Positions 1-64,000 of a stretch of 64,000 bases of DNA are shown here, one piece after another; the first letter of the stretch is position 1; each line of letters begins with the position of its first letter. The notes below the pieces were generated by a model. The model ran no database searches and had not been told where the DNA came from. It saw only the letters and a list, made by a program, of their open reading frames with translations. Position numbers and translations under genes: made by a program. Source of the DNA: Bacteroidia bacterium. Its GTDB lineage: Bacteria; Bacteroidota; Bacteroidia; B-17B0; Aurantibacillaceae. Location of the stretch: positions 1 to 64,000 of the forward strand of contig JALHPG010000007.1 in assembly GCA_022842625.1 (NCBI GenBank), in the 5' to 3' direction.

Positions 1-9
1 TACATTTAA

Positions 10-1104
10 ATGATGAAATATTTTTTAACTATTCTTTTTGTTGTTACTATAAACTTATTTTTTTCGCAAAATAATTTACGAGTTTTTTCCGGACATGGAG
101 AACTATTTACAGTAACAGCTTTTGATTCTATTCAAAATCAAGTTGCACAAACTAACGTTCTTATTCAATCAATATATGAAGACACCTTACATATAAAAAT
201 TGAATTTGAGGATAAAACAAAATTTGAATCCGGAGTCTACCTATTTGAAAAAGGTAGGCCGGCAAAAAATAAAGAATTTAATTATAGAATAAGTCGTGAA
301 AACGGAAAACTAAAATTAAGTTATGCCGGTTACTTTGAAATTAAAAAATTGCCGGATCCGTTGGTGCCCGAAAAACCAATTGTAGATACTACAACTAAAT
401 ATAAAAACAAACGATTAGGTCATTTTTGTGAATTAAAAGACGATAGGCCTATTTATTTTAATAATATCCCAAAAGACGGAAATTGTATTGCCGGAATGCC
501 TGCTGAATACCTTAATTACACCAATTTGTTAATGGTAAAAGTACAAGTTGATGATGATAAATATTTAATTGCAGAAAACATTTGCAGAAATAATTGTTTA
601 ACGGTTGAACAGTTAAATTTTATTTTAAAATACATCGATTTTGAAATTGAAAAACTAAAAATAATTAAGATCGCCTTCTTTAACTTATCAGACAGAATAA
701 ATAAAAAGGAGCTCGAAAAAGCTTTTCGTTTTGAATCTTCGATCAATGAATTAAATGCCTTTTTCATAACGGCGGTTGACCCTAAAACGCAATCAAAAAT
801 AATTTGCAAAACACCATCCACAGTTGAAGAAATTAAAGCGTTTGAAGGAAAATTAAGTATCTATTCGAATGATACCCAACGCATTGATGCCTTTAAAAAA
901 TTGTATTCTGAATTTTGTTATTCGAAAGACCAAGTTTTAATAATTCTAAAACTATTTATACACGATCGCGAAAAACTTGATGCAGCTAAAATGCTGTATT
1001 ATAAATGTGTAGAAAAAGAGAAGTTTTTGGATATTTCGGAGATATTTTCCTATAACGAAACCATAAGTGCTCTTAAAGATTTTATAGAGAAGCAAAAAGA
1101 CTAG
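10..1104 (+). CDS. Secreted DUF4476-type protein
   Basis: A 364-residue protein with an N-terminal hydrophobic segment (about residues 3-19) that looks like a cleavable signal peptide, so it is probably exported. The C-terminal third (about 270-360) has the repeating pattern of DUF4476: an AFKKLYSEF helix, a SKDQVLIILKLF helix, a KLDAAKMLYYKC helix and a final helix. A weaker copy of the pattern seems to lie at about 195-265. The middle has no motif I recognise. No function is known for the family. It ends at a hairpin terminator and is probably not co-transcribed with the glycan genes that follow. Two adjacent ATG codons (10 and 13) are possible starts. Confidence 0.75.
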   Translation: MMKYFLTILFVVTINLFFSQNNLRVFSGHGELFTVTAFDSIQNQVAQTNVLIQSIYEDTLHIKIEFEDKTKFESGVYLFEKGRPAKNKEFNYRISRENGKLKLSYAGYFEIKKLPDPLVPEKPIVDTTTKYKNKRLGHFCELKDDRPIYFNNIPKDGNCIAGMPAEYLNYTNLLMVKVQVDDDKYLIAENICRNNCLTVEQLNFILKYIDFEIEKLKIIKIAFFNLSDRINKKELEKAFRFESSINELNAFFITAVDPKTQSKIICKTPSTVEEIKAFEGKLSIYSNDTQRIDAFKKLYSEFCYSKDQVLIILKLFIHDREKLDAAKMLYYKCVEKEKFLDISEIFSYNETISALKDFIEKQKD

Positions 1105-1120
1105 AAATTAGTCGTTTTTC
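1096..1120 (+). terminator. Hairpin terminator after the DUF4476 gene
   Basis: Arms GACTA (1099-1103) and TAGTC (1109-1113) are followed by GTTTTTC. The left arm overlaps the TAG stop codon. The stem is short, but the A-run and T-run on either side extend it. Confidence 0.5.
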
Positions 1121-1153
1121 TCTTTTAACCCACCTTTTTACTCGGCGAATTAC

Positions 1154-1184
1154 TTGGCAATATGACCCCCTTTTTTTATATTTA
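1154..1184 (+). promoter_or_regulatory. Probable promoter of the glycan cluster
   Basis: TTG at 1154-1156 and TATATTTA at 1177-1184 are 20 bp apart, matching the Bacteroidota -33/-7 arrangement with one mismatch in TAnnTTTG. Predicted transcription start is about 1188, almost at the TTG start codon at 1190, so the transcript would have almost no leader. Confidence 0.45.
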
Positions 1185-1189
1185 CGATA

Positions 1190-2443
1190 TTGAAGCCAAT
1201 TCTAGAAATAAAGGAAATAAGTAAAAAGTTCCAAATTCAAAGTAATACTAAGCCCTATTTGAGTTTAAGGGAAAATTTATTTTCCTTTTTAAAACCCTCT
1301 TCAAAAACCGAAGAATTTTGGGCACTTAAAGATGTAAGTTTTAATGTAGAGCAAGGTGATACTTTGGGTATTATAGGTAAAAACGGTGCAGGAAAATCAA
1401 CTCTCTTAAAAATTCTTTCAAAAATAACACCACCCACTTCAGGTAAAATTATTAGTCGTGGAAGGATAGCAAGTTTATTAGAAGTAGGAACCGGTTTTCA
1501 CCCGGAGCTAAGTGGTCGCGAAAACATTTTTATGAATGGCTCTATTTTAGGCATGCGAAAAGCAGAAATAGTAAAAAACTTCGATGCTATTGTAGATTTT
1601 TCCGGCGTTGAAAAATTCATAGATACCCCTTTAAAACATTACAGTAGTGGCATGCAACTACGTTTAGCTTTTGCTGTTGCGGCGTTTCTGGAAAATGAAA
1701 TTTTAATTATTGACGAAGTACTCGCCGTTGGCGACGCTGAGTTTCAAAAAAAATGCATGGGTAAAATGGGTGAGGTTAGCAAGAGCGGAAGAACTATTAT
1801 TTTAGTTTCACATAGCATGAATGCAATTCAATCACTCGCCAATAAAGGATTATTCATAAAAGATGGTACTACCATAGGAACAACCAATGTTAACACTGCA
1901 GTAAAACAATATTTATTTGGAAACGAAATCGAAAGCGCCGGTTATGAAAAGTTTAACCTTAAAGACCCTAATAAAAAAGCGTATTTAATTGAAGCTAAAA
2001 TATTAAATTCAAAACTAAGCGTATCAAATGCAATTGAAACTTGCGAAGAATTTTATATTGAAATTAATTGGAATAACGTTGCAGGAAATAACATAACCGT
2101 AAGTTTTGAAATCGCAAACCAAAATGGCATCCAAGTTATGTGGGTAGCAAATGTTAATGACGATTTAACCGGTGAAAAAACAAAAGAAAAAGGCATTTAT
2201 TCCTCAAGGGCTAAAATCCCTGCCAATTTGATAAATGCCGGTGAGTATTTTTTTAGAATATTGTTGTATGATGGCTTAAATCAACAAGTTTATGATATGC
2301 AAATAAATATTCTAAATATTAGTATCATTGATCCTATGACTAGTAAGTGTATTGCGCGAGGAAATTTTACATCAACGTTTGAAAATTACGTCCTTTTGCC
2401 TGCTCTAGAATGGAATACCATTAAGAAAAACACCATTGAATAA
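1190..2443 (+). CDS. Polysaccharide ABC transporter ATP-binding protein (Wzt-like)
   Basis: A 417-residue ATPase subunit that would energise export of a lipid-linked O-antigen or capsule-type glycan. Walker A GKNGAGKST is at residues 63-71, the signature YSSGMQLRLAF near 150 and Walker B LIIDEV near 170. The TEEFWALKDVSF lead-in is typical of the Wzt/TagH branch. Residues from about 245 form a beta-rich C-terminal domain like the Wzt domain that recognises the terminal sugar. The start is TTG: an in-frame TGA lies at 1163-1165 and there is no ATG or GTG before the conserved N-terminus. Its membrane partner (Wzm) is not in this window. GT61 follows after 3 bases. Confidence 0.9.
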   Translation: MKPILEIKEISKKFQIQSNTKPYLSLRENLFSFLKPSSKTEEFWALKDVSFNVEQGDTLGIIGKNGAGKSTLLKILSKITPPTSGKIISRGRIASLLEVGTGFHPELSGRENIFMNGSILGMRKAEIVKNFDAIVDFSGVEKFIDTPLKHYSSGMQLRLAFAVAAFLENEILIIDEVLAVGDAEFQKKCMGKMGEVSKSGRTIILVSHSMNAIQSLANKGLFIKDGTTIGTTNVNTAVKQYLFGNEIESAGYEKFNLKDPNKKAYLIEAKILNSKLSVSNAIETCEEFYIEINWNNVAGNNITVSFEIANQNGIQVMWVANVNDDLTGEKTKEKGIYSSRAKIPANLINAGEYFFRILLYDGLNQQVYDMQINILNISIIDPMTSKCIARGNFTSTFENYVLLPALEWNTIKKNTIE

Positions 2444-2446
2444 CAA

Positions 2447-3478
2447 ATGGCAATCTACAGATCAGAGAAACAAATTTCAAAAACATTGGTAAAAAATAAT
2501 TTACCGTGTAATATCGTAGATGAAGAATTGTACTTATTTGAAAAGGACCTAACAAAAGAATTGCCCGATGTATTTATACATTTTGCTAACAACATAAAGG
2601 TTACGCCGCACGGGGTAATTTTTAATAAACTTCATATTTATGATCAATTTTTAATATGGCCCGCCCACAAAAAAGAATTTGGTCTATTTTATTTACTTCG
2701 AAACTATTTTTCCAGAAAAGAATTGATCTTAGATAAGAACAAGAAATATCTTATTTGTTTTGATTATTGGTCCATGGGTTATTTTCATTGGATGTGTGAT
2801 TTTTTGCCAAAATTATTGGTGGCAGAAAAATATTTGGTTCAATATACTTTAGTTTTACCCGACAACCATAAATACACTTATATTGTTGATAGCTTGAAAA
2901 TATTTAACAATATAAACTTGGTACGTTTTTCAGATAAGCAATACATATCTTGCTCAGAAGCAATCATTGCAGATAAAGTAAGTTGCTCAGGCGACAATAA
3001 TCCTTTTATCATGCTAAACATTCGGGATAAATTTTTGAAATATTATAAGCCGTTAACCGACCCTGATTTATTTGCTCCTAACTTGTATGTTAGCCGTTCT
3101 AAAGCTAAAGGCAGGTTTATTATAAATGAAAAAGAAGTAATTGAAACCTTAGAGCAATTAGGATTTAAAACTATATTTTTTGAGGATTATAGTTTAGCGG
3201 ATCAAATTAAATTAACTTACAACTGTAAGAATTTAATTGGCCTTCATGGGGCCAACTTAACAAATTTAATGTTTATGAACCCAAATTCAAACATCTTAGA
3301 ATTAAGAAATGAAGGCGACACCAAAAATAATTATTACTATTCTTTGGCATCTACCTTTAATTTAAATTACTTCTACTTACAATGCCAATCTAAAGAACCT
3401 GATAATAAACAAACTTTTAATGTTTTTGTAAATATACCTGAACTAAAAAAGATCATTTTAAAAATGCAAGTAAAATAA
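2447..3478 (+). CDS. GT61-family glycosyltransferase
   Basis: A 343-residue protein with features of glycosyltransferase family 61 (DUF563): YFHWMCDFLPKLL in the N-terminal half and GLHGANLTNLMFM near residue 265, followed by a strand ending in LELR. The family transfers pentoses or hexosamines. The donor here cannot be told from sequence. There is no membrane segment, so it is probably cytoplasmic. It starts 3 bases after the transporter ATPase and ends 1 base before the next gene, so it is translated as part of the same operon. Confidence 0.8.
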   Translation: MAIYRSEKQISKTLVKNNLPCNIVDEELYLFEKDLTKELPDVFIHFANNIKVTPHGVIFNKLHIYDQFLIWPAHKKEFGLFYLLRNYFSRKELILDKNKKYLICFDYWSMGYFHWMCDFLPKLLVAEKYLVQYTLVLPDNHKYTYIVDSLKIFNNINLVRFSDKQYISCSEAIIADKVSCSGDNNPFIMLNIRDKFLKYYKPLTDPDLFAPNLYVSRSKAKGRFIINEKEVIETLEQLGFKTIFFEDYSLADQIKLTYNCKNLIGLHGANLTNLMFMNPNSNILELRNEGDTKNNYYYSLASTFNLNYFYLQCQSKEPDNKQTFNVFVNIPELKKIILKMQVK

Positions 3479-3479
3479 T

Positions 3480-4106
3480 ATGATGAAAAACTTAATTAAA
3501 AAAATAATCCCCTCATCCATCATTGAGTATAGAAGAAATTGGATAAAAGAGCAAGAATATAAAGCTTGGCTTAAATCCGGATGCCCTGCCCCCGCCCATG
3601 CTATAGCAAAACAGAAAGAACTACTTAAATATAAAAAAAAATTTAACATTAATGTTTTAATAGAAACAGGCACCTGTTATGGCGGAACGATAGATGCACT
3701 TAAATCAGATTTTAAAACATTAATATCAATTGAAATTAGCAATGAATTGTTTAATCTTGCAAAAATAAAATTTGCTAATTTTAATAATATAAAATTATAC
3801 GAAGGAGATAGCGGAGTAATGTTGCCAATAATTTTAAAAGACATGCAGGAGAAATGTTTGTTTTGGTTGGATGGACACTATTCAGGTGATAATACAGGAA
3901 AAGGTGATTTAAATACACCAATATATAAAGAATTAGAAGCCATATATAAAAATGGAATGCACCACGTCATTTTGATTGATGATGCCAGACTGTTTATCGG
4001 TAAAGATGATTACCCTACATTAGACGAACTTAGATCTTTTGTTCTTACTAAAAATCCTAATGCGAGTATTGAAGTTGAAATAGATATAATTAGAATTGTA
4101 AATTAA
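3480..4106 (+). CDS. Class I SAM methyltransferase-like protein
   Basis: A 208-residue protein with a Rossmann-type methyltransferase core. The ETGTCYGGT loop (about 62-70) corresponds to SAM-binding motif I, SIEIS follows at the end of strand 2, and WLDGHYSGD and LIDDAR provide acidic residues of later motifs. It resembles the small methyltransferases scattered in Bacteroidota glycan clusters. The substrate is unknown. Tandem ATG codons at 3480 and 3483 are both possible starts. Confidence 0.65.
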   Translation: MMKNLIKKIIPSSIIEYRRNWIKEQEYKAWLKSGCPAPAHAIAKQKELLKYKKKFNINVLIETGTCYGGTIDALKSDFKTLISIEISNELFNLAKIKFANFNNIKLYEGDSGVMLPIILKDMQEKCLFWLDGHYSGDNTGKGDLNTPIYKELEAIYKNGMHHVILIDDARLFIGKDDYPTLDELRSFVLTKNPNASIEVEIDIIRIVN

Positions 4107-4121
4107 TTCTCTTTGTAAATT

Positions 4122-4907
4122 ATGAGCATTAAACAAAAAATAAAAAAAATTCCGGGTGCCATTTATATTTATGAATGTGGGTTAAGTATTAAATCATTTT
4201 TTTATTCTTTTATTACTGTTTTCTCTTTTTTTAGTCAATACTTTAAGTTCAAGAAACTAATAGTGACGGAAAGATTTAAAATTAAGTGGAGTTATAAAAG
4301 CGCCATTACATTTGAAAAAACAGTAATGACTGAATTTGACAGACATTATATTTACCATACCGCATGGGCAGCAAGATGTTTAGCAGAAACAAAACCAATT
4401 AAACACATAGATATTTCTTCTTCGTTATACCTATCTGGAATATGTTCTGCATTTATTAATATTGAATTTTACGATTTTAGACCAGCAGATCTACAATTAA
4501 GTAATTTAAAGTGCGAATCAGCAAACTTAACTAACTTACATTTTGCAGCTAATTCAATTAACTCCTTATCCTGCATGCACACTGTTGAGCATATCGGACT
4601 TGGAAGATATGGTGATACATTAGATGTTGATGGAGATTTAAAGGCAATATCAGAATTAATACGAGTTTTAGCTCCGGGTGGAAATTTGTTTTTTGTTGTG
4701 CCTGTGGGCGAACCAACTATACAATTTAATGCCCATAGGATATATTCTAGAGATCAGATCTTAACCTATTTTAAAGAATTGAAATTAGAAAGATTCACAC
4801 TTATTGGAGAACAATTTTCTCAAGGTGGCCTAATTGATAACCCATCAAAAGAACTATTAGATTCACAAAAATACGGTTGCGGCTGCTTTTGGTTTAAAAA
4901 AATATAA
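4122..4907 (+). CDS. DUF268 protein, methyltransferase-like
   Basis: A 261-residue protein whose C-terminal half carries DUF268 features: MHTVEHIGLGRYGD, then DGDLKAISELIRVLAPGG and an FFVVPVGEP strand. The EHIGLGRYGD and LAPGGNLFFVVP pieces mirror motifs IV-VI of class I methyltransferases. Motif I is degenerate, so methyl transfer is unproven. A hydrophobic stretch at about 25-42 could attach it to the membrane. Its last base (4907) is also the first base of the next gene (TAATG overlap), which indicates coupled translation. Confidence 0.7.
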   Translation: MSIKQKIKKIPGAIYIYECGLSIKSFFYSFITVFSFFSQYFKFKKLIVTERFKIKWSYKSAITFEKTVMTEFDRHYIYHTAWAARCLAETKPIKHIDISSSLYLSGICSAFINIEFYDFRPADLQLSNLKCESANLTNLHFAANSINSLSCMHTVEHIGLGRYGDTLDVDGDLKAISELIRVLAPGGNLFFVVPVGEPTIQFNAHRIYSRDQILTYFKELKLERFTLIGEQFSQGGLIDNPSKELLDSQKYGCGCFWFKKI

Positions 4908-5716
4908 TGATTGAATCTTCATTAAATAATAGTTTTTGTGTGCTCGTAATGTCTTGCGATAAATATCAGGATCTATGGGATCATTTTTTTTATTTTTTTG
5001 ACAAATATTGGAAAGATTGTCCTTTCCCTATTTACTTATCCACCAATTCAAAATCATATACACATAAAAATATAAAAGTAATTAATTCTAATTGCTTTAG
5101 CACATGGTCAGAAGAAACTGCTATTGTTATAAATAAGTTGCCGCATGACAATATTATTTATTTGCAGGATGATTATTTTATCCTTAAAAAAGTAGATACT
5201 ACTGCTTTAATAAACTTATGTTCAAAATTTATTCAACATAAGGCAGATTACCTGAGGCTATTCCCGATCATAGGACCCGACTTGGCGTTTAAAAACGAAA
5301 GTGATATTGGATTAATATCAAAAAACGCCAGCTATAGAACCTCTTTGCAAGCAGCAATTTGGAAAAAAGATTCACTAACAAAATTACTTGTACCAAATGA
5401 AAATCAATGGGAATTTGAAAGCAATTCTCCTTTAAGATCTGACGCGATGCTTTTTTTAAGCATCAAACAACACAATAAAGGACGGTTTAAAGATCATACC
5501 TATCCAATTACTTATTACTATCTAACTGCGGTTTTAAGGGGTAAATGGCGAAGAGGAATATTAAATATTTGCAAAAAAGAAGGCGTTAAACTTGACTTTA
5601 ATTATCGCAAGCCAGAGGCATTTAAACAATATATTTATCAATCGTTTTATGATATAAGCCCAACTGTTATTAAAAAAATTCTTGATTTTATAAGATCAAA
5701 GCTGGTAAAAAACTAA
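4907..5716 (+). CDS. Putative glycosyltransferase
   Basis: A 269-residue protein. The N-terminus (CVLVMSCDKYQDLWDHF) followed by strands ending in IIYLQDDYF suggests a GT-A type fold with an acidic LQDDYF motif where the metal-binding DxD would be. I do not recognise the exact family. Cluster position and the acidic motif support a glycosyl-transfer role. It has no signal peptide or membrane segment. It overlaps the preceding DUF268 gene by one base and a 43-base gap follows. Confidence 0.6.
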   Translation: MIESSLNNSFCVLVMSCDKYQDLWDHFFYFFDKYWKDCPFPIYLSTNSKSYTHKNIKVINSNCFSTWSEETAIVINKLPHDNIIYLQDDYFILKKVDTTALINLCSKFIQHKADYLRLFPIIGPDLAFKNESDIGLISKNASYRTSLQAAIWKKDSLTKLLVPNENQWEFESNSPLRSDAMLFLSIKQHNKGRFKDHTYPITYYYLTAVLRGKWRRGILNICKKEGVKLDFNYRKPEAFKQYIYQSFYDISPTVIKKILDFIRSKLVKN

Positions 5717-5759
5717 AGTATTAAAATTTATTTATGTAAATTTCACTAATCTAATTAAA

Positions 5760-6581
5760 ATGCTAAAAAGTATAATTTATCTCCTTCTAAAAAATAAATT
5801 TGGAAAAAAAAGATATCACCGCTTTTTTTTAATAATGAAGAATTTGGGGATACAAGGCTTAAATTATAAATCTACAGATATTGAAACTAGTGGCGAGCTG
5901 TATTTCATTACCACACTAGTTAAATTTTATTCCTCAAACAAAAAAGTTATAATTTTTGATGTAGGTGCCAATATTGGTAATTACGCCAAAGCACTTATTC
6001 AATCCTTTAAGGATAATTATCATGTATACTCGTTTGAACCATTTTCAACTCCCTTTAAAAATTTGGCATTAATTAAAAACGAGCACCTTACGCTTGTCAA
6101 CAAAGGCCTTAGTGATAAAAAAGAAGAATTATTAATTCACACAAGTGATGAATATAGTGAAATAGGAGGTGTTTACGATCGCACGTATGCATTTAGCGAC
6201 ATTCCACATGATAAAACAGAAAAATGTCAATTTATAACCATTGATGAATTTTGTTTTGAAAATTCTTTGGAAAAAATTAATTTTTTAAAAATTGATGTTG
6301 AAGGGCACGAATTGGCTGTTTTAAAAGGCGCTAAAAAAACTCTGGAAAATGGGAATATCGATTTTATTCAGTTCGAATTTGGGGCGGGAAATATTTTTTC
6401 CAGAACTTCCTTAATGGATTTTCACACATTTTTAAATGAAAAATATAAAATGTATCGGCTATTGAAGGATGGTATTATTGAAATAGAAAAATATAGTACA
6501 GATTACGAAATGTATATTTTGACAAATTTTATTTGTATTAAAAGAGAGCTTGTTAATGATTATATTTTGGCTAACGGTTGA
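5760..6581 (+). CDS. FkbM-family methyltransferase
   Basis: A 273-residue SAM-dependent methyltransferase of the FkbM family. IIFDVGANIGNY (about 61-72) is SAM motif I, VYSFEPF follows strand 2, and FLKIDVEGHELAVLKGA (about 177-193) is the family hallmark. Such enzymes O-methylate sugars in surface glycans. A second FkbM protein is at 13613. The two are divergent, so they probably act on different positions. Confidence 0.85.
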   Translation: MLKSIIYLLLKNKFGKKRYHRFFLIMKNLGIQGLNYKSTDIETSGELYFITTLVKFYSSNKKVIIFDVGANIGNYAKALIQSFKDNYHVYSFEPFSTPFKNLALIKNEHLTLVNKGLSDKKEELLIHTSDEYSEIGGVYDRTYAFSDIPHDKTEKCQFITIDEFCFENSLEKINFLKIDVEGHELAVLKGAKKTLENGNIDFIQFEFGAGNIFSRTSLMDFHTFLNEKYKMYRLLKDGIIEIEKYSTDYEMYILTNFICIKRELVNDYILANG

Positions 6582-6663
6582 GGTTTTGTAGCATGGAATA
6601 TAAATGTTAACTATCATTATAACACACTTCTAAAACTCAAATTTGCAAAAACAAATTTTTTAA

Positions 6664-7770
6664 ATGAAAAACATATCCATCTACAATACATTTATTCATC
6701 CTACTGCTTTTCAGAAAGTAAATGAAGTTTTGCATTCTACATTTTTAAGTGAGGGAAAAAAAGTACAAGAATTTGAGAGCCAATTATCCTCCTATTTAGG
6801 AATTATAAACCCTTTAGCGGTAAATTCAGGAACAACTGCTCTTCATCTAGCCCTTGATATTGCAGGAATAAACGAGGGAGATGAGGTGATACTCCCTTCG
6901 CAAACATTTGTAGCTACAGGATTAGTTATTCTTCAGCAAAAAGCAACTCCAGTATTTGCAGATATTAATTACGATGATGGAAATATTTCTGTTGAATCGA
7001 TTAAACAAAAAATAACTGCTAAAACCAAAGCCATAATTTGTGTTCATTGGGGCGGGTATCCATGCGATATGGATGAAATATTAGCTATCGCTAAAGAATT
7101 TAATCTAATTGTGATAGAGGATGCTGCGCATGCTTTAGGTGCCGTTTACAAAAACAATTGCATTGGCAGTTTAAGCGACTATACGTGTTTTTCTTTTCAA
7201 GCTATTAAACATATAACAACCGGTGATGGGGGAGCAATAGCTTTCAAAGACAAAAGTAAACATAATGAAGGTTATGCTAAAAGATGGTTTGGGATAAATA
7301 GAGACACCGCAACACAAACCGAATTAGGAGAAAGGAATTATAATATAGAAACCTTAGGTTATAAATATCATTTGAATGATTATTCAGCATCCTTGGGAAT
7401 AGCAAATTTGTTGGAATTTAAAGAAAGGTTATCTCATAGAGAACAAATTGTCAACCTATACAATAAAGGGCTTGAAAATACTAACGGAATAAAATTATTT
7501 AATTATAAGACCGACAGACAAAGTGCCAATTGGTTGTATGGTTTTCATGTAGAAAACAGATTAAATTTTATAAAAAAACTGAAATCACAAAATATAACGG
7601 CCTCTGTAATTCATCAGCGCATCGATAGAAATAAAGTATTTGGAGGTATTACACCTCATTTAATAAATCAAGAGAAATTTGATCTATCTCAAATCCATAT
7701 TCCGATCCATGATAATATTACTATTGACGATGCAAATTATATTATCGAAACAATAAAAACCGGTTGGTGA
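6664..7770 (+). CDS. DegT/DnrJ/EryC1 sugar aminotransferase
   Basis: A 368-residue PLP enzyme that would install an amino group on a nucleotide-linked keto-sugar. NSGTTALHLAL binds the cofactor phosphate, the VIEDAAHALGA strand supplies the Asp that contacts the pyridine nitrogen, and K182 in FSFQAIKHITTGDGG is the Schiff-base lysine. Length is normal for the family. The product could feed the hexapeptide acyltransferase at 9912 for N-acylation. The sugar cannot be named because no 4,6-dehydratase is nearby. Confidence 0.9.
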   Translation: MKNISIYNTFIHPTAFQKVNEVLHSTFLSEGKKVQEFESQLSSYLGIINPLAVNSGTTALHLALDIAGINEGDEVILPSQTFVATGLVILQQKATPVFADINYDDGNISVESIKQKITAKTKAIICVHWGGYPCDMDEILAIAKEFNLIVIEDAAHALGAVYKNNCIGSLSDYTCFSFQAIKHITTGDGGAIAFKDKSKHNEGYAKRWFGINRDTATQTELGERNYNIETLGYKYHLNDYSASLGIANLLEFKERLSHREQIVNLYNKGLENTNGIKLFNYKTDRQSANWLYGFHVENRLNFIKKLKSQNITASVIHQRIDRNKVFGGITPHLINQEKFDLSQIHIPIHDNITIDDANYIIETIKTGW

Positions 7771-8915
7771 TGAATAAATCTTTTGAAAAACCGAATTTTA
7801 TTAACTTAGATAGTTTGCGCTTTTTTGCCTTTTTAGCAGTTTTCTTTTCACATTGTATTTCATATTTTTCCTATTCCTTTCCTAATAAATACTTAGAATT
7901 ACTTCATAAACACTTTTTTATTAATGGCAATTTAGGAGTAAATTTTTTCTTTGTGCTCAGTGGCTTTTTAATTTCATGGCTATTATTTATTGAAAAAGAA
8001 AAAACAGGAACACTAGACATTAAGGCGTTTTACATGAGGCGCATTTTAAGAATTTGGCCTGTTTATTTTGTTGTAGTATTAATTGGTTTTTTAGCTGCTG
8101 CATTTTTAAATTTTTCGAGTTTCTCGCAATCCTTTTTTCACCTAACTTCAGGCATAGACCAAATATTTTATTATTTATTTTTTTTAGGAAACTTTGATCT
8201 CATTGTGAACGGTCCTACCAACTTCATTTTATCAGTTTTGTGGTCAGTATCCATCGAGGAACAATTTTACTTGGTTTGGCCAATATTTTTCTATTTCTTA
8301 TCGCAAAAAAACCTAAGAAATCTTTGCCTATTTTTAATTTTCGCTTCGTTTATTTTCCGTTACTTTAATTCAGACGTAAAGTCTTATCTATCCAGTTTTT
8401 CGGTAATGTCAGACCTGGCAATTGGCAGTTTAATTGCTTATTTATGTTTATATAACCAACAATTTATTAGTTGGATCTCAAACATTTCTAAAAATAAAAT
8501 TATTTTTTTCTATTCTGTTCTAATTCTGTTTATTCCTCTCCATGGCTTTTCACATGTATTTGGCAACCTTTTCTTTTCATTCTATTATCCTTTTGAAGCC
8601 ATCATGTTCTCATTTTTATTTGCATTTGTAATTGTTGAGCAAAATTTTAGTAAAAATTCATTTTGCAAATTTGGCAACTTTCTGCTGTTGAGCAAATATG
8701 GCAAAATTTCTTATGGGCTTTACTCTTATCACATGTTACTGTTTCCTATAGCCTTTTACTTTACCGAAGGTGCAGTTTTCACAAACAACCTATTCGGACA
8801 GTACATCTTAAGAATACTGATTTCATTATCATTTACAATGCTTATAAGCAAATTGTCGTATTTGTATTTTGAATCCTATTTTTTAAAATTTAAATCAAAA
8901 TTTTCAAAAAATTAA
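7770..8915 (+). CDS. Acyltransferase-3 (OafA/YrhL-type) membrane protein
   Basis: A roughly 381-residue integral membrane protein with about ten hydrophobic helices. It starts with NLDSLRFFAFLAVFFSHC, has FFVLSGFLIS and RRILRIWPVYF, and VLWSVSIEEQFYLVWP carries the family pattern. The acyltransferase-3 family transfers acetyl or other acyl groups to glycan hydroxyls across the membrane. I chose the ATG at 7770, which overlaps the TGA of the aminotransferase (ATGA), over TTG at 7764. Confidence 0.88.
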   Translation: MNKSFEKPNFINLDSLRFFAFLAVFFSHCISYFSYSFPNKYLELLHKHFFINGNLGVNFFFVLSGFLISWLLFIEKEKTGTLDIKAFYMRRILRIWPVYFVVVLIGFLAAAFLNFSSFSQSFFHLTSGIDQIFYYLFFLGNFDLIVNGPTNFILSVLWSVSIEEQFYLVWPIFFYFLSQKNLRNLCLFLIFASFIFRYFNSDVKSYLSSFSVMSDLAIGSLIAYLCLYNQQFISWISNISKNKIIFFYSVLILFIPLHGFSHVFGNLFFSFYYPFEAIMFSFLFAFVIVEQNFSKNSFCKFGNFLLLSKYGKISYGLYSYHMLLFPIAFYFTEGAVFTNNLFGQYILRILISLSFTMLISKLSYLYFESYFLKFKSKFSKN

Positions 8916-8979
8916 CCCATAATACTAAGATAAATTGTAAAAAATCTTTATATTGTAAGCTAATATTAGATTTTAATAA

Positions 8980-9912
8980 ATGGCAATATTGTTATTAGGT
9001 TCTACTGGATTTGTCGGTCAAAATATTGCTAAAATATTTGACCAAAACGATGTCGCAATTTTTAAATCATCAAAATCATTAGGACTAGATCTATTATCAA
9101 CCGAAAATTTACAGGATTTTTTTTCAAAAAATAAATTTGAATATATCATCAATTGTGCCGCCCATGTAGGTAGTTTAAACTATGTTTCGGATCATGCTGC
9201 GGATGTAATAAAAGATAATTCTAGAATGTTATTGAATTTATACGAGGCAGTTTCATCCTTGCAAAAAAAACCAATTATCATTAATCCAATTGCCAATTGT
9301 TCATATCCTTCTACTTCAAATATATTTACAGAAGAAGAACTTTGGAATGGCCCTTTACACCGGTCGGTTTTGGCTTATGGCTCTACAAGACGTTTATTGC
9401 TAAATATTGCCGATAGTTTTTCATGGCAGCACCACATTAAATCCATTAATCTATTGGTTCCAAATATGTATGGGCCTTTTGATTCTACAGATCCAAACAA
9501 GGCTCACGCATTAAATGCTTTGATCTCGAAATTTGTGAAAGCCGAAAATGAAAATAAAAATGAGATTGAGATTTGGGGAACAGGTGTTGCAATAAGAGAA
9601 TGGTTGTACGCAGAAGACTTTGCAAAAATAGTTTTGGATATAATTACCAATTCAAAAACAATTGGTTTTGCCGAGCCAATAAACATTGCGCAAAATTTTG
9701 GATTAAGTGTTATAGAACTCGTAGAGGTAATAAATCAAAAATATAACAACAAATTTAAAATCGTTTGGGATAATGGCATGCCTGATGGCGCAGCAAAAAA
9801 AGTAATGGACGATAGAAAATTTTCAAAAGTTTTTCCAAATTTTTCATTTCAAGATTTTGATTCAGGAATATTAAATACTATTAATTATTACAAATCTGTA
9901 TACCCGTATTAA
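8980..9912 (+). CDS. NAD(P)-dependent SDR epimerase, GDP-fucose-synthase-like
   Basis: A 310-residue extended short-chain dehydrogenase. GSTGFVGQNIA is the Rossmann glycine motif. INCAAHVG, NCSYPS and NMYGPFD resemble GDP-L-fucose synthase, as does the WGTGVAIREWLYAEDFA segment. The usual YxxxK catalytic pair reads YGSTR: the lysine is an arginine (codon AGA), followed by a second arginine. It may be a divergent epimerase/reductase or a paralogue with altered chemistry. No GDP-mannose dehydratase is in the window. The stop overlaps the next ATG by one base. Confidence 0.82.
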   Translation: MAILLLGSTGFVGQNIAKIFDQNDVAIFKSSKSLGLDLLSTENLQDFFSKNKFEYIINCAAHVGSLNYVSDHAADVIKDNSRMLLNLYEAVSSLQKKPIIINPIANCSYPSTSNIFTEEELWNGPLHRSVLAYGSTRRLLLNIADSFSWQHHIKSINLLVPNMYGPFDSTDPNKAHALNALISKFVKAENENKNEIEIWGTGVAIREWLYAEDFAKIVLDIITNSKTIGFAEPINIAQNFGLSVIELVEVINQKYNNKFKIVWDNGMPDGAAKKVMDDRKFSKVFPNFSFQDFDSGILNTINYYKSVYPY

Positions 9913-10457
9913 TGAACGAAAAAGATCAAAAAAACTTTATTTCAATCGGAGAAGATGTTTTTATTTCTCCTACAGCAGTTTTTACCCGACCTCACTTGGT
10001 TTCAATTGGTAAACATGTTGCTATCGATCATGGGGTATATATTACTACGCAGGCAGAAATCGGAGATTACATCCATTTGTCACCCTACATTACCATAATT
10101 GGAGGAGCAAAAAGTAAAGTTATTATTGAGAATTTTGCAACTATAGCAGCCGGCACAAGAATAATTGCAGGAAGCGATGCCTTTTTAGGTGAAGGTTTTA
10201 CAAGCGTTACCGTGCCGGAAAAATATAGAGATACCGTTAACTTTTCTATAATTAAGATCGAAAAATTTGTTGGAGTAGGAACCAATGTAGTTATAATGCC
10301 GGGTGTTACATTGGCTGAAGGTTGTGTAATTGGAGCTAATTCATTAGTTACAAAAGATACTGAGCCTTGGACAATTTATATGGGAAGTCCGGCTAAGCCT
10401 ATTAAAAAAAGACGAAAAGACAAAATGTTACTTTATGCCAAGGAATTAGGATACTAA
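9912..10457 (+). CDS. Hexapeptide-repeat acyltransferase
   Basis: A 181-residue left-handed beta-helix acyltransferase. Imperfect hexapeptides run from about residue 14 to 150 and end in the family's GVTLAEGCVIGANSLVTKD and MGSPAKPIKKR tail. It is the usual trimeric O- or N-acetyltransferase size. In this operon it is a candidate to acylate a hydroxyl or the amino group made by the DegT-type aminotransferase. The ATG overlaps the stop of the SDR gene (TAATG). Confidence 0.88.
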   Translation: MNEKDQKNFISIGEDVFISPTAVFTRPHLVSIGKHVAIDHGVYITTQAEIGDYIHLSPYITIIGGAKSKVIIENFATIAAGTRIIAGSDAFLGEGFTSVTVPEKYRDTVNFSIIKIEKFVGVGTNVVIMPGVTLAEGCVIGANSLVTKDTEPWTIYMGSPAKPIKKRRKDKMLLYAKELGY

Positions 10458-10460
10458 TAC

Positions 10461-11333
10461 ATGGAATTCGCACTTTCATATATAATGACCACCTATAATA
10501 AGTTAACGTATTTAAAAGTTACGCTACCCTTATTAATAGCAGCTTGTAAAAACGATGAAGAAATAGTAATTGTTGACGGCGGAAGCTCTGATGGTACTGT
10601 AGAATATTTAAAAGAATTGTACGGCCAAAAAAAAATCCATCAATTTATATCCGAAAAAGATTTTGGTGAGGCTCATGGCACCAACAAGGCAATTTTAATG
10701 GCAAAAGGCGAACTCTTAAAAATAATCACAGATGATGATATTTTCGATTTTAGGGTTATTGAATTTTGCAAAAACCACTTATTAAAAAATAAAGAAATAG
10801 ACATTTGCGGTTCAGATGGCATTAGTTGTAGTTCATTAAATAAAACCAATGATCTTAAACCAACAATTTACCGTGATGGATTTTTAGAATGGAAAGTAAA
10901 TAAAAAACCATTTCTATTTTGCGGGTTAAGTTATATGATCAGAAAATCTTCGATCTCAAAACTAGGCCTTTTAAGTACACAGTTTAAAATAATTGATATT
11001 GAATATTCGGTAAGAGTTTCTTCGTTAAATGCCAATATTGTTTTTTGTAACGCCTACAGTTTTTCGAACATAGTAGGCCCTGATAGTAATTCTAACAAAT
11101 TTTTTAACGCCATTAAACAGGAAAAGAAAAGTTTAATGTATTTGTATAAGAATATTTCAAATCTAAACTACTCCATAGAACTTAAACATATAATTAAAAC
11201 TAATTTAGAAAATTTAATTGGCAAAAATAAAACTAAGCCTATTCAAAACACCATTAGTTATATTGAATTAGTAAAAGAAAGCTCTTTGGCTCTAACAAAA
11301 ATTAATAGTAAAATAGAATTTTCTTTTTTATAG
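10461..11333 (+). CDS. GT2-family glycosyltransferase
   Basis: A 290-residue GT-A glycosyltransferase. The N-terminus ALSYIMTTYNKLTYLKVTLP, the VDGGSSDGTVEYL nucleotide-sugar loop, ISEKDFGEAHGTNKA and the ITDDDIF metal-binding DDD are all typical of family 2. It has no membrane segment. It is 3 bases after the acyltransferase and 10 bases before the tandem GT4 gene. Donor and acceptor are unknown. Confidence 0.88.
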   Translation: MEFALSYIMTTYNKLTYLKVTLPLLIAACKNDEEIVIVDGGSSDGTVEYLKELYGQKKIHQFISEKDFGEAHGTNKAILMAKGELLKIITDDDIFDFRVIEFCKNHLLKNKEIDICGSDGISCSSLNKTNDLKPTIYRDGFLEWKVNKKPFLFCGLSYMIRKSSISKLGLLSTQFKIIDIEYSVRVSSLNANIVFCNAYSFSNIVGPDSNSNKFFNAIKQEKKSLMYLYKNISNLNYSIELKHIIKTNLENLIGKNKTKPIQNTISYIELVKESSLALTKINSKIEFSFL

Positions 11334-11343
11334 ATCATAGAGC

Positions 11344-13605
11344 ATGAGGATTTTATTCTATACACCTTTTAACTTAAGATCAAGAGACACCGAATCCTTA
11401 ATGGAAGCTTTTATTAAGCAAAAACATGAAGTCTTTTTATTAACTCAAACAGAAAAAGGTGTCTATCATGAGAAATGCACTTCCTTAGGGGTTAAATCGC
11501 ATGCCTATTCTGTAGATAAAAAGTTTAAGTTTTTATTTGTACTAAAACATTTAATTTATTTAATAAAATTTTCCCGAAACAACAAAATAGAAATTATCTA
11601 TGCTCATTTAGAAAACGCAAGCATGATAGCTGTTTTAGCGCAATACTTTATAAAAGCCAGGGTTATTAGCTGCAGGCATGTAACAGAGGAGCCTCATTTA
11701 CTTAAATCAAATAACTATTTATCACAAATAAAATTGGTAAATAAATTAAGTAAAATGATCATTGTTGTATCGCAGCAATGTAAAGACTTTATGATAAATA
11801 TTGAACATGTTAATCCTTCAAAAATAAAAGTGATTAATCTTGCCTATAATTTTTCACTATACGAACCAATCAATCCTGAAAAGGTAAACTTTATCAATAT
11901 AAATAATAATGGTAGTGTTTTAAAATTTATAATGGCCTCGCGTTTTATTGGAAATAAAAAACCTTTTGTTGCGCTAGAATTAATAAAAAAACTTAAAGAG
12001 GAGGGGTTATCGGTAAAAATGATCCTATTAGGCGCCGGACCATTAGAGAAAGAAATTAAAAATTGGATCTCATTAAACCATTTAGAAAATGAGATCTCAC
12101 TGCCTGGTTATGTAGATAATGTTCTAGATTATTTTGCTGCATCTGATATAATGCTTATTCCTTCGGTCACAGAATCAAGTTCTGTAGTGTTAAAAGAAGC
12201 CGGCCTCGCTAAGATCACTGCAATAACTTGTAAAAAAGTAGGGGACGCAGAATCATATTTAAATAATGAAAATGTTTTTTTTGTTGAGAAAGATAATTTT
12301 ATTGAAGAGGCTAAAAAAATTGCGCTAGAATGTGTCTCTAAACCTGATAAGCTAAAGGCAATGGGCGAAAACCTAAATAAAAAAATTTTAGAAAGGTTTA
12401 GTATAGAAAATAATATAGCTCATTACAACGATATAAATTCTCACAAAAAGAATACTATTGAAATTTCACCTAGAATTGCGTTTGTTTCATCTCACATCCA
12501 TACTTCTTTGCAATTTGAATGGTATGAAGAAGAATTAAATAAACAAAATATTTATAACATTCATATCATCATTAATACACTAGAAAATGAGGTGCCGTTA
12601 TTGCACACAGAATTGTTAAAGCTGGGAATAAAAAGTTATTTATTAAATTATAAGAACCGTTTATCATTAATAAAACTATTTTTTGCAATTAGAAAAATCC
12701 TAAAAGAAAACCAAATAAACGTTGTACACACAACTTTGCCATACGGTAATTTAATTGGCCAACTTGCCGCATTATCCCTAGGTATAAAAGCTCGATTAAC
12801 AACCTGCGAAAATGCAAGTTGGGCGTTTGATTACAATTCACATAAACAAAAAATAATTGATAAGTTTACATTTTGGTCATCAAAAAAAGTAGTTTCTGTA
12901 GCAGATACCGCAAATGACTTTTTATTAAATACTTGGAAAATCAATCCATCTGACTTAGTACAGATCAACCACTCTTTAAAATTCATAGAGTATGAATCGG
13001 TTACTACTGAACGCATAAACAAAATTAAAAGCGACCTTAATATTAAACCCGAAGATTTTACTATAGGTATGATCGCGCGTACAGAGTTCTGGAAAGGACA
13101 TCAGTATGCAGTAGAGGCCATGGCGGAGGTAGTTAAATTATACCCAACTATTAAATTATTAATTTGCGGTTCAGTAGGGTTTGATCACCAAAAATTATTA
13201 GATCTTATTTCGAAATATAAATTAGAAAACAATGTAAAATTTATAGGTTTTGTTAACGACACAATTGCATTCTTAAAAACCATTAAAATTCAAATTCATA
13301 TCCCAATCAACAAGTATGTTGAAAATTGCGGGATCTCTATTATTGAAGGTATGGCGGCAAAAACCCCTCAATTATTAACACTTTCAGGATATTCATTTCA
13401 ATCTGCCAAACATTTAAAAAACGCTTATGTTGTAGATTACTGTAATTCAAAAGAGGTTGAAAAAGGAATAATTTATTTGTATAAAAACTATGATAAGGCC
13501 TTACTTCTCGGAGAGCAAGCCTATAAGGATGCGTTGGAGCAGTATACTACTAAGGTTAAGTTTAATAAGCATATGAATGTTTACAACGAAATACTAAATA
13601 ATTAA
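11344..13605 (+). CDS. Tandem GT4-GT4 bifunctional glycosyltransferase
   Basis: A 753-residue protein, twice the usual length of a GT-B enzyme, made of two complete-looking GT4 modules. Module 1 (about 1-370) begins MRILFYTPFNLRSRD, has LLGAGPLEKEIKNW, PGYVDNVLDYFAASDIMLIPS and the E-x7-E-like ESSSVVLKEAG. Module 2 (about 380-753) begins IAFVSSHIHTS, has GMIARTEFWKGH, ICGSVGFDH, IGFVNDTIAFLKT and GISIIEGMAAKTP. The linker near 370-380 is short. It could add two successive sugars. I see no frameshift or stop between modules, so this is a real fusion. Confidence 0.85.
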   Translation: MRILFYTPFNLRSRDTESLMEAFIKQKHEVFLLTQTEKGVYHEKCTSLGVKSHAYSVDKKFKFLFVLKHLIYLIKFSRNNKIEIIYAHLENASMIAVLAQYFIKARVISCRHVTEEPHLLKSNNYLSQIKLVNKLSKMIIVVSQQCKDFMINIEHVNPSKIKVINLAYNFSLYEPINPEKVNFININNNGSVLKFIMASRFIGNKKPFVALELIKKLKEEGLSVKMILLGAGPLEKEIKNWISLNHLENEISLPGYVDNVLDYFAASDIMLIPSVTESSSVVLKEAGLAKITAITCKKVGDAESYLNNENVFFVEKDNFIEEAKKIALECVSKPDKLKAMGENLNKKILERFSIENNIAHYNDINSHKKNTIEISPRIAFVSSHIHTSLQFEWYEEELNKQNIYNIHIIINTLENEVPLLHTELLKLGIKSYLLNYKNRLSLIKLFFAIRKILKENQINVVHTTLPYGNLIGQLAALSLGIKARLTTCENASWAFDYNSHKQKIIDKFTFWSSKKVVSVADTANDFLLNTWKINPSDLVQINHSLKFIEYESVTTERINKIKSDLNIKPEDFTIGMIARTEFWKGHQYAVEAMAEVVKLYPTIKLLICGSVGFDHQKLLDLISKYKLENNVKFIGFVNDTIAFLKTIKIQIHIPINKYVENCGISIIEGMAAKTPQLLTLSGYSFQSAKHLKNAYVVDYCNSKEVEKGIIYLYKNYDKALLLGEQAYKDALEQYTTKVKFNKHMNVYNEILNN

Positions 13606-13612
13606 TTTAATT

Positions 13613-14380
13613 ATGCTAAAAAATATAATATACTCAATAATTGACTTTGTAATACTGGGCAAAGGTTTGCCATGTCGTGTTAATGGGTTTACAGTAAAAT
13701 TTCCTGCAAAATGGTTTAGATATTTTGAAAATGATTACGAAAAAGAAAATATTTTATTTTTAAAAGAAAATTGTAAACCAAACATGGTAGTGTTTGATAT
13801 TGGGGCTCATTTAGGCTTAATGTCCATAATCTGCTCTCAACTTCTCCAAAAAAAAGGCAAAGTATATTCATTTGAACCTACCCCAAAAACATTTGAAATT
13901 TTAAAACAAGTTATAAAAATAAATAACGCATCAGAAGTAGTTATCCCTATCAACAAAGCAGTTGCAAAAGAAAACAAAATAATTGATTTTTATTTATCAG
14001 AAAATGAAGGCAGTAATTCAAATAGTCTGGTTTCTAAGAATCATCGAGATCGCAAGCCTATTAAGATAGATGTAACCTCGGTGGATGTTTTTGTTAGAGA
14101 AAATAATATAATACAAATTGATTTAATAAAAATAGATGCAGAGGGAAGTGAATACGATGTATTACAAGGTGCTAAAGATAGTATCGTAAGATTTAAACCA
14201 AAAATAATACTGGCACTACACCCTCCTTTAATAAAAAATAATGGTCATAATATTGAAGATATTTACGAATTTTTAATTAAACACCAGTATGTCATTAAAC
14301 TTAATGGTAGTATCATCGAAAAAAATGAGTTTTGCACCAAAGAGGATTTTTTTGATGTACACCTAACAACAATTGTTTAG
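13613..14380 (+). CDS. FkbM-family methyltransferase (second copy)
   Basis: A 255-residue FkbM-type methyltransferase. MVVFDIGAHLGLMS (about 58-71) is SAM motif I, KVYSFEPTPKTFEIL follows, and LIKIDAEGSEYDVLQGA (about 173-189) is the family signature. It is only distantly similar to the copy at 5760. It abuts the next gene directly: its stop ends at 14380 and the next ATG begins at 14381. Confidence 0.85.
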   Translation: MLKNIIYSIIDFVILGKGLPCRVNGFTVKFPAKWFRYFENDYEKENILFLKENCKPNMVVFDIGAHLGLMSIICSQLLQKKGKVYSFEPTPKTFEILKQVIKINNASEVVIPINKAVAKENKIIDFYLSENEGSNSNSLVSKNHRDRKPIKIDVTSVDVFVRENNIIQIDLIKIDAEGSEYDVLQGAKDSIVRFKPKIILALHPPLIKNNGHNIEDIYEFLIKHQYVIKLNGSIIEKNEFCTKEDFFDVHLTTIV

Positions 14381-15274
14381 ATGTCTGTATTTTTTTCCAT
14401 AGTCATACCAACTTTTAATCGTGCTAATTTTATAGAGAATACTATTGAATCAATTCTACAGCAAGAGTATGATAACTATGAATTACTTGTTGTTGATGAT
14501 GGAAGTACGGATAATACAAAAGAAATTGTAAATACGATAATTGAAAAGAATCCTGAAAAAAAGATAAGGTATATTCTTCAAAAAAACAGCGAAAGAGGCG
14601 CCGCCAGAAATAACGGCTTAAAAGCTTCAACAGGAGACTATTTAATATATATGGATTCTGATGACACTTTATACAAAAATCACCTTTCTGTTGCAAATGA
14701 ATTTATCCGTGACCATAGATCTCCTGAAGTTTTTCATTTACGATATGATCTAAAGGACCAAGAATTAAAAAAATACGGAGAAGGCCCGATTTATAAAACA
14801 ACGGCCAATAAAGACCTGATATTTGGAAATTTTTTAAGTTGTAATGGTGTTGTTATCAGGAAAGATATTGCCTTAGAAAATCAGTTTGAAGAAAACAGAG
14901 CGATGGCCACAGTCGAAGATTGGCATTTATGGCTGAGATTGGCAGTAAAGTACCCAATTCATTATTGTAATATTATCACATCGAGTATAATTAATCACGA
15001 AAAAAGAAGTGTTGTTGTAACCAATAAAGATAAATTGACATTGACCTTTGAAACATTTATGGAATCAATTTTGTCGAACAACTCTATAGTTTCTTATTAC
15101 AAAAATCAAATTTCTAAGTTTAAATCGAGTTGTTTTTCATATGTTTCATTGCACTTGGCATTAATTGGTACTGAAAAAAAATTAGCGCGCAGGTATCTTT
15201 TAAAAAGCATTGCAGCGTCGCCATCTTCGATATTCACAAAACGTTTTTTTGCAATTTTAAAAAGGATCATTTGA
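14381..15274 (+). CDS. GT2-family glycosyltransferase
   Basis: A 297-residue family 2 glycosyltransferase. FSIVIPTFNRANFIENTIESIL and LVVDDGSTDNTKEI form the nucleotide-sugar site, RNNGLKASTGDYLIYMDSDDTL gives the DSDD metal site, and EDWHLWLRLA is the usual ED-hx-W-like catalytic region. It has no membrane helices. The last codons overlap the next gene by 4 bases. Confidence 0.9.
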   Translation: MSVFFSIVIPTFNRANFIENTIESILQQEYDNYELLVVDDGSTDNTKEIVNTIIEKNPEKKIRYILQKNSERGAARNNGLKASTGDYLIYMDSDDTLYKNHLSVANEFIRDHRSPEVFHLRYDLKDQELKKYGEGPIYKTTANKDLIFGNFLSCNGVVIRKDIALENQFEENRAMATVEDWHLWLRLAVKYPIHYCNIITSSIINHEKRSVVVTNKDKLTLTFETFMESILSNNSIVSYYKNQISKFKSSCFSYVSLHLALIGTEKKLARRYLLKSIAASPSSIFTKRFFAILKRII

Positions 15275-16452
15275 AAAAAGAAACACATATCCTTGTTATT
15301 ACATATTGGAAGTTTGATGACGCGTTAATTCAAACCTATACTTTACCGTACTTAAAAATCATTGAATCCATTATTGGTGCAGATTCTAAAATACATTTAT
15401 TGACACTAGACCCTGAGCCAAGACAATCTAAACAAATAACTCCAGCAATCTATAACATTAGTAAACAATATTTTCCATTTGGGCTAAAATCGTTAGTTGA
15501 ATGGTTTAGGAACTTTATTTTTCTATACAATTTTATTAAAAAAGAAAAAATTCAATATGTGCATTGTTGGTGCACTCCAGCGGGTGTTGCAGGCTACATT
15601 TTGTGTAAACTAACAGGTTTAAAATTAGTATTAGACAGCTTTGAGCCACACGCAGAAGCAATGGTGGAAAATAATACTTGGAAAAAAAACAGTATTAGGT
15701 TCAAACTTTTAATGCGTTATGAAAAATTACAGTTAAAATTAGCGTCACACGTTATTTGTGCAGCCGAAGGTATGATCGCTTATTCACAAAAAAAATATAA
15801 CATTATAAAAGAAAATTATTTTATAAAACCTGCATGTGTAGATTTTTCAAAGTTTATAGCTGGCAAAAAAGACCTTAAATTTGTAACTGGAATAAATGAA
15901 GAGGATATCGTTTGTGTTTACGCCGGAAAATTTAGTGGCATCTATTTAGAAAAAGAGGTTTTTGATTTTTTTGCTATTGCCCACTCACATTGGGGAAATA
16001 AATTTAAGGTTGTGCTACTAACAAACGAGTTGGAGGAAAAAATACATCAATATTGCAAGAACTCCAATTTAGATCCGACTATTATCACAGTAAAATTTGT
16101 ACCCCATTCTGAGGTTCCAAAATACTTGGCTTTAGGTGACTTTGGAATTTGCCCGGTAAAACCGGTACCAACAAAACAGTTTTGCACACCAATAAAAAAT
16201 GGTGAATATTGGGCGATGGGTCTACCGGTTGTTATTACAAAAAACATTTCAGAAGATTCTGATATTATTAAATCGAATGATATAGGCTACGTGTTAAGTG
16301 AGCTTACAAATGAAGAGTACTTGAATGCGGTTTTAAAAATTGAAAGCTTATTGCTTACAAAAGAAAAATTAAAATTAAAAATAATTGAAGTAGCTAAAAA
16401 ACATCGCTCATTCACAATAGCAGAGAAGATTTACACAACTATCTACGGGTAA
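15271..16452 (+). CDS. GT4-like glycosyltransferase
   Basis: A 393-residue GT-B type protein: an N-terminal ILVITYWKF strand, IQYVHCWCTPAGVAGYI and LDSFEPHAEA in the acceptor half, and VYAGKFSGIY, KYLALGDFGICPVKP and NGEYWAMGLPVV in the donor half. The start is TTG at 15271, overlapping the preceding TGA. AAAGGATCA just before it is one of the few Shine-Dalgarno-like sequences in the window, and the next in-frame ATG would remove the whole N-terminal domain. Its 3' end overlaps the opposite-strand gene by 14 bases. Confidence 0.8.
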   Translation: MKKETHILVITYWKFDDALIQTYTLPYLKIIESIIGADSKIHLLTLDPEPRQSKQITPAIYNISKQYFPFGLKSLVEWFRNFIFLYNFIKKEKIQYVHCWCTPAGVAGYILCKLTGLKLVLDSFEPHAEAMVENNTWKKNSIRFKLLMRYEKLQLKLASHVICAAEGMIAYSQKKYNIIKENYFIKPACVDFSKFIAGKKDLKFVTGINEEDIVCVYAGKFSGIYLEKEVFDFFAIAHSHWGNKFKVVLLTNELEEKIHQYCKNSNLDPTIITVKFVPHSEVPKYLALGDFGICPVKPVPTKQFCTPIKNGEYWAMGLPVVITKNISEDSDIIKSNDIGYVLSELTNEEYLNAVLKIESLLLTKEKLKLKIIEVAKKHRSFTIAEKIYTTIYG

Positions 16453-17728
16453 ACTTAACTTTATTTAGATCAAATAAAATAAAAAGAGAGATTAAATAAA
16501 AAGGCATACAGGGTATTTTTAACCGAACTAATGCGCCATAATTTGAAGTAGTTAAGCCAACAGAAAAAGCAAAAAAGATGGCAAACAAAAAAGAAAAAAT
16601 CAATAAAGGATTGCTAAATAATGATTTTAGGAGCGTGGTTATTCTTACTTTAATTACAATATAAATTGTAAACAACAACATAAATAAATTTTCTAAACCC
16701 GAAAGAACCATAACAGGGTTTCGGGCATCCCAAATAAAAGGCCTAAACAATGCCATATTTAAAGCAGCAGGAATTTTTGATGAAATTCCGGCAAGGGTTG
16801 GCTCGTAGGCACCAATATCATAACTATTAGTGCCATATTGTCCTCTTACCAGATCTTGTTGTGTTTTAACGGCTTTAATTAAAATATTATCCAAACTATA
16901 TTCACCAAGATATTTTCCTAAAACACTATAAGCTCCCGCTAAAATTAATAGTATAAATAGCATTACAAAGGGAATAGCTAAAGTTCTAACCAAGCTATTT
17001 TTAATCCGCTCTACTCTGGTAAAATTTAACCAAATAATTGTGCCCGGTAACAATGCAAACAAAATATAAGGCTTGATCAATAAAATAATTAAACTGGCTA
17101 CCACTAATAATAATAAATATTTTATTTTTCTTTCCTTTAGAATAAAAAATTTAAATATTCCATAGGTAAAAAACCCAATGCAACTTAAAGAGTAAGTGTC
17201 TTTTAAAATACTTGAGCCCCAAAAAAACACTGAAGGCATGAAAAATATGGCAATAGCAAATTGTTTCTTTAAATGCGGAAAGTAAAAAATAAATAATTCA
17301 TATAACTTCCATAAACCTATAAAGCTAATACTTGCAAGAATAAGAGTAGTTGGAACAAATGCCCCGAATCCTAAAATACATAAAGGAACGGTTAATACCA
17401 CAGTAAATAATGCATACATATCTGTGCCACTAAAATACAGGCCGCCGTGTTCTATGTACTCATTTGATAAATTACTAATATTGTTATTATAAAAATTCAT
17501 CATTTCAAAAAATAATTCAAACTTTCCTGAAAATAGAACAGAGACAAAAGTATTGGCCGATAAAAAATAATTACTCACATCGCCACCTTCGGTATAATAA
17601 AAACTATAAATTAAGCAAACACCAATCCCTCCAATAAGCTTGCAAACTAAAGCTGGTATAAAATAATCGTAATAGCTTTTCTTGTAGAGGTATTTATTCT
17701 TATTTTTAAAATGGTATGCAACATACAA
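16439..17728 (-). CDS. Multi-spanning membrane protein of the glycan cluster
   Basis: A polytopic membrane protein of at least 429 residues with about ten hydrophobic helices. FYYTEGGDVSNYF near residue 46 is the conserved-looking part. I believe it belongs to a Bacteroidota family of unknown function found with glycosyltransferases. A role like an O-antigen polymerase or flippase is only an inference. The TTG at 17728 falls inside a transmembrane helix: the open frame goes on upstream for 24 codons (to 17800), encoding DLLLAPFYIAIILYVAYHF without ATG, GTG or TTG. The true start is therefore probably an ATT, for example at 17794. Confidence 0.75.
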   Translation of the reverse strand: MYVAYHFKNKNKYLYKKSYYDYFIPALVCKLIGGIGVCLIYSFYYTEGGDVSNYFLSANTFVSVLFSGKFELFFEMMNFYNNNISNLSNEYIEHGGLYFSGTDMYALFTVVLTVPLCILGFGAFVPTTLILASISFIGLWKLYELFIFYFPHLKKQFAIAIFFMPSVFFWGSSILKDTYSLSCIGFFTYGIFKFFILKERKIKYLLLLVVASLIILLIKPYILFALLPGTIIWLNFTRVERIKNSLVRTLAIPFVMLFILLILAGAYSVLGKYLGEYSLDNILIKAVKTQQDLVRGQYGTNSYDIGAYEPTLAGISSKIPAALNMALFRPFIWDARNPVMVLSGLENLFMLLFTIYIVIKVRITTLLKSLFSNPLLIFSFLFAIFFAFSVGLTTSNYGALVRLKIPCMPFYLISLFILFDLNKVKFTRR

Positions 17729-17857
17729 AATTATAGCAATATAAAATGGCGCTAATAATAAATCAAATATATCAATCCAATAAGCTTCGATAATATAAAT
17801 TTATAAAAATCTGAGTTAAATTCGCCGTTTAAAAAAATATTTATTAGAAAGGTATAA

Positions 17858-19009
17858 TTAAGCTTTAGTAACTTCCGGTTTTTTGGTCAAAAAAAGATAG
17901 ATCTTATAAATTACAGAAGTTATTCTTTTATTGTTTGGGTAGTCCTTATAGGTTTTTGTTGGTGAACTCATTATACTTGAAAATTCTAAAGTTGATATTC
18001 CCAATTTTTTACAAACATACTCAATTTCACCGTCAAGCTTGCTTTCATTATAATACTGATGCTTTAAGGTTTTTAAAGCATCTTCACGCGTAATTTCACC
18101 ATTGCAAATTGACGTAGATAAAAACACCTTACGGTAATCAATGTTAAATTTTACAGGTAAAATATAAGTTTGCACCAGTTTCGTAAAATGCGACTCATGG
18201 TGCTTTTCCAAATAATCCTTCCACCCTAGCTCTTTTAAAATTTCAATCGCTTTTTTGCGATCATAATTAACATAGTTAAGCAAATAAAATATAGTGGTTC
18301 TTTTTATGAACTTATTGTAAGCCTCTGTCCAAAAATCAAAAAATGGAAAATTCTTTAACTTTTCCTTCCCAAAAATAGAATGAATACTCTTTACATATTT
18401 TTTGTCCTTTGCATCGTAATGCCAGCTTTTTGGTAGAATTCCTTCTGTATAATAGTTACAGCCCATTATAATGTGTTTTATTCCGTATTTATTAGCCAAT
18501 TTATGAAGACTTCCCAATATTGCTATATCTGTAGGCGTTTCAATTTCAGGAACTGATGCTTTTAAAAAAGATAATTGCAAGTCTTTAAATTCAACCCAAT
18601 CCAATACAAAACTTTCATAATCAAACTGAAGCTTATCTGCAACAACTTTAATGTTTTCAACGGCAATGGTTGAATTCCAACCATTATCCATATGAACCAA
18701 TAAAGCGCGCAAACCATACTGCTTGCATAGGTAGGCGCTGTAACAACCGTCGGCCCCTCCACTCACTCCAACAATACAATCGTATTTGTTATTTTTTCCG
18801 CTCTCCTTAATCTCTAAAATTTTCCTTTTCAACTGAGCGTTAACTGTATCCTTTCCATTTTTAATTTTTTCCATTTGCAATAAATGGGAGTTACAATGGT
18901 TACAAAATATTTCATCATCAAATACAATTTCGGTATCAGATGTATCCATTACACAACGGCTACATTGTTTATAATTTATATTGTTATTTGTAGAATTACT
19001 AATAGTCAT
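17858..19009 (-). CDS. N-acetyl sugar amidotransferase (WbpG/PseA-like)
   Basis: A 383-residue protein of the family that converts an N-acetyl sugar to an acetamidino sugar. N-terminal CSRCVMD and CNHC (C16, C19 and a later pair) look like a zinc knuckle. The adenylation loop reads VSGGADGCYSAY, where the PP-loop pattern SGGxDS has G in place of the last S. DIAILGSLHKLANKYGIKHIIMGCNYYTEG follows. Characterised WbpG needs HisH- and HisF-like partners for ammonia. None is in this window. Transcribed divergently from galE. Confidence 0.85.
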   Translation of the reverse strand: MTISNSTNNNINYKQCSRCVMDTSDTEIVFDDEIFCNHCNSHLLQMEKIKNGKDTVNAQLKRKILEIKESGKNNKYDCIVGVSGGADGCYSAYLCKQYGLRALLVHMDNGWNSTIAVENIKVVADKLQFDYESFVLDWVEFKDLQLSFLKASVPEIETPTDIAILGSLHKLANKYGIKHIIMGCNYYTEGILPKSWHYDAKDKKYVKSIHSIFGKEKLKNFPFFDFWTEAYNKFIKRTTIFYLLNYVNYDRKKAIEILKELGWKDYLEKHHESHFTKLVQTYILPVKFNIDYRKVFLSTSICNGEITREDALKTLKHQYYNESKLDGEIEYVCKKLGISTLEFSSIMSSPTKTYKDYPNNKRITSVIYKIYLFLTKKPEVTKA

Positions 19010-19029
19010 TTAAATTGCGGTGCAGTCGA

Positions 19030-19037
19030 TAAATATA
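19030..19037 (-). promoter_or_regulatory. -7 element for the sugar amidotransferase gene
   Basis: On the minus strand this reads TATATTTA, one base off TAnnTTTG. It is 20 bases before the ATG at 19009. I see no good -33 TTTG at the expected distance. Confidence 0.35.
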
Positions 19038-19070
19038 ACAATTCAATAACAAATTTCCCTGTTAATTAAG

Positions 19071-19078
19071 TATATTTA
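19071..19078 (+). promoter_or_regulatory. -7 element for galE
   Basis: TATATTTA (one mismatch to TAnnTTTG) lies 8 bases before the first galE ATG. The predicted transcription start is about 5 bases before that ATG, or about 11 before the alternative ATG at 19093. Confidence 0.35.
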
Positions 19079-19086
19079 TCAAAAAA

Positions 19087-20118
19087 ATGGTAATGGATAC
19101 GATTATAGTTACCGGGGGAGCTGGTTACATAGGTTCACATACGATCATTGAATTGCTTACTAAAACAAATTTCAATGTTGTTTCTATAGATAATTTTTCT
19201 AATTCAACCGTAAAATCTTATGCTAGAATAAAAGAAATTACAAATAAAACTTTTGAAACAATAAACATTGATCTTTGTGATAATGATCGTTTAAAAACCG
19301 AACTTTCAAAAATTAAAAATATTATTGGCATCATTCATTTTGCTGCATATAAATCAGTTCCTGAAAGTGTTGCCAACCCAACGCTTTATTATTACAACAA
19401 TTTAAATTCTTTAAACAATCTTTTAAAATTTGCTCATGATCAAAAAATAAAACATTTTATTTTTTCTTCTTCATGTTCTGTTTATGGTAATGCAGATGAA
19501 TTACCTGTTACAGAAAAAACACCTCTAAAAAGTGCCGAAAGTCCTTATGGACACACAAAACAAATTGGTGAAGATATAATCAATTACGTTTGCAAAACAA
19601 ATTCGGATTTTAATGCCGTGATACTAAGGTATTTTAACCCAGTTGGCGCGCACCCTAGCGGAAAAATTGGCGAATTTCCTTTAAACCGACCAAACAATTT
19701 AGTTCCTATAATTACTCAAACAGCCGTTGGAAAAAACTCGTTAACCGTATTTGGCAACGATTTTGATACCCGCGACGGATCTTGTATTCGTGATTACATT
19801 CATGTTAGCGATATTGCGGACGCACATGTTAAAGCCCTTAATTATTTGATCGATGGAGAAAATAAAAAAAACGTTTCATTATTTAATTTGGGAACAGGCA
19901 ATGGCGTGAGCGTTATAGAAGCGATCACCTCGTTCGAAAAAGTTTCAGGTAAAAAATTAAATTATGCTATTGGCGGAAGACGTGAAGGAGATGTGGTGGC
20001 AATCTTTGCTAATAACAATTTAGCAAAAACAGAATTAAAATGGGCGCCACAGTTTTCGATAGATGATATGATGTTAAGCGCTTGGAAATGGCAATTAAAT
20101 TTATTGGAAGAAAACTAG
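19087..20118 (+). CDS. galE: UDP-glucose 4-epimerase
   Basis: A 343-residue extended SDR that interconverts UDP-glucose and UDP-galactose (or the N-acetyl forms), supplying galactose for the glycan. VTGGAGYIGSHT binds NAD, SSSCSVYG carries the catalytic serine, YGHTKQ the YxxxK pair, and RYFNPVGAH and RDGSCIRDYIHVSD are GalE hallmarks. Length is typical. The second in-frame ATG at 19093 gives the more usual MDTIIVTGG start. It is convergent with asnB, with 41 bases between the stops. Confidence 0.95.
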   Translation: MVMDTIIVTGGAGYIGSHTIIELLTKTNFNVVSIDNFSNSTVKSYARIKEITNKTFETINIDLCDNDRLKTELSKIKNIIGIIHFAAYKSVPESVANPTLYYYNNLNSLNNLLKFAHDQKIKHFIFSSSCSVYGNADELPVTEKTPLKSAESPYGHTKQIGEDIINYVCKTNSDFNAVILRYFNPVGAHPSGKIGEFPLNRPNNLVPIITQTAVGKNSLTVFGNDFDTRDGSCIRDYIHVSDIADAHVKALNYLIDGENKKNVSLFNLGTGNGVSVIEAITSFEKVSGKKLNYAIGGRREGDVVAIFANNNLAKTELKWAPQFSIDDMMLSAWKWQLNLLEEN

Positions 20119-20159
20119 TTAGATTTTTCTTTTTTAACTTGCCATGAAATCATTTATGT

Positions 20160-22064
20160 TTATTGCATCCATTTTTTATACCACATTTGAAACATTAATA
20201 AATGCCAAATTTTTACCCCATACTCTTTTCGTCCTTCGTAAAAAGAATTACATAACTGCTTTACGTAAGATCCATTAAATATACCTTGGGCTTCAATTTC
20301 TTTTTCATTTAAATAATGATCTACCTTGGGTTTTAATTCATTGATCAACCACTTTTCAATTGGAATAGCAAAGCCCATTTTTGGCCTATCCATCATTTTT
20401 TTTGGCAAATATTGATGTACGATTTCTTTAACGATCCTTTTTTTATCGCCATTAAAATATTTATACTCATCTGGTAATTTAGATACAAACTCAATAATTC
20501 TATGATCTAAAAAAGGCTCTCTGCTCTCTATACCTACAGACATGGATGCGCGATCAACCTTTTGTAAAACATCATCAACTAAATAGGTATCATAATCAAC
20601 AGCCATCATACACGCTAAAGGTGAATACAGTTTAGAATCAAAATCTTCAGTCAAAAAGGAAGGTTGCAAGCCCACAGGCTCATTCTTTAACAACTTTACA
20701 AGATCAGCATCTTTAAATTGTTTGTTTAATTCTAAAACTAAGGTTTTTGGCGACGGATCTTTCAACACACTTTTTATTTTCTCATACCGATTATGAAAAT
20801 TGAATGCGTTTTTTAAAAAAGGAATTTTATCTGCTGGAACGCTATTCATCAAATTTGCCAATCCATCTCTTACGAATTTAGGCGTATTTGTTAGCTTATT
20901 ACCATATTTCATTAAATATTCATACCGATTGTATCCGGCAAAAATTTCATCTCCTCCATCTGCGCTTAAAACAACTTTTACACTTTGGCTCGCCATTTTA
21001 CATACTAGTGTTGTAGGAATAGCACTACTATCTGCAAAAGGTTCGTCATAAAAAAATGGAAGATCTTCAATTATGGTTAATGCTTCTTTTTCGCTGCATT
21101 CAAATTCAAAATGCTCTGTTCCTAAATGATCCGAGATCTCTTTTGCATAAGGAGCCTCATTTAATCCAATATCAGGAACAGAGATGGTAAATGTTTTTAA
21201 TTTTTCGGCTCTATCTTTTTGGAGCAAGGCTGTAAGACAAGAGCTATCATAACCTCCACTTAAAAAAACACCTACCGGCACATCAGAAACCATTCTAAGA
21301 TCAAATGCAGACTTTAAAAGTTTTTCGGTTTCTGTTTTGGCCTCAAAAAACGAAATAGTACTTTTTGGTTTGTTGTAGCTATCGTAAACACTCCAGTATT
21401 TAAATATCTCAAATGTTTTATTGGTTAAACTAAATTTTAAAAAATGCCCGGGTTTTAATTTGAAAGCATTGGTAAAAATACAATTAGTGCCGGGAACGTT
21501 GCCGTATTGCATAAAAGAAGTAACCGCACTTAAATTAATTTCCTTTTTAAAATCAGGGTGCTTGTGAAAAGCTTTCAGTTCTGAAGAAAACAAAAACAAT
21601 CCATTATGCCAATAGTAAAAAAAAGGTTTTACACCTGCCCTGTCTCTAAAACAAATTATCTCTTTATTTTCTGAATCATAAATCACAAAAGCAAACATGC
21701 CAATAAATTTCTTAACGCAATCAACACCCCATTGACTGTATGCGTGCAAAATTATTTCTGTATCGGAGTTGCTTACAAAAGAATGATCTAATAAGATCAA
21801 TTCTTTCTTTATCTCTTTAAAATTATAAATTTCGCCATTGAAGGTGATCCAAAAATGATTGAATTTCATTGGCTGGGCGGCCGATTCGGTAAGGTCAATA
21901 ATAGATAATCTTCTGTGACCTAAGCCCAGGCAATAAGCGTTTTCATGAAAAATTTTATATCCAAAAGCATCGGGCCCTCGGTGTGTTAATGTATCGGTAA
22001 TGTTCTTCAAAGTCGCTTCTGAAGAATTATTATTATAATCGATAAAACCTGATATACCGCACAT
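20160..22064 (-). CDS. asnB: Asparagine synthase (glutamine-hydrolysing)
   Basis: A 634-residue class II glutamine amidotransferase. C2 (MCGISGF) is the N-terminal nucleophile. HRGPDAFG, HRRLSIIDL, FNGEIYNF and SNSDTEII belong to the glutaminase domain (about 1-215). SGGYDSS is the ATP-pyrophosphatase loop of the synthetase domain, followed by SADGGDEIFAGY. Members in glycan clusters often amidate uronic acids or other sugars rather than aspartate, and its place beside galE and the sugar amidotransferase makes that an open alternative. It is transcribed alone. Confidence 0.9.
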   Translation of the reverse strand: MCGISGFIDYNNNSSEATLKNITDTLTHRGPDAFGYKIFHENAYCLGLGHRRLSIIDLTESAAQPMKFNHFWITFNGEIYNFKEIKKELILLDHSFVSNSDTEIILHAYSQWGVDCVKKFIGMFAFVIYDSENKEIICFRDRAGVKPFFYYWHNGLFLFSSELKAFHKHPDFKKEINLSAVTSFMQYGNVPGTNCIFTNAFKLKPGHFLKFSLTNKTFEIFKYWSVYDSYNKPKSTISFFEAKTETEKLLKSAFDLRMVSDVPVGVFLSGGYDSSCLTALLQKDRAEKLKTFTISVPDIGLNEAPYAKEISDHLGTEHFEFECSEKEALTIIEDLPFFYDEPFADSSAIPTTLVCKMASQSVKVVLSADGGDEIFAGYNRYEYLMKYGNKLTNTPKFVRDGLANLMNSVPADKIPFLKNAFNFHNRYEKIKSVLKDPSPKTLVLELNKQFKDADLVKLLKNEPVGLQPSFLTEDFDSKLYSPLACMMAVDYDTYLVDDVLQKVDRASMSVGIESREPFLDHRIIEFVSKLPDEYKYFNGDKKRIVKEIVHQYLPKKMMDRPKMGFAIPIEKWLINELKPKVDHYLNEKEIEAQGIFNGSYVKQLCNSFYEGRKEYGVKIWHLLMFQMWYKKWMQ

Positions 22065-22105
22065 TTTTTATCCTTTTAAGAATTAATAGTTAAAGAAGCT
22101 TTATT

Positions 22106-22113
22106 CAAAACTA
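22106..22113 (-). promoter_or_regulatory. -7 element for asnB
   Basis: On the minus strand the bases read TAGTTTTG, a perfect TAnnTTTG. Predicted transcription start is near 22103, giving a leader of about 40 bases before the ATG at 22064. Confidence 0.5.
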
Positions 22114-22133
22114 TTTACTGCTTTTTTTACTAT

Positions 22134-22769
22134 TTATATTTTTTCTGTTAAATGCTCTTTAAATTTTTCTTTGTAATCTTCTATGCTTCTTAAAATAACT
22201 TCATGCGCTTCTTTTGCACCATAAATATGAGTTATTTCTACAGCTTTAATTTCTTTACCAGGCATGTTCTTATAGGTTAGAAAATAATGCTTTAATCTGT
22301 TTATTAATGTTTCGGGACACTCACTCACATCTCTTAAAACGCCGTAAATTTCATCCTGTTTTAAAACCGCAATTATTTTATCATCCGCTTCGCCGTTATC
22401 TAGCATTCTGAATCCGCCAATTGGAACTGCTTCCAGAATAATATCACCGCTACTAATATTTCTTTCGGTTAACACACAAATATCTAAAGGATCTCCGTCT
22501 CCTTTTAAAACCTCCTTACCGGATTTTAATGCTGCAAACTCTCTTATTTTCTCGCCACAATAAGTTTGAGGCACAAAACCATATAATGCGGGCAAATAAT
22601 TTGAAAATTTTTGCGGACGATCAACTTTTCTGTAACCTGTAACTTTGTCTATCTCATATTTTACAGTGTCGTTTGGCACCATTTCAATATATGCCGTTAC
22701 ACTATTTGGGCAATTTTCTCCAACCGGAATTCCGTGCCATGGATGCGGCTTAAACTTAAGATAACTCAT
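22134..22769 (-). CDS. ppa: Inorganic pyrophosphatase (family I)
   Basis: A 211-residue soluble pyrophosphatase that hydrolyses PPi to phosphate. The core DGDPLDICVL supplies the metal-binding aspartates, with PHPWHGIP at the N-terminus, EMVPNDTVKYEIDKVTG and YGFVPQTYCGE before it, and KHYFLTYKN near the end. I chose the ATG at 22769, one base after the preceding stop, because MSYLKFKPHPWHG is the natural N-terminus. The longer frame to 22832 would overlap the neighbour's last helix. It is the last gene of the hisS-hutH operon, and pulling PPi would favour tRNA charging. Confidence 0.95.
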   Translation of the reverse strand: MSYLKFKPHPWHGIPVGENCPNSVTAYIEMVPNDTVKYEIDKVTGYRKVDRPQKFSNYLPALYGFVPQTYCGEKIREFAALKSGKEVLKGDGDPLDICVLTERNISSGDIILEAVPIGGFRMLDNGEADDKIIAVLKQDEIYGVLRDVSECPETLINRLKHYFLTYKNMPGKEIKAVEITHIYGAKEAHEVILRSIEDYKEKFKEHLTEKI

Positions 22770-22770
22770 T

Positions 22771-23364
22771 TTAAAATTTAAAATACTTTTTAAATAACCA
22801 ATAAAATAAAAAAATTGCAGCAAGCGAAACAAACAACATTAAAATTGTTTGTGTTTTGGTAGGAATCAAATTACGCTCCTCGGCAGCGTTAGGCGTTTCA
22901 GTCCTTAATCTATGCAAACCTAATTTTTGTCTTAAAAATTTCAATTCATCATAATAATCATTTCCGTATGTAACTGTATAAAAATCTTCTTTGTCGTTTT
23001 TAAAAAATTTTCTGCTCCGGCTGCACCAGTCCATCATTGCCTTATCTATTTGTTTATACTTGCTGTAAATGATCCACTCTTCGCCTTCTGTAAATTGCTG
23101 AGCACATTCTACACCACACTCAAAAAGCACCTTAAATTGCTTTGAAGTATTCCCCTTATATAACTCTTCTACCTCAAAAACCGCCACGCCAAATTTACCA
23201 TCGCAAGGTGCCACAGATTGGATCTTACCTTTAAAAATGATCTCATACTTATCGCACTCTGCTCTACTTAACTCTGTTAAAGGGCACTGACAAGCTGTAG
23301 CAAACTCTGTTTTAAATAACAGAAATAAACTAAAGAAAACTATTTTAAAAAAATTAGTAGTCAT
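22771..23364 (-). CDS. Secreted NTR/TIMP-like protein with C-terminal anchor
   Basis: A 197-residue protein with a signal peptide (about 1-24) ending before CQCPL. A cysteine-rich beta domain follows: FKGKIQSVAPC, VFEVEELYKG, FECGVECAQQFTEGEEWIIYSKY and DWCSRS. This looks like the netrin/TIMP-like fold seen in many Bacteroidota exported proteins. A hydrophobic helix near 173-193 and a KKYFKF tail would anchor it. Ligand and role are unknown. It begins directly after the hutH stop and ends one base before ppa, so it sits inside a housekeeping operon. Confidence 0.65.
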   Translation of the reverse strand: MTTNFFKIVFFSLFLLFKTEFATACQCPLTELSRAECDKYEIIFKGKIQSVAPCDGKFGVAVFEVEELYKGNTSKQFKVLFECGVECAQQFTEGEEWIIYSKYKQIDKAMMDWCSRSRKFFKNDKEDFYTVTYGNDYYDELKFLRQKLGLHRLRTETPNAAEERNLIPTKTQTILMLFVSLAAIFLFYWLFKKYFKF

Positions 23365-24855
23365 TTAAAGCGTTGTGCTTTTTAAAAATTCTTGTGATGA
23401 TCTCATTAATTCATAAACCACTTCATCGTTTTGCATAAATGGTACTGTTTTTCTGTAAGAAGAAATTAGACTTTCTATTTTAGCAGAAGACTTTAATGGT
23501 TTTTTTAATTCTAGTGCCTGTGCTGCATTTAATAATTCAATTGCTAAAACTTTTTCGGTGTTTTCAATTACTAAAAAACATTTTGTTGCAGCATTAGCAC
23601 CCATACTTACATGATCTTCTTGCCCATTGCTGGAAACAATACTATCAACACTTGCAGGAGTACATAATTGTTTACTCTGACTAACAATACTTGCCGCAGT
23701 ATATTGTGGAATCATAAATCCGGAATTTAATCCGGCTTTAGGTGATAAGAATGGAGGCAATCCTCTTTGTCCTGAAATCAATAAATAGGTTCTACGCTCT
23801 GAAATACTTGCCAATTCTGCCATGGCGATACATAAAAAATCTAATGCCAAGGCTAATGGCTGCCCATGAAAATTTCCACCACTTAATATTTCATCATCAT
23901 CCGGAAAAATTGTTGGGTTATCAGTAACAGAATTTATTTCGGTTTCAAAAACAGAGTTCACATAGTTAACCGTATCTTTTGTTGCCCCATGAACCTGTGG
24001 TGCACATCTAAACGAATACGGATCCTGAACTTGTTTTTTTTCTTGTTTACCAATTTCACTTCCTTCCAAATAACCTCTTATTGCACGGGCAGTTTGTAAT
24101 TGGCCTGCATGCGCTCTTATTGTGTGAAGGTTGTCTTTAAAAGGATCCATTCGCCCATCAAATGCATCTAATGAAACAGCCGTTATAAGATCGGCAGCTT
24201 TATTTAATTGCTCTGACTTTATTAAACAATAACATCCATAAGCGCTCATAAATTGCGTGCCATTTAAAAGCGCTAAACCCTCTTTTGATCTTAATTTAAT
24301 TGCGGTTAAACCATTTTCTTTTAAAACCTCAGCAGCATTTAATTGTTTGCCTTTGTAATTTACTTTTCCAAAACCTAATAAGGGTAAGCTTAAATGCGCT
24401 AAAGGCGCCAGATCGCCGCTTGCACCCAAAGAACCCTGCTCATATATTACCGGATAAATTTGGTGATTGATAAGATCGCATAATCGTTCTACAGTTTGTA
24501 ACTGCACGCCACTTTTGCCGTAGCTTAATGATTGTATTTTTAATAACAACATTAATTTTACGATCTCTTGCGGAACTTCCAATCCCATGCCGCAAGCATG
24601 ACTTTTTACTAAATTTTCTTGTAATTGCTCTAGATCATTGTCAGGAATAATTACATTGCATAAAGAACCAAAGCCGGTATTGATACCGTATATAGGACCA
24701 TTATTGTTTTTTAATTTTTGGTCAAGAAAATTTCTGCAATCTACGATCGACTTTTTTGTTCCATCTGTTAATGAAACATTTGCATCCTTATCAGCTAAGA
24801 AATTTTTAAGATCGTTTAAGGTTAATTTTTTTGTATGGTCAATATTAAATGTCAT
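23365..24855 (-). CDS. hutH: Histidine ammonia-lyase
   Basis: A 496-residue aromatic amino acid lyase that deaminates histidine to trans-urocanate. The self-cyclising triad A145-S146-G147 (in GSLGASGDLAPLAH) forms the MIO electrophile. YGINTGFGSL, QVHGATKDT and the QEDHVSMGANAA segment are typical. No other hut genes (hutU, hutI, hutG) are in the window, so urocanate catabolism must be encoded elsewhere if present. A tyrosine ammonia-lyase role cannot be fully excluded, but the VSMG region favours histidine. It follows hisS by 6 bases. Confidence 0.88.
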   Translation of the reverse strand: MTFNIDHTKKLTLNDLKNFLADKDANVSLTDGTKKSIVDCRNFLDQKLKNNNGPIYGINTGFGSLCNVIIPDNDLEQLQENLVKSHACGMGLEVPQEIVKLMLLLKIQSLSYGKSGVQLQTVERLCDLINHQIYPVIYEQGSLGASGDLAPLAHLSLPLLGFGKVNYKGKQLNAAEVLKENGLTAIKLRSKEGLALLNGTQFMSAYGCYCLIKSEQLNKAADLITAVSLDAFDGRMDPFKDNLHTIRAHAGQLQTARAIRGYLEGSEIGKQEKKQVQDPYSFRCAPQVHGATKDTVNYVNSVFETEINSVTDNPTIFPDDDEILSGGNFHGQPLALALDFLCIAMAELASISERRTYLLISGQRGLPPFLSPKAGLNSGFMIPQYTAASIVSQSKQLCTPASVDSIVSSNGQEDHVSMGANAATKCFLVIENTEKVLAIELLNAAQALELKKPLKSSAKIESLISSYRKTVPFMQNDEVVYELMRSSQEFLKSTTL

Positions 24856-24861
24856 TCGTAC

Positions 24862-26235
24862 TTATTTTAATTCTTCAATTAATTGTGTTAGCGTTAATTT
24901 TTTTTGTTCGCCGCTTGTCATGTTTTTAAAAGCATACGTTTGGCTGGCCACTTCATCGCCTCCAACAGTGCAAACAAATGGGATATTTTTTTTATTAGCG
25001 TAATCAAATTGTTTAGCTAATTTTTTTGTAACATCAGGATAGATCTCGCAAGAAATACTATTTGCTCTTAATGCTGCTGCTAATTGCAAACAGTGCTTTT
25101 GCGTATCAATGTCAAAATGAGCAAATAATAATTTAGTACTCGATACTTTGCTGATGGTTTCGGGAAACAAATTTAATTCTTCCATTACATCGTAAATACG
25201 ATCAATACCAAAAGAGATACCTACTCCACTCATATTTTTTAAACCAAAAATTCCGGTTAGATCGTCGTAACGCCCACCGCCTAATATGCTTGGCGTAAAG
25301 GTTCCGGCATTGGCTTTCACTTCAAAAATTGTTCCGGTATAATAATTCAATCCACGCGCAAGAGTAATATCTAATTCTATTTTTGCATAAGAAGGATTGG
25401 AGTTATCTAAAAGATATTCAATTTCTTCGATTCCTTTTTTTCCTTCTTCGTTATTGCCAACCAGCTTTCTTAACACCTCCACTTTTTCTTTATTGTTTCC
25501 TTTAAAATCTAAAAGTGGTTGCAACGTTTCTATTGCCTGGTTTGAAATTCCTTTTTCAGCAAGTTCTTTATTTACGCCATCTTTTCCAACCTTATCAAGC
25601 TTATCAATTGCAACAGTAATATCAATTATTTTAGAAGGCTCATTTATTACGGCAGCTAAAGCCGAAAGAATTTTACGATTATTAAATTTTAAAAGAACCG
25701 GAACGTTTAACTCTTTAAACGATTTGTCCATTAATGAAATAAGATCTAATTCGTTAATTAAAGAATCAGAACCGATCACATCGGCATCGCATTGGTAAAA
25801 TTCACGGTAACGACCTTTTTGCGGACGATCTGCACGCCACACCGGTTGTATTTGGTAACGTTTAAAAGGAAAGGTTAATTGATGCTGATTCATTACTACA
25901 TAACGCGCAAAAGGCACTGTTAGATCGTAACGAAGGGCTTTTTCGGTTAATTCATCAGAGTTACGGGAAGATTCGAGTGATAATTCAAATTCCTTTCGGA
26001 GAAGTTCTTTATTCTTGCTTTCGTGAATACGTGAATTTAATATTTTAAAGATCAATTGATCCCCTTCTTCGCCATACTTACCGGTTAAAGTAGCAATGTT
26101 TTCCATTGAAGGTGTTTCGATAGGTTGATATCCAAACAATTCGAAATTTTTACGGATAATGTTTAAAATATACTGTCGCTTCTGCATTTCTGCAGGGCCA
26201 AAATCGCGTGTGCCTTTAGGAATAGATGGTTTCAT
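24862..26235 (-). CDS. hisS: Histidyl-tRNA synthetase
   Basis: A 457-residue class II aminoacyl-tRNA synthetase. The N-terminus KPSIPKGTRDF, QPIETPSMEN, the motif 2 region RYQIQPVWRADRPQKGRYREFYQCDAD, the histidine-specific ARGLNYYTG and GGGRYDDL, then motif 3 GVGISFGIDRI are all present. The anticodon-binding domain occupies about the last 95 residues. I chose the ATG at 26235 because PKGTRDF is normally near the N-terminus. An upstream ATG at 26286 would overlap the predicted promoter. It is the first gene of a four-gene operon. Confidence 0.95.
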   Translation of the reverse strand: MKPSIPKGTRDFGPAEMQKRQYILNIIRKNFELFGYQPIETPSMENIATLTGKYGEEGDQLIFKILNSRIHESKNKELLRKEFELSLESSRNSDELTEKALRYDLTVPFARYVVMNQHQLTFPFKRYQIQPVWRADRPQKGRYREFYQCDADVIGSDSLINELDLISLMDKSFKELNVPVLLKFNNRKILSALAAVINEPSKIIDITVAIDKLDKVGKDGVNKELAEKGISNQAIETLQPLLDFKGNNKEKVEVLRKLVGNNEEGKKGIEEIEYLLDNSNPSYAKIELDITLARGLNYYTGTIFEVKANAGTFTPSILGGGRYDDLTGIFGLKNMSGVGISFGIDRIYDVMEELNLFPETISKVSSTKLLFAHFDIDTQKHCLQLAAALRANSISCEIYPDVTKKLAKQFDYANKKNIPFVCTVGGDEVASQTYAFKNMTSGEQKKLTLTQLIEELK

Positions 26236-26243
26236 TTGAATTA

Positions 26244-26278
26244 TAATAGCTACAAACTTAATGATTTTATAGCTATTA
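26244..26278 (-). promoter_or_regulatory. hisS promoter flanked by an inverted repeat
   Basis: On the minus strand a perfect -7 element, TAAGTTTG (26260 to 26253), precedes the hisS ATG by 17 bases. It is bracketed by a perfect 9-bp inverted repeat, TAATAGCTA (26244-26252) and TAGCTATTA (26270-26278), so a dimeric repressor bound there would cover the -7 element and the start site. Confidence 0.55.
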
Positions 26279-26366
26279 GCTTTCAAATAATTATCTTAAT
26301 TTACGTGGTCTTTTAATGTATAATCGTTGATTATTATCCCTAATTTAGCCCTCTAAAATCTTAAAA

Positions 26367-28019
26367 TTGCGCTTAAGAAAGCCTATAGTTTTTGTTCTGA
26401 TATTGATCCTGACCGATTTTAGCTTTCTATCGGCCCAAAAAGTTGCAAAGATTTCTTTTTTTGATAAAAATGGCAACCTGGCAAGTGTTGAAGATGCTTA
26501 TTATTTCAGGGAAACGACAGATTCTGCAGATTTTTACAAATCCTATTATGCAATTGATTCATCTATATATTTTACCGGTAAAATATTATCCGCTAAAGAT
26601 TCTTCTGATAAAAAAAATATATATAATGGGCTATGCACTTGGCACGAACTTGGTGGAACTAAAAAAAAAGCATATAATTATAATAACAAAGGCTTATTTC
26701 ATGGCACATGCATTGACTATTATGTGAACGGTAAACCAAAAAAAATTGCTGAATATTTTGATGGCAAATTGTTAAACAAAACATATTTAGAATTTGGCAG
26801 TAATGGCGCTTCTGCAAAAGTTACAGAAGATGATTTTACGGATAATATAAATAATTGGTACATAACATCAACCAACAAAGGGTCGACTAAAATAAAAATA
26901 GGCGGTTTGGAATTTATAAGTAAAACCAATTTAGGTTTACAAAATATATTTAATTCAAAAACCTTCTCTAAAAATTATTCGGTGGAAGTGTTGATTAATT
27001 CTAATTATCTTATTGATAGTACTAAAGCCGGCTTGATTTTTAAATACAAAGATTCTATAAATTATAATTATTTCATTGTTTCAAAACACAGTTGTTCAAT
27101 AGGATCGGTAAAAAACGGAATAGAAACAAAAAGTATTTACAACTTTTTCACCCCAACTATTACCGGATCTGGAATTAATAGAATAAAACTATTTTATTTT
27201 AAAAATAAATTGCTTTACAGCATTAATGATGTCATTTTGTTTTCAGATCACGAATCTGACACCACAGAAAGTAAGATTGGGCTTACAATTAGAACTAAAG
27301 GCATTGCATTTTTTGACAAACTAATTATTAAAGAATACTTAAGTGATCTAGTAACCGATCCAATAAATGAAGAAATAAAAAACGACAACGTTTATGCCAT
27401 CACAGAACAGGATGGCGGACTAAAAAGTTTGTTTACCGGCTTGTTGTTAAACAAAAAAGGATTAATATTAACCAGCGCAAAAAATTTTGAGCATTATAAT
27501 CAAATTATTGTTGAAACATACATAAAGGACACTATAAAACAATTTTATGCCGAATTAATTATAAAAGATCCGGCTCACGATATTGCTGTTTTAAAAATCC
27601 TAAACCCCCTAAATTTGCAACTTACCGAACCGGTTTTTACTTTTTGCGATAAGGCAGAAATTAAGCCGGAATACGAACTTTATTCTGTTTACTTTAACAG
27701 GTCAAATAAAGATGAAAACAAAGTCAGGTACGTAACAGGCAAATTAAAAACAAAAACATCCCTTGTCTCAATATCAGGCTTTTATATGACCACCTTAACA
27801 ACAGACCCTATATCATCAGGAAGTCCTTTATTTACAGACAAAGGAGAGCTTATTGGGGTGTTAACATTAAACGACATTGAGTCGGCGGCCACAAAACTTT
27901 ATCATATTAATAATCTATTATTTTTAGCGCGCCAAAATTTCGAAAAACCAAAAAAACGAGAACATCCAGCAGACGCAGAGGCTGTTTCAAAAAATATAGT
28001 ACTTATAAAAGTAAAATAG
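26367..28019 (+). CDS. Exported protein: MORN-like, lectin-like and degenerate trypsin-like domains
   Basis: A 550-residue protein starting at a TTG that leads straight into a signal peptide (about 1-24, ending SAQK). Residues 85-145 have MORN-like repeats (NKGLFHGTCIDYYVNGKPK). Residues 150-325 look like a concanavalin/LamG-type beta sandwich (FTDNINNWY, AGLIFKYKD, DKLIIKEY). Residues 340-520 follow the trypsin-like/S1C order: LTSAKNF where the catalytic His motif should be, DPAHDIAVLKI with the Asp, and SSGSPLF with the Ser. The histidine is absent, so proteolysis is unlikely. I know of no named family with this order. Confidence 0.65.
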   Translation: MRLRKPIVFVLILILTDFSFLSAQKVAKISFFDKNGNLASVEDAYYFRETTDSADFYKSYYAIDSSIYFTGKILSAKDSSDKKNIYNGLCTWHELGGTKKKAYNYNNKGLFHGTCIDYYVNGKPKKIAEYFDGKLLNKTYLEFGSNGASAKVTEDDFTDNINNWYITSTNKGSTKIKIGGLEFISKTNLGLQNIFNSKTFSKNYSVEVLINSNYLIDSTKAGLIFKYKDSINYNYFIVSKHSCSIGSVKNGIETKSIYNFFTPTITGSGINRIKLFYFKNKLLYSINDVILFSDHESDTTESKIGLTIRTKGIAFFDKLIIKEYLSDLVTDPINEEIKNDNVYAITEQDGGLKSLFTGLLLNKKGLILTSAKNFEHYNQIIVETYIKDTIKQFYAELIIKDPAHDIAVLKILNPLNLQLTEPVFTFCDKAEIKPEYELYSVYFNRSNKDENKVRYVTGKLKTKTSLVSISGFYMTTLTTDPISSGSPLFTDKGELIGVLTLNDIESAATKLYHINNLLFLARQNFEKPKKREHPADAEAVSKNIVLIKVK

Positions 28020-28145
28020 GGGCTTTATTAGCAATAATTTACTATTTAATAAATCACTTCCTTAATTTGTACTATTTACCTTAAAGGAAATCATTAAGAA
28101 ATTATTAAATTATAAAATACTACACAAAAGGCAAATAATCGCCAC

Positions 28146-28182
28146 GGAAACTTGCGGACAAAAAAAAGTTTCCATAGTTTTG
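28146..28182 (+). promoter_or_regulatory. TonB-receptor promoter with overlapping inverted repeat
   Basis: TTG (28152-28154), 20 bp, then a perfect TAGTTTTG (28175-28182). An 8-bp inverted repeat, GGAAACTT (28146-28153) and AAGTTTCC (28166-28173), overlaps the -33 region and fills the spacer, a good position for a repressor. The leader to the ATG is about 55 bases. Confidence 0.6.
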
Positions 28183-28242
28183 CGCTCGATTAAAACATTT
28201 TTAACAAAACTACGTTAGTAAATCAAAATTATACCACATATT

Positions 28243-30597
28243 ATGAGATTGCCTTTATCATTCCTTTTACTCTTTTTATTTTTTGCCGGCTACAGCCAGG
28301 ATAAAGCTACAATTAGCGGCTATATAAAAGACACAAAAAACGGCGAGTCCTTAATTGGTGCAACAGTATATAAACAAGGCTCAAACGTTGGTTCTGCAGC
28401 AAATGAGTACGGCTTTTATTCGCTTACACTGCCTAAGGGAGAGCATGTTATTGCTGTTTCGCTCATTGGTTACAAAACCTATACTTTTTCAGTAAATCTT
28501 GATAAAAATATCAGCAAAAAAATTGAATTAGCTGAAGAAGGCAAACAATTAGATGAGATAGAAGTTACCGGCGAGGCAGAAGATAAAAACATTAAAAGTA
28601 CCGAAATGGGTACTACCAAATTAGATATTAAACAAATAAATAAAATACCTGCCTTGTTAGGAGAAGTAGATATTGTGCGGTCAATTCAGCTTTTACCGGG
28701 TGTAACCACAGTTGGCGAAGGCGCTAGCGGCTTTAATGTTAGAGGTGGCAATATTGATCAGAATTTAATTTTATTAGATGAAGCCCCGGTTTATAACTCA
28801 TCACATTTATTTGGTTTCTTTTCGGTGTTTAATCCGGATGCAGTTAAAGACGTTAAATTAATTAAAGGCGGTATTCCTGCGCAATACGGGGGCAGAGTTT
28901 CCTCTATATTAGATATTAGAATGAAGGAAGGTAATTCAAAAAAACTTGCTTTTACAGGAGGCATAGGAAGTATTTTTAGCCGTTTTAGCCTTGAAGCTCC
29001 AATTGTAAAAGATAAGGTAAGTTTTATTCTGGCAGGTCGTAGAAGCTATATAGATGCCTTGGTAAAACCGTTTTTAAAAAGCACTAACCCGTTAAAAAAA
29101 GCAGATTTTAATTTTTACGATCTAACAGCAAAAATAAATTGGCGCATAAATGATAAAAACACAGTTTTTGCAAGTGGCTATTTAGGTAGAGATGTTTTTG
29201 GCAGCACAGGCTTTAAATTCAACTGGGGTAATGCAACTACCACTTTACGTTGGAACCATATATTTAATAGTAAATTATTTATGAATCTATCGGGCTTTTA
29301 TAGTAATTACGATTATTTGATAGACTTTAAACAAGAAAGCAATAACCAACAGTTTAATTGGACAAGTAATATTGTAAATTATAGTTTTAAACCAGACTTT
29401 ACTTATTTTGCCAATAGTAAAAACACTATCCGTTTTGGCGCTCAGGCTTTGCTTTATGATTTTTCGCCATATGATGCTACCGGTAAATTTGAAAATACAA
29501 CCGTAATATTTAAATCTGATAAACGCTACGGCGTAGAATACTCTGCCTATGTTGGCAACGAACAAAAAGTAAGACCAAGATTAACTTTTGAATACGGATT
29601 AAGAGTGAGCCTTTATAATTACATTGGCAAAGGCACTGCTTACAGCTTTAGAGATACAACAGCTAATGAACAATTACCATTAGACGGTTCTAAAAAATAT
29701 AGTAACGGCGAAATAATTAAGCACTATTTAAACCCCGAGCCAAGATTTTCGATGAACTATACCATTAATAACTTTAGTTCCATTAAAGCATCATATAACA
29801 GAATGGCCCAATACATTCAGTTAATAAGTAATACGGCAGCAAGCACACCGTTAGACGTTTACACTATTGCCTCCAATAATTTAAAACCACTATTAGCAGA
29901 TCAGGGAAGTGTAGGATATTTTAGAAATTTTAAAGATAATATGTATGAAACTTCGGTTGAAGTGTATTATAAATATTTGCAAAATCAATTAGATTATATT
30001 GATAACGCCAACTTATTTATTAATCCTACAGTAGAAAATCAATTAGTACAAGGTTTAGGAAGAGCCTACGGTGCTGAGTTTTATGTAAAGAAAACAAAAG
30101 GTAAAATAAATGGTTGGATAAGCTATACGCTAAGTAAAACCGAACGTTTAGTAAGAGGCATTAGTAATGATAATTGGTTTTATAGTAGGTATGACAGAAC
30201 ACACTGCTTAAACACTGTTATAAACTATGAAATTGCAAAAAACTGGAGTATCTCAACAAACTTTGTATTACTAAGCGGCACTCCGGCAACTTTCCCCAAC
30301 TCAAAAATTAGTATTCAAAATTATAACATACCCTATAATACAGACGGGATAAGAAATAACTATCGCATTACACCCTACCATAGGTTGGATCTAGGAGCCA
30401 CTTATAACTTCAAGAAAAATGAAACGCGTCGTTACAAGCAAAGTCTCGTGTTTAGTGTTTACAATGTGTACAATCGTCGTAATGCATTTAGTATCTATTT
30501 TAGAACAAAAACAGGTTCAACATTTGAAACAGAAGCAGTACGCTTTTCTGTAATAGGATCTATTGTACCGGCAGTTACTTATAATTTTAATTTTTAA
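28243..30597 (+). CDS. TonB-dependent outer-membrane receptor
   Basis: A 784-residue receptor. It has a signal peptide (about 1-19, YSQDKA), a CarboxypepD_reg-like beta domain (about 22-100: SGYIKDTKNGESLIGATVY, GFYSLTLPKGEH), a plug domain (about 125-230: VDIVRSIQLLPGVTTVGEGASGF, VRGGNIDQNLILLDEAPVYN) and a beta barrel to the C-terminus, which ends in aromatic F as outer-membrane proteins do. No SusD homologue follows. The partner is the DUF4249 lipoprotein, a pairing common in Bacteroidota. The substrate is unknown; the type without SusD is often not a glycan importer. Confidence 0.92.
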   Translation: MRLPLSFLLLFLFFAGYSQDKATISGYIKDTKNGESLIGATVYKQGSNVGSAANEYGFYSLTLPKGEHVIAVSLIGYKTYTFSVNLDKNISKKIELAEEGKQLDEIEVTGEAEDKNIKSTEMGTTKLDIKQINKIPALLGEVDIVRSIQLLPGVTTVGEGASGFNVRGGNIDQNLILLDEAPVYNSSHLFGFFSVFNPDAVKDVKLIKGGIPAQYGGRVSSILDIRMKEGNSKKLAFTGGIGSIFSRFSLEAPIVKDKVSFILAGRRSYIDALVKPFLKSTNPLKKADFNFYDLTAKINWRINDKNTVFASGYLGRDVFGSTGFKFNWGNATTTLRWNHIFNSKLFMNLSGFYSNYDYLIDFKQESNNQQFNWTSNIVNYSFKPDFTYFANSKNTIRFGAQALLYDFSPYDATGKFENTTVIFKSDKRYGVEYSAYVGNEQKVRPRLTFEYGLRVSLYNYIGKGTAYSFRDTTANEQLPLDGSKKYSNGEIIKHYLNPEPRFSMNYTINNFSSIKASYNRMAQYIQLISNTAASTPLDVYTIASNNLKPLLADQGSVGYFRNFKDNMYETSVEVYYKYLQNQLDYIDNANLFINPTVENQLVQGLGRAYGAEFYVKKTKGKINGWISYTLSKTERLVRGISNDNWFYSRYDRTHCLNTVINYEIAKNWSISTNFVLLSGTPATFPNSKISIQNYNIPYNTDGIRNNYRITPYHRLDLGATYNFKKNETRRYKQSLVFSVYNVYNRRNAFSIYFRTKTGSTFETEAVRFSVIGSIVPAVTYNFNF

Positions 30598-30607
30598 TTT
30601 TTTGAAC

Positions 30608-31492
30608 ATGAAAAATATCATTAAATTTTTACTTTTTAGCACTTCTCTACTAGCACTTTCATCATGCGAAGATGTAGTGCAAATTAAATTAGATGAAGGA
30701 TCTAAACTTTATGTGATCGATGCCTTTGTAAATAACTTACGCACCAATCAAACCATACGCGTTTTAAACAACGATACCTATTTTAGCAACCGTGAGCCCG
30801 CGCCTGTTACTAATGCATCTGTTATACTAAAAGATCTAACAACTAGTGTAGACTACAGTTTTAATTACACCACTAATGGTAATTATGTTTTTACATTAGG
30901 GCCAACAGATACAATATCTAAAATCGGACATCAATATGAATTAAATGTTACAATTGACGGAAGCACTTATAAATCATTATTCTTACAAAAGCGAACTGCT
31001 TCTTTAGACACGATCCTTGCTATATATAATGAGGGTGATGGTGGCTTTGGCCCCGCTAAACCTTATTATGAATGTTTTTTGGGAGCAAGGGACAAGGTTG
31101 ATAATAACCCGGATTATTACCTTATTAAAACGTTTAGAAACGACACACTTTTTGCCGACCCATCGGACTTGAATACTTGTATAGATGGAACAGGCGCAGA
31201 ATTAACCAATGCTGGTGGCGCCGATACCCTAGCCTTTACGCCTCCTGCAATTTTTTTAGGATTTGAACGCTATAAACTTGGAGATAAATGCAAAGTAGAA
31301 ATACATTCAATATCTAGGGAAACAAATAACTTTTTAATTCAGGCTGTTGCACAAATTCAAAACGGTGGTTTATTTGCAACCACGCCCGAAAACGTAAGGA
31401 CCAATATTACTACCCCAAGCGGTGCAAAAACAAAAGCTGTTGGTTGGTTTAATATGGCAACAGTTATTTCAAAAACTATTTTAGTTCAATAA
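30608..31492 (+). CDS. DUF4249 lipoprotein
   Basis: A 294-residue lipoprotein whose signal ends in a lipobox (LALSSC), followed by EDVVQIKLDEGSKLYVIDAFV and NNDTYFSNREPAPVTNASVIL, the N-terminal pattern of DUF4249. It lies 10 bases after the TonB receptor, so the two are one operon. It is probably attached on the periplasmic or outer face and works with the receptor, though no function is established. I chose the ATG at 30608 because it directly precedes the signal peptide. Confidence 0.85.
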   Translation: MKNIIKFLLFSTSLLALSSCEDVVQIKLDEGSKLYVIDAFVNNLRTNQTIRVLNNDTYFSNREPAPVTNASVILKDLTTSVDYSFNYTTNGNYVFTLGPTDTISKIGHQYELNVTIDGSTYKSLFLQKRTASLDTILAIYNEGDGGFGPAKPYYECFLGARDKVDNNPDYYLIKTFRNDTLFADPSDLNTCIDGTGAELTNAGGADTLAFTPPAIFLGFERYKLGDKCKVEIHSISRETNNFLIQAVAQIQNGGLFATTPENVRTNITTPSGAKTKAVGWFNMATVISKTILVQ

Positions 31493-31507
31493 CTTATTTA
31501 ATTTTTT

Positions 31508-31515
31508 TATATTTG
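31508..31515 (+). promoter_or_regulatory. -7 element for the small lipoprotein gene
   Basis: TATATTTG is a perfect TAnnTTTG, 19 bases before the ATG at 31535, suggesting the lipoprotein has its own promoter apart from the receptor operon. Confidence 0.45.
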
Positions 31516-31534
31516 AATAAAGAAAATTATTCAA

Positions 31535-31900
31535 ATGAAAAATTATTATTTTATTCTAGTAATCGCCATAACTGTTTTTTCATGTAAGAAAGACAGAACC
31601 TGTTCTTGTACAGTAACTAAAACAGGAACTTCAACAACCACCGGAAAAGCAGACCTAATGTTGTTACCGGGATTTCCTATACCATTAGCCGACACATCAT
31701 TTGCTACAAACATTAACGAAACACAATCTATTGATAAAAAAATAGAAAAAGTGACTAAACGAACTGCAAAAAATAATTGCATTAGTTATACTGAACCTTA
31801 CAGCGAAACGCTGCTAACTTCTGTTCCCGCGTCTTCCTTTAATCTTTCGGTAATTATTACTAATAAAGGCGAAAAAAAATACACTTGCGAATTAAAATAG
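31535..31900 (+). CDS. Small lipoprotein of unknown function
   Basis: A 121-residue protein with a short lipoprotein signal (ITVFSC lipobox) followed by KKDRTCSCTVTKTGTSTTTG. The mature part is Ser/Thr/Lys-rich with five more cysteines, including CSC and one in KNNCISY. I recognise no domain. It is convergent with gap. Confidence 0.6.
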   Translation: MKNYYFILVIAITVFSCKKDRTCSCTVTKTGTSTTTGKADLMLLPGFPIPLADTSFATNINETQSIDKKIEKVTKRTAKNNCISYTEPYSETLLTSVPASSFNLSVIITNKGEKKYTCELK

Positions 31901-31954
31901 ATCTTATATAATTTAGATAGACCAAGAATAAAAAAAATTCAGGTAAGATCGAAA

Positions 31955-32950
31955 TTATTTTCCCATTTTAAGAGTTAGCTCCACCAAGCGGTTGCTGTAA
32001 CCCCATTCGTTATCGTACCAGCCAATTATTTTAACAAGATTACCAACAATGCTTGTAAATTCAGCGTCGTATAAAACACTGTGAGAGTTGCCAATAACAT
32101 CTACACTAACCACAGGATCTTCTGTATATTCTAAAATTCCTTTTAAGTTTGTTTGAGAAGCTAATTTAAACGCACTATTAATTTCATCTACAGTTGGAAT
32201 TTTGGTCAACACACAAGTAATATCTGTTAAAGATCCGTCAGGCACCGGAACCCGCATACCACAACCACCTATTTTACCTTCCAAATGCGGAAATATTTTT
32301 GTAATTGCTTTTGCTGCACCGGTTGATGTTGGAATAATACTCATGGCAGCAGCCCTTGCTCTTCGAAGATCTTTATGCGGCGCATCATGAATGCGTTGAT
32401 CACTTGTGTAGGAGTGCACTGTAGTAATGTAAGCCTCTTCAATTCCGAATTGATCTAACACTTTTAACATAGGTGCAGCACAATTTGTTGTACAACTGGC
32501 ACTCGAAACTATTACATCATCGTCTTTTAAAACTGAATCATTAACGCCTAAAACAACAGATCTAATATCATCATCTTTTGCCGGAGCGGAGAGCACAACT
32601 TTTTTTGCGCCCGCTGTAATATGTTTATTTGCACTTTGTTTGTCTAAAAAATGCCCGGTACACTCAACTACTATATCAATATTATTTTCTTTCCAAGGTA
32701 AATTCTCGGGGTCTTTTATAGAAACAACCTTAATTGTTTTTCCGTTAATAATTAAATTATTCCCTTCTGCTTTTACTTCGCCGTCAAATTTTCGATGAAT
32801 AGAATCATATTTTAAAAGGTGCGCAAGGGTTTTTGCATCTGTTAAATCATTTATTATAACAATGTCTATAAGCGAATTATTAATACAATTACGCAAATAA
32901 ACTCTTCCAATTCTTCCAAAACCATTTATTGCAACTCTAATTTTTTTCAT
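31955..32950 (-). CDS. gap: Glyceraldehyde-3-phosphate dehydrogenase
   Basis: A 331-residue glycolytic enzyme that oxidises glyceraldehyde 3-phosphate to 1,3-bisphosphoglycerate with NAD. INGFGRIGR binds the cofactor, C153 in SASCTTNCAAP is the catalytic cysteine, HSYTSDQ holds the catalytic histidine, and the WYDNEWGYSNR segment near the C-terminus is the family hallmark. INDLTD after strand 2 fits NAD rather than NADP use. It follows the WG-repeat gene by 20 bases on the same strand. Confidence 0.95.
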   Translation of the reverse strand: MKKIRVAINGFGRIGRVYLRNCINNSLIDIVIINDLTDAKTLAHLLKYDSIHRKFDGEVKAEGNNLIINGKTIKVVSIKDPENLPWKENNIDIVVECTGHFLDKQSANKHITAGAKKVVLSAPAKDDDIRSVVLGVNDSVLKDDDVIVSSASCTTNCAAPMLKVLDQFGIEEAYITTVHSYTSDQRIHDAPHKDLRRARAAAMSIIPTSTGAAKAITKIFPHLEGKIGGCGMRVPVPDGSLTDITCVLTKIPTVDEINSAFKLASQTNLKGILEYTEDPVVSVDVIGNSHSVLYDAEFTSIVGNLVKIIGWYDNEWGYSNRLVELTLKMGK

Positions 32951-32970
32951 ATTAAGCTAATATTAAATTT

Positions 32971-33870
32971 TTATTTTTGGAATGGTTTTCTTTGTTTAGA
33001 ATTTAGATCAAAAGTAAACCAGTCGTTTTTAATTCTAATCATCACCTCGTCTTTCCTGTTTGGAAGAACCTCATCGGCGTTAAAAATTGTTTCTTCTTTT
33101 GTTTTCACATTTAGAAGTATATAATATTCCCTTGGTTCAAAGATCTTATGAATAACAAAGTTTTTTGTTGCCATATCAATATGGCGTTTATAGCTTGTAA
33201 GTTTTTTGCCGGTATAATCGTAAATGTCGTCATCACCATTATTCCCAAGCCCTGCGCTACAGCCAACAATTAATGAATCTATGGGATTTATTTTTATTCC
33301 TGAATACAAAAACGGAACAACTTGAATTTCGTTAAGATCAATTAATCCTTTATACGAAATTCCTGCCTCGTTTTTTATTTCAGCAATAACAAATTTTGGT
33401 TCTGCATTTAAATATAGCTCACTGTAACCCTTAAAAATTGGCTGAGTAAAATCTTTACTAACTAAATACTTTTTACTTTTTGAACTTAATACAAAATACT
33501 TTTGATCATCATTAAACTGTTTAACTGCATTTTTTCCAAGTGAAAAAACACTGCAAGTATCCGCTTCGTCTGTTTTAATCTTTAATATTTCGCCTTTTTT
33601 ATTTAAATAATTACACGAATAAACGGTTGTATAAGTTTTAATGAATTTATTTGCCGAAACCCCTCTGGCTTTAAAACAAGCTAAACAAACTTTACCGGTA
33701 AAATCAAAATTAAAAACAGTATCGTAAACCGGTTTTATGATCACGGTTTCATTTTCTTTTATTCCCCATTTTAAATTTTCTTTAAATGGGTAAGTTTGTG
33801 ATCTAAGTTCTTTAGCGAAGATCAAAAAAAACAAAAACAGTATATGAAGTATAACTTTCAATATGAACAT
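32971..33870 (-). CDS. Exported WG-repeat-like protein
   Basis: A 299-residue protein with a signal peptide (about 1-24). LKWGIKENETVIIKPVYDTVFNF is a clear WG-repeat unit, and later segments such as YKGLIDLNEIQVVPFLYSG fit weaker repeats. WG repeats build beta-rich surfaces of unknown binding function. The protein is probably periplasmic or surface-exposed. Its position before gap may be incidental. Confidence 0.6.
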   Translation of the reverse strand: MFILKVILHILFLFFLIFAKELRSQTYPFKENLKWGIKENETVIIKPVYDTVFNFDFTGKVCLACFKARGVSANKFIKTYTTVYSCNYLNKKGEILKIKTDEADTCSVFSLGKNAVKQFNDDQKYFVLSSKSKKYLVSKDFTQPIFKGYSELYLNAEPKFVIAEIKNEAGISYKGLIDLNEIQVVPFLYSGIKINPIDSLIVGCSAGLGNNGDDDIYDYTGKKLTSYKRHIDMATKNFVIHKIFEPREYYILLNVKTKEETIFNADEVLPNRKDEVMIRIKNDWFTFDLNSKQRKPFQK

Positions 33871-33979
33871 TAAAAGTAAATAAATTTTAAGTTATAAACG
33901 AAATTTGAGCTTGTTTTTATTTGCTAAAAAATGCGAAACGAGGGCCGGGTAATGATAAAACGACTATTTGGAACGAATA

Positions 33980-34795
33980 TCAAAACAAAGAGGTTTGCTT
34001 GCCACGCTTTAGCGCTACTTGTGTTTTATTAGCGGTTATAGTATAAACCTCCGTTTCCATTAATCGCGAGGCAACAATAATTGCAGTACTTTCTGCGTGT
34101 TTTGAAAATAATTCTTTAACACGATCCGGGCAGTTATTCTCTTTAGAAAGGTGTGATAAAATTAAATGACTCATAAACTCAGACTTATGTAGTAAAAAAA
34201 TTTCTAATGCCTGTTTGTTTGATAAATGGCCTTTACTGCTTGTGATCCTTTCTTTTAAATAATAAGGATAGCTTCCTCGCTCCAACATCTCTTCATCATA
34301 ATTTGCCTCCAAAAAAGCTGCATGACAATTTTTAAAATTATCTATAACATGCTCGCATGCAGAACCAATATCCGTTAACACACCAACTTTTACGCCGTTT
34401 CCTGAAACAATAAAACTATAAGGATCGGCGGCATCGTGTAATTTTGGAAATGCCTTTACAGAAAGGTCGCCAATTTCTATTTCTTGGTGAGAATTAAATG
34501 ATCGTATAAGGTCTTGCGTTAAAAACAATCTGCTTTGTTTTAACGTTTCACGTGTGATGTAAACCGGCAATTTAAACTTCGAAGACAAAACTGATACGCC
34601 TTTGATGTGATCGGAATGCTCATGTGAAATAAAAATTGCTTTTACTTTTTCCATTGATAATCCCAAACGACTCATGCGTTTTTCTACTTCACGACAAGAG
34701 ATACCTACGTCTATTAATACAGCCTCATTGTTATTACCAACGTAATAACAATTACCATTACTTCCGGAATTTAATGAGGTTATAAAAAGCGACAT
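33980..34795 (-). CDS. MBL-fold hydrolase (WalJ/YycJ-like)
   Basis: A 271-residue metallo-beta-lactamase-fold protein. It starts with SLNSGSNGNCYYVG and VLIDVGISCREVEKRM, followed by the metal motif FISHEHSDHIKG, then TDIGSACEHV, EANYD and LSHLSKENN. This order is that of the YycJ/WalJ family, thought to act as exonucleases or phosphodiesterases in DNA repair and cell-wall-linked signalling. It is cytoplasmic, and the gene stands alone. Confidence 0.85.
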   Translation of the reverse strand: MSLFITSLNSGSNGNCYYVGNNNEAVLIDVGISCREVEKRMSRLGLSMEKVKAIFISHEHSDHIKGVSVLSSKFKLPVYITRETLKQSRLFLTQDLIRSFNSHQEIEIGDLSVKAFPKLHDAADPYSFIVSGNGVKVGVLTDIGSACEHVIDNFKNCHAAFLEANYDEEMLERGSYPYYLKERITSSKGHLSNKQALEIFLLHKSEFMSHLILSHLSKENNCPDRVKELFSKHAESTAIIVASRLMETEVYTITANKTQVALKRGKQTSLF

Positions 34796-34898
34796 GATCC
34801 TTACAAAGAACGTGAATATAAAACCATAAAAAAGTTTTAGATCATTTTTTTATAAGAAACATGTTGACTGATTTAACTGTAAATCTTTTTTTAAACAA

Positions 34899-35738
34899 TT
34901 AGGGCTGACATAGTTTTTGCGCTTCTTTCATAACGGTATTAATTCGTGAAGGCTTAACACCATGAGAAGCAAGCAACTTTTCGTTCCGGAGGATCTCGCT
35001 ACACAAAACGATCTTCGTATCCAATAAACGTTGTTTTTCGATTTTTGTTAACGAGGTAAGGCAGGTAATAGGATATAATCCCAAACTGTCTATTTGTTCT
35101 TTTAAAGATCCCTTTATAGGATAATCCCAACCAATTAATTTTAAACCAACACAGCTGCCATATTGAATAGCATCGCTAGAAAATCTGGTATTAGTTATTA
35201 ACCAGCCCTTATGGTTCTTAGATGCGTTTTTGGGCAATGTGAGCCATTGTTTTTCGAGATCTTTAAAGCGAGATTGTATATATAAAGGGATTTTTACATC
35301 ACAAAACACGCCTCTTAAATTATGATACTTGCATTCGATCATAATAAAATCATTTTCTTTTTCTGCAATTACATCCACTTCATGGGTTACGCAATGACCC
35401 TGCACAATTTGTCCAACTTTTGTTTTGTATCCCTGTCTGTTTAATATTTCGGCAACATATTTTTCAAATGGATAACCTGAAGGCCCTAATTCCATAATCG
35501 CCTGCTTTAAATGGTATTTTGCTGCTAGATGACGAGGTCCTTCACGGAGTAAATTAAAAGCGAGTCGATAAATTTTTTTTGTAGGCATACCTTCATAAAG
35601 CTTAGAAGATATTTCATTAATAATAGGCTCTATTTGTTCATCCGTTGCTCCCACTCGTTTAAGTGATGTCCGAATTTTTTCTTCAGAATATCTGCTCTTT
35701 TCTCCGGAAGCTTTTGTAATAAATACATCTTTACCCAT
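34899..35738 (-). CDS. ATP-cone plus restriction-endonuclease-fold protein
   Basis: A 279-residue protein with two domains. Residues 1-90 match an ATP-cone as in ribonucleotide reductases and NrdR (GEKSRYSEEKIRTSLKRVGA, IYRLAFNLLREG). Residues 95-200 look like a PD-(D/E)xK nuclease of the Mrr type: GYPFEKYVAEILNRQGY, then HEVDVIAEKENDFIMIECKYHN with D and ExK as the active site. The C-terminal 80 residues include a helical segment. The pairing suggests a nucleotide-responsive DNase. No methylase or specificity subunit is nearby, so it is not a classical restriction system. Confidence 0.75.
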   Translation of the reverse strand: MGKDVFITKASGEKSRYSEEKIRTSLKRVGATDEQIEPIINEISSKLYEGMPTKKIYRLAFNLLREGPRHLAAKYHLKQAIMELGPSGYPFEKYVAEILNRQGYKTKVGQIVQGHCVTHEVDVIAEKENDFIMIECKYHNLRGVFCDVKIPLYIQSRFKDLEKQWLTLPKNASKNHKGWLITNTRFSSDAIQYGSCVGLKLIGWDYPIKGSLKEQIDSLGLYPITCLTSLTKIEKQRLLDTKIVLCSEILRNEKLLASHGVKPSRINTVMKEAQKLCQP

Positions 35739-35812
35739 TTAACCTAACTATTTTATTTAAAATTATGTTTCTCCGGTATAAGTAAGTGCAAAAACAAATG
35801 TTTTTCACCACT

Positions 35813-36775
35813 CTACTTCTTTTTCTTACTTTGTTTTTTAAAATATTTTTTTAAAGGCCAGGTATGTTTTAATGCTTCAAGATCTTCATTTAAAGTGATG
35901 GCACCTTTGTCAATACTTTTTACACCCTTGTTTAGATTATAGATCAAGTTAGTATCATTTAATAATATACCTGCCGAGCCTTTACCTTGGTTGAGTTTAC
36001 GAACAATATGAGAAATGTCGCCGGTAATAATTGCGGCTGAATCGCTAATGCGTTGTAGTTTTACAACCGTTTGCTTTATGCTTGAAGAAATAATTGTATC
36101 TGTAACAAGTGCGCCTATGGTACCTTTTCCTTTTTTAATTCCATCTGTAATTCCCTTAAGATCGCCTGTAATGTATAGGCCTTGATTGCTCATTAGTTTA
36201 ATATTTACAACTGCTGTTTTTATATTTTCTGCAACAATGGTGTCCATCAATAAATTCCACAAACTATTCTTGCTGTTTATCTTATCTGTAATATTTCTAA
36301 GATTAGTAGAAATTACCTTTATATTTTCGTTAGTTACATCTAGGGTTCTAACCATTTGATCCATTTCAATAGGCTTAAGACTCTGCAGCACATCATTCTC
36401 TTCAATAATGGGGCTTTCGGCATTTACCGAATTTATATTAACTAATTTATTTCCCATTAATCCATCTGTGCCTACACTTGCCAATGCATTTTTTTTAATG
36501 TATTGCTGAGCATTATTCTCAATGATCATGATAACATTTACCGAAGTATCAGTAATAATGTTTACCGATTCAACAGTGCCAACATTAATTCCGGCAAAGC
36601 GCACATTGTTTCCTTTCATTAAGCCATTAACGTCGTTAAATTGTGCGCTAATTTTAAAAGTAGAGCCAAAAAGATTTTGTTTACTGCCAATGATATATAG
36701 AGCAGTAATTAGCAATGTTGTTCCAACAATTACAAATATACCTAGTCGTAAGTTTCTAGAGTCTTGTGCTGCCAT
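35813..36775 (-). CDS. mlaD: MlaD/MCE-family substrate-binding protein
   Basis: A 320-residue protein with one N-terminal transmembrane helix (about 11-28) and an MCE domain (about 38-120: SAQFNDVNGLMKGNNVRFAGINVGTVESV). A long region follows that carries repeated TDTIISSSIKQ- and GKGSAGILLNDT-type helices. MCE proteins bind phospholipids in the periplasm and pass them through the MlaE/MlaF transporter. Here it is third in the operon permease-ATPase-MCE, 5 bases after the ATPase. Confidence 0.88.
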   Translation of the reverse strand: MAAQDSRNLRLGIFVIVGTTLLITALYIIGSKQNLFGSTFKISAQFNDVNGLMKGNNVRFAGINVGTVESVNIITDTSVNVIMIIENNAQQYIKKNALASVGTDGLMGNKLVNINSVNAESPIIEENDVLQSLKPIEMDQMVRTLDVTNENIKVISTNLRNITDKINSKNSLWNLLMDTIVAENIKTAVVNIKLMSNQGLYITGDLKGITDGIKKGKGTIGALVTDTIISSSIKQTVVKLQRISDSAAIITGDISHIVRKLNQGKGSAGILLNDTNLIYNLNKGVKSIDKGAITLNEDLEALKHTWPLKKYFKKQSKKKK

Positions 36776-36780
36776 AATTT

Positions 36781-37557
36781 TTATTCAAAAAAGTGTCTAA
36801 TTTTTGGATCGGTTGAGTTTTTTAATTCGTCGTAAGTACCTTGTGCATAACATTTCCCATCAATAAGCATTACAATTTTTTGCGCAACGATCTTCACACA
36901 ATTTAGATCATGTGAAATAATAATTGCAGAAGTATTGTATTTTTTTGCGAGTTCGTTCATCAAATTACTAATTTCTTTTCCGGTTATTGGATCTAGCCCT
37001 GTTGTTGGCTCATCGTATAAAATAATATCAGGCTTAAGAATTAGCGTTCTGGCAAGCGCTATTCTTTTTTTCATTCCACCCGAAAGTTCGGAAGGCATTT
37101 TATCTATTGTATCGGCCAAACCAACATTGGTTAAAGCCTCCACAATTAAACCATACTCCTGTTCTTTTGTTGTTTTAATAGAATGGCGCCTTAAGGGGAA
37201 TTCTAAATTTTCTCTAACCGTCATAGAATCGTAAAGGGCATTACTCTGAAAAAGAAATCCAACCTTCACTCTAATTTTATCTAGTTCTTCACGATTAAGA
37301 TCAGGAATGTTTTGTCCGAATACTTTTATGGTTCCCTTATCGGGCTTGATCAAACCAATGATACATTTTATTAAAACCGATTTACCGGAACCTGATTTTC
37401 CAAGTACAACAACATTCTCGCCTTGCTTAAGATCAAAACTAAAATCCTTTAATACCTGATTATCCCCAAAAGATTTAAAGACATTCTTAATTTCTATTAC
37501 AGGTTTCTGTTCTGCAACATTATCTTTTACTATATCAATATTTGATTTTTCGATCAT
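36781..37557 (-). CDS. mlaF: MlaF-like ABC transporter ATPase
   Basis: A 258-residue ATPase. Walker A GKSGSGKS, Q-loop FLFQSNALYDSMTV, signature LSGGMKKRIALAR, Walker B IILYDEPTTGLD and H-loop IISHD are all present. The FQSxALxxxxTVxEN segment is typical of the MlaF/Mkl group for lipid transport. Its start overlaps the permease stop by 4 bases (ATGA). Confidence 0.9.
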   Translation of the reverse strand: MIEKSNIDIVKDNVAEQKPVIEIKNVFKSFGDNQVLKDFSFDLKQGENVVVLGKSGSGKSVLIKCIIGLIKPDKGTIKVFGQNIPDLNREELDKIRVKVGFLFQSNALYDSMTVRENLEFPLRRHSIKTTKEQEYGLIVEALTNVGLADTIDKMPSELSGGMKKRIALARTLILKPDIILYDEPTTGLDPITGKEISNLMNELAKKYNTSAIIISHDLNCVKIVAQKIVMLIDGKCYAQGTYDELKNSTDPKIRHFFE

Positions 37558-38321
37558 GTTAAGTTTAAAAGATCGGTTATTTGAACAGCAAGAAGATCCA
37601 ATATAAATACTAAAAGTGAAGAAATTACTACTGCAGAATTTGCCGACTGGCCAACACCTTCGGTTCCTTTATTTGAATAGAAACCTTTGTAGCAGCCAAT
37701 TATACCAATTGCAAATCCAAATAAAAAAGTTTTTGCAATAGATGGAATAATATCGCCGTAGGTAAGAGTATCAAAAACCTGATTCCAATATAGGTCCCAG
37801 CTACAAACGCCACGGATGTTCGTTCCTAAATAACCGCCATAAAGCGAAATAGCATCTGCAAGAACAGCAAGAATTGGTATCATAAAGGTAGTAGCCATAA
37901 CTCTAGTTACTACAAGAAATTTATACGGGTTAGTTCCTGATACATCCATTGCGTCTATTTGTTCGGTTACCTTCATCGACCCTAGCTCTGCACCAATACC
38001 TGAACCAATTTTTCCTGCACAAATAAGCGCGGTAATTACCGGAGCAATTTCACGCACTAAAGAAACAGATACCATTTTAGGCAACCAAGCTTCGGCGCCG
38101 AACTCTACAAGAGTTGGACGAGATTGAATAGTAATTACCAAGCCCATTATAAATGCAGTAATTGCAACTAACGGTAAAGATTTATATCCAATAAAAAAAC
38201 ATTGACGGAGTAACTCGGCAAACTCATACCTAGGTTTAAATGCCTCTACAAAAAATCGGCCGCTAAAACGAGCAATATCGCCTGTTTCGGTTAAAAATTT
38301 TTGTAGAACTGTAGATTTCAT
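37554..38321 (-). CDS. mlaE: MlaE-family lipid ABC transporter permease
   Basis: A 255-residue membrane protein with about five helices. VEFGAEAWLPKMVSVSLVREIAPVITALICAGKIGSGIGAELG contains the MlaE hallmark region, and VTEQIDAMDVSGTNPYKFLVVTRV is the following amphipathic loop. With MlaF and MlaD it forms an inner-membrane lipid transporter for outer-membrane asymmetry. No MlaB or MlaC was seen. It follows the Usp gene at 38341 by 19 bases and may share its transcript. Confidence 0.92.
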   Translation of the reverse strand: MKSTVLQKFLTETGDIARFSGRFFVEAFKPRYEFAELLRQCFFIGYKSLPLVAITAFIMGLVITIQSRPTLVEFGAEAWLPKMVSVSLVREIAPVITALICAGKIGSGIGAELGSMKVTEQIDAMDVSGTNPYKFLVVTRVMATTFMIPILAVLADAISLYGGYLGTNIRGVCSWDLYWNQVFDTLTYGDIIPSIAKTFLFGFAIGIIGCYKGFYSNKGTEGVGQSANSAVVISSLLVFILDLLAVQITDLLNLT

Positions 38322-38340
38322 TTACCTGTTTTAGAATTTA

Positions 38341-39144
38341 CTATTCGTGAATTGAAATTACTGGAACTTTAGCAACAAATGCTACTTTTTTTGTATTTGA
38401 CTCTACAAAGAAATTATAAAAAGCTGAATGTTTTTTACTGATGATAGCTACCAAATCATATTTAGCGGTAGAACAACTCTTTTTTATTCCGGTTTCAATA
38501 TCCTTTGCGTTAATAATTTCTATTGGTAGTTTTTTACTATTTATTGTCATTTTAAAAGTAAGCGGGTGAAAAAGCTCATCTTTAGTTCTTATATGAACAA
38601 GGTCTAATTTCGCTTTAGTTAATTTCAAAAATCTCTCGAATCCGGTAAGTGATGATTTAGCGAGTTTTTCGTTATTATCAACTGCCATTAAAACTGAGGA
38701 CAATTTATGCTTAGTGTATTTTTCGGGTACAATAATTACAGGGCATTCAATTTTACCTGCAATATTTACCCCATGACTTCCGTAAATAAATTTAGATATA
38801 CGATCTTTGGCAGCTAAACCCATTACCATAGCTTCTACCTGATGCTCACTTGCAAAATTTTCTAATTCATAATTAAAACTTCCGCTTGTTACAATTTCAT
38901 TGATCTTTAATTTCGGAAATGATTTTTGGATCTCATTAATTAGTTTATCTGTTTTATTCTCACTAATTTTTCTTTGCGCAGTATAAGAAATTCCATAAAG
39001 TCCCATGTTGGAATGGATAACAGGAGCCTCAAATAAATTAAAAATCGTTAGTTTACATTTAAGTGCGTCTGCTAACATGGCTGCATATTTACATGCATTA
39101 ATTGAAGATGGTGTAAAATCTGTACCTGCAATAATTGTTTTCAT
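38341..39144 (-). CDS. Universal stress protein (tandem Usp)
   Basis: A 267-residue protein with an N-terminal Usp domain (IIAGTDFTPSSINACKYAAMLA) and a degenerate second one (about 150-267). The ATP-binding glycine motif of the first domain is altered (GLAAKDRISKFIYGSHG), so ATP binding is uncertain. It lies downstream of the Usp gene at 39263, with 118 bases between them in which I see no TGAY-N4-RTCA site. Confidence 0.8.
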   Translation of the reverse strand: MKTIIAGTDFTPSSINACKYAAMLADALKCKLTIFNLFEAPVIHSNMGLYGISYTAQRKISENKTDKLINEIQKSFPKLKINEIVTSGSFNYELENFASEHQVEAMVMGLAAKDRISKFIYGSHGVNIAGKIECPVIIVPEKYTKHKLSSVLMAVDNNEKLAKSSLTGFERFLKLTKAKLDLVHIRTKDELFHPLTFKMTINSKKLPIEIINAKDIETGIKKSCSTAKYDLVAIISKKHSAFYNFFVESNTKKVAFVAKVPVISIHE

Positions 39145-39262
39145 AATTTATTTTTTTGAGAGGGTATTAATAAAATAGATTCAAAATATTTTAGTTTTTT
39201 GCAACAAACAAAGTCTTAAACAAGATAATAATTCATCAATTAGCTATTACCAAAATTAAATA

Positions 39263-40087
39263 TTACTCGTGCAGGGCCAACAATGGTACTTTTGTGTGAA
39301 AGGCGATCCGTTTGGTTTCGGGCTCATTAAAAATACTTTTTAAAAGCGAATGCTTGCGAGGGATCATTACTACCATATCCATCTTTTTTTCTCGAACAAA
39401 ATCATTTATCCCATTTACTACATTTTGGTTTTTAGCAAACCAAAAAGTGTGATTAACATCTTCAAGCGCGTGCTCAAGCTTAATGCCTGCAATAGCTTTA
39501 CTCACTGTTGGAAGCTTCTCATCAACAGGCGTAATATTTATAACATTAACATGAGACTTAAAAAGACGAACAATTTCTTTTAATGGATCAAAGATCTTAA
39601 TGTTAGCAATCGCCTCATAATCACAAGCCAATGCAATTTTTTTAATGAGTTTAAATTTCACTTTTCTTTCTATTGCCAAAACCGGACAAGCCGACTTTCT
39701 AATTAGAGAGGTGGTGGTGCTGCCAATAAGTTTTTCGGCCAATTCGCCACTTCCGTGCATTCCCATTACAATCAAATCAATTTTGTTGTTTTTCGCGAAC
39801 TGATTAATTTCATCTACAGGAAATCCATATTTACATTTGCATTCAACAATAATCTTTTTTCCGTGTTTTTTATAAATTGCTTTTTCTATTTTTTTTAAAA
39901 CAGATAAGTTAGACTCCTCAATTTCTTCCATAGGAGGGATTACCATAACATCTGTTGTTACAATAGGCACATAAAATGCATGAAACAAAATAATTTTAGA
40001 CTTAGTTAATTTTGCAAGCTCAACAGCATAATTTATAGCGTTTTTTGAGATGCTTGAAAAATCAGTCGGAACAAGAATTGTTTTCAT
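39263..40087 (-). CDS. Universal stress protein (tandem Usp, ATP-binding)
   Basis: A 274-residue two-domain Usp. The first domain begins ILVPTDFSSISKNAINYAVELA and ends with an intact G-x2-G-x9-G-S/T ATP motif (GMHGSGELAEKLIGST). The second (about 150-274) lacks it. It follows the DoxX-like gene by 35 bases, so it is expected to be expressed from the operator-bearing promoter at 40634-40698. Confidence 0.85.
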   Translation of the reverse strand: MKTILVPTDFSSISKNAINYAVELAKLTKSKIILFHAFYVPIVTTDVMVIPPMEEIEESNLSVLKKIEKAIYKKHGKKIIVECKCKYGFPVDEINQFAKNNKIDLIVMGMHGSGELAEKLIGSTTTSLIRKSACPVLAIERKVKFKLIKKIALACDYEAIANIKIFDPLKEIVRLFKSHVNVINITPVDEKLPTVSKAIAGIKLEHALEDVNHTFWFAKNQNVVNGINDFVREKKMDMVVMIPRKHSLLKSIFNEPETKRIAFHTKVPLLALHE

Positions 40088-40122
40088 GATACTATTTTTT
40101 AGTTTAATAAATGCTAAAACAG

Positions 40123-40548
40123 CTAAGGCTTAAAAATTAAATTATCTAAAGACCACACGTGCCAATCTTGAGGAGTAAGAAGAAGAAGTAAAATCAAAAC
40201 CAATCTAATGAATACATATTTAGAGTCCCACATAGGCGTGTTAAGGCCAAAGCCAATAGCAGCTGTAATAAGGTTTATCCCTAATAGTATTAAAGCAATA
40301 TATTCAAAAAGACCAAATATTAAAAGAAAGCCGCAAAAAAGGGCAGTATACGTGGTAAACCAAGAGGCTAAAACTATTAATAACCTTGGCATTCTTTTTC
40401 CTTCAAACATATTTTGGTATGTTTCGATGACAACACTAACTTTTATGTTAAAAACAGCATCGTAGCCTTGAAAAAAGAAAAGCACGCCTAAAAACACCCT
40501 AGCAATAAATATTGCGGCAATTTCATGATATTGATTAATAATTTCCAT
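40123..40548 (-). CDS. DoxX-like membrane protein
   Basis: A 141-residue protein with four hydrophobic helices. The N-terminal FIARVFLGVLFFFQGYDAVFNI resembles DoxX/TauE-like small quinone-associated membrane proteins, and SLDNLIFKP closes the C-terminus. The exact role is unknown. It heads the transcript with the Usp gene at 39263 and is preceded by two FNR-like operators. Confidence 0.6.
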   Translation of the reverse strand: MEIINQYHEIAAIFIARVFLGVLFFFQGYDAVFNIKVSVVIETYQNMFEGKRMPRLLIVLASWFTTYTALFCGFLLIFGLFEYIALILLGINLITAAIGFGLNTPMWDSKYVFIRLVLILLLLLTPQDWHVWSLDNLIFKP

Positions 40549-40633
40549 TTTAACTTTTATCTCAAATATAACAGTTTTGCACGTAATTTAAAAGCCACGA
40601 ATTAGCCCTAAACTCTGAGAAAAAACCATGAAA

Positions 40634-40698
40634 TAAATATAGAAACGGAACCAATGGCGATTAATGACCCTAATCAGAGCCAAACATGATTGTTATCA
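40634..40698 (-). promoter_or_regulatory. Crp/Fnr-type class II promoter of the DoxX-usp operon
   Basis: Two palindromes: TGACCCTAATCA (40665-40676) and TGATTGTTATCA (40687-40698), with centres 22 bp apart. On the minus strand TATATTTA runs from 40641 to 40634. Its first base is 29.5 bp from the centre of the nearer palindrome. The predicted leader is about 80 bases. The rest of the region between 40549 and 40777 holds nothing I recognise. Confidence 0.8.
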
Positions 40699-40777
40699 TT
40701 GGATTAATGAAAATCTAGGCCTTTTTATGCAATAAGCTATAAATACCATTGCGAATAAAATAGACCTTAGAACTACA

Positions 40778-41845
40778 TTAAAAATATTTTTTAATATAAA
40801 GTTCTAGTTTTTGAATATCCTTAATAGAAATATTACTTCCCTTAATTTCAATCAGGTTTTCGTGTTTAAAATCGCTTAAGGTCCTAATCAAAGATTCTGT
40901 AGCTGTACCAACAATATTTGCAAGATCTTCGCGAGAAATAGAAATACTGAATACATCTTTAGAGTTTTGTTGATATTGTTTTTGCAGCTTAACTAGAGCT
41001 TCTGCCACACGTTTTTTAACGCTGCTATAAGCCATTTTTAGGAGCTGCTCTTCTTTCTCTTGAATTTCGTTAGACAGCAATCTAACAAATCGTTTCATTA
41101 CACCATGGTTATTATTCAATAAAGCATAAAAATCTTCTTTTGGAATTAATACCACGCTGGAGTCTTCAAGGGCTTCAGCGCTTTCATTATAAGGCGTTTC
41201 GTCTAATAGGGCAGTGTAGCCAAAAAAATCTCCTTCTTTCTGAAGTGAAATGATCAATTCTTTGCCGTATTCGTGAGCTCTAAAACTTTTTACTTTACCA
41301 CTTTGCAACAAGAATAAATAATTTGGATTATTCCCTTCGGTATATATTAATTCTTTTTTTTTAAATACTTTTAGCTTTGCCGAATCACTTAAATTTTTTA
41401 ATTCTTGCAGGGATTTGGCTTCATCTAAAAATGTATTAATTCCTGCTTCGTCTCTTGAATATTCACTTTTTAATGCTTCAGATTTTTTTAATCGACTTTC
41501 AACCGCTCTTAATAGTTCAACATCATCAAAAGGTTTTGTGATATAATCATCCGCCCCCATTTCCATTCCTTTTCTAAAATCGCCACGTTCAGATTTTGCC
41601 GTTAAAAATATAAATGGGATCGAAGCTGTTTTAGGATTTTTGCTCAACAAATGTATCACTCCATAACCATCCAAGATCGGCATCATGATATCACAAATTA
41701 TTAAGTCGATATGGTTTGCTGACGCGATTTCAACGCCAACCTTACCATTTTCGGCTTGAATTACTTTATAATTAGCTAATTCGAGAATCTCCGCAGTATT
41801 CTCTCTAACTTCGTGGCTATCTTCAATTAATAATATTGTCTTCAT
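40778..41845 (-). CDS. Receiver-Crp/Fnr fusion transcription regulator
   Basis: A 355-residue two-part regulator. Residues 1-120 form a CheY-like receiver with E8/D9, phosphoacceptor D52, T82 and K104. Residues 150-260 form a cyclic-nucleotide-type sensory fold (IYTEGNNPNYLFLLQSGKVK) and a long dimerisation helix. Residues 275-340 form a Crp-type winged helix-turn-helix (SREDLANIVGTATESLIRTL). E317 and R321 sit where FNR and CRP contact the GA of TGA half-sites. The FNR iron-sulphur cysteines are absent, so the signal probably comes by phosphorylation. It overlaps its kinase gene by 23 bases. Confidence 0.88.
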   Translation of the reverse strand: MKTILLIEDSHEVRENTAEILELANYKVIQAENGKVGVEIASANHIDLIICDIMMPILDGYGVIHLLSKNPKTASIPFIFLTAKSERGDFRKGMEMGADDYITKPFDDVELLRAVESRLKKSEALKSEYSRDEAGINTFLDEAKSLQELKNLSDSAKLKVFKKKELIYTEGNNPNYLFLLQSGKVKSFRAHEYGKELIISLQKEGDFFGYTALLDETPYNESAEALEDSSVVLIPKEDFYALLNNNHGVMKRFVRLLSNEIQEKEEQLLKMAYSSVKKRVAEALVKLQKQYQQNSKDVFSISISREDLANIVGTATESLIRTLSDFKHENLIEIKGSNISIKDIQKLELYIKKYF

Positions 41846-43052
41846 TGTGTGATGGTATTTTTATATAAAAAACTGTTCCTTGATTCAATTCACTCTCAAA
41901 CGTTATCGTTCCGTTAAGCACTTCAATATATTTTGCAACAATATTTAAACCTAAGCCGGTACCCTGAATATTTAATGCGTTTTTAGCTCTAAAAAATCGT
42001 TCAAATAAATTTTTCTGCTCATCAACAGGAATGCCCATTCCATTATCTTTAATAACGAGTTGTAATTCTGAATTTTTTACAACTGTGGTGACCTCTATGA
42101 TCTTATCTTCTGCAGAAAATTTACTTGAATTTGAAACTAAATTAATCACGATGTTCTTTAAAAACTGTTTGTCGCAAACAAAGTCTTGAGCTCCATCATG
42201 AGAATATTTAATTTCCTGTCCGGTTTTTAAAAAATTGCTAAGTTCACTTAGACATTCGTTAACGTATGAGGGAATATTAATTGAACAATAATTTACGCTG
42301 ATCTTTCCTTCTTCTAATTTTCCGGCAGATAAAAAATCATTTAAAATTAAGGTCATATTTGAAACAGCCGATTTAATCCTGTTAACGTGTTTAAACCTCT
42401 TATCTTCATCATCAGTGTTTTTATATTTTCCTATGAGTGCCGCAGAGGATAATATCGTACTTAAAGGCGTTCTAAACTCATGCGAAGCCATAGTAACAAA
42501 TCGCGATTTCATGTCGTTTAATTCTTTTTCTTTTTCGAGAGCAACACTTAGTTCGTCTTTAGAGGCTTCTAACTCATGCAAAGTTTCTTTTAAAATTTTA
42601 GTTCGCTCTTCTACCTTTAATTCAAGTTCGATATTAATGCGTTTTACTTTTTCTTCGGCTAATTTTCTGTCAGAAATATCAATTATAAAAGCTATAACAA
42701 ACAAGTCATTGTTGTTTTTGTAATGAGTTAAACTAATTTCGATTGGCAACTCTTCCCCGTTTTTACGTTTTCCAAATAACTCCAAACCCTTTCCCATAGT
42801 TCTCGGATGAGGATTTTTGTTGTATCCCTCGCGATGTTTTTCATGAGAGGCAGAGTATTTTTTAGGGACCAATACCTCGATTTTTTGACTAATCAATTCA
42901 TCTTTTTCATATCCAAATAATCTTTCGGCACTTGGATTGGCACGGATAATTGAACCGAATTGATCTGCTATAATTATTCCTTCTGTAGCGTACTCGAATA
43001 AAGCTTTTAGGCTTTCCATTTCTGTATCATTATTTTCCCCCAAGGTATTCAT
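41823..43052 (-). CDS. Cytoplasmic PAS histidine kinase, FixL-like
   Basis: A 409-residue kinase without transmembrane segments: a PAS domain (about 14-130), a coiled coil (about 133-185), HisKA with H191 (MASHEFRTPLSTIL), and a HATPase domain with NLVSNSSKFS, DNGMGIP and GTGLGL. In the PAS F-helix region H70 aligns by eye with the haem-ligating histidine of FixL (VLVPKKYSASHEKH), but the FixL distal arginine is replaced. I chose the ATG at 43052. A TTG at 43067 would add five residues. It is the first gene of a two-gene operon. Confidence 0.88.
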   Translation of the reverse strand: MNTLGENNDTEMESLKALFEYATEGIIIADQFGSIIRANPSAERLFGYEKDELISQKIEVLVPKKYSASHEKHREGYNKNPHPRTMGKGLELFGKRKNGEELPIEISLTHYKNNNDLFVIAFIIDISDRKLAEEKVKRINIELELKVEERTKILKETLHELEASKDELSVALEKEKELNDMKSRFVTMASHEFRTPLSTILSSAALIGKYKNTDDEDKRFKHVNRIKSAVSNMTLILNDFLSAGKLEEGKISVNYCSINIPSYVNECLSELSNFLKTGQEIKYSHDGAQDFVCDKQFLKNIVINLVSNSSKFSAEDKIIEVTTVVKNSELQLVIKDNGMGIPVDEQKNLFERFFRAKNALNIQGTGLGLNIVAKYIEVLNGTITFESELNQGTVFYIKIPSHNEDNIIN

Positions 43053-43071
43053 TTTTTTTTGAAACAACCAA

Positions 43072-43113
43072 CAAAGGTCTAAATCGAAAAATTAAAAAAA
43101 ATGACATAAGTCA
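43072..43113 (-). promoter_or_regulatory. Crp/Fnr-type operator before the kinase-regulator operon
   Basis: TGACATAAGTCA (43102-43113), the same 12 bases found before ccoS at 50674. On the minus strand GACCTTTG (43079 to 43072) is a one-mismatch -7 element 28.5 bp from the operator centre, one base short of the spacing in the other promoters. This suggests autoregulation but is a weaker match. Confidence 0.55.
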
Positions 43114-43150
43114 GTTTTTGAAAATTAATTTTATCGAATGTGAAAATTAG

Positions 43151-43176
43151 GATGTTTTTTTATTAAAAAAAACATC
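43151..43176 (-). terminator. Hairpin after the P-type ATPase gene
   Basis: A perfect 11-bp inverted repeat, GATGTTTTTTT (43151-43161) and AAAAAAACATC (43166-43176), with a 4-base loop. It begins 14 bases past the stop codon of the ATPase gene. The stem is nearly all A-T, so its strength is uncertain. Confidence 0.45.
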
Positions 43177-43190
43177 TATTAATTGGATGG

Positions 43191-45686
43191 TCACTGCGAT
43201 CTTTTCCGCCATTTAACCAGTTCAAACCAAATTACGAAAATGAAGCCAAGGCCAACACTTACAGCTAATTGGCGAAGTGATAAAGTTTCGAATTGAAAAA
43301 ATTTAGCGAGCGGGGTAATGTAAAGTAGTAATCCGGAAATAGTGATAGTTATCCCAATAATAAGTAAGACCAAATTATTTTTATACTTTAAGGTGGTAAT
43401 AACGGAATAATAAAACGAGCGGTTTACAAGCGTTAAAAATATGTTAGAAGAAATTAGCACTGTAAAAACCATTGACCTTGTGGTTGCTTCGCTTAAACCG
43501 CTTGTTACTGCATATTGATAAGCCAATAAGCTACCCACAGCAATCATTAAACCCTGAAATATACTATTCGCTAATTCTTTCCAATTAAAAAAAGTATTTG
43601 TAAAAATTCGAGGTTTTTGATTCATCGTGTTTTTTTCAATGGGCTCATTTTCATAAATAATGGAGCAAGTTGGACCCATAATTAATTCTAAAAAAATAAC
43701 ATGAATGGGAGAAAAAATATTAGGATATATCCAGCCAAAGGCCAAGGGAATAAATACGGTTAAAATAATTGGAATGTGAATTGAGATAATATATTGGATA
43801 GCTTTTTTTAGGTTGGTGTAAATTTTCCTACCCATTGCAACAGCATCAACCATTTTTGACAGATCGTCCTCAACTAAAATAAGCGAGGCCGCCTGCTTGG
43901 CAATTTCTGTTCCTTTTTTGCCCATTGCAATACCTATATGCGCGGCTTTTAAGGCAGGCCCGTCATTTACACCATCTCCTGTCATTGCCACAATTTGATC
44001 TTTAGCCTTTAAAGCATTAATTATCTTCAACTTGGCATCCGGAAACATTCGTGTAAAAATATGTGTATCCATAACACGCGTCTGTAATTCCGTATCGGAT
44101 AATTTCATTAGATCATCGCCTGTTAAACTTTTTTCGTATCCCCTAAACCCAATTTGTTTTGCAATGGCGATTGTGGTAGCAGCATTATCACCGGTAACGA
44201 TCTTAACCGTTATACCAGCCTTATAAAAGTTTTCAAAAACCTGTTGAATATTTTTTTTAGGAGGATCGTAAAAAGCTACCAAACCTTTAAATTGAAATTT
44301 AAATTCTTGTTGGTGCTCCGGAAACTTATCTCCTGTAAAAACCGCTTGGCCAACACCAAGCACGCGAAATCCATCCGCCGTCATAACATGAATAGCCGCT
44401 TCAATTTGTTGTTTTTCATTATCGGTAAGGCCAGACACATTCATCATAGCCTCAGGCGCACCTTTAGCAGCAATGATTCTTTTTCCACCCTTGTTTTCAA
44501 ACAAATGCGTCATCATTGGCGGCTTACCTCCTAAAGGATATTCGTGTGTCATTTTAAATTCGGGTCTTTCGTCATGCGAAATTGAATTTGAATAGGCCTT
44601 GTGCAGAGCAATTTCCATAGGATCGAACGGAATGGGTTCGCTAGCCCACATAGCAAGTGTGATCAGTTCTTTTTCGTCATCAGCCAAAGAATTTTCAGGC
44701 TCTGAAATTTTTTGCGTTTTTAAAACAAACAACTTTGCCAGGCTCATTTTATTTTCGGTAATAGTTCCAGTTTTATCGGTGCAAATAACGGTTGCGCTTC
44801 CCAAAGTTTCTACCGTTTTCATTTGCTTTACAACAATGCCCATTTTCATTAATCGCCATGCTCCAAGTGCCATAAAGGTTGTAAAGGCTACAGGGATCTC
44901 TTCCGGCAAAATACTCATAGCAATAGTAAGCGCTTTTATAAAACTGTCCAGAACATCGAATGAGCGAAAAAAATTCATTGCCCAAACAATAACAAAAACA
45001 ATTGCACCGGCAATCACTAACTTCTTCACGAAATTATTTACCTGCAATTCTAAGGGTGTTTTTTCTTCTTTTATACTTTCAAGACTTTTTCCAATTTTAC
45101 CCAATTTAGTTTGGTTACCAATAGCGGTTACAGTTGCGATTGCTAAACCCCCGGAAACATTTGTGCCTTTATAAATTAAATTATCTTGGGTAGTTTTATC
45201 TTTATAAACAGAAAAAGATTCTCCCGTAAGAATAGATTCATTCACTGAAAAATCGTTTGAGTGCACAATTACGCCGTCGGCAGAAATAGCAGCGCCTTCC
45301 TCCACCATCAAACTATCTCCAACTACCAGATCATCGCTTTTTATTTCTATTATTTGTCCATTACGAATAACCTTACAATTAGGCTGTGTAAATGTTTTTA
45401 GTTTCTCTAATGCGTTTCTGCTTCTAGAATCTTGATATAATGAAATAGCAGAAACAATAATAATTGCAGCTGCAAGAAAAAGACCATCGTCTATATTTCC
45501 ACTTACAAAATATATAGATGATGCAAAAAGCAGCAATACAACCATTGGTTCTTTAACAATACTTTTAACAGCATCTAAAAAACCATTTTCTTTTTTATAT
45601 TCTAATGTGTTTTGTCCAAACTTGGTTCTTGATTCAATAACTTCAGCATCTGTTAAGCCGTTTATATTGAAACTATTTGTAGACAT
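43191..45686 (-). CDS. Cation-transporting P-type ATPase (P2 type)
   Basis: An 831-residue P-type ATPase. D304 in DKTGTITE is phosphorylated. TGES is in the actuator domain and MTGDGVNDGPALK is the hinge. MSILPEEIPVA replaces the PEGLP of calcium pumps in helix 4. The C-terminal half has six hydrophobic segments. It lacks heavy-metal-binding domains and CPC, so it is a P2-type pump for calcium, magnesium or another light cation rather than copper. It follows the beta-CASP gene by 47 bases on the same strand. Confidence 0.9.
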   Translation of the reverse strand: MSTNSFNINGLTDAEVIESRTKFGQNTLEYKKENGFLDAVKSIVKEPMVVLLLFASSIYFVSGNIDDGLFLAAAIIIVSAISLYQDSRSRNALEKLKTFTQPNCKVIRNGQIIEIKSDDLVVGDSLMVEEGAAISADGVIVHSNDFSVNESILTGESFSVYKDKTTQDNLIYKGTNVSGGLAIATVTAIGNQTKLGKIGKSLESIKEEKTPLELQVNNFVKKLVIAGAIVFVIVWAMNFFRSFDVLDSFIKALTIAMSILPEEIPVAFTTFMALGAWRLMKMGIVVKQMKTVETLGSATVICTDKTGTITENKMSLAKLFVLKTQKISEPENSLADDEKELITLAMWASEPIPFDPMEIALHKAYSNSISHDERPEFKMTHEYPLGGKPPMMTHLFENKGGKRIIAAKGAPEAMMNVSGLTDNEKQQIEAAIHVMTADGFRVLGVGQAVFTGDKFPEHQQEFKFQFKGLVAFYDPPKKNIQQVFENFYKAGITVKIVTGDNAATTIAIAKQIGFRGYEKSLTGDDLMKLSDTELQTRVMDTHIFTRMFPDAKLKIINALKAKDQIVAMTGDGVNDGPALKAAHIGIAMGKKGTEIAKQAASLILVEDDLSKMVDAVAMGRKIYTNLKKAIQYIISIHIPIILTVFIPLAFGWIYPNIFSPIHVIFLELIMGPTCSIIYENEPIEKNTMNQKPRIFTNTFFNWKELANSIFQGLMIAVGSLLAYQYAVTSGLSEATTRSMVFTVLISSNIFLTLVNRSFYYSVITTLKYKNNLVLLIIGITITISGLLLYITPLAKFFQFETLSLRQLAVSVGLGFIFVIWFELVKWRKRSQ

Positions 45687-45733
45687 TTTATATTTTGCTT
45701 TAGGTTAAGCCGGTAATAAATTTTCGTTTAATT

Positions 45734-47140
45734 TCAACTTAAAACAAATGGTTCATTTCTATTTGGAATAACAACGTCTAAATAACCCAGGGTAAGTAAC
45801 TTTTGTTTAAACGAAATTTTTGCCTCTAAATCGCCATGCACTAGAAACATTTTTTTAATTTTTGTCTTATCTTGACAAGAGAGGAAACGAATGAGTTCAT
45901 TATAATCAGCGTGCGCACTGTAAGAATCGATAACCTCAACGTCAGCATTTAGCTCAAACAATTCTCCAAAGATCTTCACATTTTTTTCTTTATCTTTTAT
46001 TTTTCTACCAAGGGAGTTTGGAGTACAATACCCAACAACCAAAATTGTATTTTTTGAGTCGGAGATAGTGTGCGCTAAATGATGTTTGATTCGACCGGCA
46101 TCCATCATACCTGAAGCGGAAATAATAATACATGGCTCGGAATTCTTATTTAAAGCCATTGAATCAACCTGCTCTCGAATGTAAACTAAGTTACTAAAAC
46201 CAAAGGGGTCAGGATCTGTTTTAATATACTCCTGTAGTTTATCATTAAAACAGGTTACATTTTTACGCATAATATTTGTAATATTTGTTGATAGCGGACT
46301 ATCTACATATATTTTAATATTTGGTAACAGTCCTTTGTTTTTTAGTTTATCTAAAACAAAAACGATCTCTTGAGTTCGCCCTAAACTAAAAGCGGGAATA
46401 ATAAGTTTTCCCTTTTTTTCAAGGCAGGTATTCTTAACAACTTGTAGCAAATGCATTTCTGCATCTATATCCACCTCATGCAACCTATCGCCATAAGTTG
46501 ATTCGCAAATTATATAATCTGCCTGAGGAAACACTTCAGGGTCGCGCAAAAGCATATCATTATACTTACCAACATCACCGCTAAAGGTTAAGCGAATTAT
46601 TTTGTTTGTTTTATCTATTAACTTTAAATTAACTACAGCGCTGCCTAAAATATGTCCGGCATCGGTATATAATAGTGAAACTTCATCATTTAAATAAAAT
46701 TCTGCGTGATATGGAATTGTTTTAAAGTGCTTTAAACAGCGTTCAACATCTTTTGTAGTATATAAGGGTTCAAGTAATTCTTCATTATTTTGTTTTCGTC
46801 TTTTATTTACAAACTCAATATCGTTTTCATGAATTTTAGCACTATCCATTAATAAAACTTCCACAACTTCTAAGGTTGGGGGGGTGCAATAAATGGTTCC
46901 TAAAAAACCTTGTTTTACTAAAAGCGGTAAATTACCTGAGTGATCAATATGAGCATGTGATAAAATTACAGCATCGATTTTTTCCGGATCAAAGCCCAGA
47001 CTTCGATTCATAACAGTAGTTTCTTTTCCTAAACCCTGGTATAAACCACAATCTAACAAAACCATAAATCCTTTATCTGTTTGGATCAAATGTTTACTTC
47101 CTGTAACGGTTTCTGTAGCCCCAATAAATTTTACTTGCAT
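45734..47140 (-). CDS. Beta-CASP MBL-fold RNA nuclease
   Basis: A 468-residue metallo-beta-lactamase/beta-CASP protein. GATETVTGSKHLI and LLDCGLYQG start the fold, SHAHIDHSG carries the zinc HxHxDH, FSGDVGKY and CESTYGD follow. AFSLGRTQEIV, SASGMMDAGRI and a final HGDLEA give the beta-CASP motifs A-C. This family includes YSH1/TTHA0252-like ribonucleases. Its start (ATG 47140) nearly coincides with the predicted transcription start. It is expressed divergently from the Usp gene at 47264 across a shared 123-base region. Confidence 0.9.
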   Translation of the reverse strand: MQVKFIGATETVTGSKHLIQTDKGFMVLLDCGLYQGLGKETTVMNRSLGFDPEKIDAVILSHAHIDHSGNLPLLVKQGFLGTIYCTPPTLEVVEVLLMDSAKIHENDIEFVNKRRKQNNEELLEPLYTTKDVERCLKHFKTIPYHAEFYLNDEVSLLYTDAGHILGSAVVNLKLIDKTNKIIRLTFSGDVGKYNDMLLRDPEVFPQADYIICESTYGDRLHEVDIDAEMHLLQVVKNTCLEKKGKLIIPAFSLGRTQEIVFVLDKLKNKGLLPNIKIYVDSPLSTNITNIMRKNVTCFNDKLQEYIKTDPDPFGFSNLVYIREQVDSMALNKNSEPCIIISASGMMDAGRIKHHLAHTISDSKNTILVVGYCTPNSLGRKIKDKEKNVKIFGELFELNADVEVIDSYSAHADYNELIRFLSCQDKTKIKKMFLVHGDLEAKISFKQKLLTLGYLDVVIPNRNEPFVLS

Positions 47141-47143
47141 AAG

Positions 47144-47151
47144 CAAATGTA
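47144..47151 (-). promoter_or_regulatory. -7 element of the beta-CASP gene
   Basis: On the minus strand these bases read TACATTTG, a perfect TAnnTTTG, only 3 bases before the ATG at 47140. The predicted transcription start is about 47140, so the mRNA would be leaderless. This also argues against the TTG at 47146 as the start, since it lies inside the element. Confidence 0.55.
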
Positions 47152-47204
47152 AAGAATTTTAAAATAGGAATTCTGCATAAAAAAATCCTAATCATGTTAT
47201 ATAG

Positions 47205-47247
47205 TGACCATAATCATTTTAAAGGGCGGTTAAAATAAATATGTTTG
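47205..47247 (+). promoter_or_regulatory. Crp/Fnr-type class II promoter of the Usp gene
   Basis: TGACCATAATCA (47205-47216) with its centre exactly 29.5 bp before TATGTTTG (47240-47247), a perfect -7 element. At 47183-47194, 22 bp upstream, AAATCCTAATCA keeps only the right half-site. The predicted start is near 47251, with a leader of about 13 bases. Confidence 0.85.
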
Positions 47248-47263
47248 CTGTAAAAGAAATAAT

Positions 47264-48094
47264 ATGACTAAAATATTGGTTCCATTAGATTTTTCGAAAT
47301 CATCAGATAACGCACTTGATTATGCAATAGGTTTAGCAAGTTTTTTGGCGGCCGACATTGTTCTACTGCACGTTGAGTCTATTTATTTATATAATCTTGA
47401 TAGTACAATTCTTACCAATACTATTGAAGATAAAATTGAAATAAGTCGTAATATCTTAAAAGAAAAAGCCGCGAAAATTAGAAAGGAGAACATGAGTATT
47501 TCGAATGTAGAATATCATGTTGAGGCCGGAAATGTTGAAAAAACAATATCCGATTACATTACAAATTACAGAATAGATTTTGTTGTTATGGGCATAAGTG
47601 AACCAAAGACTAGCCCTGCTAAACAGTTATTTGGAAGCACGGTTCTTCCTATTTCTAAAAACTCAGAAGCACCTGTTTTTGTTATTCCTGAAGATTACAA
47701 GTATAAAAAAATTCAAACTATCGCCTACGCAAGTGAATACAGCAGTGACATTAAACAACATAATGGTTTATTTCAAATAAAATTCCTTAATAAATTGTTT
47801 GATTCAAAATTAAATGTGTTACATGTCATTCCTCAAAACCATGTTCTAAATGAAGTTGAAACTGAGGCCGATCAATACGTAGAAGAGACCTTAGAAGAAA
47901 CTAATCACAAAACCTTTATTCTATCAGAAAATAAGGCGAGTAATGCCTTATTAGATTTTGTTAATAAAAATGAGGTAGATTTAATGGTTGTTGAGCCAAA
48001 AAAACATTCATTTTTCCATAAATTATTCTACCCTAGCACTACAAAAGAGGTAGCTTTTAAAAGTCCTGTTCCGGTTCTGACCATTAAAAGTTAA
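47264..48094 (+). CDS. Universal stress protein (tandem Usp)
   Basis: A 276-residue two-domain Usp, starting ILVPLDFSKSSDNALDYAIGLA. In the first domain the ATP motif is GISEPKTSPAKQLFGST, where the second glycine is replaced, so nucleotide binding is doubtful. The second domain spans about 148-276 and ends PVLTI. It is monocistronic, with its own FNR-like promoter. Confidence 0.85.
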   Translation: MTKILVPLDFSKSSDNALDYAIGLASFLAADIVLLHVESIYLYNLDSTILTNTIEDKIEISRNILKEKAAKIRKENMSISNVEYHVEAGNVEKTISDYITNYRIDFVVMGISEPKTSPAKQLFGSTVLPISKNSEAPVFVIPEDYKYKKIQTIAYASEYSSDIKQHNGLFQIKFLNKLFDSKLNVLHVIPQNHVLNEVETEADQYVEETLEETNHKTFILSENKASNALLDFVNKNEVDLMVVEPKKHSFFHKLFYPSTTKEVAFKSPVPVLTIKS

Positions 48095-48192
48095 TTGCTA
48101 TTGTTTTAGGATGCATTAATCCGATAAAGGTGGTCATAACATTAGGCATAATTAATAAACCTTATGTTTTTTGCCATTAAAATTTCCAAATT

Positions 48193-48257
48193 TGACCTTT
48201 ATCACAAAATAAACTGATAATTATCATCCTACACCCTTTTAGATACATGTAAGTTTA
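48193..48257 (+). promoter_or_regulatory. Crp/Fnr-type class II promoter of ccoI
   Basis: Two palindromes, TGACCTTTATCA (48193-48204) and TGATAATTATCA (48215-48226, fully symmetric), with centres 22 bp apart. The second is 29.5 bp from TAAGTTTA (48250-48257). The predicted transcription start is about 48261, one base from the GTG start codon. Confidence 0.85.
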
Positions 48258-48261
48258 CGCC

Positions 48262-50676
48262 GTGAAAACGACGGAAAACACACAGGTAAAAACCACATGC
48301 TATCACTGCGGTGAGGATGTGCAAAACACCAACTTCCAAATTGAAAGCAAAAAATTTTGTTGCAGAGGCTGTCAAACTGTTTATGAAATAATAAACAAAA
48401 ATAATTTATGCACCTATTACGATCTTGAGAACAAGCCCGGTATTAACCAAAAACAAGAGGTTAGAATCGGAAAGTTTGATTTTTTGGATGACGCACAGAT
48501 CATCAATAAACTGATCCATTTTCAGGATGAAAAACATCAGCATGTGATCTTTTATTTACCGCAAATGCACTGCAGTTCTTGTATTTGGATCTTAGAACAC
48601 TTAAACAAGATCGATGAAGGTATTATAAAATCACAAGTTGATTTCATAAAAAAAGAAGTTACGGTTATTTACGATTTCCACCGATCATCGTTAAAAAAAG
48701 TAGCCGAAACACTAACCATCATTGGTTATGAGCCGCATATCAGCCTAAATGATGTTAGTGCAAGTAAAATAAAAAAATACGATACCACAAGGATCGTAAA
48801 ATTAGGCATTGCCGGTTTTTGTTTTGGCAATATTATGATGTTAAGCTTTCCTGAATATTTTTCGCTGGGAGAGTTAGAAGATCCTGCCCTTAAACAGTGG
48901 TTTAATTATTTAAATTTATTTTTATCTCTGCCTGTATTTTTTTATTCAGCCTCTGAATTTTTTATTTCAGGTTATAAAGGTCTTCGCCAAAAATTTTTAA
49001 ATATTGATGCGCCAATTGCCTTAGCGGTACTAATTACTTTTACTAGAAGTGTGTATGAGATAATTTCTAATACAGGCGCCGGTTATTTAGATTCTATGAG
49101 TGGCATTGTGTTTTTTATGCTTGTTGGTCGCTATTTTCAAAACAAAACCTACCAAAGTATTTCGTTCGACAGAGATTTTACTTCCTATTTCCCATTAGGG
49201 GTTAGTGTTATAAATCCCGATGGTTCTGATAAACAGATCTCTGTTGCAGATCTAAAAGTTGGCGATAGAATAAAAATTCATAACGAAGAGATCGTTCCGG
49301 CCGATTCAATTTTATTTTTAGGCAAAGCAACGGTTGATTATAGTTTTGTTACGGGTGAATCTTTACCTGTCGAAAAATCAATTGGAGAGATCGTTTATGC
49401 AGGCGGCAAACAAACCTCAGGGGCAATAGAATTAGAAGTGGTAAAAGAGGTTTCGCAAAGTTATTTAACTCAATTATGGAACAATGAAGCCTTTACTGAA
49501 AATAAGGAAGAAAAAAACGTTTCTTTTATCCATAAAGTAAGTAGATACTTCACCTATATTTTATTTTCTATTGCGCTTATTTCAGCGGTTTATTGGATGA
49601 CAAACGACCCTTCAAAAGTTTGGGGAGCAGTTACCGCCGTTTTAATTGTTGCCTGCCCTTGCGCATTATTGCTAAGTTCTACATTTACTAACGGTAATAT
49701 GCTTCGAATACTAAATAAGTATAAATTATATATTAAAAATGCGGCTGTTATTGAAAACATGTCGGATATTGATACTATTGTGTTTGATAAAACAGGTACT
49801 ATTACCGAACAAGGCAAATCTGAGATCATTTATCAAGGCCAGAGTTTATCGGCCGAACAATCACAACTGATTCGATCTTTAGCATCTCAATCAAATCATC
49901 CTTTAAGTAAAAGCGTAGTTTCATTTTTACCGATATCTAAACGATTGAATGTAAAAAATTACAAAGAATTTAAAGGCTTCGGAACATCTGCTACCATTAA
50001 CGATCATTTTATTAAAATGGGTTCTTCTGAATTTGTTTTAGGTAAAAATTCAACGCATCTTAATTCAGGAAGCAGGGTTTATATAAGTATAGATGATGAA
50101 TTTATAGGTCATTATGTAGTTAAAAATGCTTACCGCGAAGGGTTAGAAAAGATCATAACATCATTAGGGTCAAATTTTGAATTAAAAATTTTATCGGGCG
50201 ATAATGCCTCAGAAGAAGGGTATTTAAAAAATTTATTTGGCGCTAAAACAGAAATGCTGTTTAACCAAAAGCCTGAAGATAAATTAGCTTTCATTAAAAA
50301 ACTCCAAAACAGCAATAAAAAAGTTTTAATGATAGGAGATGGCTTGAACGACGCGGGCGCCTTAAAACAAAGTAATGTAGGAATAGCAATTAGCGACGAT
50401 ACCAATAATTTTTCGCCGGCATGCGATGCTGTTTTATCAGGAAAAAATTTCTTTTTACTAAAAGAACTTATTAATTATTGCAGAAAAGAAAAAACGATCG
50501 TTTTCTCAAGTTTTGTGCTATCAATCTTATACAATTTTGTCGGCTTATTTTTTGCTGTTCAGGGCGATTTAAAACCTGTAATTGCAGCCATTTTAATGCC
50601 AATTAGCTCCATTAGCATTGTTCTTTTAACTACAGGATTAAGCACGTTTTATGAAAGAAAATTAAATAGAACATGA
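48262..50676 (+). CDS. ccoI: Copper-transporting P1B ATPase of cbb3 oxidase assembly
   Basis: An 804-residue P1B-type ATPase. An N-terminal cysteine-rich segment (CYHCGEDV, CCRGCQTVYE) precedes a heavy-metal domain with CSSC (MHCSSCIWIL). VACPCALLL is the CPC transport motif, D509 in DKTGTITE is phosphorylated, and GDGLNDAGAL is the hinge. The N-terminal double cysteine domain marks the FixI/CcoI group that loads copper for cbb3 oxidase. The GTG start is forced: an in-frame TAA lies at 48250-48252 and no ATG is nearby. It ends 72 bases before ccoS. Confidence 0.93.
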   Translation: MKTTENTQVKTTCYHCGEDVQNTNFQIESKKFCCRGCQTVYEIINKNNLCTYYDLENKPGINQKQEVRIGKFDFLDDAQIINKLIHFQDEKHQHVIFYLPQMHCSSCIWILEHLNKIDEGIIKSQVDFIKKEVTVIYDFHRSSLKKVAETLTIIGYEPHISLNDVSASKIKKYDTTRIVKLGIAGFCFGNIMMLSFPEYFSLGELEDPALKQWFNYLNLFLSLPVFFYSASEFFISGYKGLRQKFLNIDAPIALAVLITFTRSVYEIISNTGAGYLDSMSGIVFFMLVGRYFQNKTYQSISFDRDFTSYFPLGVSVINPDGSDKQISVADLKVGDRIKIHNEEIVPADSILFLGKATVDYSFVTGESLPVEKSIGEIVYAGGKQTSGAIELEVVKEVSQSYLTQLWNNEAFTENKEEKNVSFIHKVSRYFTYILFSIALISAVYWMTNDPSKVWGAVTAVLIVACPCALLLSSTFTNGNMLRILNKYKLYIKNAAVIENMSDIDTIVFDKTGTITEQGKSEIIYQGQSLSAEQSQLIRSLASQSNHPLSKSVVSFLPISKRLNVKNYKEFKGFGTSATINDHFIKMGSSEFVLGKNSTHLNSGSRVYISIDDEFIGHYVVKNAYREGLEKIITSLGSNFELKILSGDNASEEGYLKNLFGAKTEMLFNQKPEDKLAFIKKLQNSNKKVLMIGDGLNDAGALKQSNVGIAISDDTNNFSPACDAVLSGKNFFLLKELINYCRKEKTIVFSSFVLSILYNFVGLFFAVQGDLKPVIAAILMPISSISIVLLTTGLSTFYERKLNRT

Positions 50677-50738
50677 CATAAGTCAGTATTCAAATTGATA
50701 AAAGTCAAGCATAAGAATTTTTAACAAAACTATATTTA
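50674..50738 (+). promoter_or_regulatory. Crp/Fnr-type class II promoter of the cbb3 operon
   Basis: Two palindromes: TGACATAAGTCA (50674-50685, overlapping the ccoI stop) and TGATAAAAGTCA (50696-50707, with a full FNR-like TTGAT-N4-GTCAA). Centres are 22 bp apart and the second is 29.5 bp before TATATTTA (50731-50738). The leader to the ccoS ATG at 50749 is about 7 bases. Confidence 0.88.
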
Positions 50739-50748
50739 CAATCGAAAA

Positions 50749-50952
50749 ATGGGAGCAATTTTTATAATGATAGGAGCAAGTTTAGCATTAGCAATAGGCT
50801 TTTTGATTGCTTTTATTTGGTCAGTAAAAAATAATCAATATCAAGACGATTATACGCCGTCAGTGAGGATGTTGTTTGACAATACTACTGTTCAAAAAAC
50901 AGATCTTAATACAACTCAAGAAACAAATAATAACACAAAAAAAACAAAATAA
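50749..50952 (+). CDS. ccoS: Cbb3 oxidase maturation protein CcoS
   Basis: A 67-residue single-helix membrane protein. MGAIFIMIGASLALAIGFL is the transmembrane segment, followed by FIWSVKNNQYQDDYTP, the CcoS signature of a Trp and basic-acidic stretch just after the helix. CcoS is needed for cofactor insertion into cbb3 oxidase. It is first in the operon, and ccoNO starts 1 base after its stop. Confidence 0.88.
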   Translation: MGAIFIMIGASLALAIGFLIAFIWSVKNNQYQDDYTPSVRMLFDNTTVQKTDLNTTQETNNNTKKTK

Positions 50953-50953
50953 T

Positions 50954-53080
50954 ATGGAACTACAAAAATTTCAATACGATAACAAAACAGTTAAGATGTT
51001 TGCATACGCAACCATACTTTGGGGTTTAGTTGGTATGCTTGTTGGTTTAATAGCAGCAGTACAATTATACCTTCCATCTTCGAATTTTTCATTGCCTTAT
51101 ACAACCTTTGGTCGTATTCGTCCACTGCACACTAACGCTGTTATTTTTGCATTTGTAGGAAATGGTATTTTTATGGGAGTTTACTATTCGTTACAACGCT
51201 TATTAAAGGCGCGTATGTTTAGCGATCTTTTAAGCAAGATCCATTTTTGGGGGTGGCAAATTATTATTGTTTTAGCAGCCTTAACTTTAGTTTTAGGTAA
51301 AACTACAGGAAAAGAATATGCTGAATTAGAGTGGCCTATTGATATTTTGATCACTTTAATTTGGGTTGTTTTTGGTTGGAACATGTTTGGAACGATCATT
51401 CGTCGTCGTGAGCGTCACTTGTACGTAGCAATTTGGTTTTACATCGCAACGTTTGTAACAGTTGCCATGCTTCACATTGTTAACTCAATTGAAATTCCGG
51501 TTTCATTTTGGAAATCATATTCTTGGTATGCGGGTGTGCAAGATGCTTTAGTACAATGGTGGTATGGTCACAACGCGGTAGCGTTTTTCTTAACTACTCC
51601 ATACTTAGGTTTAATGTATTACTTCTTACCTAAAATTGCTCAACGTCCGGTTTATTCTTACCGTTTATCGATCATTCACTTTTGGGCTCTAATTTTCTTA
51701 TACATCTGGGCTGGTCCTCACCATTTATTATATACTGCCGTGCCTGATTGGGCGCAATCATTAGGAGTTGTTTTTTCTGTTATGTTAATTGCGCCATCAT
51801 GGGGTGGTATGATCAACGGTTTATTAACGCTTCGTGGCGCTTGGGATAGAGTACGTGATAACGTAGGCTTGAAGTTTTTAGTAGTTGCGGTTACCGCATA
51901 TGGTATGGCAACTTTCGAAGGACCAATGTTATCTTTAAAAAGTGTAAGTGCCATTGCTCACTACACAGATTGGATCGTTGCACACGTTCACGTTGGAGCT
52001 CTAGGTTGGAACGGATTTATGACCTTTGGTATTTTGTATTGGTTAATACCTCGATTATTTCAAACAAAATTATATTCAGAGAAGTTAGCAAATATGCATT
52101 TTTGGATCGGCACCTTAGGAATTGTGTTATACGCTGTTCCAATGTATTGGGCGGGTTTCATGCAAAGTTCTATGTGGAAAGACTTTACTCCTGAAGGTCA
52201 GTTAAAATGGCAATTTATGGATACTGTAACTAAAATGATTCCATTTTATATTGCACGTTCAGTTGGTGGAGCGTTATTCTTAGCCGGTGCAATTATGATG
52301 ACCTACAATTTAATAAAAACAATTAAAGTTGGAACATTCTTAGAAGTAGAAGAAGATGAGGCTCCAGCATTAAAAGGCGAATACCACTCGCATTCAACTG
52401 ACCACTGGCACCGTTGGATCGAGCGTAAGCCAATTCAATTAATGATAGTGAGTTTGGTGGTGGTTGCAATTGGTGGATTGATAGAATTTATTCCGGTGTT
52501 TTTAGTGAAATCTAACATACCAACCATTGCAAGCGTTAAACCTTACACGCCTTTAGAATTACAAGGTAGAGATATTTATATCCGCGAAGGCTGTTATACT
52601 TGTCACTCTCAAATGATCCGTCCGTTTAGAAGTGAAACTGCACGTTACGGGGAATACTCAAAAGCAGGTGAGTTTGTTTATGACCATCCATTTCAATGGG
52701 GAAGTAAACGTACCGGACCGGATTTAGCACGCTTAGGAGGCAAGTACCCGGATAGCTGGCATTATAATCACATGGTTGACCCAACATCAATGTCTCCTGG
52801 TTCTATAATGCCGCCATACCCTTGGTTATTGGAAGATCAAATTGATGGTAATTCTACTATAGCTAAAATAAAAGCAATGCAACGTTTAGGCGTTCCTTAT
52901 CCTGAAGGTTATGATAAAATTGCGGTTAAGGATATGGAAACTCAAGCTAAACAAATTGCCGACAATTTGAAAAAAGACGGGATTGAAACATTAGCCGATA
53001 GAGAAATAGTAGCGTTAATTGCTTATCTGCAACGTTTAGGAAAAGACATTAAAGGCGAAGGATTAAAAGCAGAAAAATAA
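50954..53080 (+). CDS. ccoNO: Fused CcoN-CcoO cbb3 cytochrome oxidase subunit
   Basis: A 708-residue fusion. Residues 1-480 are CcoN, the haem-copper catalytic subunit (IRPLHTNAVIFAFVGNG, WYGHNAVAFFLTTPYLG, WAGPHHLLYTAVPDW, DWIVAHVHVGALGWNG provide the haem and CuB histidines). Residues 500-708 are CcoO, with a membrane anchor and the haem c site C547-Y-T-C550-H551, and a MPPYPWL axial-Met region. The fusion is common in Bacteroidota. I chose the ATG at 50954 because the longer frame to 50876 overlaps ccoS. Confidence 0.95.
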   Translation: MELQKFQYDNKTVKMFAYATILWGLVGMLVGLIAAVQLYLPSSNFSLPYTTFGRIRPLHTNAVIFAFVGNGIFMGVYYSLQRLLKARMFSDLLSKIHFWGWQIIIVLAALTLVLGKTTGKEYAELEWPIDILITLIWVVFGWNMFGTIIRRRERHLYVAIWFYIATFVTVAMLHIVNSIEIPVSFWKSYSWYAGVQDALVQWWYGHNAVAFFLTTPYLGLMYYFLPKIAQRPVYSYRLSIIHFWALIFLYIWAGPHHLLYTAVPDWAQSLGVVFSVMLIAPSWGGMINGLLTLRGAWDRVRDNVGLKFLVVAVTAYGMATFEGPMLSLKSVSAIAHYTDWIVAHVHVGALGWNGFMTFGILYWLIPRLFQTKLYSEKLANMHFWIGTLGIVLYAVPMYWAGFMQSSMWKDFTPEGQLKWQFMDTVTKMIPFYIARSVGGALFLAGAIMMTYNLIKTIKVGTFLEVEEDEAPALKGEYHSHSTDHWHRWIERKPIQLMIVSLVVVAIGGLIEFIPVFLVKSNIPTIASVKPYTPLELQGRDIYIREGCYTCHSQMIRPFRSETARYGEYSKAGEFVYDHPFQWGSKRTGPDLARLGGKYPDSWHYNHMVDPTSMSPGSIMPPYPWLLEDQIDGNSTIAKIKAMQRLGVPYPEGYDKIAVKDMETQAKQIADNLKKDGIETLADREIVALIAYLQRLGKDIKGEGLKAEK

Positions 53081-53106
53081 ATATTAATTAATATAAAAAG
53101 TTAGAT

Positions 53107-53271
53107 ATGAAATTTATAAACTATTTGGAAAGCATTACCGGTGTAGGTATCTATCCTTTAATATCCTTAGTTGTTTTTGTAGTGTTTTTTGGTCTGGTTA
53201 CTTTTTATGTCTTAAAGGGCAGCAAAAGTCATTTCGAAAAATTAAGAAATCTACCTATTAACGAAAAATAA
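53107..53271 (+). CDS. ccoQ: Small membrane protein, CcoQ-like
   Basis: A 54-residue protein translated directly from the sequence. It has one transmembrane helix (LISLVVFVVFFGLVTFYVL, about 18-36) followed by a basic stretch LKGSKSHFEKLRNLP. Size, topology and position between ccoNO and ccoP match CcoQ, the small stabilising subunit of cbb3 oxidase. Confidence 0.75.
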   Translation: MKFINYLESITGVGIYPLISLVVFVVFFGLVTFYVLKGSKSHFEKLRNLPINEK

Positions 53272-53283
53272 TAAAATCGCATT

Positions 53284-54468
53284 ATGAAAAATCTCAATAA
53301 AATAAAATCGCTTGTTGTTGCAGTAATGCTTCCTGCTGTAGGTTTTTGCCAAGACCAAGCTGCAAACGGAAGTTCAACCTATTTTTCAAACGCCTTATTT
53401 CTAACGTTATTGTCGATAATTATTGTATTGGCAATTGTAATTGTTGCATTTAGCAGTGCTTTTAAAAACATTGCAGATAGCGACTTTTTACTTAATAAGT
53501 ACGTTAATAAAAAGGACGATTCCTCATCCACTACCAGAAACATAACAGCAATAATTTTATTGTTTTCTTCTATTGCCTTAATGGCACAGGAAACAACGGC
53601 AGTTGCTAAAGTAGACAATAGTTTAATTGGCGGATTAGATCAATTCACATTTTACTTTATGTGCTTTGTGATCTTTATTGAATTATTAGTAATGGGATTG
53701 ATGTTTTATCAATTTAATTTTTTAGTAAGAACAAACATTGTTGCAAAAGAAGGTAAAGCTAAAAAAGCTGAATCAAAAATTTTAATGAGTTTAACTGATG
53801 CTGTTGCTGTAGAAGAAGAAGCAAGTATCATGTTAGATCATGATTACGATGGAATTAAGGAATTAGATAATAACCTACCGCCTTGGTGGAAATATGGTTT
53901 TTATCTTACCATTTTAGTTGGTATTGTTTATTTAATAAACTTCCACGTAATTGGCACAGGTGACTTACAAGGAAAAGAATATGAAAAGGAAATGGCTCAG
54001 GCAAAAATAGATGTAGATGCTTTTATGAAAACATCTGCAAATAATGTAGACGAAAATTCAGTTAAACTCTTGGCCGAAGCTTCAGATATTTCAACCGGTA
54101 AAGATCTTTTCATTGCAAATTGTGCTGCTTGTCATGGTAAGTTAGGCGAAGGTACTGTTGGGCCAAATTTAACTGATGATTATTGGGTGCATGGAGGAAG
54201 CGTTAAAGACATCTTTAAAACCATTAAATATGGTTGGGTTGAAAAAGGAATGAAAGCATGGAAAGAAGACCTTTCACCAATGCAAATTGCACAAGTAACT
54301 TCTTTTATTAAAACCTTAAGAGGAACTAATCCACCAAATGCAAAAGCGCCATTAGGAGATCTATATAAAGAAGAAGCAACTGTTGCGCCAAGTGACTCAA
54401 CCGTTGTGAAAAATGACAGCTTGCAAATCCAACCAACGATCGATAGCTTAAGTGCCGGAAAAAAATAA
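53284..54468 (+). CDS. ccoP: CcoP cytochrome c subunit of cbb3 oxidase
   Basis: A 394-residue membrane cytochrome. Residues 200-220 (PPWWKYGFYLTILVGIVYLINF) form the CcoP anchor after NNLPPWW. There is a single haem c site, C280-A-A-C283-H284, and a distal Met in EKGMKAW. Proteobacterial CcoP usually has two haems. An extra N-terminal 150 residues contain three to four hydrophobic segments, two with signal-peptide-like ends (GFCQDQ and LMAQET). The C-terminal 50 residues are Ser/Thr-rich. The stop overlaps the ccoG start by 1 base. Confidence 0.9.
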   Translation: MKNLNKIKSLVVAVMLPAVGFCQDQAANGSSTYFSNALFLTLLSIIIVLAIVIVAFSSAFKNIADSDFLLNKYVNKKDDSSSTTRNITAIILLFSSIALMAQETTAVAKVDNSLIGGLDQFTFYFMCFVIFIELLVMGLMFYQFNFLVRTNIVAKEGKAKKAESKILMSLTDAVAVEEEASIMLDHDYDGIKELDNNLPPWWKYGFYLTILVGIVYLINFHVIGTGDLQGKEYEKEMAQAKIDVDAFMKTSANNVDENSVKLLAEASDISTGKDLFIANCAACHGKLGEGTVGPNLTDDYWVHGGSVKDIFKTIKYGWVEKGMKAWKEDLSPMQIAQVTSFIKTLRGTNPPNAKAPLGDLYKEEATVAPSDSTVVKNDSLQIQPTIDSLSAGKK

Positions 54469-55898
54469 TGGACTCTAATAATAAAGATAGTAAGCAATCA
54501 GAAATACACGATGAGTCATTTAGAGATAGCATTGCTACTATCAATAAAGAGGGTGAAAGGGCATATATCTTTCCAACAAAGCCACATGGAAAATACTATA
54601 ATTTAAGAACCTACTTTACTTGGGTTTATTTATTGGTTTTTTTTACCATTCCTTTTATAAAATACAACGGCGAACCGTTGTTCCTATTTAATGTTCCGGA
54701 AAAGAAATTTATTCTGTTCGGAGCAATATTTTGGGCTCAGGATTTTTTCATCTTTGGTTTAGGCATGTTGATTTTTATAGTGTTTGTGGCACTATTTACA
54801 GTAGTTTTCGGAAGATTGTTTTGTGGCTGGGCTTGTCCGCAAACAATTTTTATGGAAATGATATTCCGCAAAATAGAATATTGGATAGAAGGCGATGCAA
54901 CCTATCAAAAAGCGCTAAAACACGCACCATGGAATGCTGAAAAAATTAAAAAACGAGTTTTAAAATTTTTGATTTTTTACACTATTTCATTCCTAATTAC
55001 AAACACTTTACTTAGCTATGTGATCAGCATCGATCAAGTTGTTGATATTCTTAAAAGTCCGGGACAACACGTTGGCGCATTTTTAGGATTATTTTTATTT
55101 ACAACTGTCTTCTTTTTTATCTACTGGTGGTTTAGAGAACAAGTTTGTTTGATCGTTTGTCCGTATGGACGGATGCAAGGCGTATTACTGGATAAAAACA
55201 CAGTGGTGGTTGCTTACGATTATGTAAGAGGAGAAGAGAGACATAAATTCAAAAAAAATGAAGTAAGAACAGGAGGAGATTGTATTGACTGTAACCTTTG
55301 CGTAAAGGTTTGTCCAACAGGTATTGATATTAGAAATGGAACCCAACTTGAATGCGTTAGCTGCACAGCGTGTATCGATGCTTGCGACCATATGATGGAA
55401 GGTGTTGGTTTAGAAAAAGGATTAATACGTTACGACTCTGAAAACGGAATTAAAAACAAGGTGAAGCTTGCTTTTACAACTAGAATGAAAGCTTACAGTG
55501 TAGTTCTATTAGTGTTAATTAGCGTTGAAGTTGTATTACTATCAACGCGTTCAGATTACGACGCTACTATTTTAAGAGCCAAGGGAATGCTTTATCAGCA
55601 ACAGCCAAATGAACAATTAAGTAATTTATACACCATAAAACTAGTTAACAAAACCCGAAAAGAATTACCCGTAGAACTTAAAGTAGAAAACTTTAATTCA
55701 TACAAATTACAACTAATAGGTAAAGATATTGTTGTAAAAGAAGAAGGGGTTACTGAAGGAGAATTTTTTGTTTACCTTAATAAATCGGATGTTACTGATA
55801 GAAAAATAAAATTAGAGATCGGGGTGTATTCAAACGGAAAAAAAATAAAAACAGTTAAAACCAACTTTTTAGGGCCAATAAAGTTCAAGCAGAATTAA
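54468..55898 (+). CDS. ccoG: CcoG, 4Fe-4S membrane protein
   Basis: A 476-residue integral membrane protein. RLFCGWACPQTIFMEMIFRKIEYWIEG is the RdxA/FixG hallmark. Two ferredoxin-type clusters (CIDCNLCVKVCP and CVSCTACIDACD) lie near 268-308, and the C-terminal 100 residues fold as the periplasmic FixG domain. It is thought to reduce copper for cbb3 oxidase assembly with CcoI. Confidence 0.95.
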   Translation: MDSNNKDSKQSEIHDESFRDSIATINKEGERAYIFPTKPHGKYYNLRTYFTWVYLLVFFTIPFIKYNGEPLFLFNVPEKKFILFGAIFWAQDFFIFGLGMLIFIVFVALFTVVFGRLFCGWACPQTIFMEMIFRKIEYWIEGDATYQKALKHAPWNAEKIKKRVLKFLIFYTISFLITNTLLSYVISIDQVVDILKSPGQHVGAFLGLFLFTTVFFFIYWWFREQVCLIVCPYGRMQGVLLDKNTVVVAYDYVRGEERHKFKKNEVRTGGDCIDCNLCVKVCPTGIDIRNGTQLECVSCTACIDACDHMMEGVGLEKGLIRYDSENGIKNKVKLAFTTRMKAYSVVLLVLISVEVVLLSTRSDYDATILRAKGMLYQQQPNEQLSNLYTIKLVNKTRKELPVELKVENFNSYKLQLIGKDIVVKEEGVTEGEFFVYLNKSDVTDRKIKLEIGVYSNGKKIKTVKTNFLGPIKFKQN

Positions 55899-55935
55899 GA
55901 ATAACTATTAAATCTAACCAGAAAAATATATAACT

Positions 55936-56823
55936 ATGAAAAAGCTAAAACTTAACAGTATACTTGTTCCTTACGACTTTTCAAAAACAGCACAAATAGC
56001 TGTAAAACAAGCAGCGTTTATTGCTGCCTATTCAAAATCAGATCTGATATTGGTTCACATATTAAAGAAAGCGGATATGTTGGATATTTTTCTTCCAATG
56101 TTAAAAATGAAAAGTGATAAACAATTTCTTGAAAAGATAAAAGAAAATTTAGATGCGTATGCAAAAACAGTTCAATCAGAGTTTGGAGTAAATGTATCGT
56201 GCTTTGCTTCAACCGGCAACATCACCTCAGAAATTTTAGTTTTAGCTGAGCAAAATGATGTTGGATTAATTATTATGGGTACAAAGGGGAAAGACTCGAA
56301 CAGCGATCTGTTTTTAGGTAGCAATGCCTATAGATTAATTACAAAATCAGAGATCCCTGTTATGACTTGTTCTGTTGCTCCTTCAGCAAAAGGCTTTTCT
56401 AATATTTTATTACCGATCGATCTTTCAGAACACACGCGCCAAAAAGTAAATTATGCAATTGAATTAGCTATGCTTTTTAAATCAAAAATTACAATTCTTG
56501 GTCTTTATGATGATAGCGAAAAAGAAGAATTATTTAAAGTAAAAACCATTGTGGGTCAGATCGAAAAAATTTGCGCAAAACATAAAGTCTTATTCGAATC
56601 ATTAGTAGAAAAAACTAATCACAGGGTAAGTAAAACTTTAAATGTAGCTAAAAGAAAAAAATCAGATCTAATTGTTACAATGACCGACCAAACAATTGAA
56701 CGTAAAAAAGGTATATTAAGTACTTACGATCACGAATTAATAAACACTTCAAAAATTCCGGTTATCTCTATTTCACCTGAGATTGGCGATGTATCCGGCG
56801 GCACCGTTGGTTTACCATTTTAA
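55936..56823 (+). CDS. Universal stress protein in the cbb3 operon
   Basis: A 295-residue tandem Usp. The first domain starts SILVPYDFSKTAQIAVKQAAFIA and has an intact ATP motif (GTKGKDSNSDLFLGSN). The second starts NILLPIDLSEHTRQKV. It lies 37 bases after ccoG and 10 bases before ccoH. I see no new promoter in either gap, so it is likely made together with the oxidase. Confidence 0.85.
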   Translation: MKKLKLNSILVPYDFSKTAQIAVKQAAFIAAYSKSDLILVHILKKADMLDIFLPMLKMKSDKQFLEKIKENLDAYAKTVQSEFGVNVSCFASTGNITSEILVLAEQNDVGLIIMGTKGKDSNSDLFLGSNAYRLITKSEIPVMTCSVAPSAKGFSNILLPIDLSEHTRQKVNYAIELAMLFKSKITILGLYDDSEKEELFKVKTIVGQIEKICAKHKVLFESLVEKTNHRVSKTLNVAKRKKSDLIVTMTDQTIERKKGILSTYDHELINTSKIPVISISPEIGDVSGGTVGLPF

Positions 56824-56833
56824 ATTATTAGTT

Positions 56834-57268
56834 ATGAATTTTGGATCAAAAATAACCGTATTATATTTAAGTTTTGTTGGCCTAATACTAACCTTAGTAT
56901 TTATGTGCTTTGGACAAAAAGTAGAATTAGTTAGCAAGGATTATTATGCGCAGGAACTAAAATTTCAGGATAAGATAGATGCTATTAATAACGAAAAAGG
57001 ATTATCCGGCAGTATTAACCACGCTCTTAGCGGAAAAAAAATAGTTTTAACTATCGACTCTACATTATTGAGTAACGATTTTGAAGGGACTATAAATTTT
57101 TTCAGACCGTCTGACTCAAGTAAAGATTTAAAATTGAAAATGAAATTTAATAATCTTGAACAAATTATAGATGGTACCGAATTAATTCATGGTGCATATA
57201 AAATGCAATTAACTTGGGTTAGCAATAAAAAAAATTATTTTAAAGAGGAAGTGATCTTTATAAATTAA
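56834..57268 (+). CDS. ccoH: FixH/CcoH family cbb3 assembly protein
   Basis: A 144-residue protein with one N-terminal helix (ITVLYLSFVGLILTLVFMCFG) followed by DYYAQELKFQDKIDAINN, the FixH hallmark (YYxxxLxYQ-like). The rest is a periplasmic beta domain. CcoH binds CcoI and helps assemble the oxidase. I chose the ATG at 56834 because the longer frame overlaps the Usp gene. Confidence 0.85.
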   Translation: MNFGSKITVLYLSFVGLILTLVFMCFGQKVELVSKDYYAQELKFQDKIDAINNEKGLSGSINHALSGKKIVLTIDSTLLSNDFEGTINFFRPSDSSKDLKLKMKFNNLEQIIDGTELIHGAYKMQLTWVSNKKNYFKEEVIFIN

Positions 57269-57280
57269 ACACCAATTAAA

Positions 57281-58036
57281 ATGGAACTCTTAATTGCCGC
57301 CATATCACTAGGCCTCTTAGGCAGTTTCCATTGTATTGGTATGTGTGGTCCCATTGCGCTAGCTTTACCGGTTCATCACTATTCTCCTGCAAAGAAATAC
57401 TTTGGCATCATTATTTATAATATTGGGAGAGCAATAACTTACGGTGTCCTGGGATTAGTGTTTGGTTTATTAGGCCAATCGTTTTACCTTGGCGGCTTTC
57501 AACAAAGCCTTTCCATTGCATTAGGCATACTTATACTTTTAATAGTAGTATTTTCCTATACAAGAGCAAACTCAATTTTAAAATTTAATTTTTTAAACGC
57601 ACCCATTAACTCTTTAAAAAACAACCTTGGCAAACTATTTAATAAAAAAGGTATTCGCTTTTTGTTTTTAATTGGTTTGTTAAACGGATTATTGCCCTGC
57701 GGTTTTGTATATATAGCAATTGCCGGTGCCACTGCAACAGGTAATTATGTTGATGGGGCAATGTTTATGTTTGTGTTTGGTTTAGGCACTATCCCTGTTA
57801 TGCTTTCAATTTCAATATTTGGTCAATACATTAGTCTTCGTTATAGAAATGCTATTCACAGATCAGTTCCTGTATTAGTAAGCATAATGGCCGTTTTACT
57901 TATCGTGAGAGGATTAAACTTGGGCATCCCAATGTTAAGCCCACAATACAAAAAAGAAATAGTAACAATAAATAACACGCCAAAAAAACACGTTGTAATT
58001 AAATGTTGCGTTCCGCCAAAAAACAAAACTCAATAA
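57281..58036 (+). CDS. SafE/TauE-like (CcdA-like) membrane protein
   Basis: A 251-residue membrane protein with about six helices. SFHCIGMCGPIALALP in helix 1 and NGLLPCGFVYIAI in helix 4 carry the conserved cysteines of the family often labelled sulfite exporter TauE/SafE and commonly found next to cbb3 genes, where a metal transport or redox role is suspected. The C-terminal CC pair (IKCCVPP) is unusual. It lies 12 bases after ccoH. Confidence 0.85.
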   Translation: MELLIAAISLGLLGSFHCIGMCGPIALALPVHHYSPAKKYFGIIIYNIGRAITYGVLGLVFGLLGQSFYLGGFQQSLSIALGILILLIVVFSYTRANSILKFNFLNAPINSLKNNLGKLFNKKGIRFLFLIGLLNGLLPCGFVYIAIAGATATGNYVDGAMFMFVFGLGTIPVMLSISIFGQYISLRYRNAIHRSVPVLVSIMAVLLIVRGLNLGIPMLSPQYKKEIVTINNTPKKHVVIKCCVPPKNKTQ

Positions 58037-58064
58037 AAAATTAATTATTTAGTGAAATCATATT

Positions 58065-59312
58065 ATGTACTGGGAAAAATATTCATATGAAAAAATAAAA
58101 CATAAAGTATTTGAAGCGTTAAGCAACAATACAAATTATAATACAGAAAAGGTATTAGGTTTGCCGGGCACCTTGCTTGATTCAGAAGTTTTTTATGACG
58201 ATGCACCTTTTTTAAAAGATGCGCCGTTTCTTTCAACATTGATAGCCAACCCTAACCACATAGGTGTGCATACACTTGGCGATAAGCACGAAGATTTTTT
58301 TAAAGGCACACATGAAATAGAAAAAGACCTAATTAAAATTTGTGCTGAAGAAATTTTTGGTGCAGAACCACAATCCTACGATGGTTATGTTGCAAGCGGT
58401 GGAACAGAAGCAAATATTGAAGCCTTATGGATCTATAGAAATTTTTATTTGCAAGAATACAAAGCTGATTTAAATGACATTGCAGTAATTTATTCAGCAG
58501 ATACCCACTACTCTATTCCTAAAGCAGTTAATTTATTAGGCGTAAAAGGGATCGAAATAAATGTAGATGAAAAGACGCGTGAAATAAATTTAAAAGACCT
58601 AGAGTTGATATTGCATGATGTTTTATTAGCAGGATATAAATATTTTATTGTTAATGTAAACATGAGTACAACCATGTTTGGCTCTGTAGATGACATTAAT
58701 AAAATCATTGACCTTTTAGACCTTTTTCATTTAAATTACAAGATCCATATAGACGGTGCTTATGGTGGATTTATCTTTCCGTTTACAAATACCGAAAATC
58801 CATTCACGTTTAAAAATAAAGCAATTTCATCCTTCTCAATAGATGGGCATAAAATGCTACAAGCGCCTTATGGCACAGGCATATTTTTGATCAGAAAAGA
58901 TTTTTTGAAATATGTTTGCACGAATGAAGCCGGCTATGTTAAAGGAAAAGATTACACCTTATGTGGCAGTAGATCTGGCGCTAATGCTGTTTGCGTTTGG
59001 ATGATCTTACGTATCCATGGATCAATTGGATGGAGTGTAAAAATGCATCAATTAGTGGATAGAGCAAATTCTATCTGCGAAAGACTAAATGATATGGGTG
59101 TAAAATATTTCCGCCATCGTGACTTAAATATTGTTACTATTGATGCAAATTTTATGAGCGGCGATCTGGCAAGAAAATATCATTTGGTTCCTGATAATCA
59201 CGAAGAAAAACCGAACTGGTATAAGATTGTTGTTATGCCGCACGTTAAGCAAGGGATCATTGATAAATTCTTATCTGAATTAAAAGACGAACAACAAAAT
59301 AGAATTAAATAA
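58065..59312 (+). CDS. Group II PLP-dependent decarboxylase
   Basis: A 415-residue pyridoxal-phosphate enzyme. GYVASGGTEANIEAL binds the phosphate, IHIDGAYGGFI contributes Asp and Ala, and K263 in SIDGHKMLQAPYG is the Schiff-base lysine. The family includes glutamate, aspartate, tyrosine and histidine decarboxylases. The substrate cannot be told here. It lies 28 bases after the safE-like gene and 2 bases before hemN. Confidence 0.85.
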   Translation: MYWEKYSYEKIKHKVFEALSNNTNYNTEKVLGLPGTLLDSEVFYDDAPFLKDAPFLSTLIANPNHIGVHTLGDKHEDFFKGTHEIEKDLIKICAEEIFGAEPQSYDGYVASGGTEANIEALWIYRNFYLQEYKADLNDIAVIYSADTHYSIPKAVNLLGVKGIEINVDEKTREINLKDLELILHDVLLAGYKYFIVNVNMSTTMFGSVDDINKIIDLLDLFHLNYKIHIDGAYGGFIFPFTNTENPFTFKNKAISSFSIDGHKMLQAPYGTGIFLIRKDFLKYVCTNEAGYVKGKDYTLCGSRSGANAVCVWMILRIHGSIGWSVKMHQLVDRANSICERLNDMGVKYFRHRDLNIVTIDANFMSGDLARKYHLVPDNHEEKPNWYKIVVMPHVKQGIIDKFLSELKDEQQNRIK

Positions 59313-59314
59313 AT

Positions 59315-60646
59315 ATGGATCTAGTTTCCAAATACAATATTCCTGCTCCTCGTTATACCTCCTATCCTACAGTACCGTATTGGGATAATAATTTGAATGA
59401 AGAAAAATGGATCGAGCATATAAAAAATGCATTTATCAAATATAACAAAGATGGTATAAGCTTATACATTCATTTACCTTATTGTGAAAGCCTTTGTACC
59501 TATTGCGCCTGCAACACGCGTATAACCGTCAATCATAAAGTTGAGCAACCCTATATTGAATCCTTATTAAAAGAGTGGCAGTTATATTTAAATGAGTTTG
59601 AAGGCAAACCACTTATAAAAGAAATTCATTTGGGAGGAGGAACTCCCACTTTTTTTTCACCTGAAAATTTATCGTATTTATTGCGTTCGATCTTAAGTAC
59701 TGTAGACATTTCTAAAGATCACGACTTTAGTTTTGAAGGTCACCCGAGTAACACAACAAAAGCACATTTACAGTCATTATTTGATTTAGGGTTTAAGCGT
59801 GTTAGTTTTGGTATACAGGATTTTGACGAAAAAGTACAAGACACTATTAACCGTTACCAAACATTCGAAGAGGTTAAACAGGTGTTAGATGATGCGCGAG
59901 AAATTGGTTATACATCAATTAATTTTGATCTGGTATATGGTCTTCCATACCAAACCATTGCATCGATAAATGACACCATCACTAAGATCATTTCGTTAAA
60001 GCCCGAACGAATAGCATTTTATAGCTATGCACACGTGCCTTGGTTAAAACCTGGACAAAGAAAATATACAGAAAAAAATTTACCAACCGATACCTATAAA
60101 CGCAGCTTGTACGAAGAGGGTAAATCATTATTTTTATCTGCCAATTATTTGGATATAGGAATGGATCACTTTGCTCTTCCTAACGATAGTTTGTTTGATG
60201 CATTTAGAACCGGTAGTTTACATCGCAATTTTATGGGTTACACTACAAATACAACTAAACTATTGGTTGGTTTAGGTTGTTCATCCATAAGTGATAGTTG
60301 GGATGCTTTTGCGCAAAACATTAAAACTGTTGAAGAATATCAAAAAGCAGTATCAGATGGGCATTTCCCGATCTTTAAGGGACACTCGTTAACAGAAGAA
60401 GATCTTTCTATCCGCCAACATATCTTAGATCTAATGTGTAAACATGAAACAACATTAGATGAAAATTATTTTGATGTCAAAGAAAAATTCAGTGAGTTTA
60501 TTAAAGACGACCTAATTGAAGTTACCCCAGAAAAAATTATCATAAAAGAAACCGGAAAATTATTTTTACGTAACATCTGTCTTGCATTTGATAAACGTTA
60601 CTGGAAAAAAGTTCCTGAAGGGAATGTTTTTAGCACTACCGCCTAA
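59315..60646 (+). CDS. hemN: Oxygen-independent coproporphyrinogen III dehydrogenase
   Basis: A 443-residue radical SAM enzyme that makes protoporphyrinogen IX without oxygen. C57-x3-C61-x2-C64 (YCESLCTYCAC) binds the 4Fe-4S cluster, GGGTPTFF binds SAM, and VSFGIQDFDEKVQ and the C-terminal HemN domain follow. The CxxxCxxCxC pattern and NTRI are those of HemN rather than HemW. Linkage to cbb3 genes supports haem supply at low oxygen. Confidence 0.93.
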   Translation: MDLVSKYNIPAPRYTSYPTVPYWDNNLNEEKWIEHIKNAFIKYNKDGISLYIHLPYCESLCTYCACNTRITVNHKVEQPYIESLLKEWQLYLNEFEGKPLIKEIHLGGGTPTFFSPENLSYLLRSILSTVDISKDHDFSFEGHPSNTTKAHLQSLFDLGFKRVSFGIQDFDEKVQDTINRYQTFEEVKQVLDDAREIGYTSINFDLVYGLPYQTIASINDTITKIISLKPERIAFYSYAHVPWLKPGQRKYTEKNLPTDTYKRSLYEEGKSLFLSANYLDIGMDHFALPNDSLFDAFRTGSLHRNFMGYTTNTTKLLVGLGCSSISDSWDAFAQNIKTVEEYQKAVSDGHFPIFKGHSLTEEDLSIRQHILDLMCKHETTLDENYFDVKEKFSEFIKDDLIEVTPEKIIIKETGKLFLRNICLAFDKRYWKKVPEGNVFSTTA

Positions 60647-60691
60647 TAGAAAACTAAAAAAGCCCGCCATATTTCATTATTTTCAATTGTG

Positions 60692-60734
60692 TGACAAAAA
60701 TCATATTTATACTATTAAACTTTTTGTAAATTAG
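60692..60734 (+). promoter_or_regulatory. Crp/Fnr-type operator with weak promoter
   Basis: TGACAAAAATCA (60692-60703) with its centre 29.5 bp before TAAATTAG (60727-60734), a one-mismatch -7 element. There is no second palindrome at -22. It precedes the 113-residue membrane protein gene, with a leader of about 16 bases. Confidence 0.65.
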
Positions 60735-60752
60735 TTTCAAAGTTTATTTTAT

Positions 60753-61094
60753 ATGCAATTAAAAGATGATCATTGGGAAGAATTATACATGTTTGCTAAA
60801 AATTCGGCTGAGAAACATGTAAGCTTTTCGGAAATTAAAACACAGTTATCGCAAAAAACTGATGATCTGGTTTTAATTGACGAAATAATTAAACAAGTAA
60901 AGCAAGTTCATTATGCCGTTAAAAGAAAAAATGGCCTCATCAAACTTGCTATAGCCTCCATTTTTTTAGTAGCAGGTTTTTTGATCACCTGCGTAAATTT
61001 CCATTCCAATCAATCATTTACAATTGTAATGTACAGCTCTACTTCTATAGGTTTGATCCTTTTGTTTTGGGGTCTGTATGAGATCATAGGTTAA
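60753..61094 (+). CDS. Small two-helix membrane protein of unknown function
   Basis: A 113-residue protein. The N-terminal 65 residues are charged and helical (DDHWEELYMFAKNSAEKHVSF, LSQKTDDLVLIDEIIKQV). Two transmembrane segments follow (LIKLAIASIFLVAGFLITCV and FTIVMYSSTSIGLILLFWG). I do not recognise a family. It sits between hemN and paaABC and is preceded by an FNR-like operator. Confidence 0.65.
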   Translation: MQLKDDHWEELYMFAKNSAEKHVSFSEIKTQLSQKTDDLVLIDEIIKQVKQVHYAVKRKNGLIKLAIASIFLVAGFLITCVNFHSNQSFTIVMYSSTSIGLILLFWGLYEIIG

Positions 61095-61106
61095 TTTTTT
61101 TTGCGC

Positions 61107-61172
61107 TGACTATAATCATCTACTATTACTGATGTTTGTCATGTATCTTAATTTTTAGTAACAATACATTTA
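61107..61172 (+). promoter_or_regulatory. Crp/Fnr-type class II promoter of paaABC
   Basis: Two palindromes: TGACTATAATCA (61107-61118) and TGATGTTTGTCA (61130-61141), centres 23 bp apart. The second is 29.5 bp before TACATTTA (61165-61172). Leader to the paaA ATG is about 14 bases. Confidence 0.82.
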
Positions 61173-61188
61173 TGCTAAAATTAAAATT

Positions 61189-62133
61189 ATGCACAACGAA
61201 CATTCCGACACTCATTTTCAAACAAGAATTGATAATGGCGAGCATATCGAGGCAAAAGATTATATGCCCGAAAATTACCGAAAACACTTAATACGACAAA
61301 TGTCTCAGCATGCACACTCTGAAGTGATAGGAATGCAACCGGAGGGAAATTGGATCACGCGTGCGCCAAGTTTAAGAGCAAAACAAATATTATTAGCAAA
61401 AATACAGGACGAAGGCGGACACGGTTTGTATTTATACAGCGCTGCCGAAACCCTTGGTGTTTCTAGAGTTGAGTTCATTCAACAATTACAATCCGGCAAA
61501 GCAAAATATTCAAGTATTTTTAATTACCCTGCTTTAAATTGGGCAGATGTAGGAGCAATAGGATGGTTAGTAGATGGCGCTGCGATCGTAAATCAGGTTT
61601 CGTTACAACGTACCTCTTACGGTCCATATAGCAGAGCCATGGTACGCATTTGTAAAGAAGAAAGTTTTCATCAACGTCAGGGTTATGAGATCATGGCAAA
61701 AATGATGAAGGGTACTAAGGATCAACAAGCTATGGCACAAGACGCTATGAACAGATGGTGGTGGCCTGCGTTAATGATGTTTGGCCCACACGATACTGAT
61801 TCTCCGCATAGCAGCGATGCAGTAAAATGGAAAATCAAAAGAGAAACCAACGACGAGCTGCGTCAAAAATTTATTGACAAAACTATTCCGCAAGCCGAGT
61901 TAATAGGCTTAACTGTTCCTGACGATAAAATAAAATTGGATGAAAAAACAGGTCATTACAAAATTGGACCAATTAACTGGGATGAATTTTATCGTGTTAT
62001 TGCCGGAAATGGTCCATGTAATAAACAACGTTTAGATCATCATATCAAATTTCATGAAGAAGGATCTTGGGTTAGAGATGCAGCAGTAGCCTATAAACAA
62101 AAACATTCAACTAAAGAATTACAAACAGTTTAA
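61189..62133 (+). CDS. paaA: Phenylacetyl-CoA epoxidase subunit PaaA
   Basis: A 314-residue ferritin-like diiron oxygenase subunit. E and ExxH-type motifs appear in [15 protein letters not shown] and [30 protein letters not shown] is the PaaA signature. Together with PaaC it epoxidises phenylacetyl-CoA using oxygen. Length is usual. It is first in a three-gene operon. Confidence 0.95.
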
Positions 62134-62142
62134 ATTAAAAAT

Positions 62143-62433
62143 ATGAGTTTAGATACACAATTAGATCTTTGGGAAGTTTTTATACAAAGTAAATCAGGTC
62201 TTCCATATATTCATGCAGGAAGTGTACATGCCTCTGATAATAAAATGGCGCTTCAAAACGCAAGAGATATTTACACAAGACGAGGAGAAGGCACAAGCAT
62301 TTGGGTAATGCCTTCAAAATATATTGTAGCATCAAATCCGGATGATAATGATATGTTATTTGATCCTTCAAACGATAAGGTGTATCGTCATCCCACTTTT
62401 TATGTAATGCCTGAAGGCGCAAAAAACATTTAA
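62143..62433 (+). CDS. paaB: Phenylacetyl-CoA epoxidase subunit PaaB
   Basis: A 96-residue subunit with WEVFIQSKSGLPYIHAGSVHA and NARDIYTRRGEG, typical of PaaB, which bridges PaaAC heterodimers. It lies 9 bases after paaA and 10 bases before paaC. Confidence 0.93.
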   Translation: MSLDTQLDLWEVFIQSKSGLPYIHAGSVHASDNKMALQNARDIYTRRGEGTSIWVMPSKYIVASNPDDNDMLFDPSNDKVYRHPTFYVMPEGAKNI

Positions 62434-62443
62434 TTCTTAAGCC

Positions 62444-63202
62444 ATGACAAAACAAGAAGCAATTTATAAATACGCTCTTCGCTTAGGTGACGACGCTTTA
62501 ATATTAGGACATCGCCTTTCGGAACTATGCAGCAGAGGACCAATTTTAGAAGAAGATCTTGCGCTAACAAACATCTCGTTAGATTTAATTGGTAGAACAC
62601 AAGCTCTTTTCATTTATGCGGCAAGCATTGAAGGAAAAGGTAAAACAGAAGACGATCTGGCTTACCGTCGCTCCGAAAATAATTATGGCAACCATTTAAT
62701 TACCGAACAACCAAATGGCGACTTTGCGCATACCATTGCGAGACAACTTTTTATTTCTTCATTTGAATATTTATTTTATTCTGAATTAGAAAAAAGCAAA
62801 GACGAAACATTATCTGCTATTGCAAAAAAAACTAATAAAGAAATAAAATACCATATGCAACACGCCAGCGATTGGACCATTCGTTTGGGAGATGGAACAA
62901 ATGAAAGTCATAAACGTATGCAAAATGCAATTAATGACCTTTGGATGTTTACAGGTGAATTATTTGAGATGGATGAAATTGATGCGCAATTGCTTCCTGA
63001 AGGAATTTCAGTTGATCTAATTCCATTAAAAACAAACTGGAATAATTACATAAAAACTGTTTTAACAGAAGCTACATTAAAAGTTCCTGAGGATGGTTAC
63101 ATGCAAACCGGAAGCAGAAAAGGAATTCATACTGAAAATTTAGGGCATATTTTATCCGAAATGCAATATTTACAAAGGGCATACCCGGACGCAAAATGGT
63201 AA
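62444..63202 (+). CDS. paaC: Phenylacetyl-CoA epoxidase subunit PaaC
   Basis: A 252-residue structural ferritin-like subunit. LGDDALILGHRLSELCSRGPILEEDLALTNISLDLIG is the PaaC N-terminus and YHMQHASDWTIRLGDG the middle hallmark. It holds PaaA in place. paaD and paaE, which usually follow, are not here: the operon ends in a strong hairpin. Confidence 0.93.
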   Translation: MTKQEAIYKYALRLGDDALILGHRLSELCSRGPILEEDLALTNISLDLIGRTQALFIYAASIEGKGKTEDDLAYRRSENNYGNHLITEQPNGDFAHTIARQLFISSFEYLFYSELEKSKDETLSAIAKKTNKEIKYHMQHASDWTIRLGDGTNESHKRMQNAINDLWMFTGELFEMDEIDAQLLPEGISVDLIPLKTNWNNYIKTVLTEATLKVPEDGYMQTGSRKGIHTENLGHILSEMQYLQRAYPDAKW

Positions 63203-63228
63203 ACTAATTGATAGTTACTACCGCTAAT

Positions 63229-63275
63229 TAAAAAGCCAGACTTAAGTTTTCATCCACTTTAAGTTTGGCTTTTTT
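63229..63275 (+). terminator. Rho-independent terminator after paaC
   Basis: Imperfect arms AAGCCAGACTTAAG (from 63233) and CTTTAAGTTTGGCTT (to about 63271), a loop of about 8-10 bases and a T-run to 63275. It closes the paaABC operon. Confidence 0.8.
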
Positions 63276-63334
63276 GATTATTTTTTTGATCAAAAATTAA
63301 AGTGCGTTTTTTATGTTATTTTACCATAATTATG

Positions 63335-63377
63335 TAACATTTATCACATAATCTAAGCCATTCTGGTTGTACCTTTA
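63335..63377 (+). promoter_or_regulatory. Degenerate Crp/Fnr-type promoter before the DUF983 gene
   Basis: TAACATTTATCA (63335-63346) has one mismatch to TGAY-N4-RTCA and keeps the right half-site. Its centre is 29.5 bp before TACCTTTA (63370-63377), matching the geometry of the other promoters. The rest of 63203-63406 holds the paaC terminator and nothing else recognised. Confidence 0.5.
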
Positions 63378-63406
63378 TACTGTAAATTATTTAAAATATA
63401 GTTATA

Positions 63407-63805
63407 ATGCTAATTCTTAATATACTTTATTCGATGATCATGAACAAGTGTTCAAGATGTCACCAAGGCGATGTATTCGTTTCAAAAAACCCTTACAATC
63501 TTTCTAAAATGTTTGACACGCATAAAACATGCAGCCATTGCGGATTAAAATATGAAAAGGAACCAAGTTTTTTTTACGGAGCAATGTATGTTTCCTATGC
63601 AATTTCTTCTGGTTGGTTCATGATATTTTACGCATTAGATAGTACAGTATTGCATTGGGAAACTTTAAATTTTGCATTGTTTATCACTGGTTTTATCATT
63701 GCGGTGTCGCCACTAACCCTAAGATGGTCGAGATTAATTTGGTTAAACTTTTTCTACAAATTCAAAAAAGAATATAAAGATCAAACTATAAATAAATTAA
63801 TTTAA
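63407..63805 (+). CDS. DUF983 membrane protein
   Basis: A 132-residue protein (119 or 122 from alternative ATGs at 63440 or 63434, which fit DUF983 better, as MNKCSRCHQGDVF). It has two CxxC zinc-type pairs (CSRC and CSHC) followed by two or three transmembrane helices. The family occurs next to cytochrome oxidase genes. Function is unknown. The rhodanese gene follows by 6 bases. Confidence 0.75.
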   Translation: MLILNILYSMIMNKCSRCHQGDVFVSKNPYNLSKMFDTHKTCSHCGLKYEKEPSFFYGAMYVSYAISSGWFMIFYALDSTVLHWETLNFALFITGFIIAVSPLTLRWSRLIWLNFFYKFKKEYKDQTINKLI

Positions 63806-63811
63806 TAAAGT

Positions 63812-64000
63812 ATGATTAATACACTCAAAAAATTATTTGGTTTAGGGCCAAAAGTTGACTACCAAGAATTGATTAAAAATGGCGCTCAAATTATTGACGT
63901 GAGATCATCAGGTGAATACGCAGAGGGTCATATTAAAGGGAGTGTTAACATTCCATTAAATAATATTTCGGCTAACGTAAAAAAAATAAAAAAAGATTCT
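63812..64000 (+). CDS. Rhodanese-like protein, truncated by window end
   Basis: The first 63 codons of a gene that continues past the window. YQELIKNGAQIIDVRSSGEYAEGHIKGSVNIPLNNI is the N-terminal half of a rhodanese domain; the active-site cysteine would lie beyond the edge. It is translated directly from the sequence starting at ATG 63812. Confidence 0.85.
   Translation, partial: MINTLKKLFGLGPKVDYQELIKNGAQIIDVRSSGEYAEGHIKGSVNIPLNNISANVKKIKKDS

Follow-up and report, generated by a model that had tools for sequence, protein, structure and literature searches.

A predicted circuit of a FixL-like PAS kinase and a receiver–Crp fusion regulator associated with tandem TGA operators and cbb3 oxidase genes in Bacteroidota

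A FixL-like PAS kinase and a receiver fused to an FNR/Crp-type activator are likely to form a two-protein circuit that would activate a cbb3 oxidase and stress regulon, a reading to which we give a probability of roughly three in four on the basis of sequence comparison. The pair was analysed within a window of 64,000 nucleotides (the whole stretch of DNA studied here) and appears to be best read as a collapsed FixL-FixJ-FixK circuit in which the last two steps are fused, with phosphorylation and oxygen sensing as its presumed inputs. The kinase, the fusion and their predicted DNA sites recur across a large part of Bacteroidota. How oxygen controls cbb3 respiration in free-living members of this phylum is, to our knowledge, largely unexplained. 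In this regard, the evidence names a candidate regulator, kinase, operator, promoter geometry and target list in cultured genera such as Runella, Dyadobacter, Pontibacter and Chitinophaga, and opens to direct test both the switching of a Crp/FNR dimer by receiver phosphorylation and the contact of an activator with the unusual Bacteroidota promoter.

Domain organization of the regulator

The initial annotation described a complete CheY-type receiver with D52, joined to a Crp effector and helix-turn-helix that carry E317 and R321 and lack the iron-sulphur cysteines of FNR, and each part of this description holds. Translation of the open reading frame begins at ATG, and Pfam assigns Response_reg to residues 4-115 (E 1.2e-26), cNMP_binding to residues 159-246 (E 5.8e-23) and HTH_Crp_2 to residues 278-348 (E 5.1e-17), all above cut-off. 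Receiver residues E8, D9, D52 and K104, together with E317 and R321 of the recognition helix, are invariant across 39 relatives. The sole cysteine of the protein, C51, lies within the receiver, so the regulator is devoid of an FNR-type set of cluster ligands. The features of the regulator and its partner are as follows.

40778..41845, minus strand: receiver-Crp regulator, 355 aa (open reading frame, Pfam, conservation, AlphaFold model)
41501..41836, minus strand: CheY-type receiver (Pfam, invariant residues)
41108..41371, minus strand: Crp-type effector of the cNMP_binding fold (Pfam; Tyr at CRP E72, not Arg at R82)
40802..41014, minus strand: Crp-type helix-turn-helix with recognition helix GTATESLIRTLSDF (Pfam, conservation)
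41823..43052, minus strand: soluble PAS-HisKA-HATPase kinase with PAS residue H70, aligned with FixL His200, and phospho-acceptor H191

The AlphaFold model of the regulator (pLDDT 83) shows the domains as expected, with a Crp part that matches CRP and FNR structures; TM scores by target lie between 0.72 and 0.92 for nearly all of the best 50 matches. No solved chain among the top structure matches combines a receiver with a Crp part, the receiver, Crp and kinase being matched separately. By sequence, the closest solved Crp part is the Porphyromonas gingivalis Crp/Fnr protein 2gau (E 1.8e-26), a structural-genomics entry that, unlike the regulator, has no receiver domain.

By the criteria applied to its sequence, the regulator falls outside FixJ, FNR proper and CRP proper. 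It has the acidic pair, phospho-acceptor Asp and Lys of response regulators, as well as the cNMP-binding fold and Crp helix-turn-helix of the CRP/FNR superfamily. Its helix-turn-helix is Crp-type and not the LuxR-type of FixJ; it shares the E..R recognition pair of FNR, and TGA sites co-occur with its gene, while N-terminal Fe-S cysteines are absent from its sequence; and the columns of the CRP cAMP pocket hold, in the alignment, Tyr in place of E72 and a residue other than Arg in place of R82. The missing Fe-S cysteines and the missing CRP-type cAMP pocket would fit a switch operated by phosphorylation.

How often a receiver precedes a Crp/Fnr domain had also been raised at the outset. A family search in one scan returned at least 592 pattern matches and at least 582 confirmed relatives, some of which may match by the receiver alone. 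The fusion is hence abundant in sequence data, and the domain architecture as such is not new.

A tandem TGA operator in front of a fixed promoter element

Operators around the regulator's own gene had been predicted, and the counts bear this out. The window contains 11 copies of the motif TGAY-N4-RTCA where 3.2 would be expected, and 0 of 100 shuffles reach 11. All 11 sites are intergenic, and 8 of them form four pairs spaced 22 or 23 bp apart, an arrangement that the initial annotation had missed. Over the whole genome (4.09 Mb), 9 pairs spaced 21-24 bp apart were found against 0 in the reversed control, 4 of the 9 being inside the window; for single sites the counts are only 237 vs 177 in the control, which makes the tandem pair the informative unit. 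Likewise, 87 genomes of the family contain 166 perfect tandem pairs against 0 in the reversed control. The sites also cluster at the receiver-Crp loci of relatives: in 80 named loci (1.39 Mb) there are 349 sites vs 57 in the control, or 247 vs 7 when intergenic sites are considered, and 35 pairs are spaced at 22 bp, with at most 5 at every other value.

The genome is AT-rich, and the limited excess of single sites would be in line with TGA...TCA palindromes arising by chance or composition. We consider this explanation of the operators practically negligible and rejected it on the reversed-pattern controls, given the paired sites, the 22-bp peak, the intergenic location and the fixed -7 box described below.

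The longer motif TTGAY-N4-RTCAA, with one mismatch allowed, is not enriched in the window (16 vs 15.5), and position -1 of the aligned sites is mostly A, not T. On this lack of enrichment the full FNR box was rejected, and the shorter TGAY-N4-RTCA of the initial annotation is the right core; the outer T of the FNR/FixK anaerobox TTGAT-N4-ATCAA is not conserved. The loss of the outer T fits with Ile320 of the regulator occupying the position of Ser212 in FNR, given the role of that serine.

For sites located 50-95 bp ahead of a start codon, the alignment was anchored on nothing but the tandem pair. From this alignment emerged, unrequested, TAnnTTTG, the Bacteroidota -7 element, at a distance of 57 bp when counted from where the upstream site starts and of 35 bp for the downstream site (A at a frequency of 0.85, T at 0.91 and 0.96). 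When tandem pairs were taken with no gene selection, a perfect TAnnTTTG was found in 31 cases at offset 35 and in 31 at offset 57; single sites show both peaks too (26 and 41 cases), with single digits at other offsets. With -7 taken as the centre of the box, the two sites have their midpoints near -40 and -62, where CRP/FNR activators of class II and class I bind.

Every site in the window has a -7 box scoring 5/6 or 6/6 that faces a plausible target, namely the kinase/receiver-Crp operon, DoxX-Usp-Usp, the Usp gene at 47264, the CcoI-type ATPase, ccoS-ccoNO, a 113-aa open reading frame and paaA. Boxes in the opposite direction score at most 4/6, with a single exception that reaches 5/6 and lies at the class I offset as counted from 40687(+). 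The operators, boxes and predicted targets are listed below.

43102..43113, minus strand: putative autoregulatory TGAY-N4-RTCA site facing the kinase/receiver-Crp operon
43072..43079, minus strand: -7 box GACCTTTG (5/6), offset 34 from site 43102
40665..40698, minus strand: predicted tandem operator (22 bp; 40665/40687) of the DoxX-Usp-Usp genes
40634..40641, minus strand: -7 box TATATTTA (5/6), offset 35, DoxX-Usp-Usp promoter
40123..40548, minus strand: DoxX-family membrane protein, likely target (Pfam)
39263..40087, minus strand: universal stress protein, likely target (Pfam)
38341..39144, minus strand: universal stress protein, likely target (Pfam)
47205..47216, plus strand: single site with -7 box TATGTTTG (6/6) at 47240, oriented towards the Usp gene 47264-48094
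47264..48094, plus strand: universal stress protein, likely target (Pfam)
48193..48226, plus strand: predicted tandem operator (48193/48215) of the CcoI-type P-type ATPase gene 48262-50676; -7 box 48250-48257
50674..50707, plus strand: predicted tandem operator (50674/50696) of ccoS-ccoNO-ccoP-ccoG, 50749 onward; -7 box 50731
60692..60703, plus strand: single site; -7 box 60727 faces the 113-aa open reading frame 60753-61094
61107..61141, plus strand: predicted tandem operator (23 bp; 61107/61130) of gene 61189, which encodes a PaaA-type oxygenase subunit; -7 box 61165

The -7 box of the CcoI-type ATPase lies just 5 bp ahead of the GTG start, which implies either an mRNA with almost no leader or a true start codon located further downstream. 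The 113-aa open reading frame has no convincing Pfam family and, with its own site and -7 box, is a candidate member of the micro-oxic regulon.

Outside the window, a box together with a site marks the genes of a nitroreductase, an HMA protein, a TerB-like protein and an HlyD-type protein as likely targets, among others, and a homogentisate-dioxygenase-like gene adjoins another tandem site. A further tandem operator (C6:57445-57478; locus L036:11446) lies between divergent open reading frames of 119 and 114 aa, both without a Pfam family, and is flanked by -7 boxes pointing either way. Three near-perfect TGA sites in 22-bp steps (C139:3996-4051; L049) precede the gene of a short, secreted-looking protein.

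Which protein reads the operator

The gene of the receiver-Crp protein is present in 61 of the 392 genomes that make up our sample of the phylum, all of one class. Tandem pairs, counted as perfect matches, occur in 40 of these 61 genomes (21 have none), compared with 6 of the 47 others of the class and 9 of the 284 genomes outside it. The association is also seen within the family (p = 7e-4) and within genus g15, where pairs are found in 7 of 8 genomes with the receiver-Crp gene and in 0 of 17 without it (p = 1.7e-5). Moreover, in four genomes (G084, G081, G068 and G075) a receiver-Crp of the window type is the only E..R protein among the HTH_Crp matches, and these genomes carry 5, 3, 3 and 3 tandem pairs, respectively. 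The comparative evidence supports a tie between the receiver-Crp gene and the tandem TGA operator, and the initial proposal of the fusion as the likely regulator of an FNR-like regulon gains from it at the levels of phylum, genus and single genomes.

The genome encodes six cNMP-domain proteins, the window protein included. The most serious alternative reader of the operators is a second receiver-Crp (C170:661-1725(-); L041), which has its own kinase, an FNR-like SPESVSR helix and the E..R pair, and which could share the regulon. These features, together with a TGA site that precedes its gene, would also suit a scenario in which this paralogue is the main binder, leaving a different or a lesser group of genes to the window protein. 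We judge that scenario unlikely, since the four genomes with a sole E..R protein of the window type have tandem pairs, many genomes have their sites concentrated near the window-type gene, and G030, in which the only match is C170-like (46% identity), has no tandem pair. With its own kinase and the TGA site ahead of its gene, the paralogue may form a second branch or a cascade.

Even less probable, to the point of being very doubtful, is a reading in which the sites are bound by an ordinary solo Crp/Fnr protein of the genome, the receiver protein being a bystander. Solo proteins with the same type of helix are found in genomes that have tandem sites and lack the receiver-Crp gene, and three small solo cNMP proteins (187-194 aa) are encoded in the genome studied here; two of them carry Glu at the matching place, and these small proteins are conceivable readers. 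However, no solo Crp of the GTATE type is encoded in this genome, the recognition-helix Glu is replaced by Val in its 210-aa Crp, and the sites are absent from all 17 g15 genomes without the receiver-Crp gene.

The idea that the tandem operator belongs to the fusion alone was rejected, since the receiver-Crp-negative genomes with pairs that were checked contain solo Crps with a related helix. In eight of them these solo Crps have the same helix type, and most show an FNR-like CxxC..C N-terminus; some adjoin a tandem site. Their genes are found at L222-L232, in G102, G196, G235, G358, G393, G440, G356 and G383. Genome G018, which also has pairs and no receiver-Crp, encodes three related-helix solo Crps without the CxxC..C cysteine set. 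An operator shared with genomes that lack the fusion implies an operator code older than the fusion or shared beyond it, and the solo Crps in pair-bearing genomes make receiver-receiver contacts a less likely cause of the 22-bp spacing. A tree built from the Crp parts places the receiver-bearing proteins apart from the solos, with a support of 90/100 from a bootstrap that had not settled.

The partner kinase

The kinase is cytosolic, and its gene overlaps that of the regulator by 23 bp, which makes the two very probably translationally coupled. A histidine kinase gene lies directly upstream of the receiver-Crp gene in 77 of 80 relatives, and a TGA site is found within 300 bp upstream of the kinase gene in 36 of 72 cases, compared with 15% of other nearby genes (p = 9e-11). 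Proximity to cbb3 genes, whose constancy the initial annotation had put up for checking, turned out to be frequent (28 of 70 long loci) and not universal.

Among PDB entries, the nearest matches to the PAS domain of the window kinase are 10jx and the haem PAS of FixL, with FixL and DosP as the best named relatives. H70 aligns without gaps with the proximal haem ligand His200 of FixL and is invariant in 33 kinases, and the His200 column holds H in 63 of 68. On these grounds the PAS domain may bind haem. A histidine of this kind is also found in PAS domains not known to bind haem. The distal Arg220 of FixL is replaced by Leu in the window kinase, its column being variable among the 68 kinases (24 Met, 18 Arg, 11 Leu). 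Four relatives encoded directly before a receiver-Crp (L154, L162, L171 and L184) keep the full FixL signature, MPEP...H...GIGRE.

These data leave room for the same circuit with a kinase that senses something other than oxygen via haem, such as redox state, a quinone, a flavin or another cytosolic ligand. This version is possible, though the less probable of the two: the residue at Arg220, the proximity to 10jx, and a predicted regulon that includes stress proteins and oxygenases besides cbb3 are consistent with it, whereas the near-constant histidine, the haem PAS relatives FixL and DosP and the four kinases with the full motif argue for haem.

Proposed circuit and relation to known systems

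In the circuit that we favour, low oxygen or a linked redox signal, presumably perceived through haem, would probably cause the kinase to phosphorylate D52 of the receiver. Phosphorylation would free or stabilise a DNA-binding dimer of the Crp part, with neither an Fe-S cluster nor cAMP, and E317 and R321 would read the TGA half-sites. One dimer would occupy the class II position near -40; strong promoters would take up another one 22 bp upstream, in the class I position near -62. Binding would activate TAnnTTTG promoters. The predicted targets are the cbb3 oxidase, its copper ATPase and maturation genes, universal stress proteins, DoxX, oxygenases and the circuit's own operon.

Among described systems, hFixL-FxkR-FixK of Rhizobium leguminosarum, which is also encoded beside fixNOQP, comes nearest (PMC7888657). 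With this system and with the FixL-FixJ-FixK cascade of rhizobia, the Bacteroidota pair shares a PAS kinase, a phospho-receiver, an FNR-type activator without Fe-S cysteines, TGA palindromes, and cbb3 operons as neighbours and, here, predicted targets. In contrast to FixL-FixJ-FixK, the receiver and the activator are one protein, which removes the intermediate transcription step; the outer T of TTGAT is lost, class I and class II sites stand in tandem, and the promoter has the Bacteroidota -7 box. FNR of E. coli and Aliivibrio has in common with the regulator the Crp fold, the E..R pair, the TGAY-N4-RTCA core and micro-oxic targets (predicted here), whereas the regulator differs in lacking the Fe-S cysteines, in its N-terminal receiver, in having Ile at Ser212 and in the lost outer T. 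From CRP, with which it shares the fold, the helix-turn-helix and promoter positions near -41 and -62, it is set apart by the replaced E72 and R82, the added receiver and an N4 core without TGTGA preference. The solo FNR-like Crps of Bacteroidota (e.g. L223, L225, L227 and L230) have nearly the same GTATE..IR recognition helix; in these, a Cys-rich N-terminus (CxxC..C) replaces the receiver and no kinase is needed. In a literature search that covered a minority of the subscription journals, we found no paper on a receiver-Crp regulator of this kind, its operator or its link to cbb3.

Variation among lineages

The two kinds of reader raise the idea of one micro-oxic operator code across Bacteroidota, in which tandem TGAY-N4-RTCA sites at about -62 and -40 before TAnnTTTG would be served by exchangeable proteins: Cys-rich, probably Fe-S, solo FNR-like proteins in some lineages, and the receiver fusion with a haem-PAS kinase in others. 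A direct O2 sensor and a phosphorelay sensor would then replace each other on the same regulon, an idea for which we see the odds as even.

In nine loci, chiefly of Pontibacter, Rufibacter and Adhaeribacter, the kinase adjacent to the receiver-Crp gene bears an N-terminal receiver, and most of these loci have a FixL-type kinase and a further receiver gene just upstream. The Pontibacter and Rufibacter relatives probably possess, judging from this gene order, a longer oxygen phosphorelay. A row of FixL-type kinase, receiver gene, receiver-kinase and receiver-Crp is seen in L128, L130, L132, L138, L143, L145, L177 and L183. Genes labelled RECCRP2 in the Pontibacter and Rufibacter loci were considered as additional fusions and rejected, those checked being single-domain receivers. 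The further receiver gene of the row is single-domain in L128 and L132.
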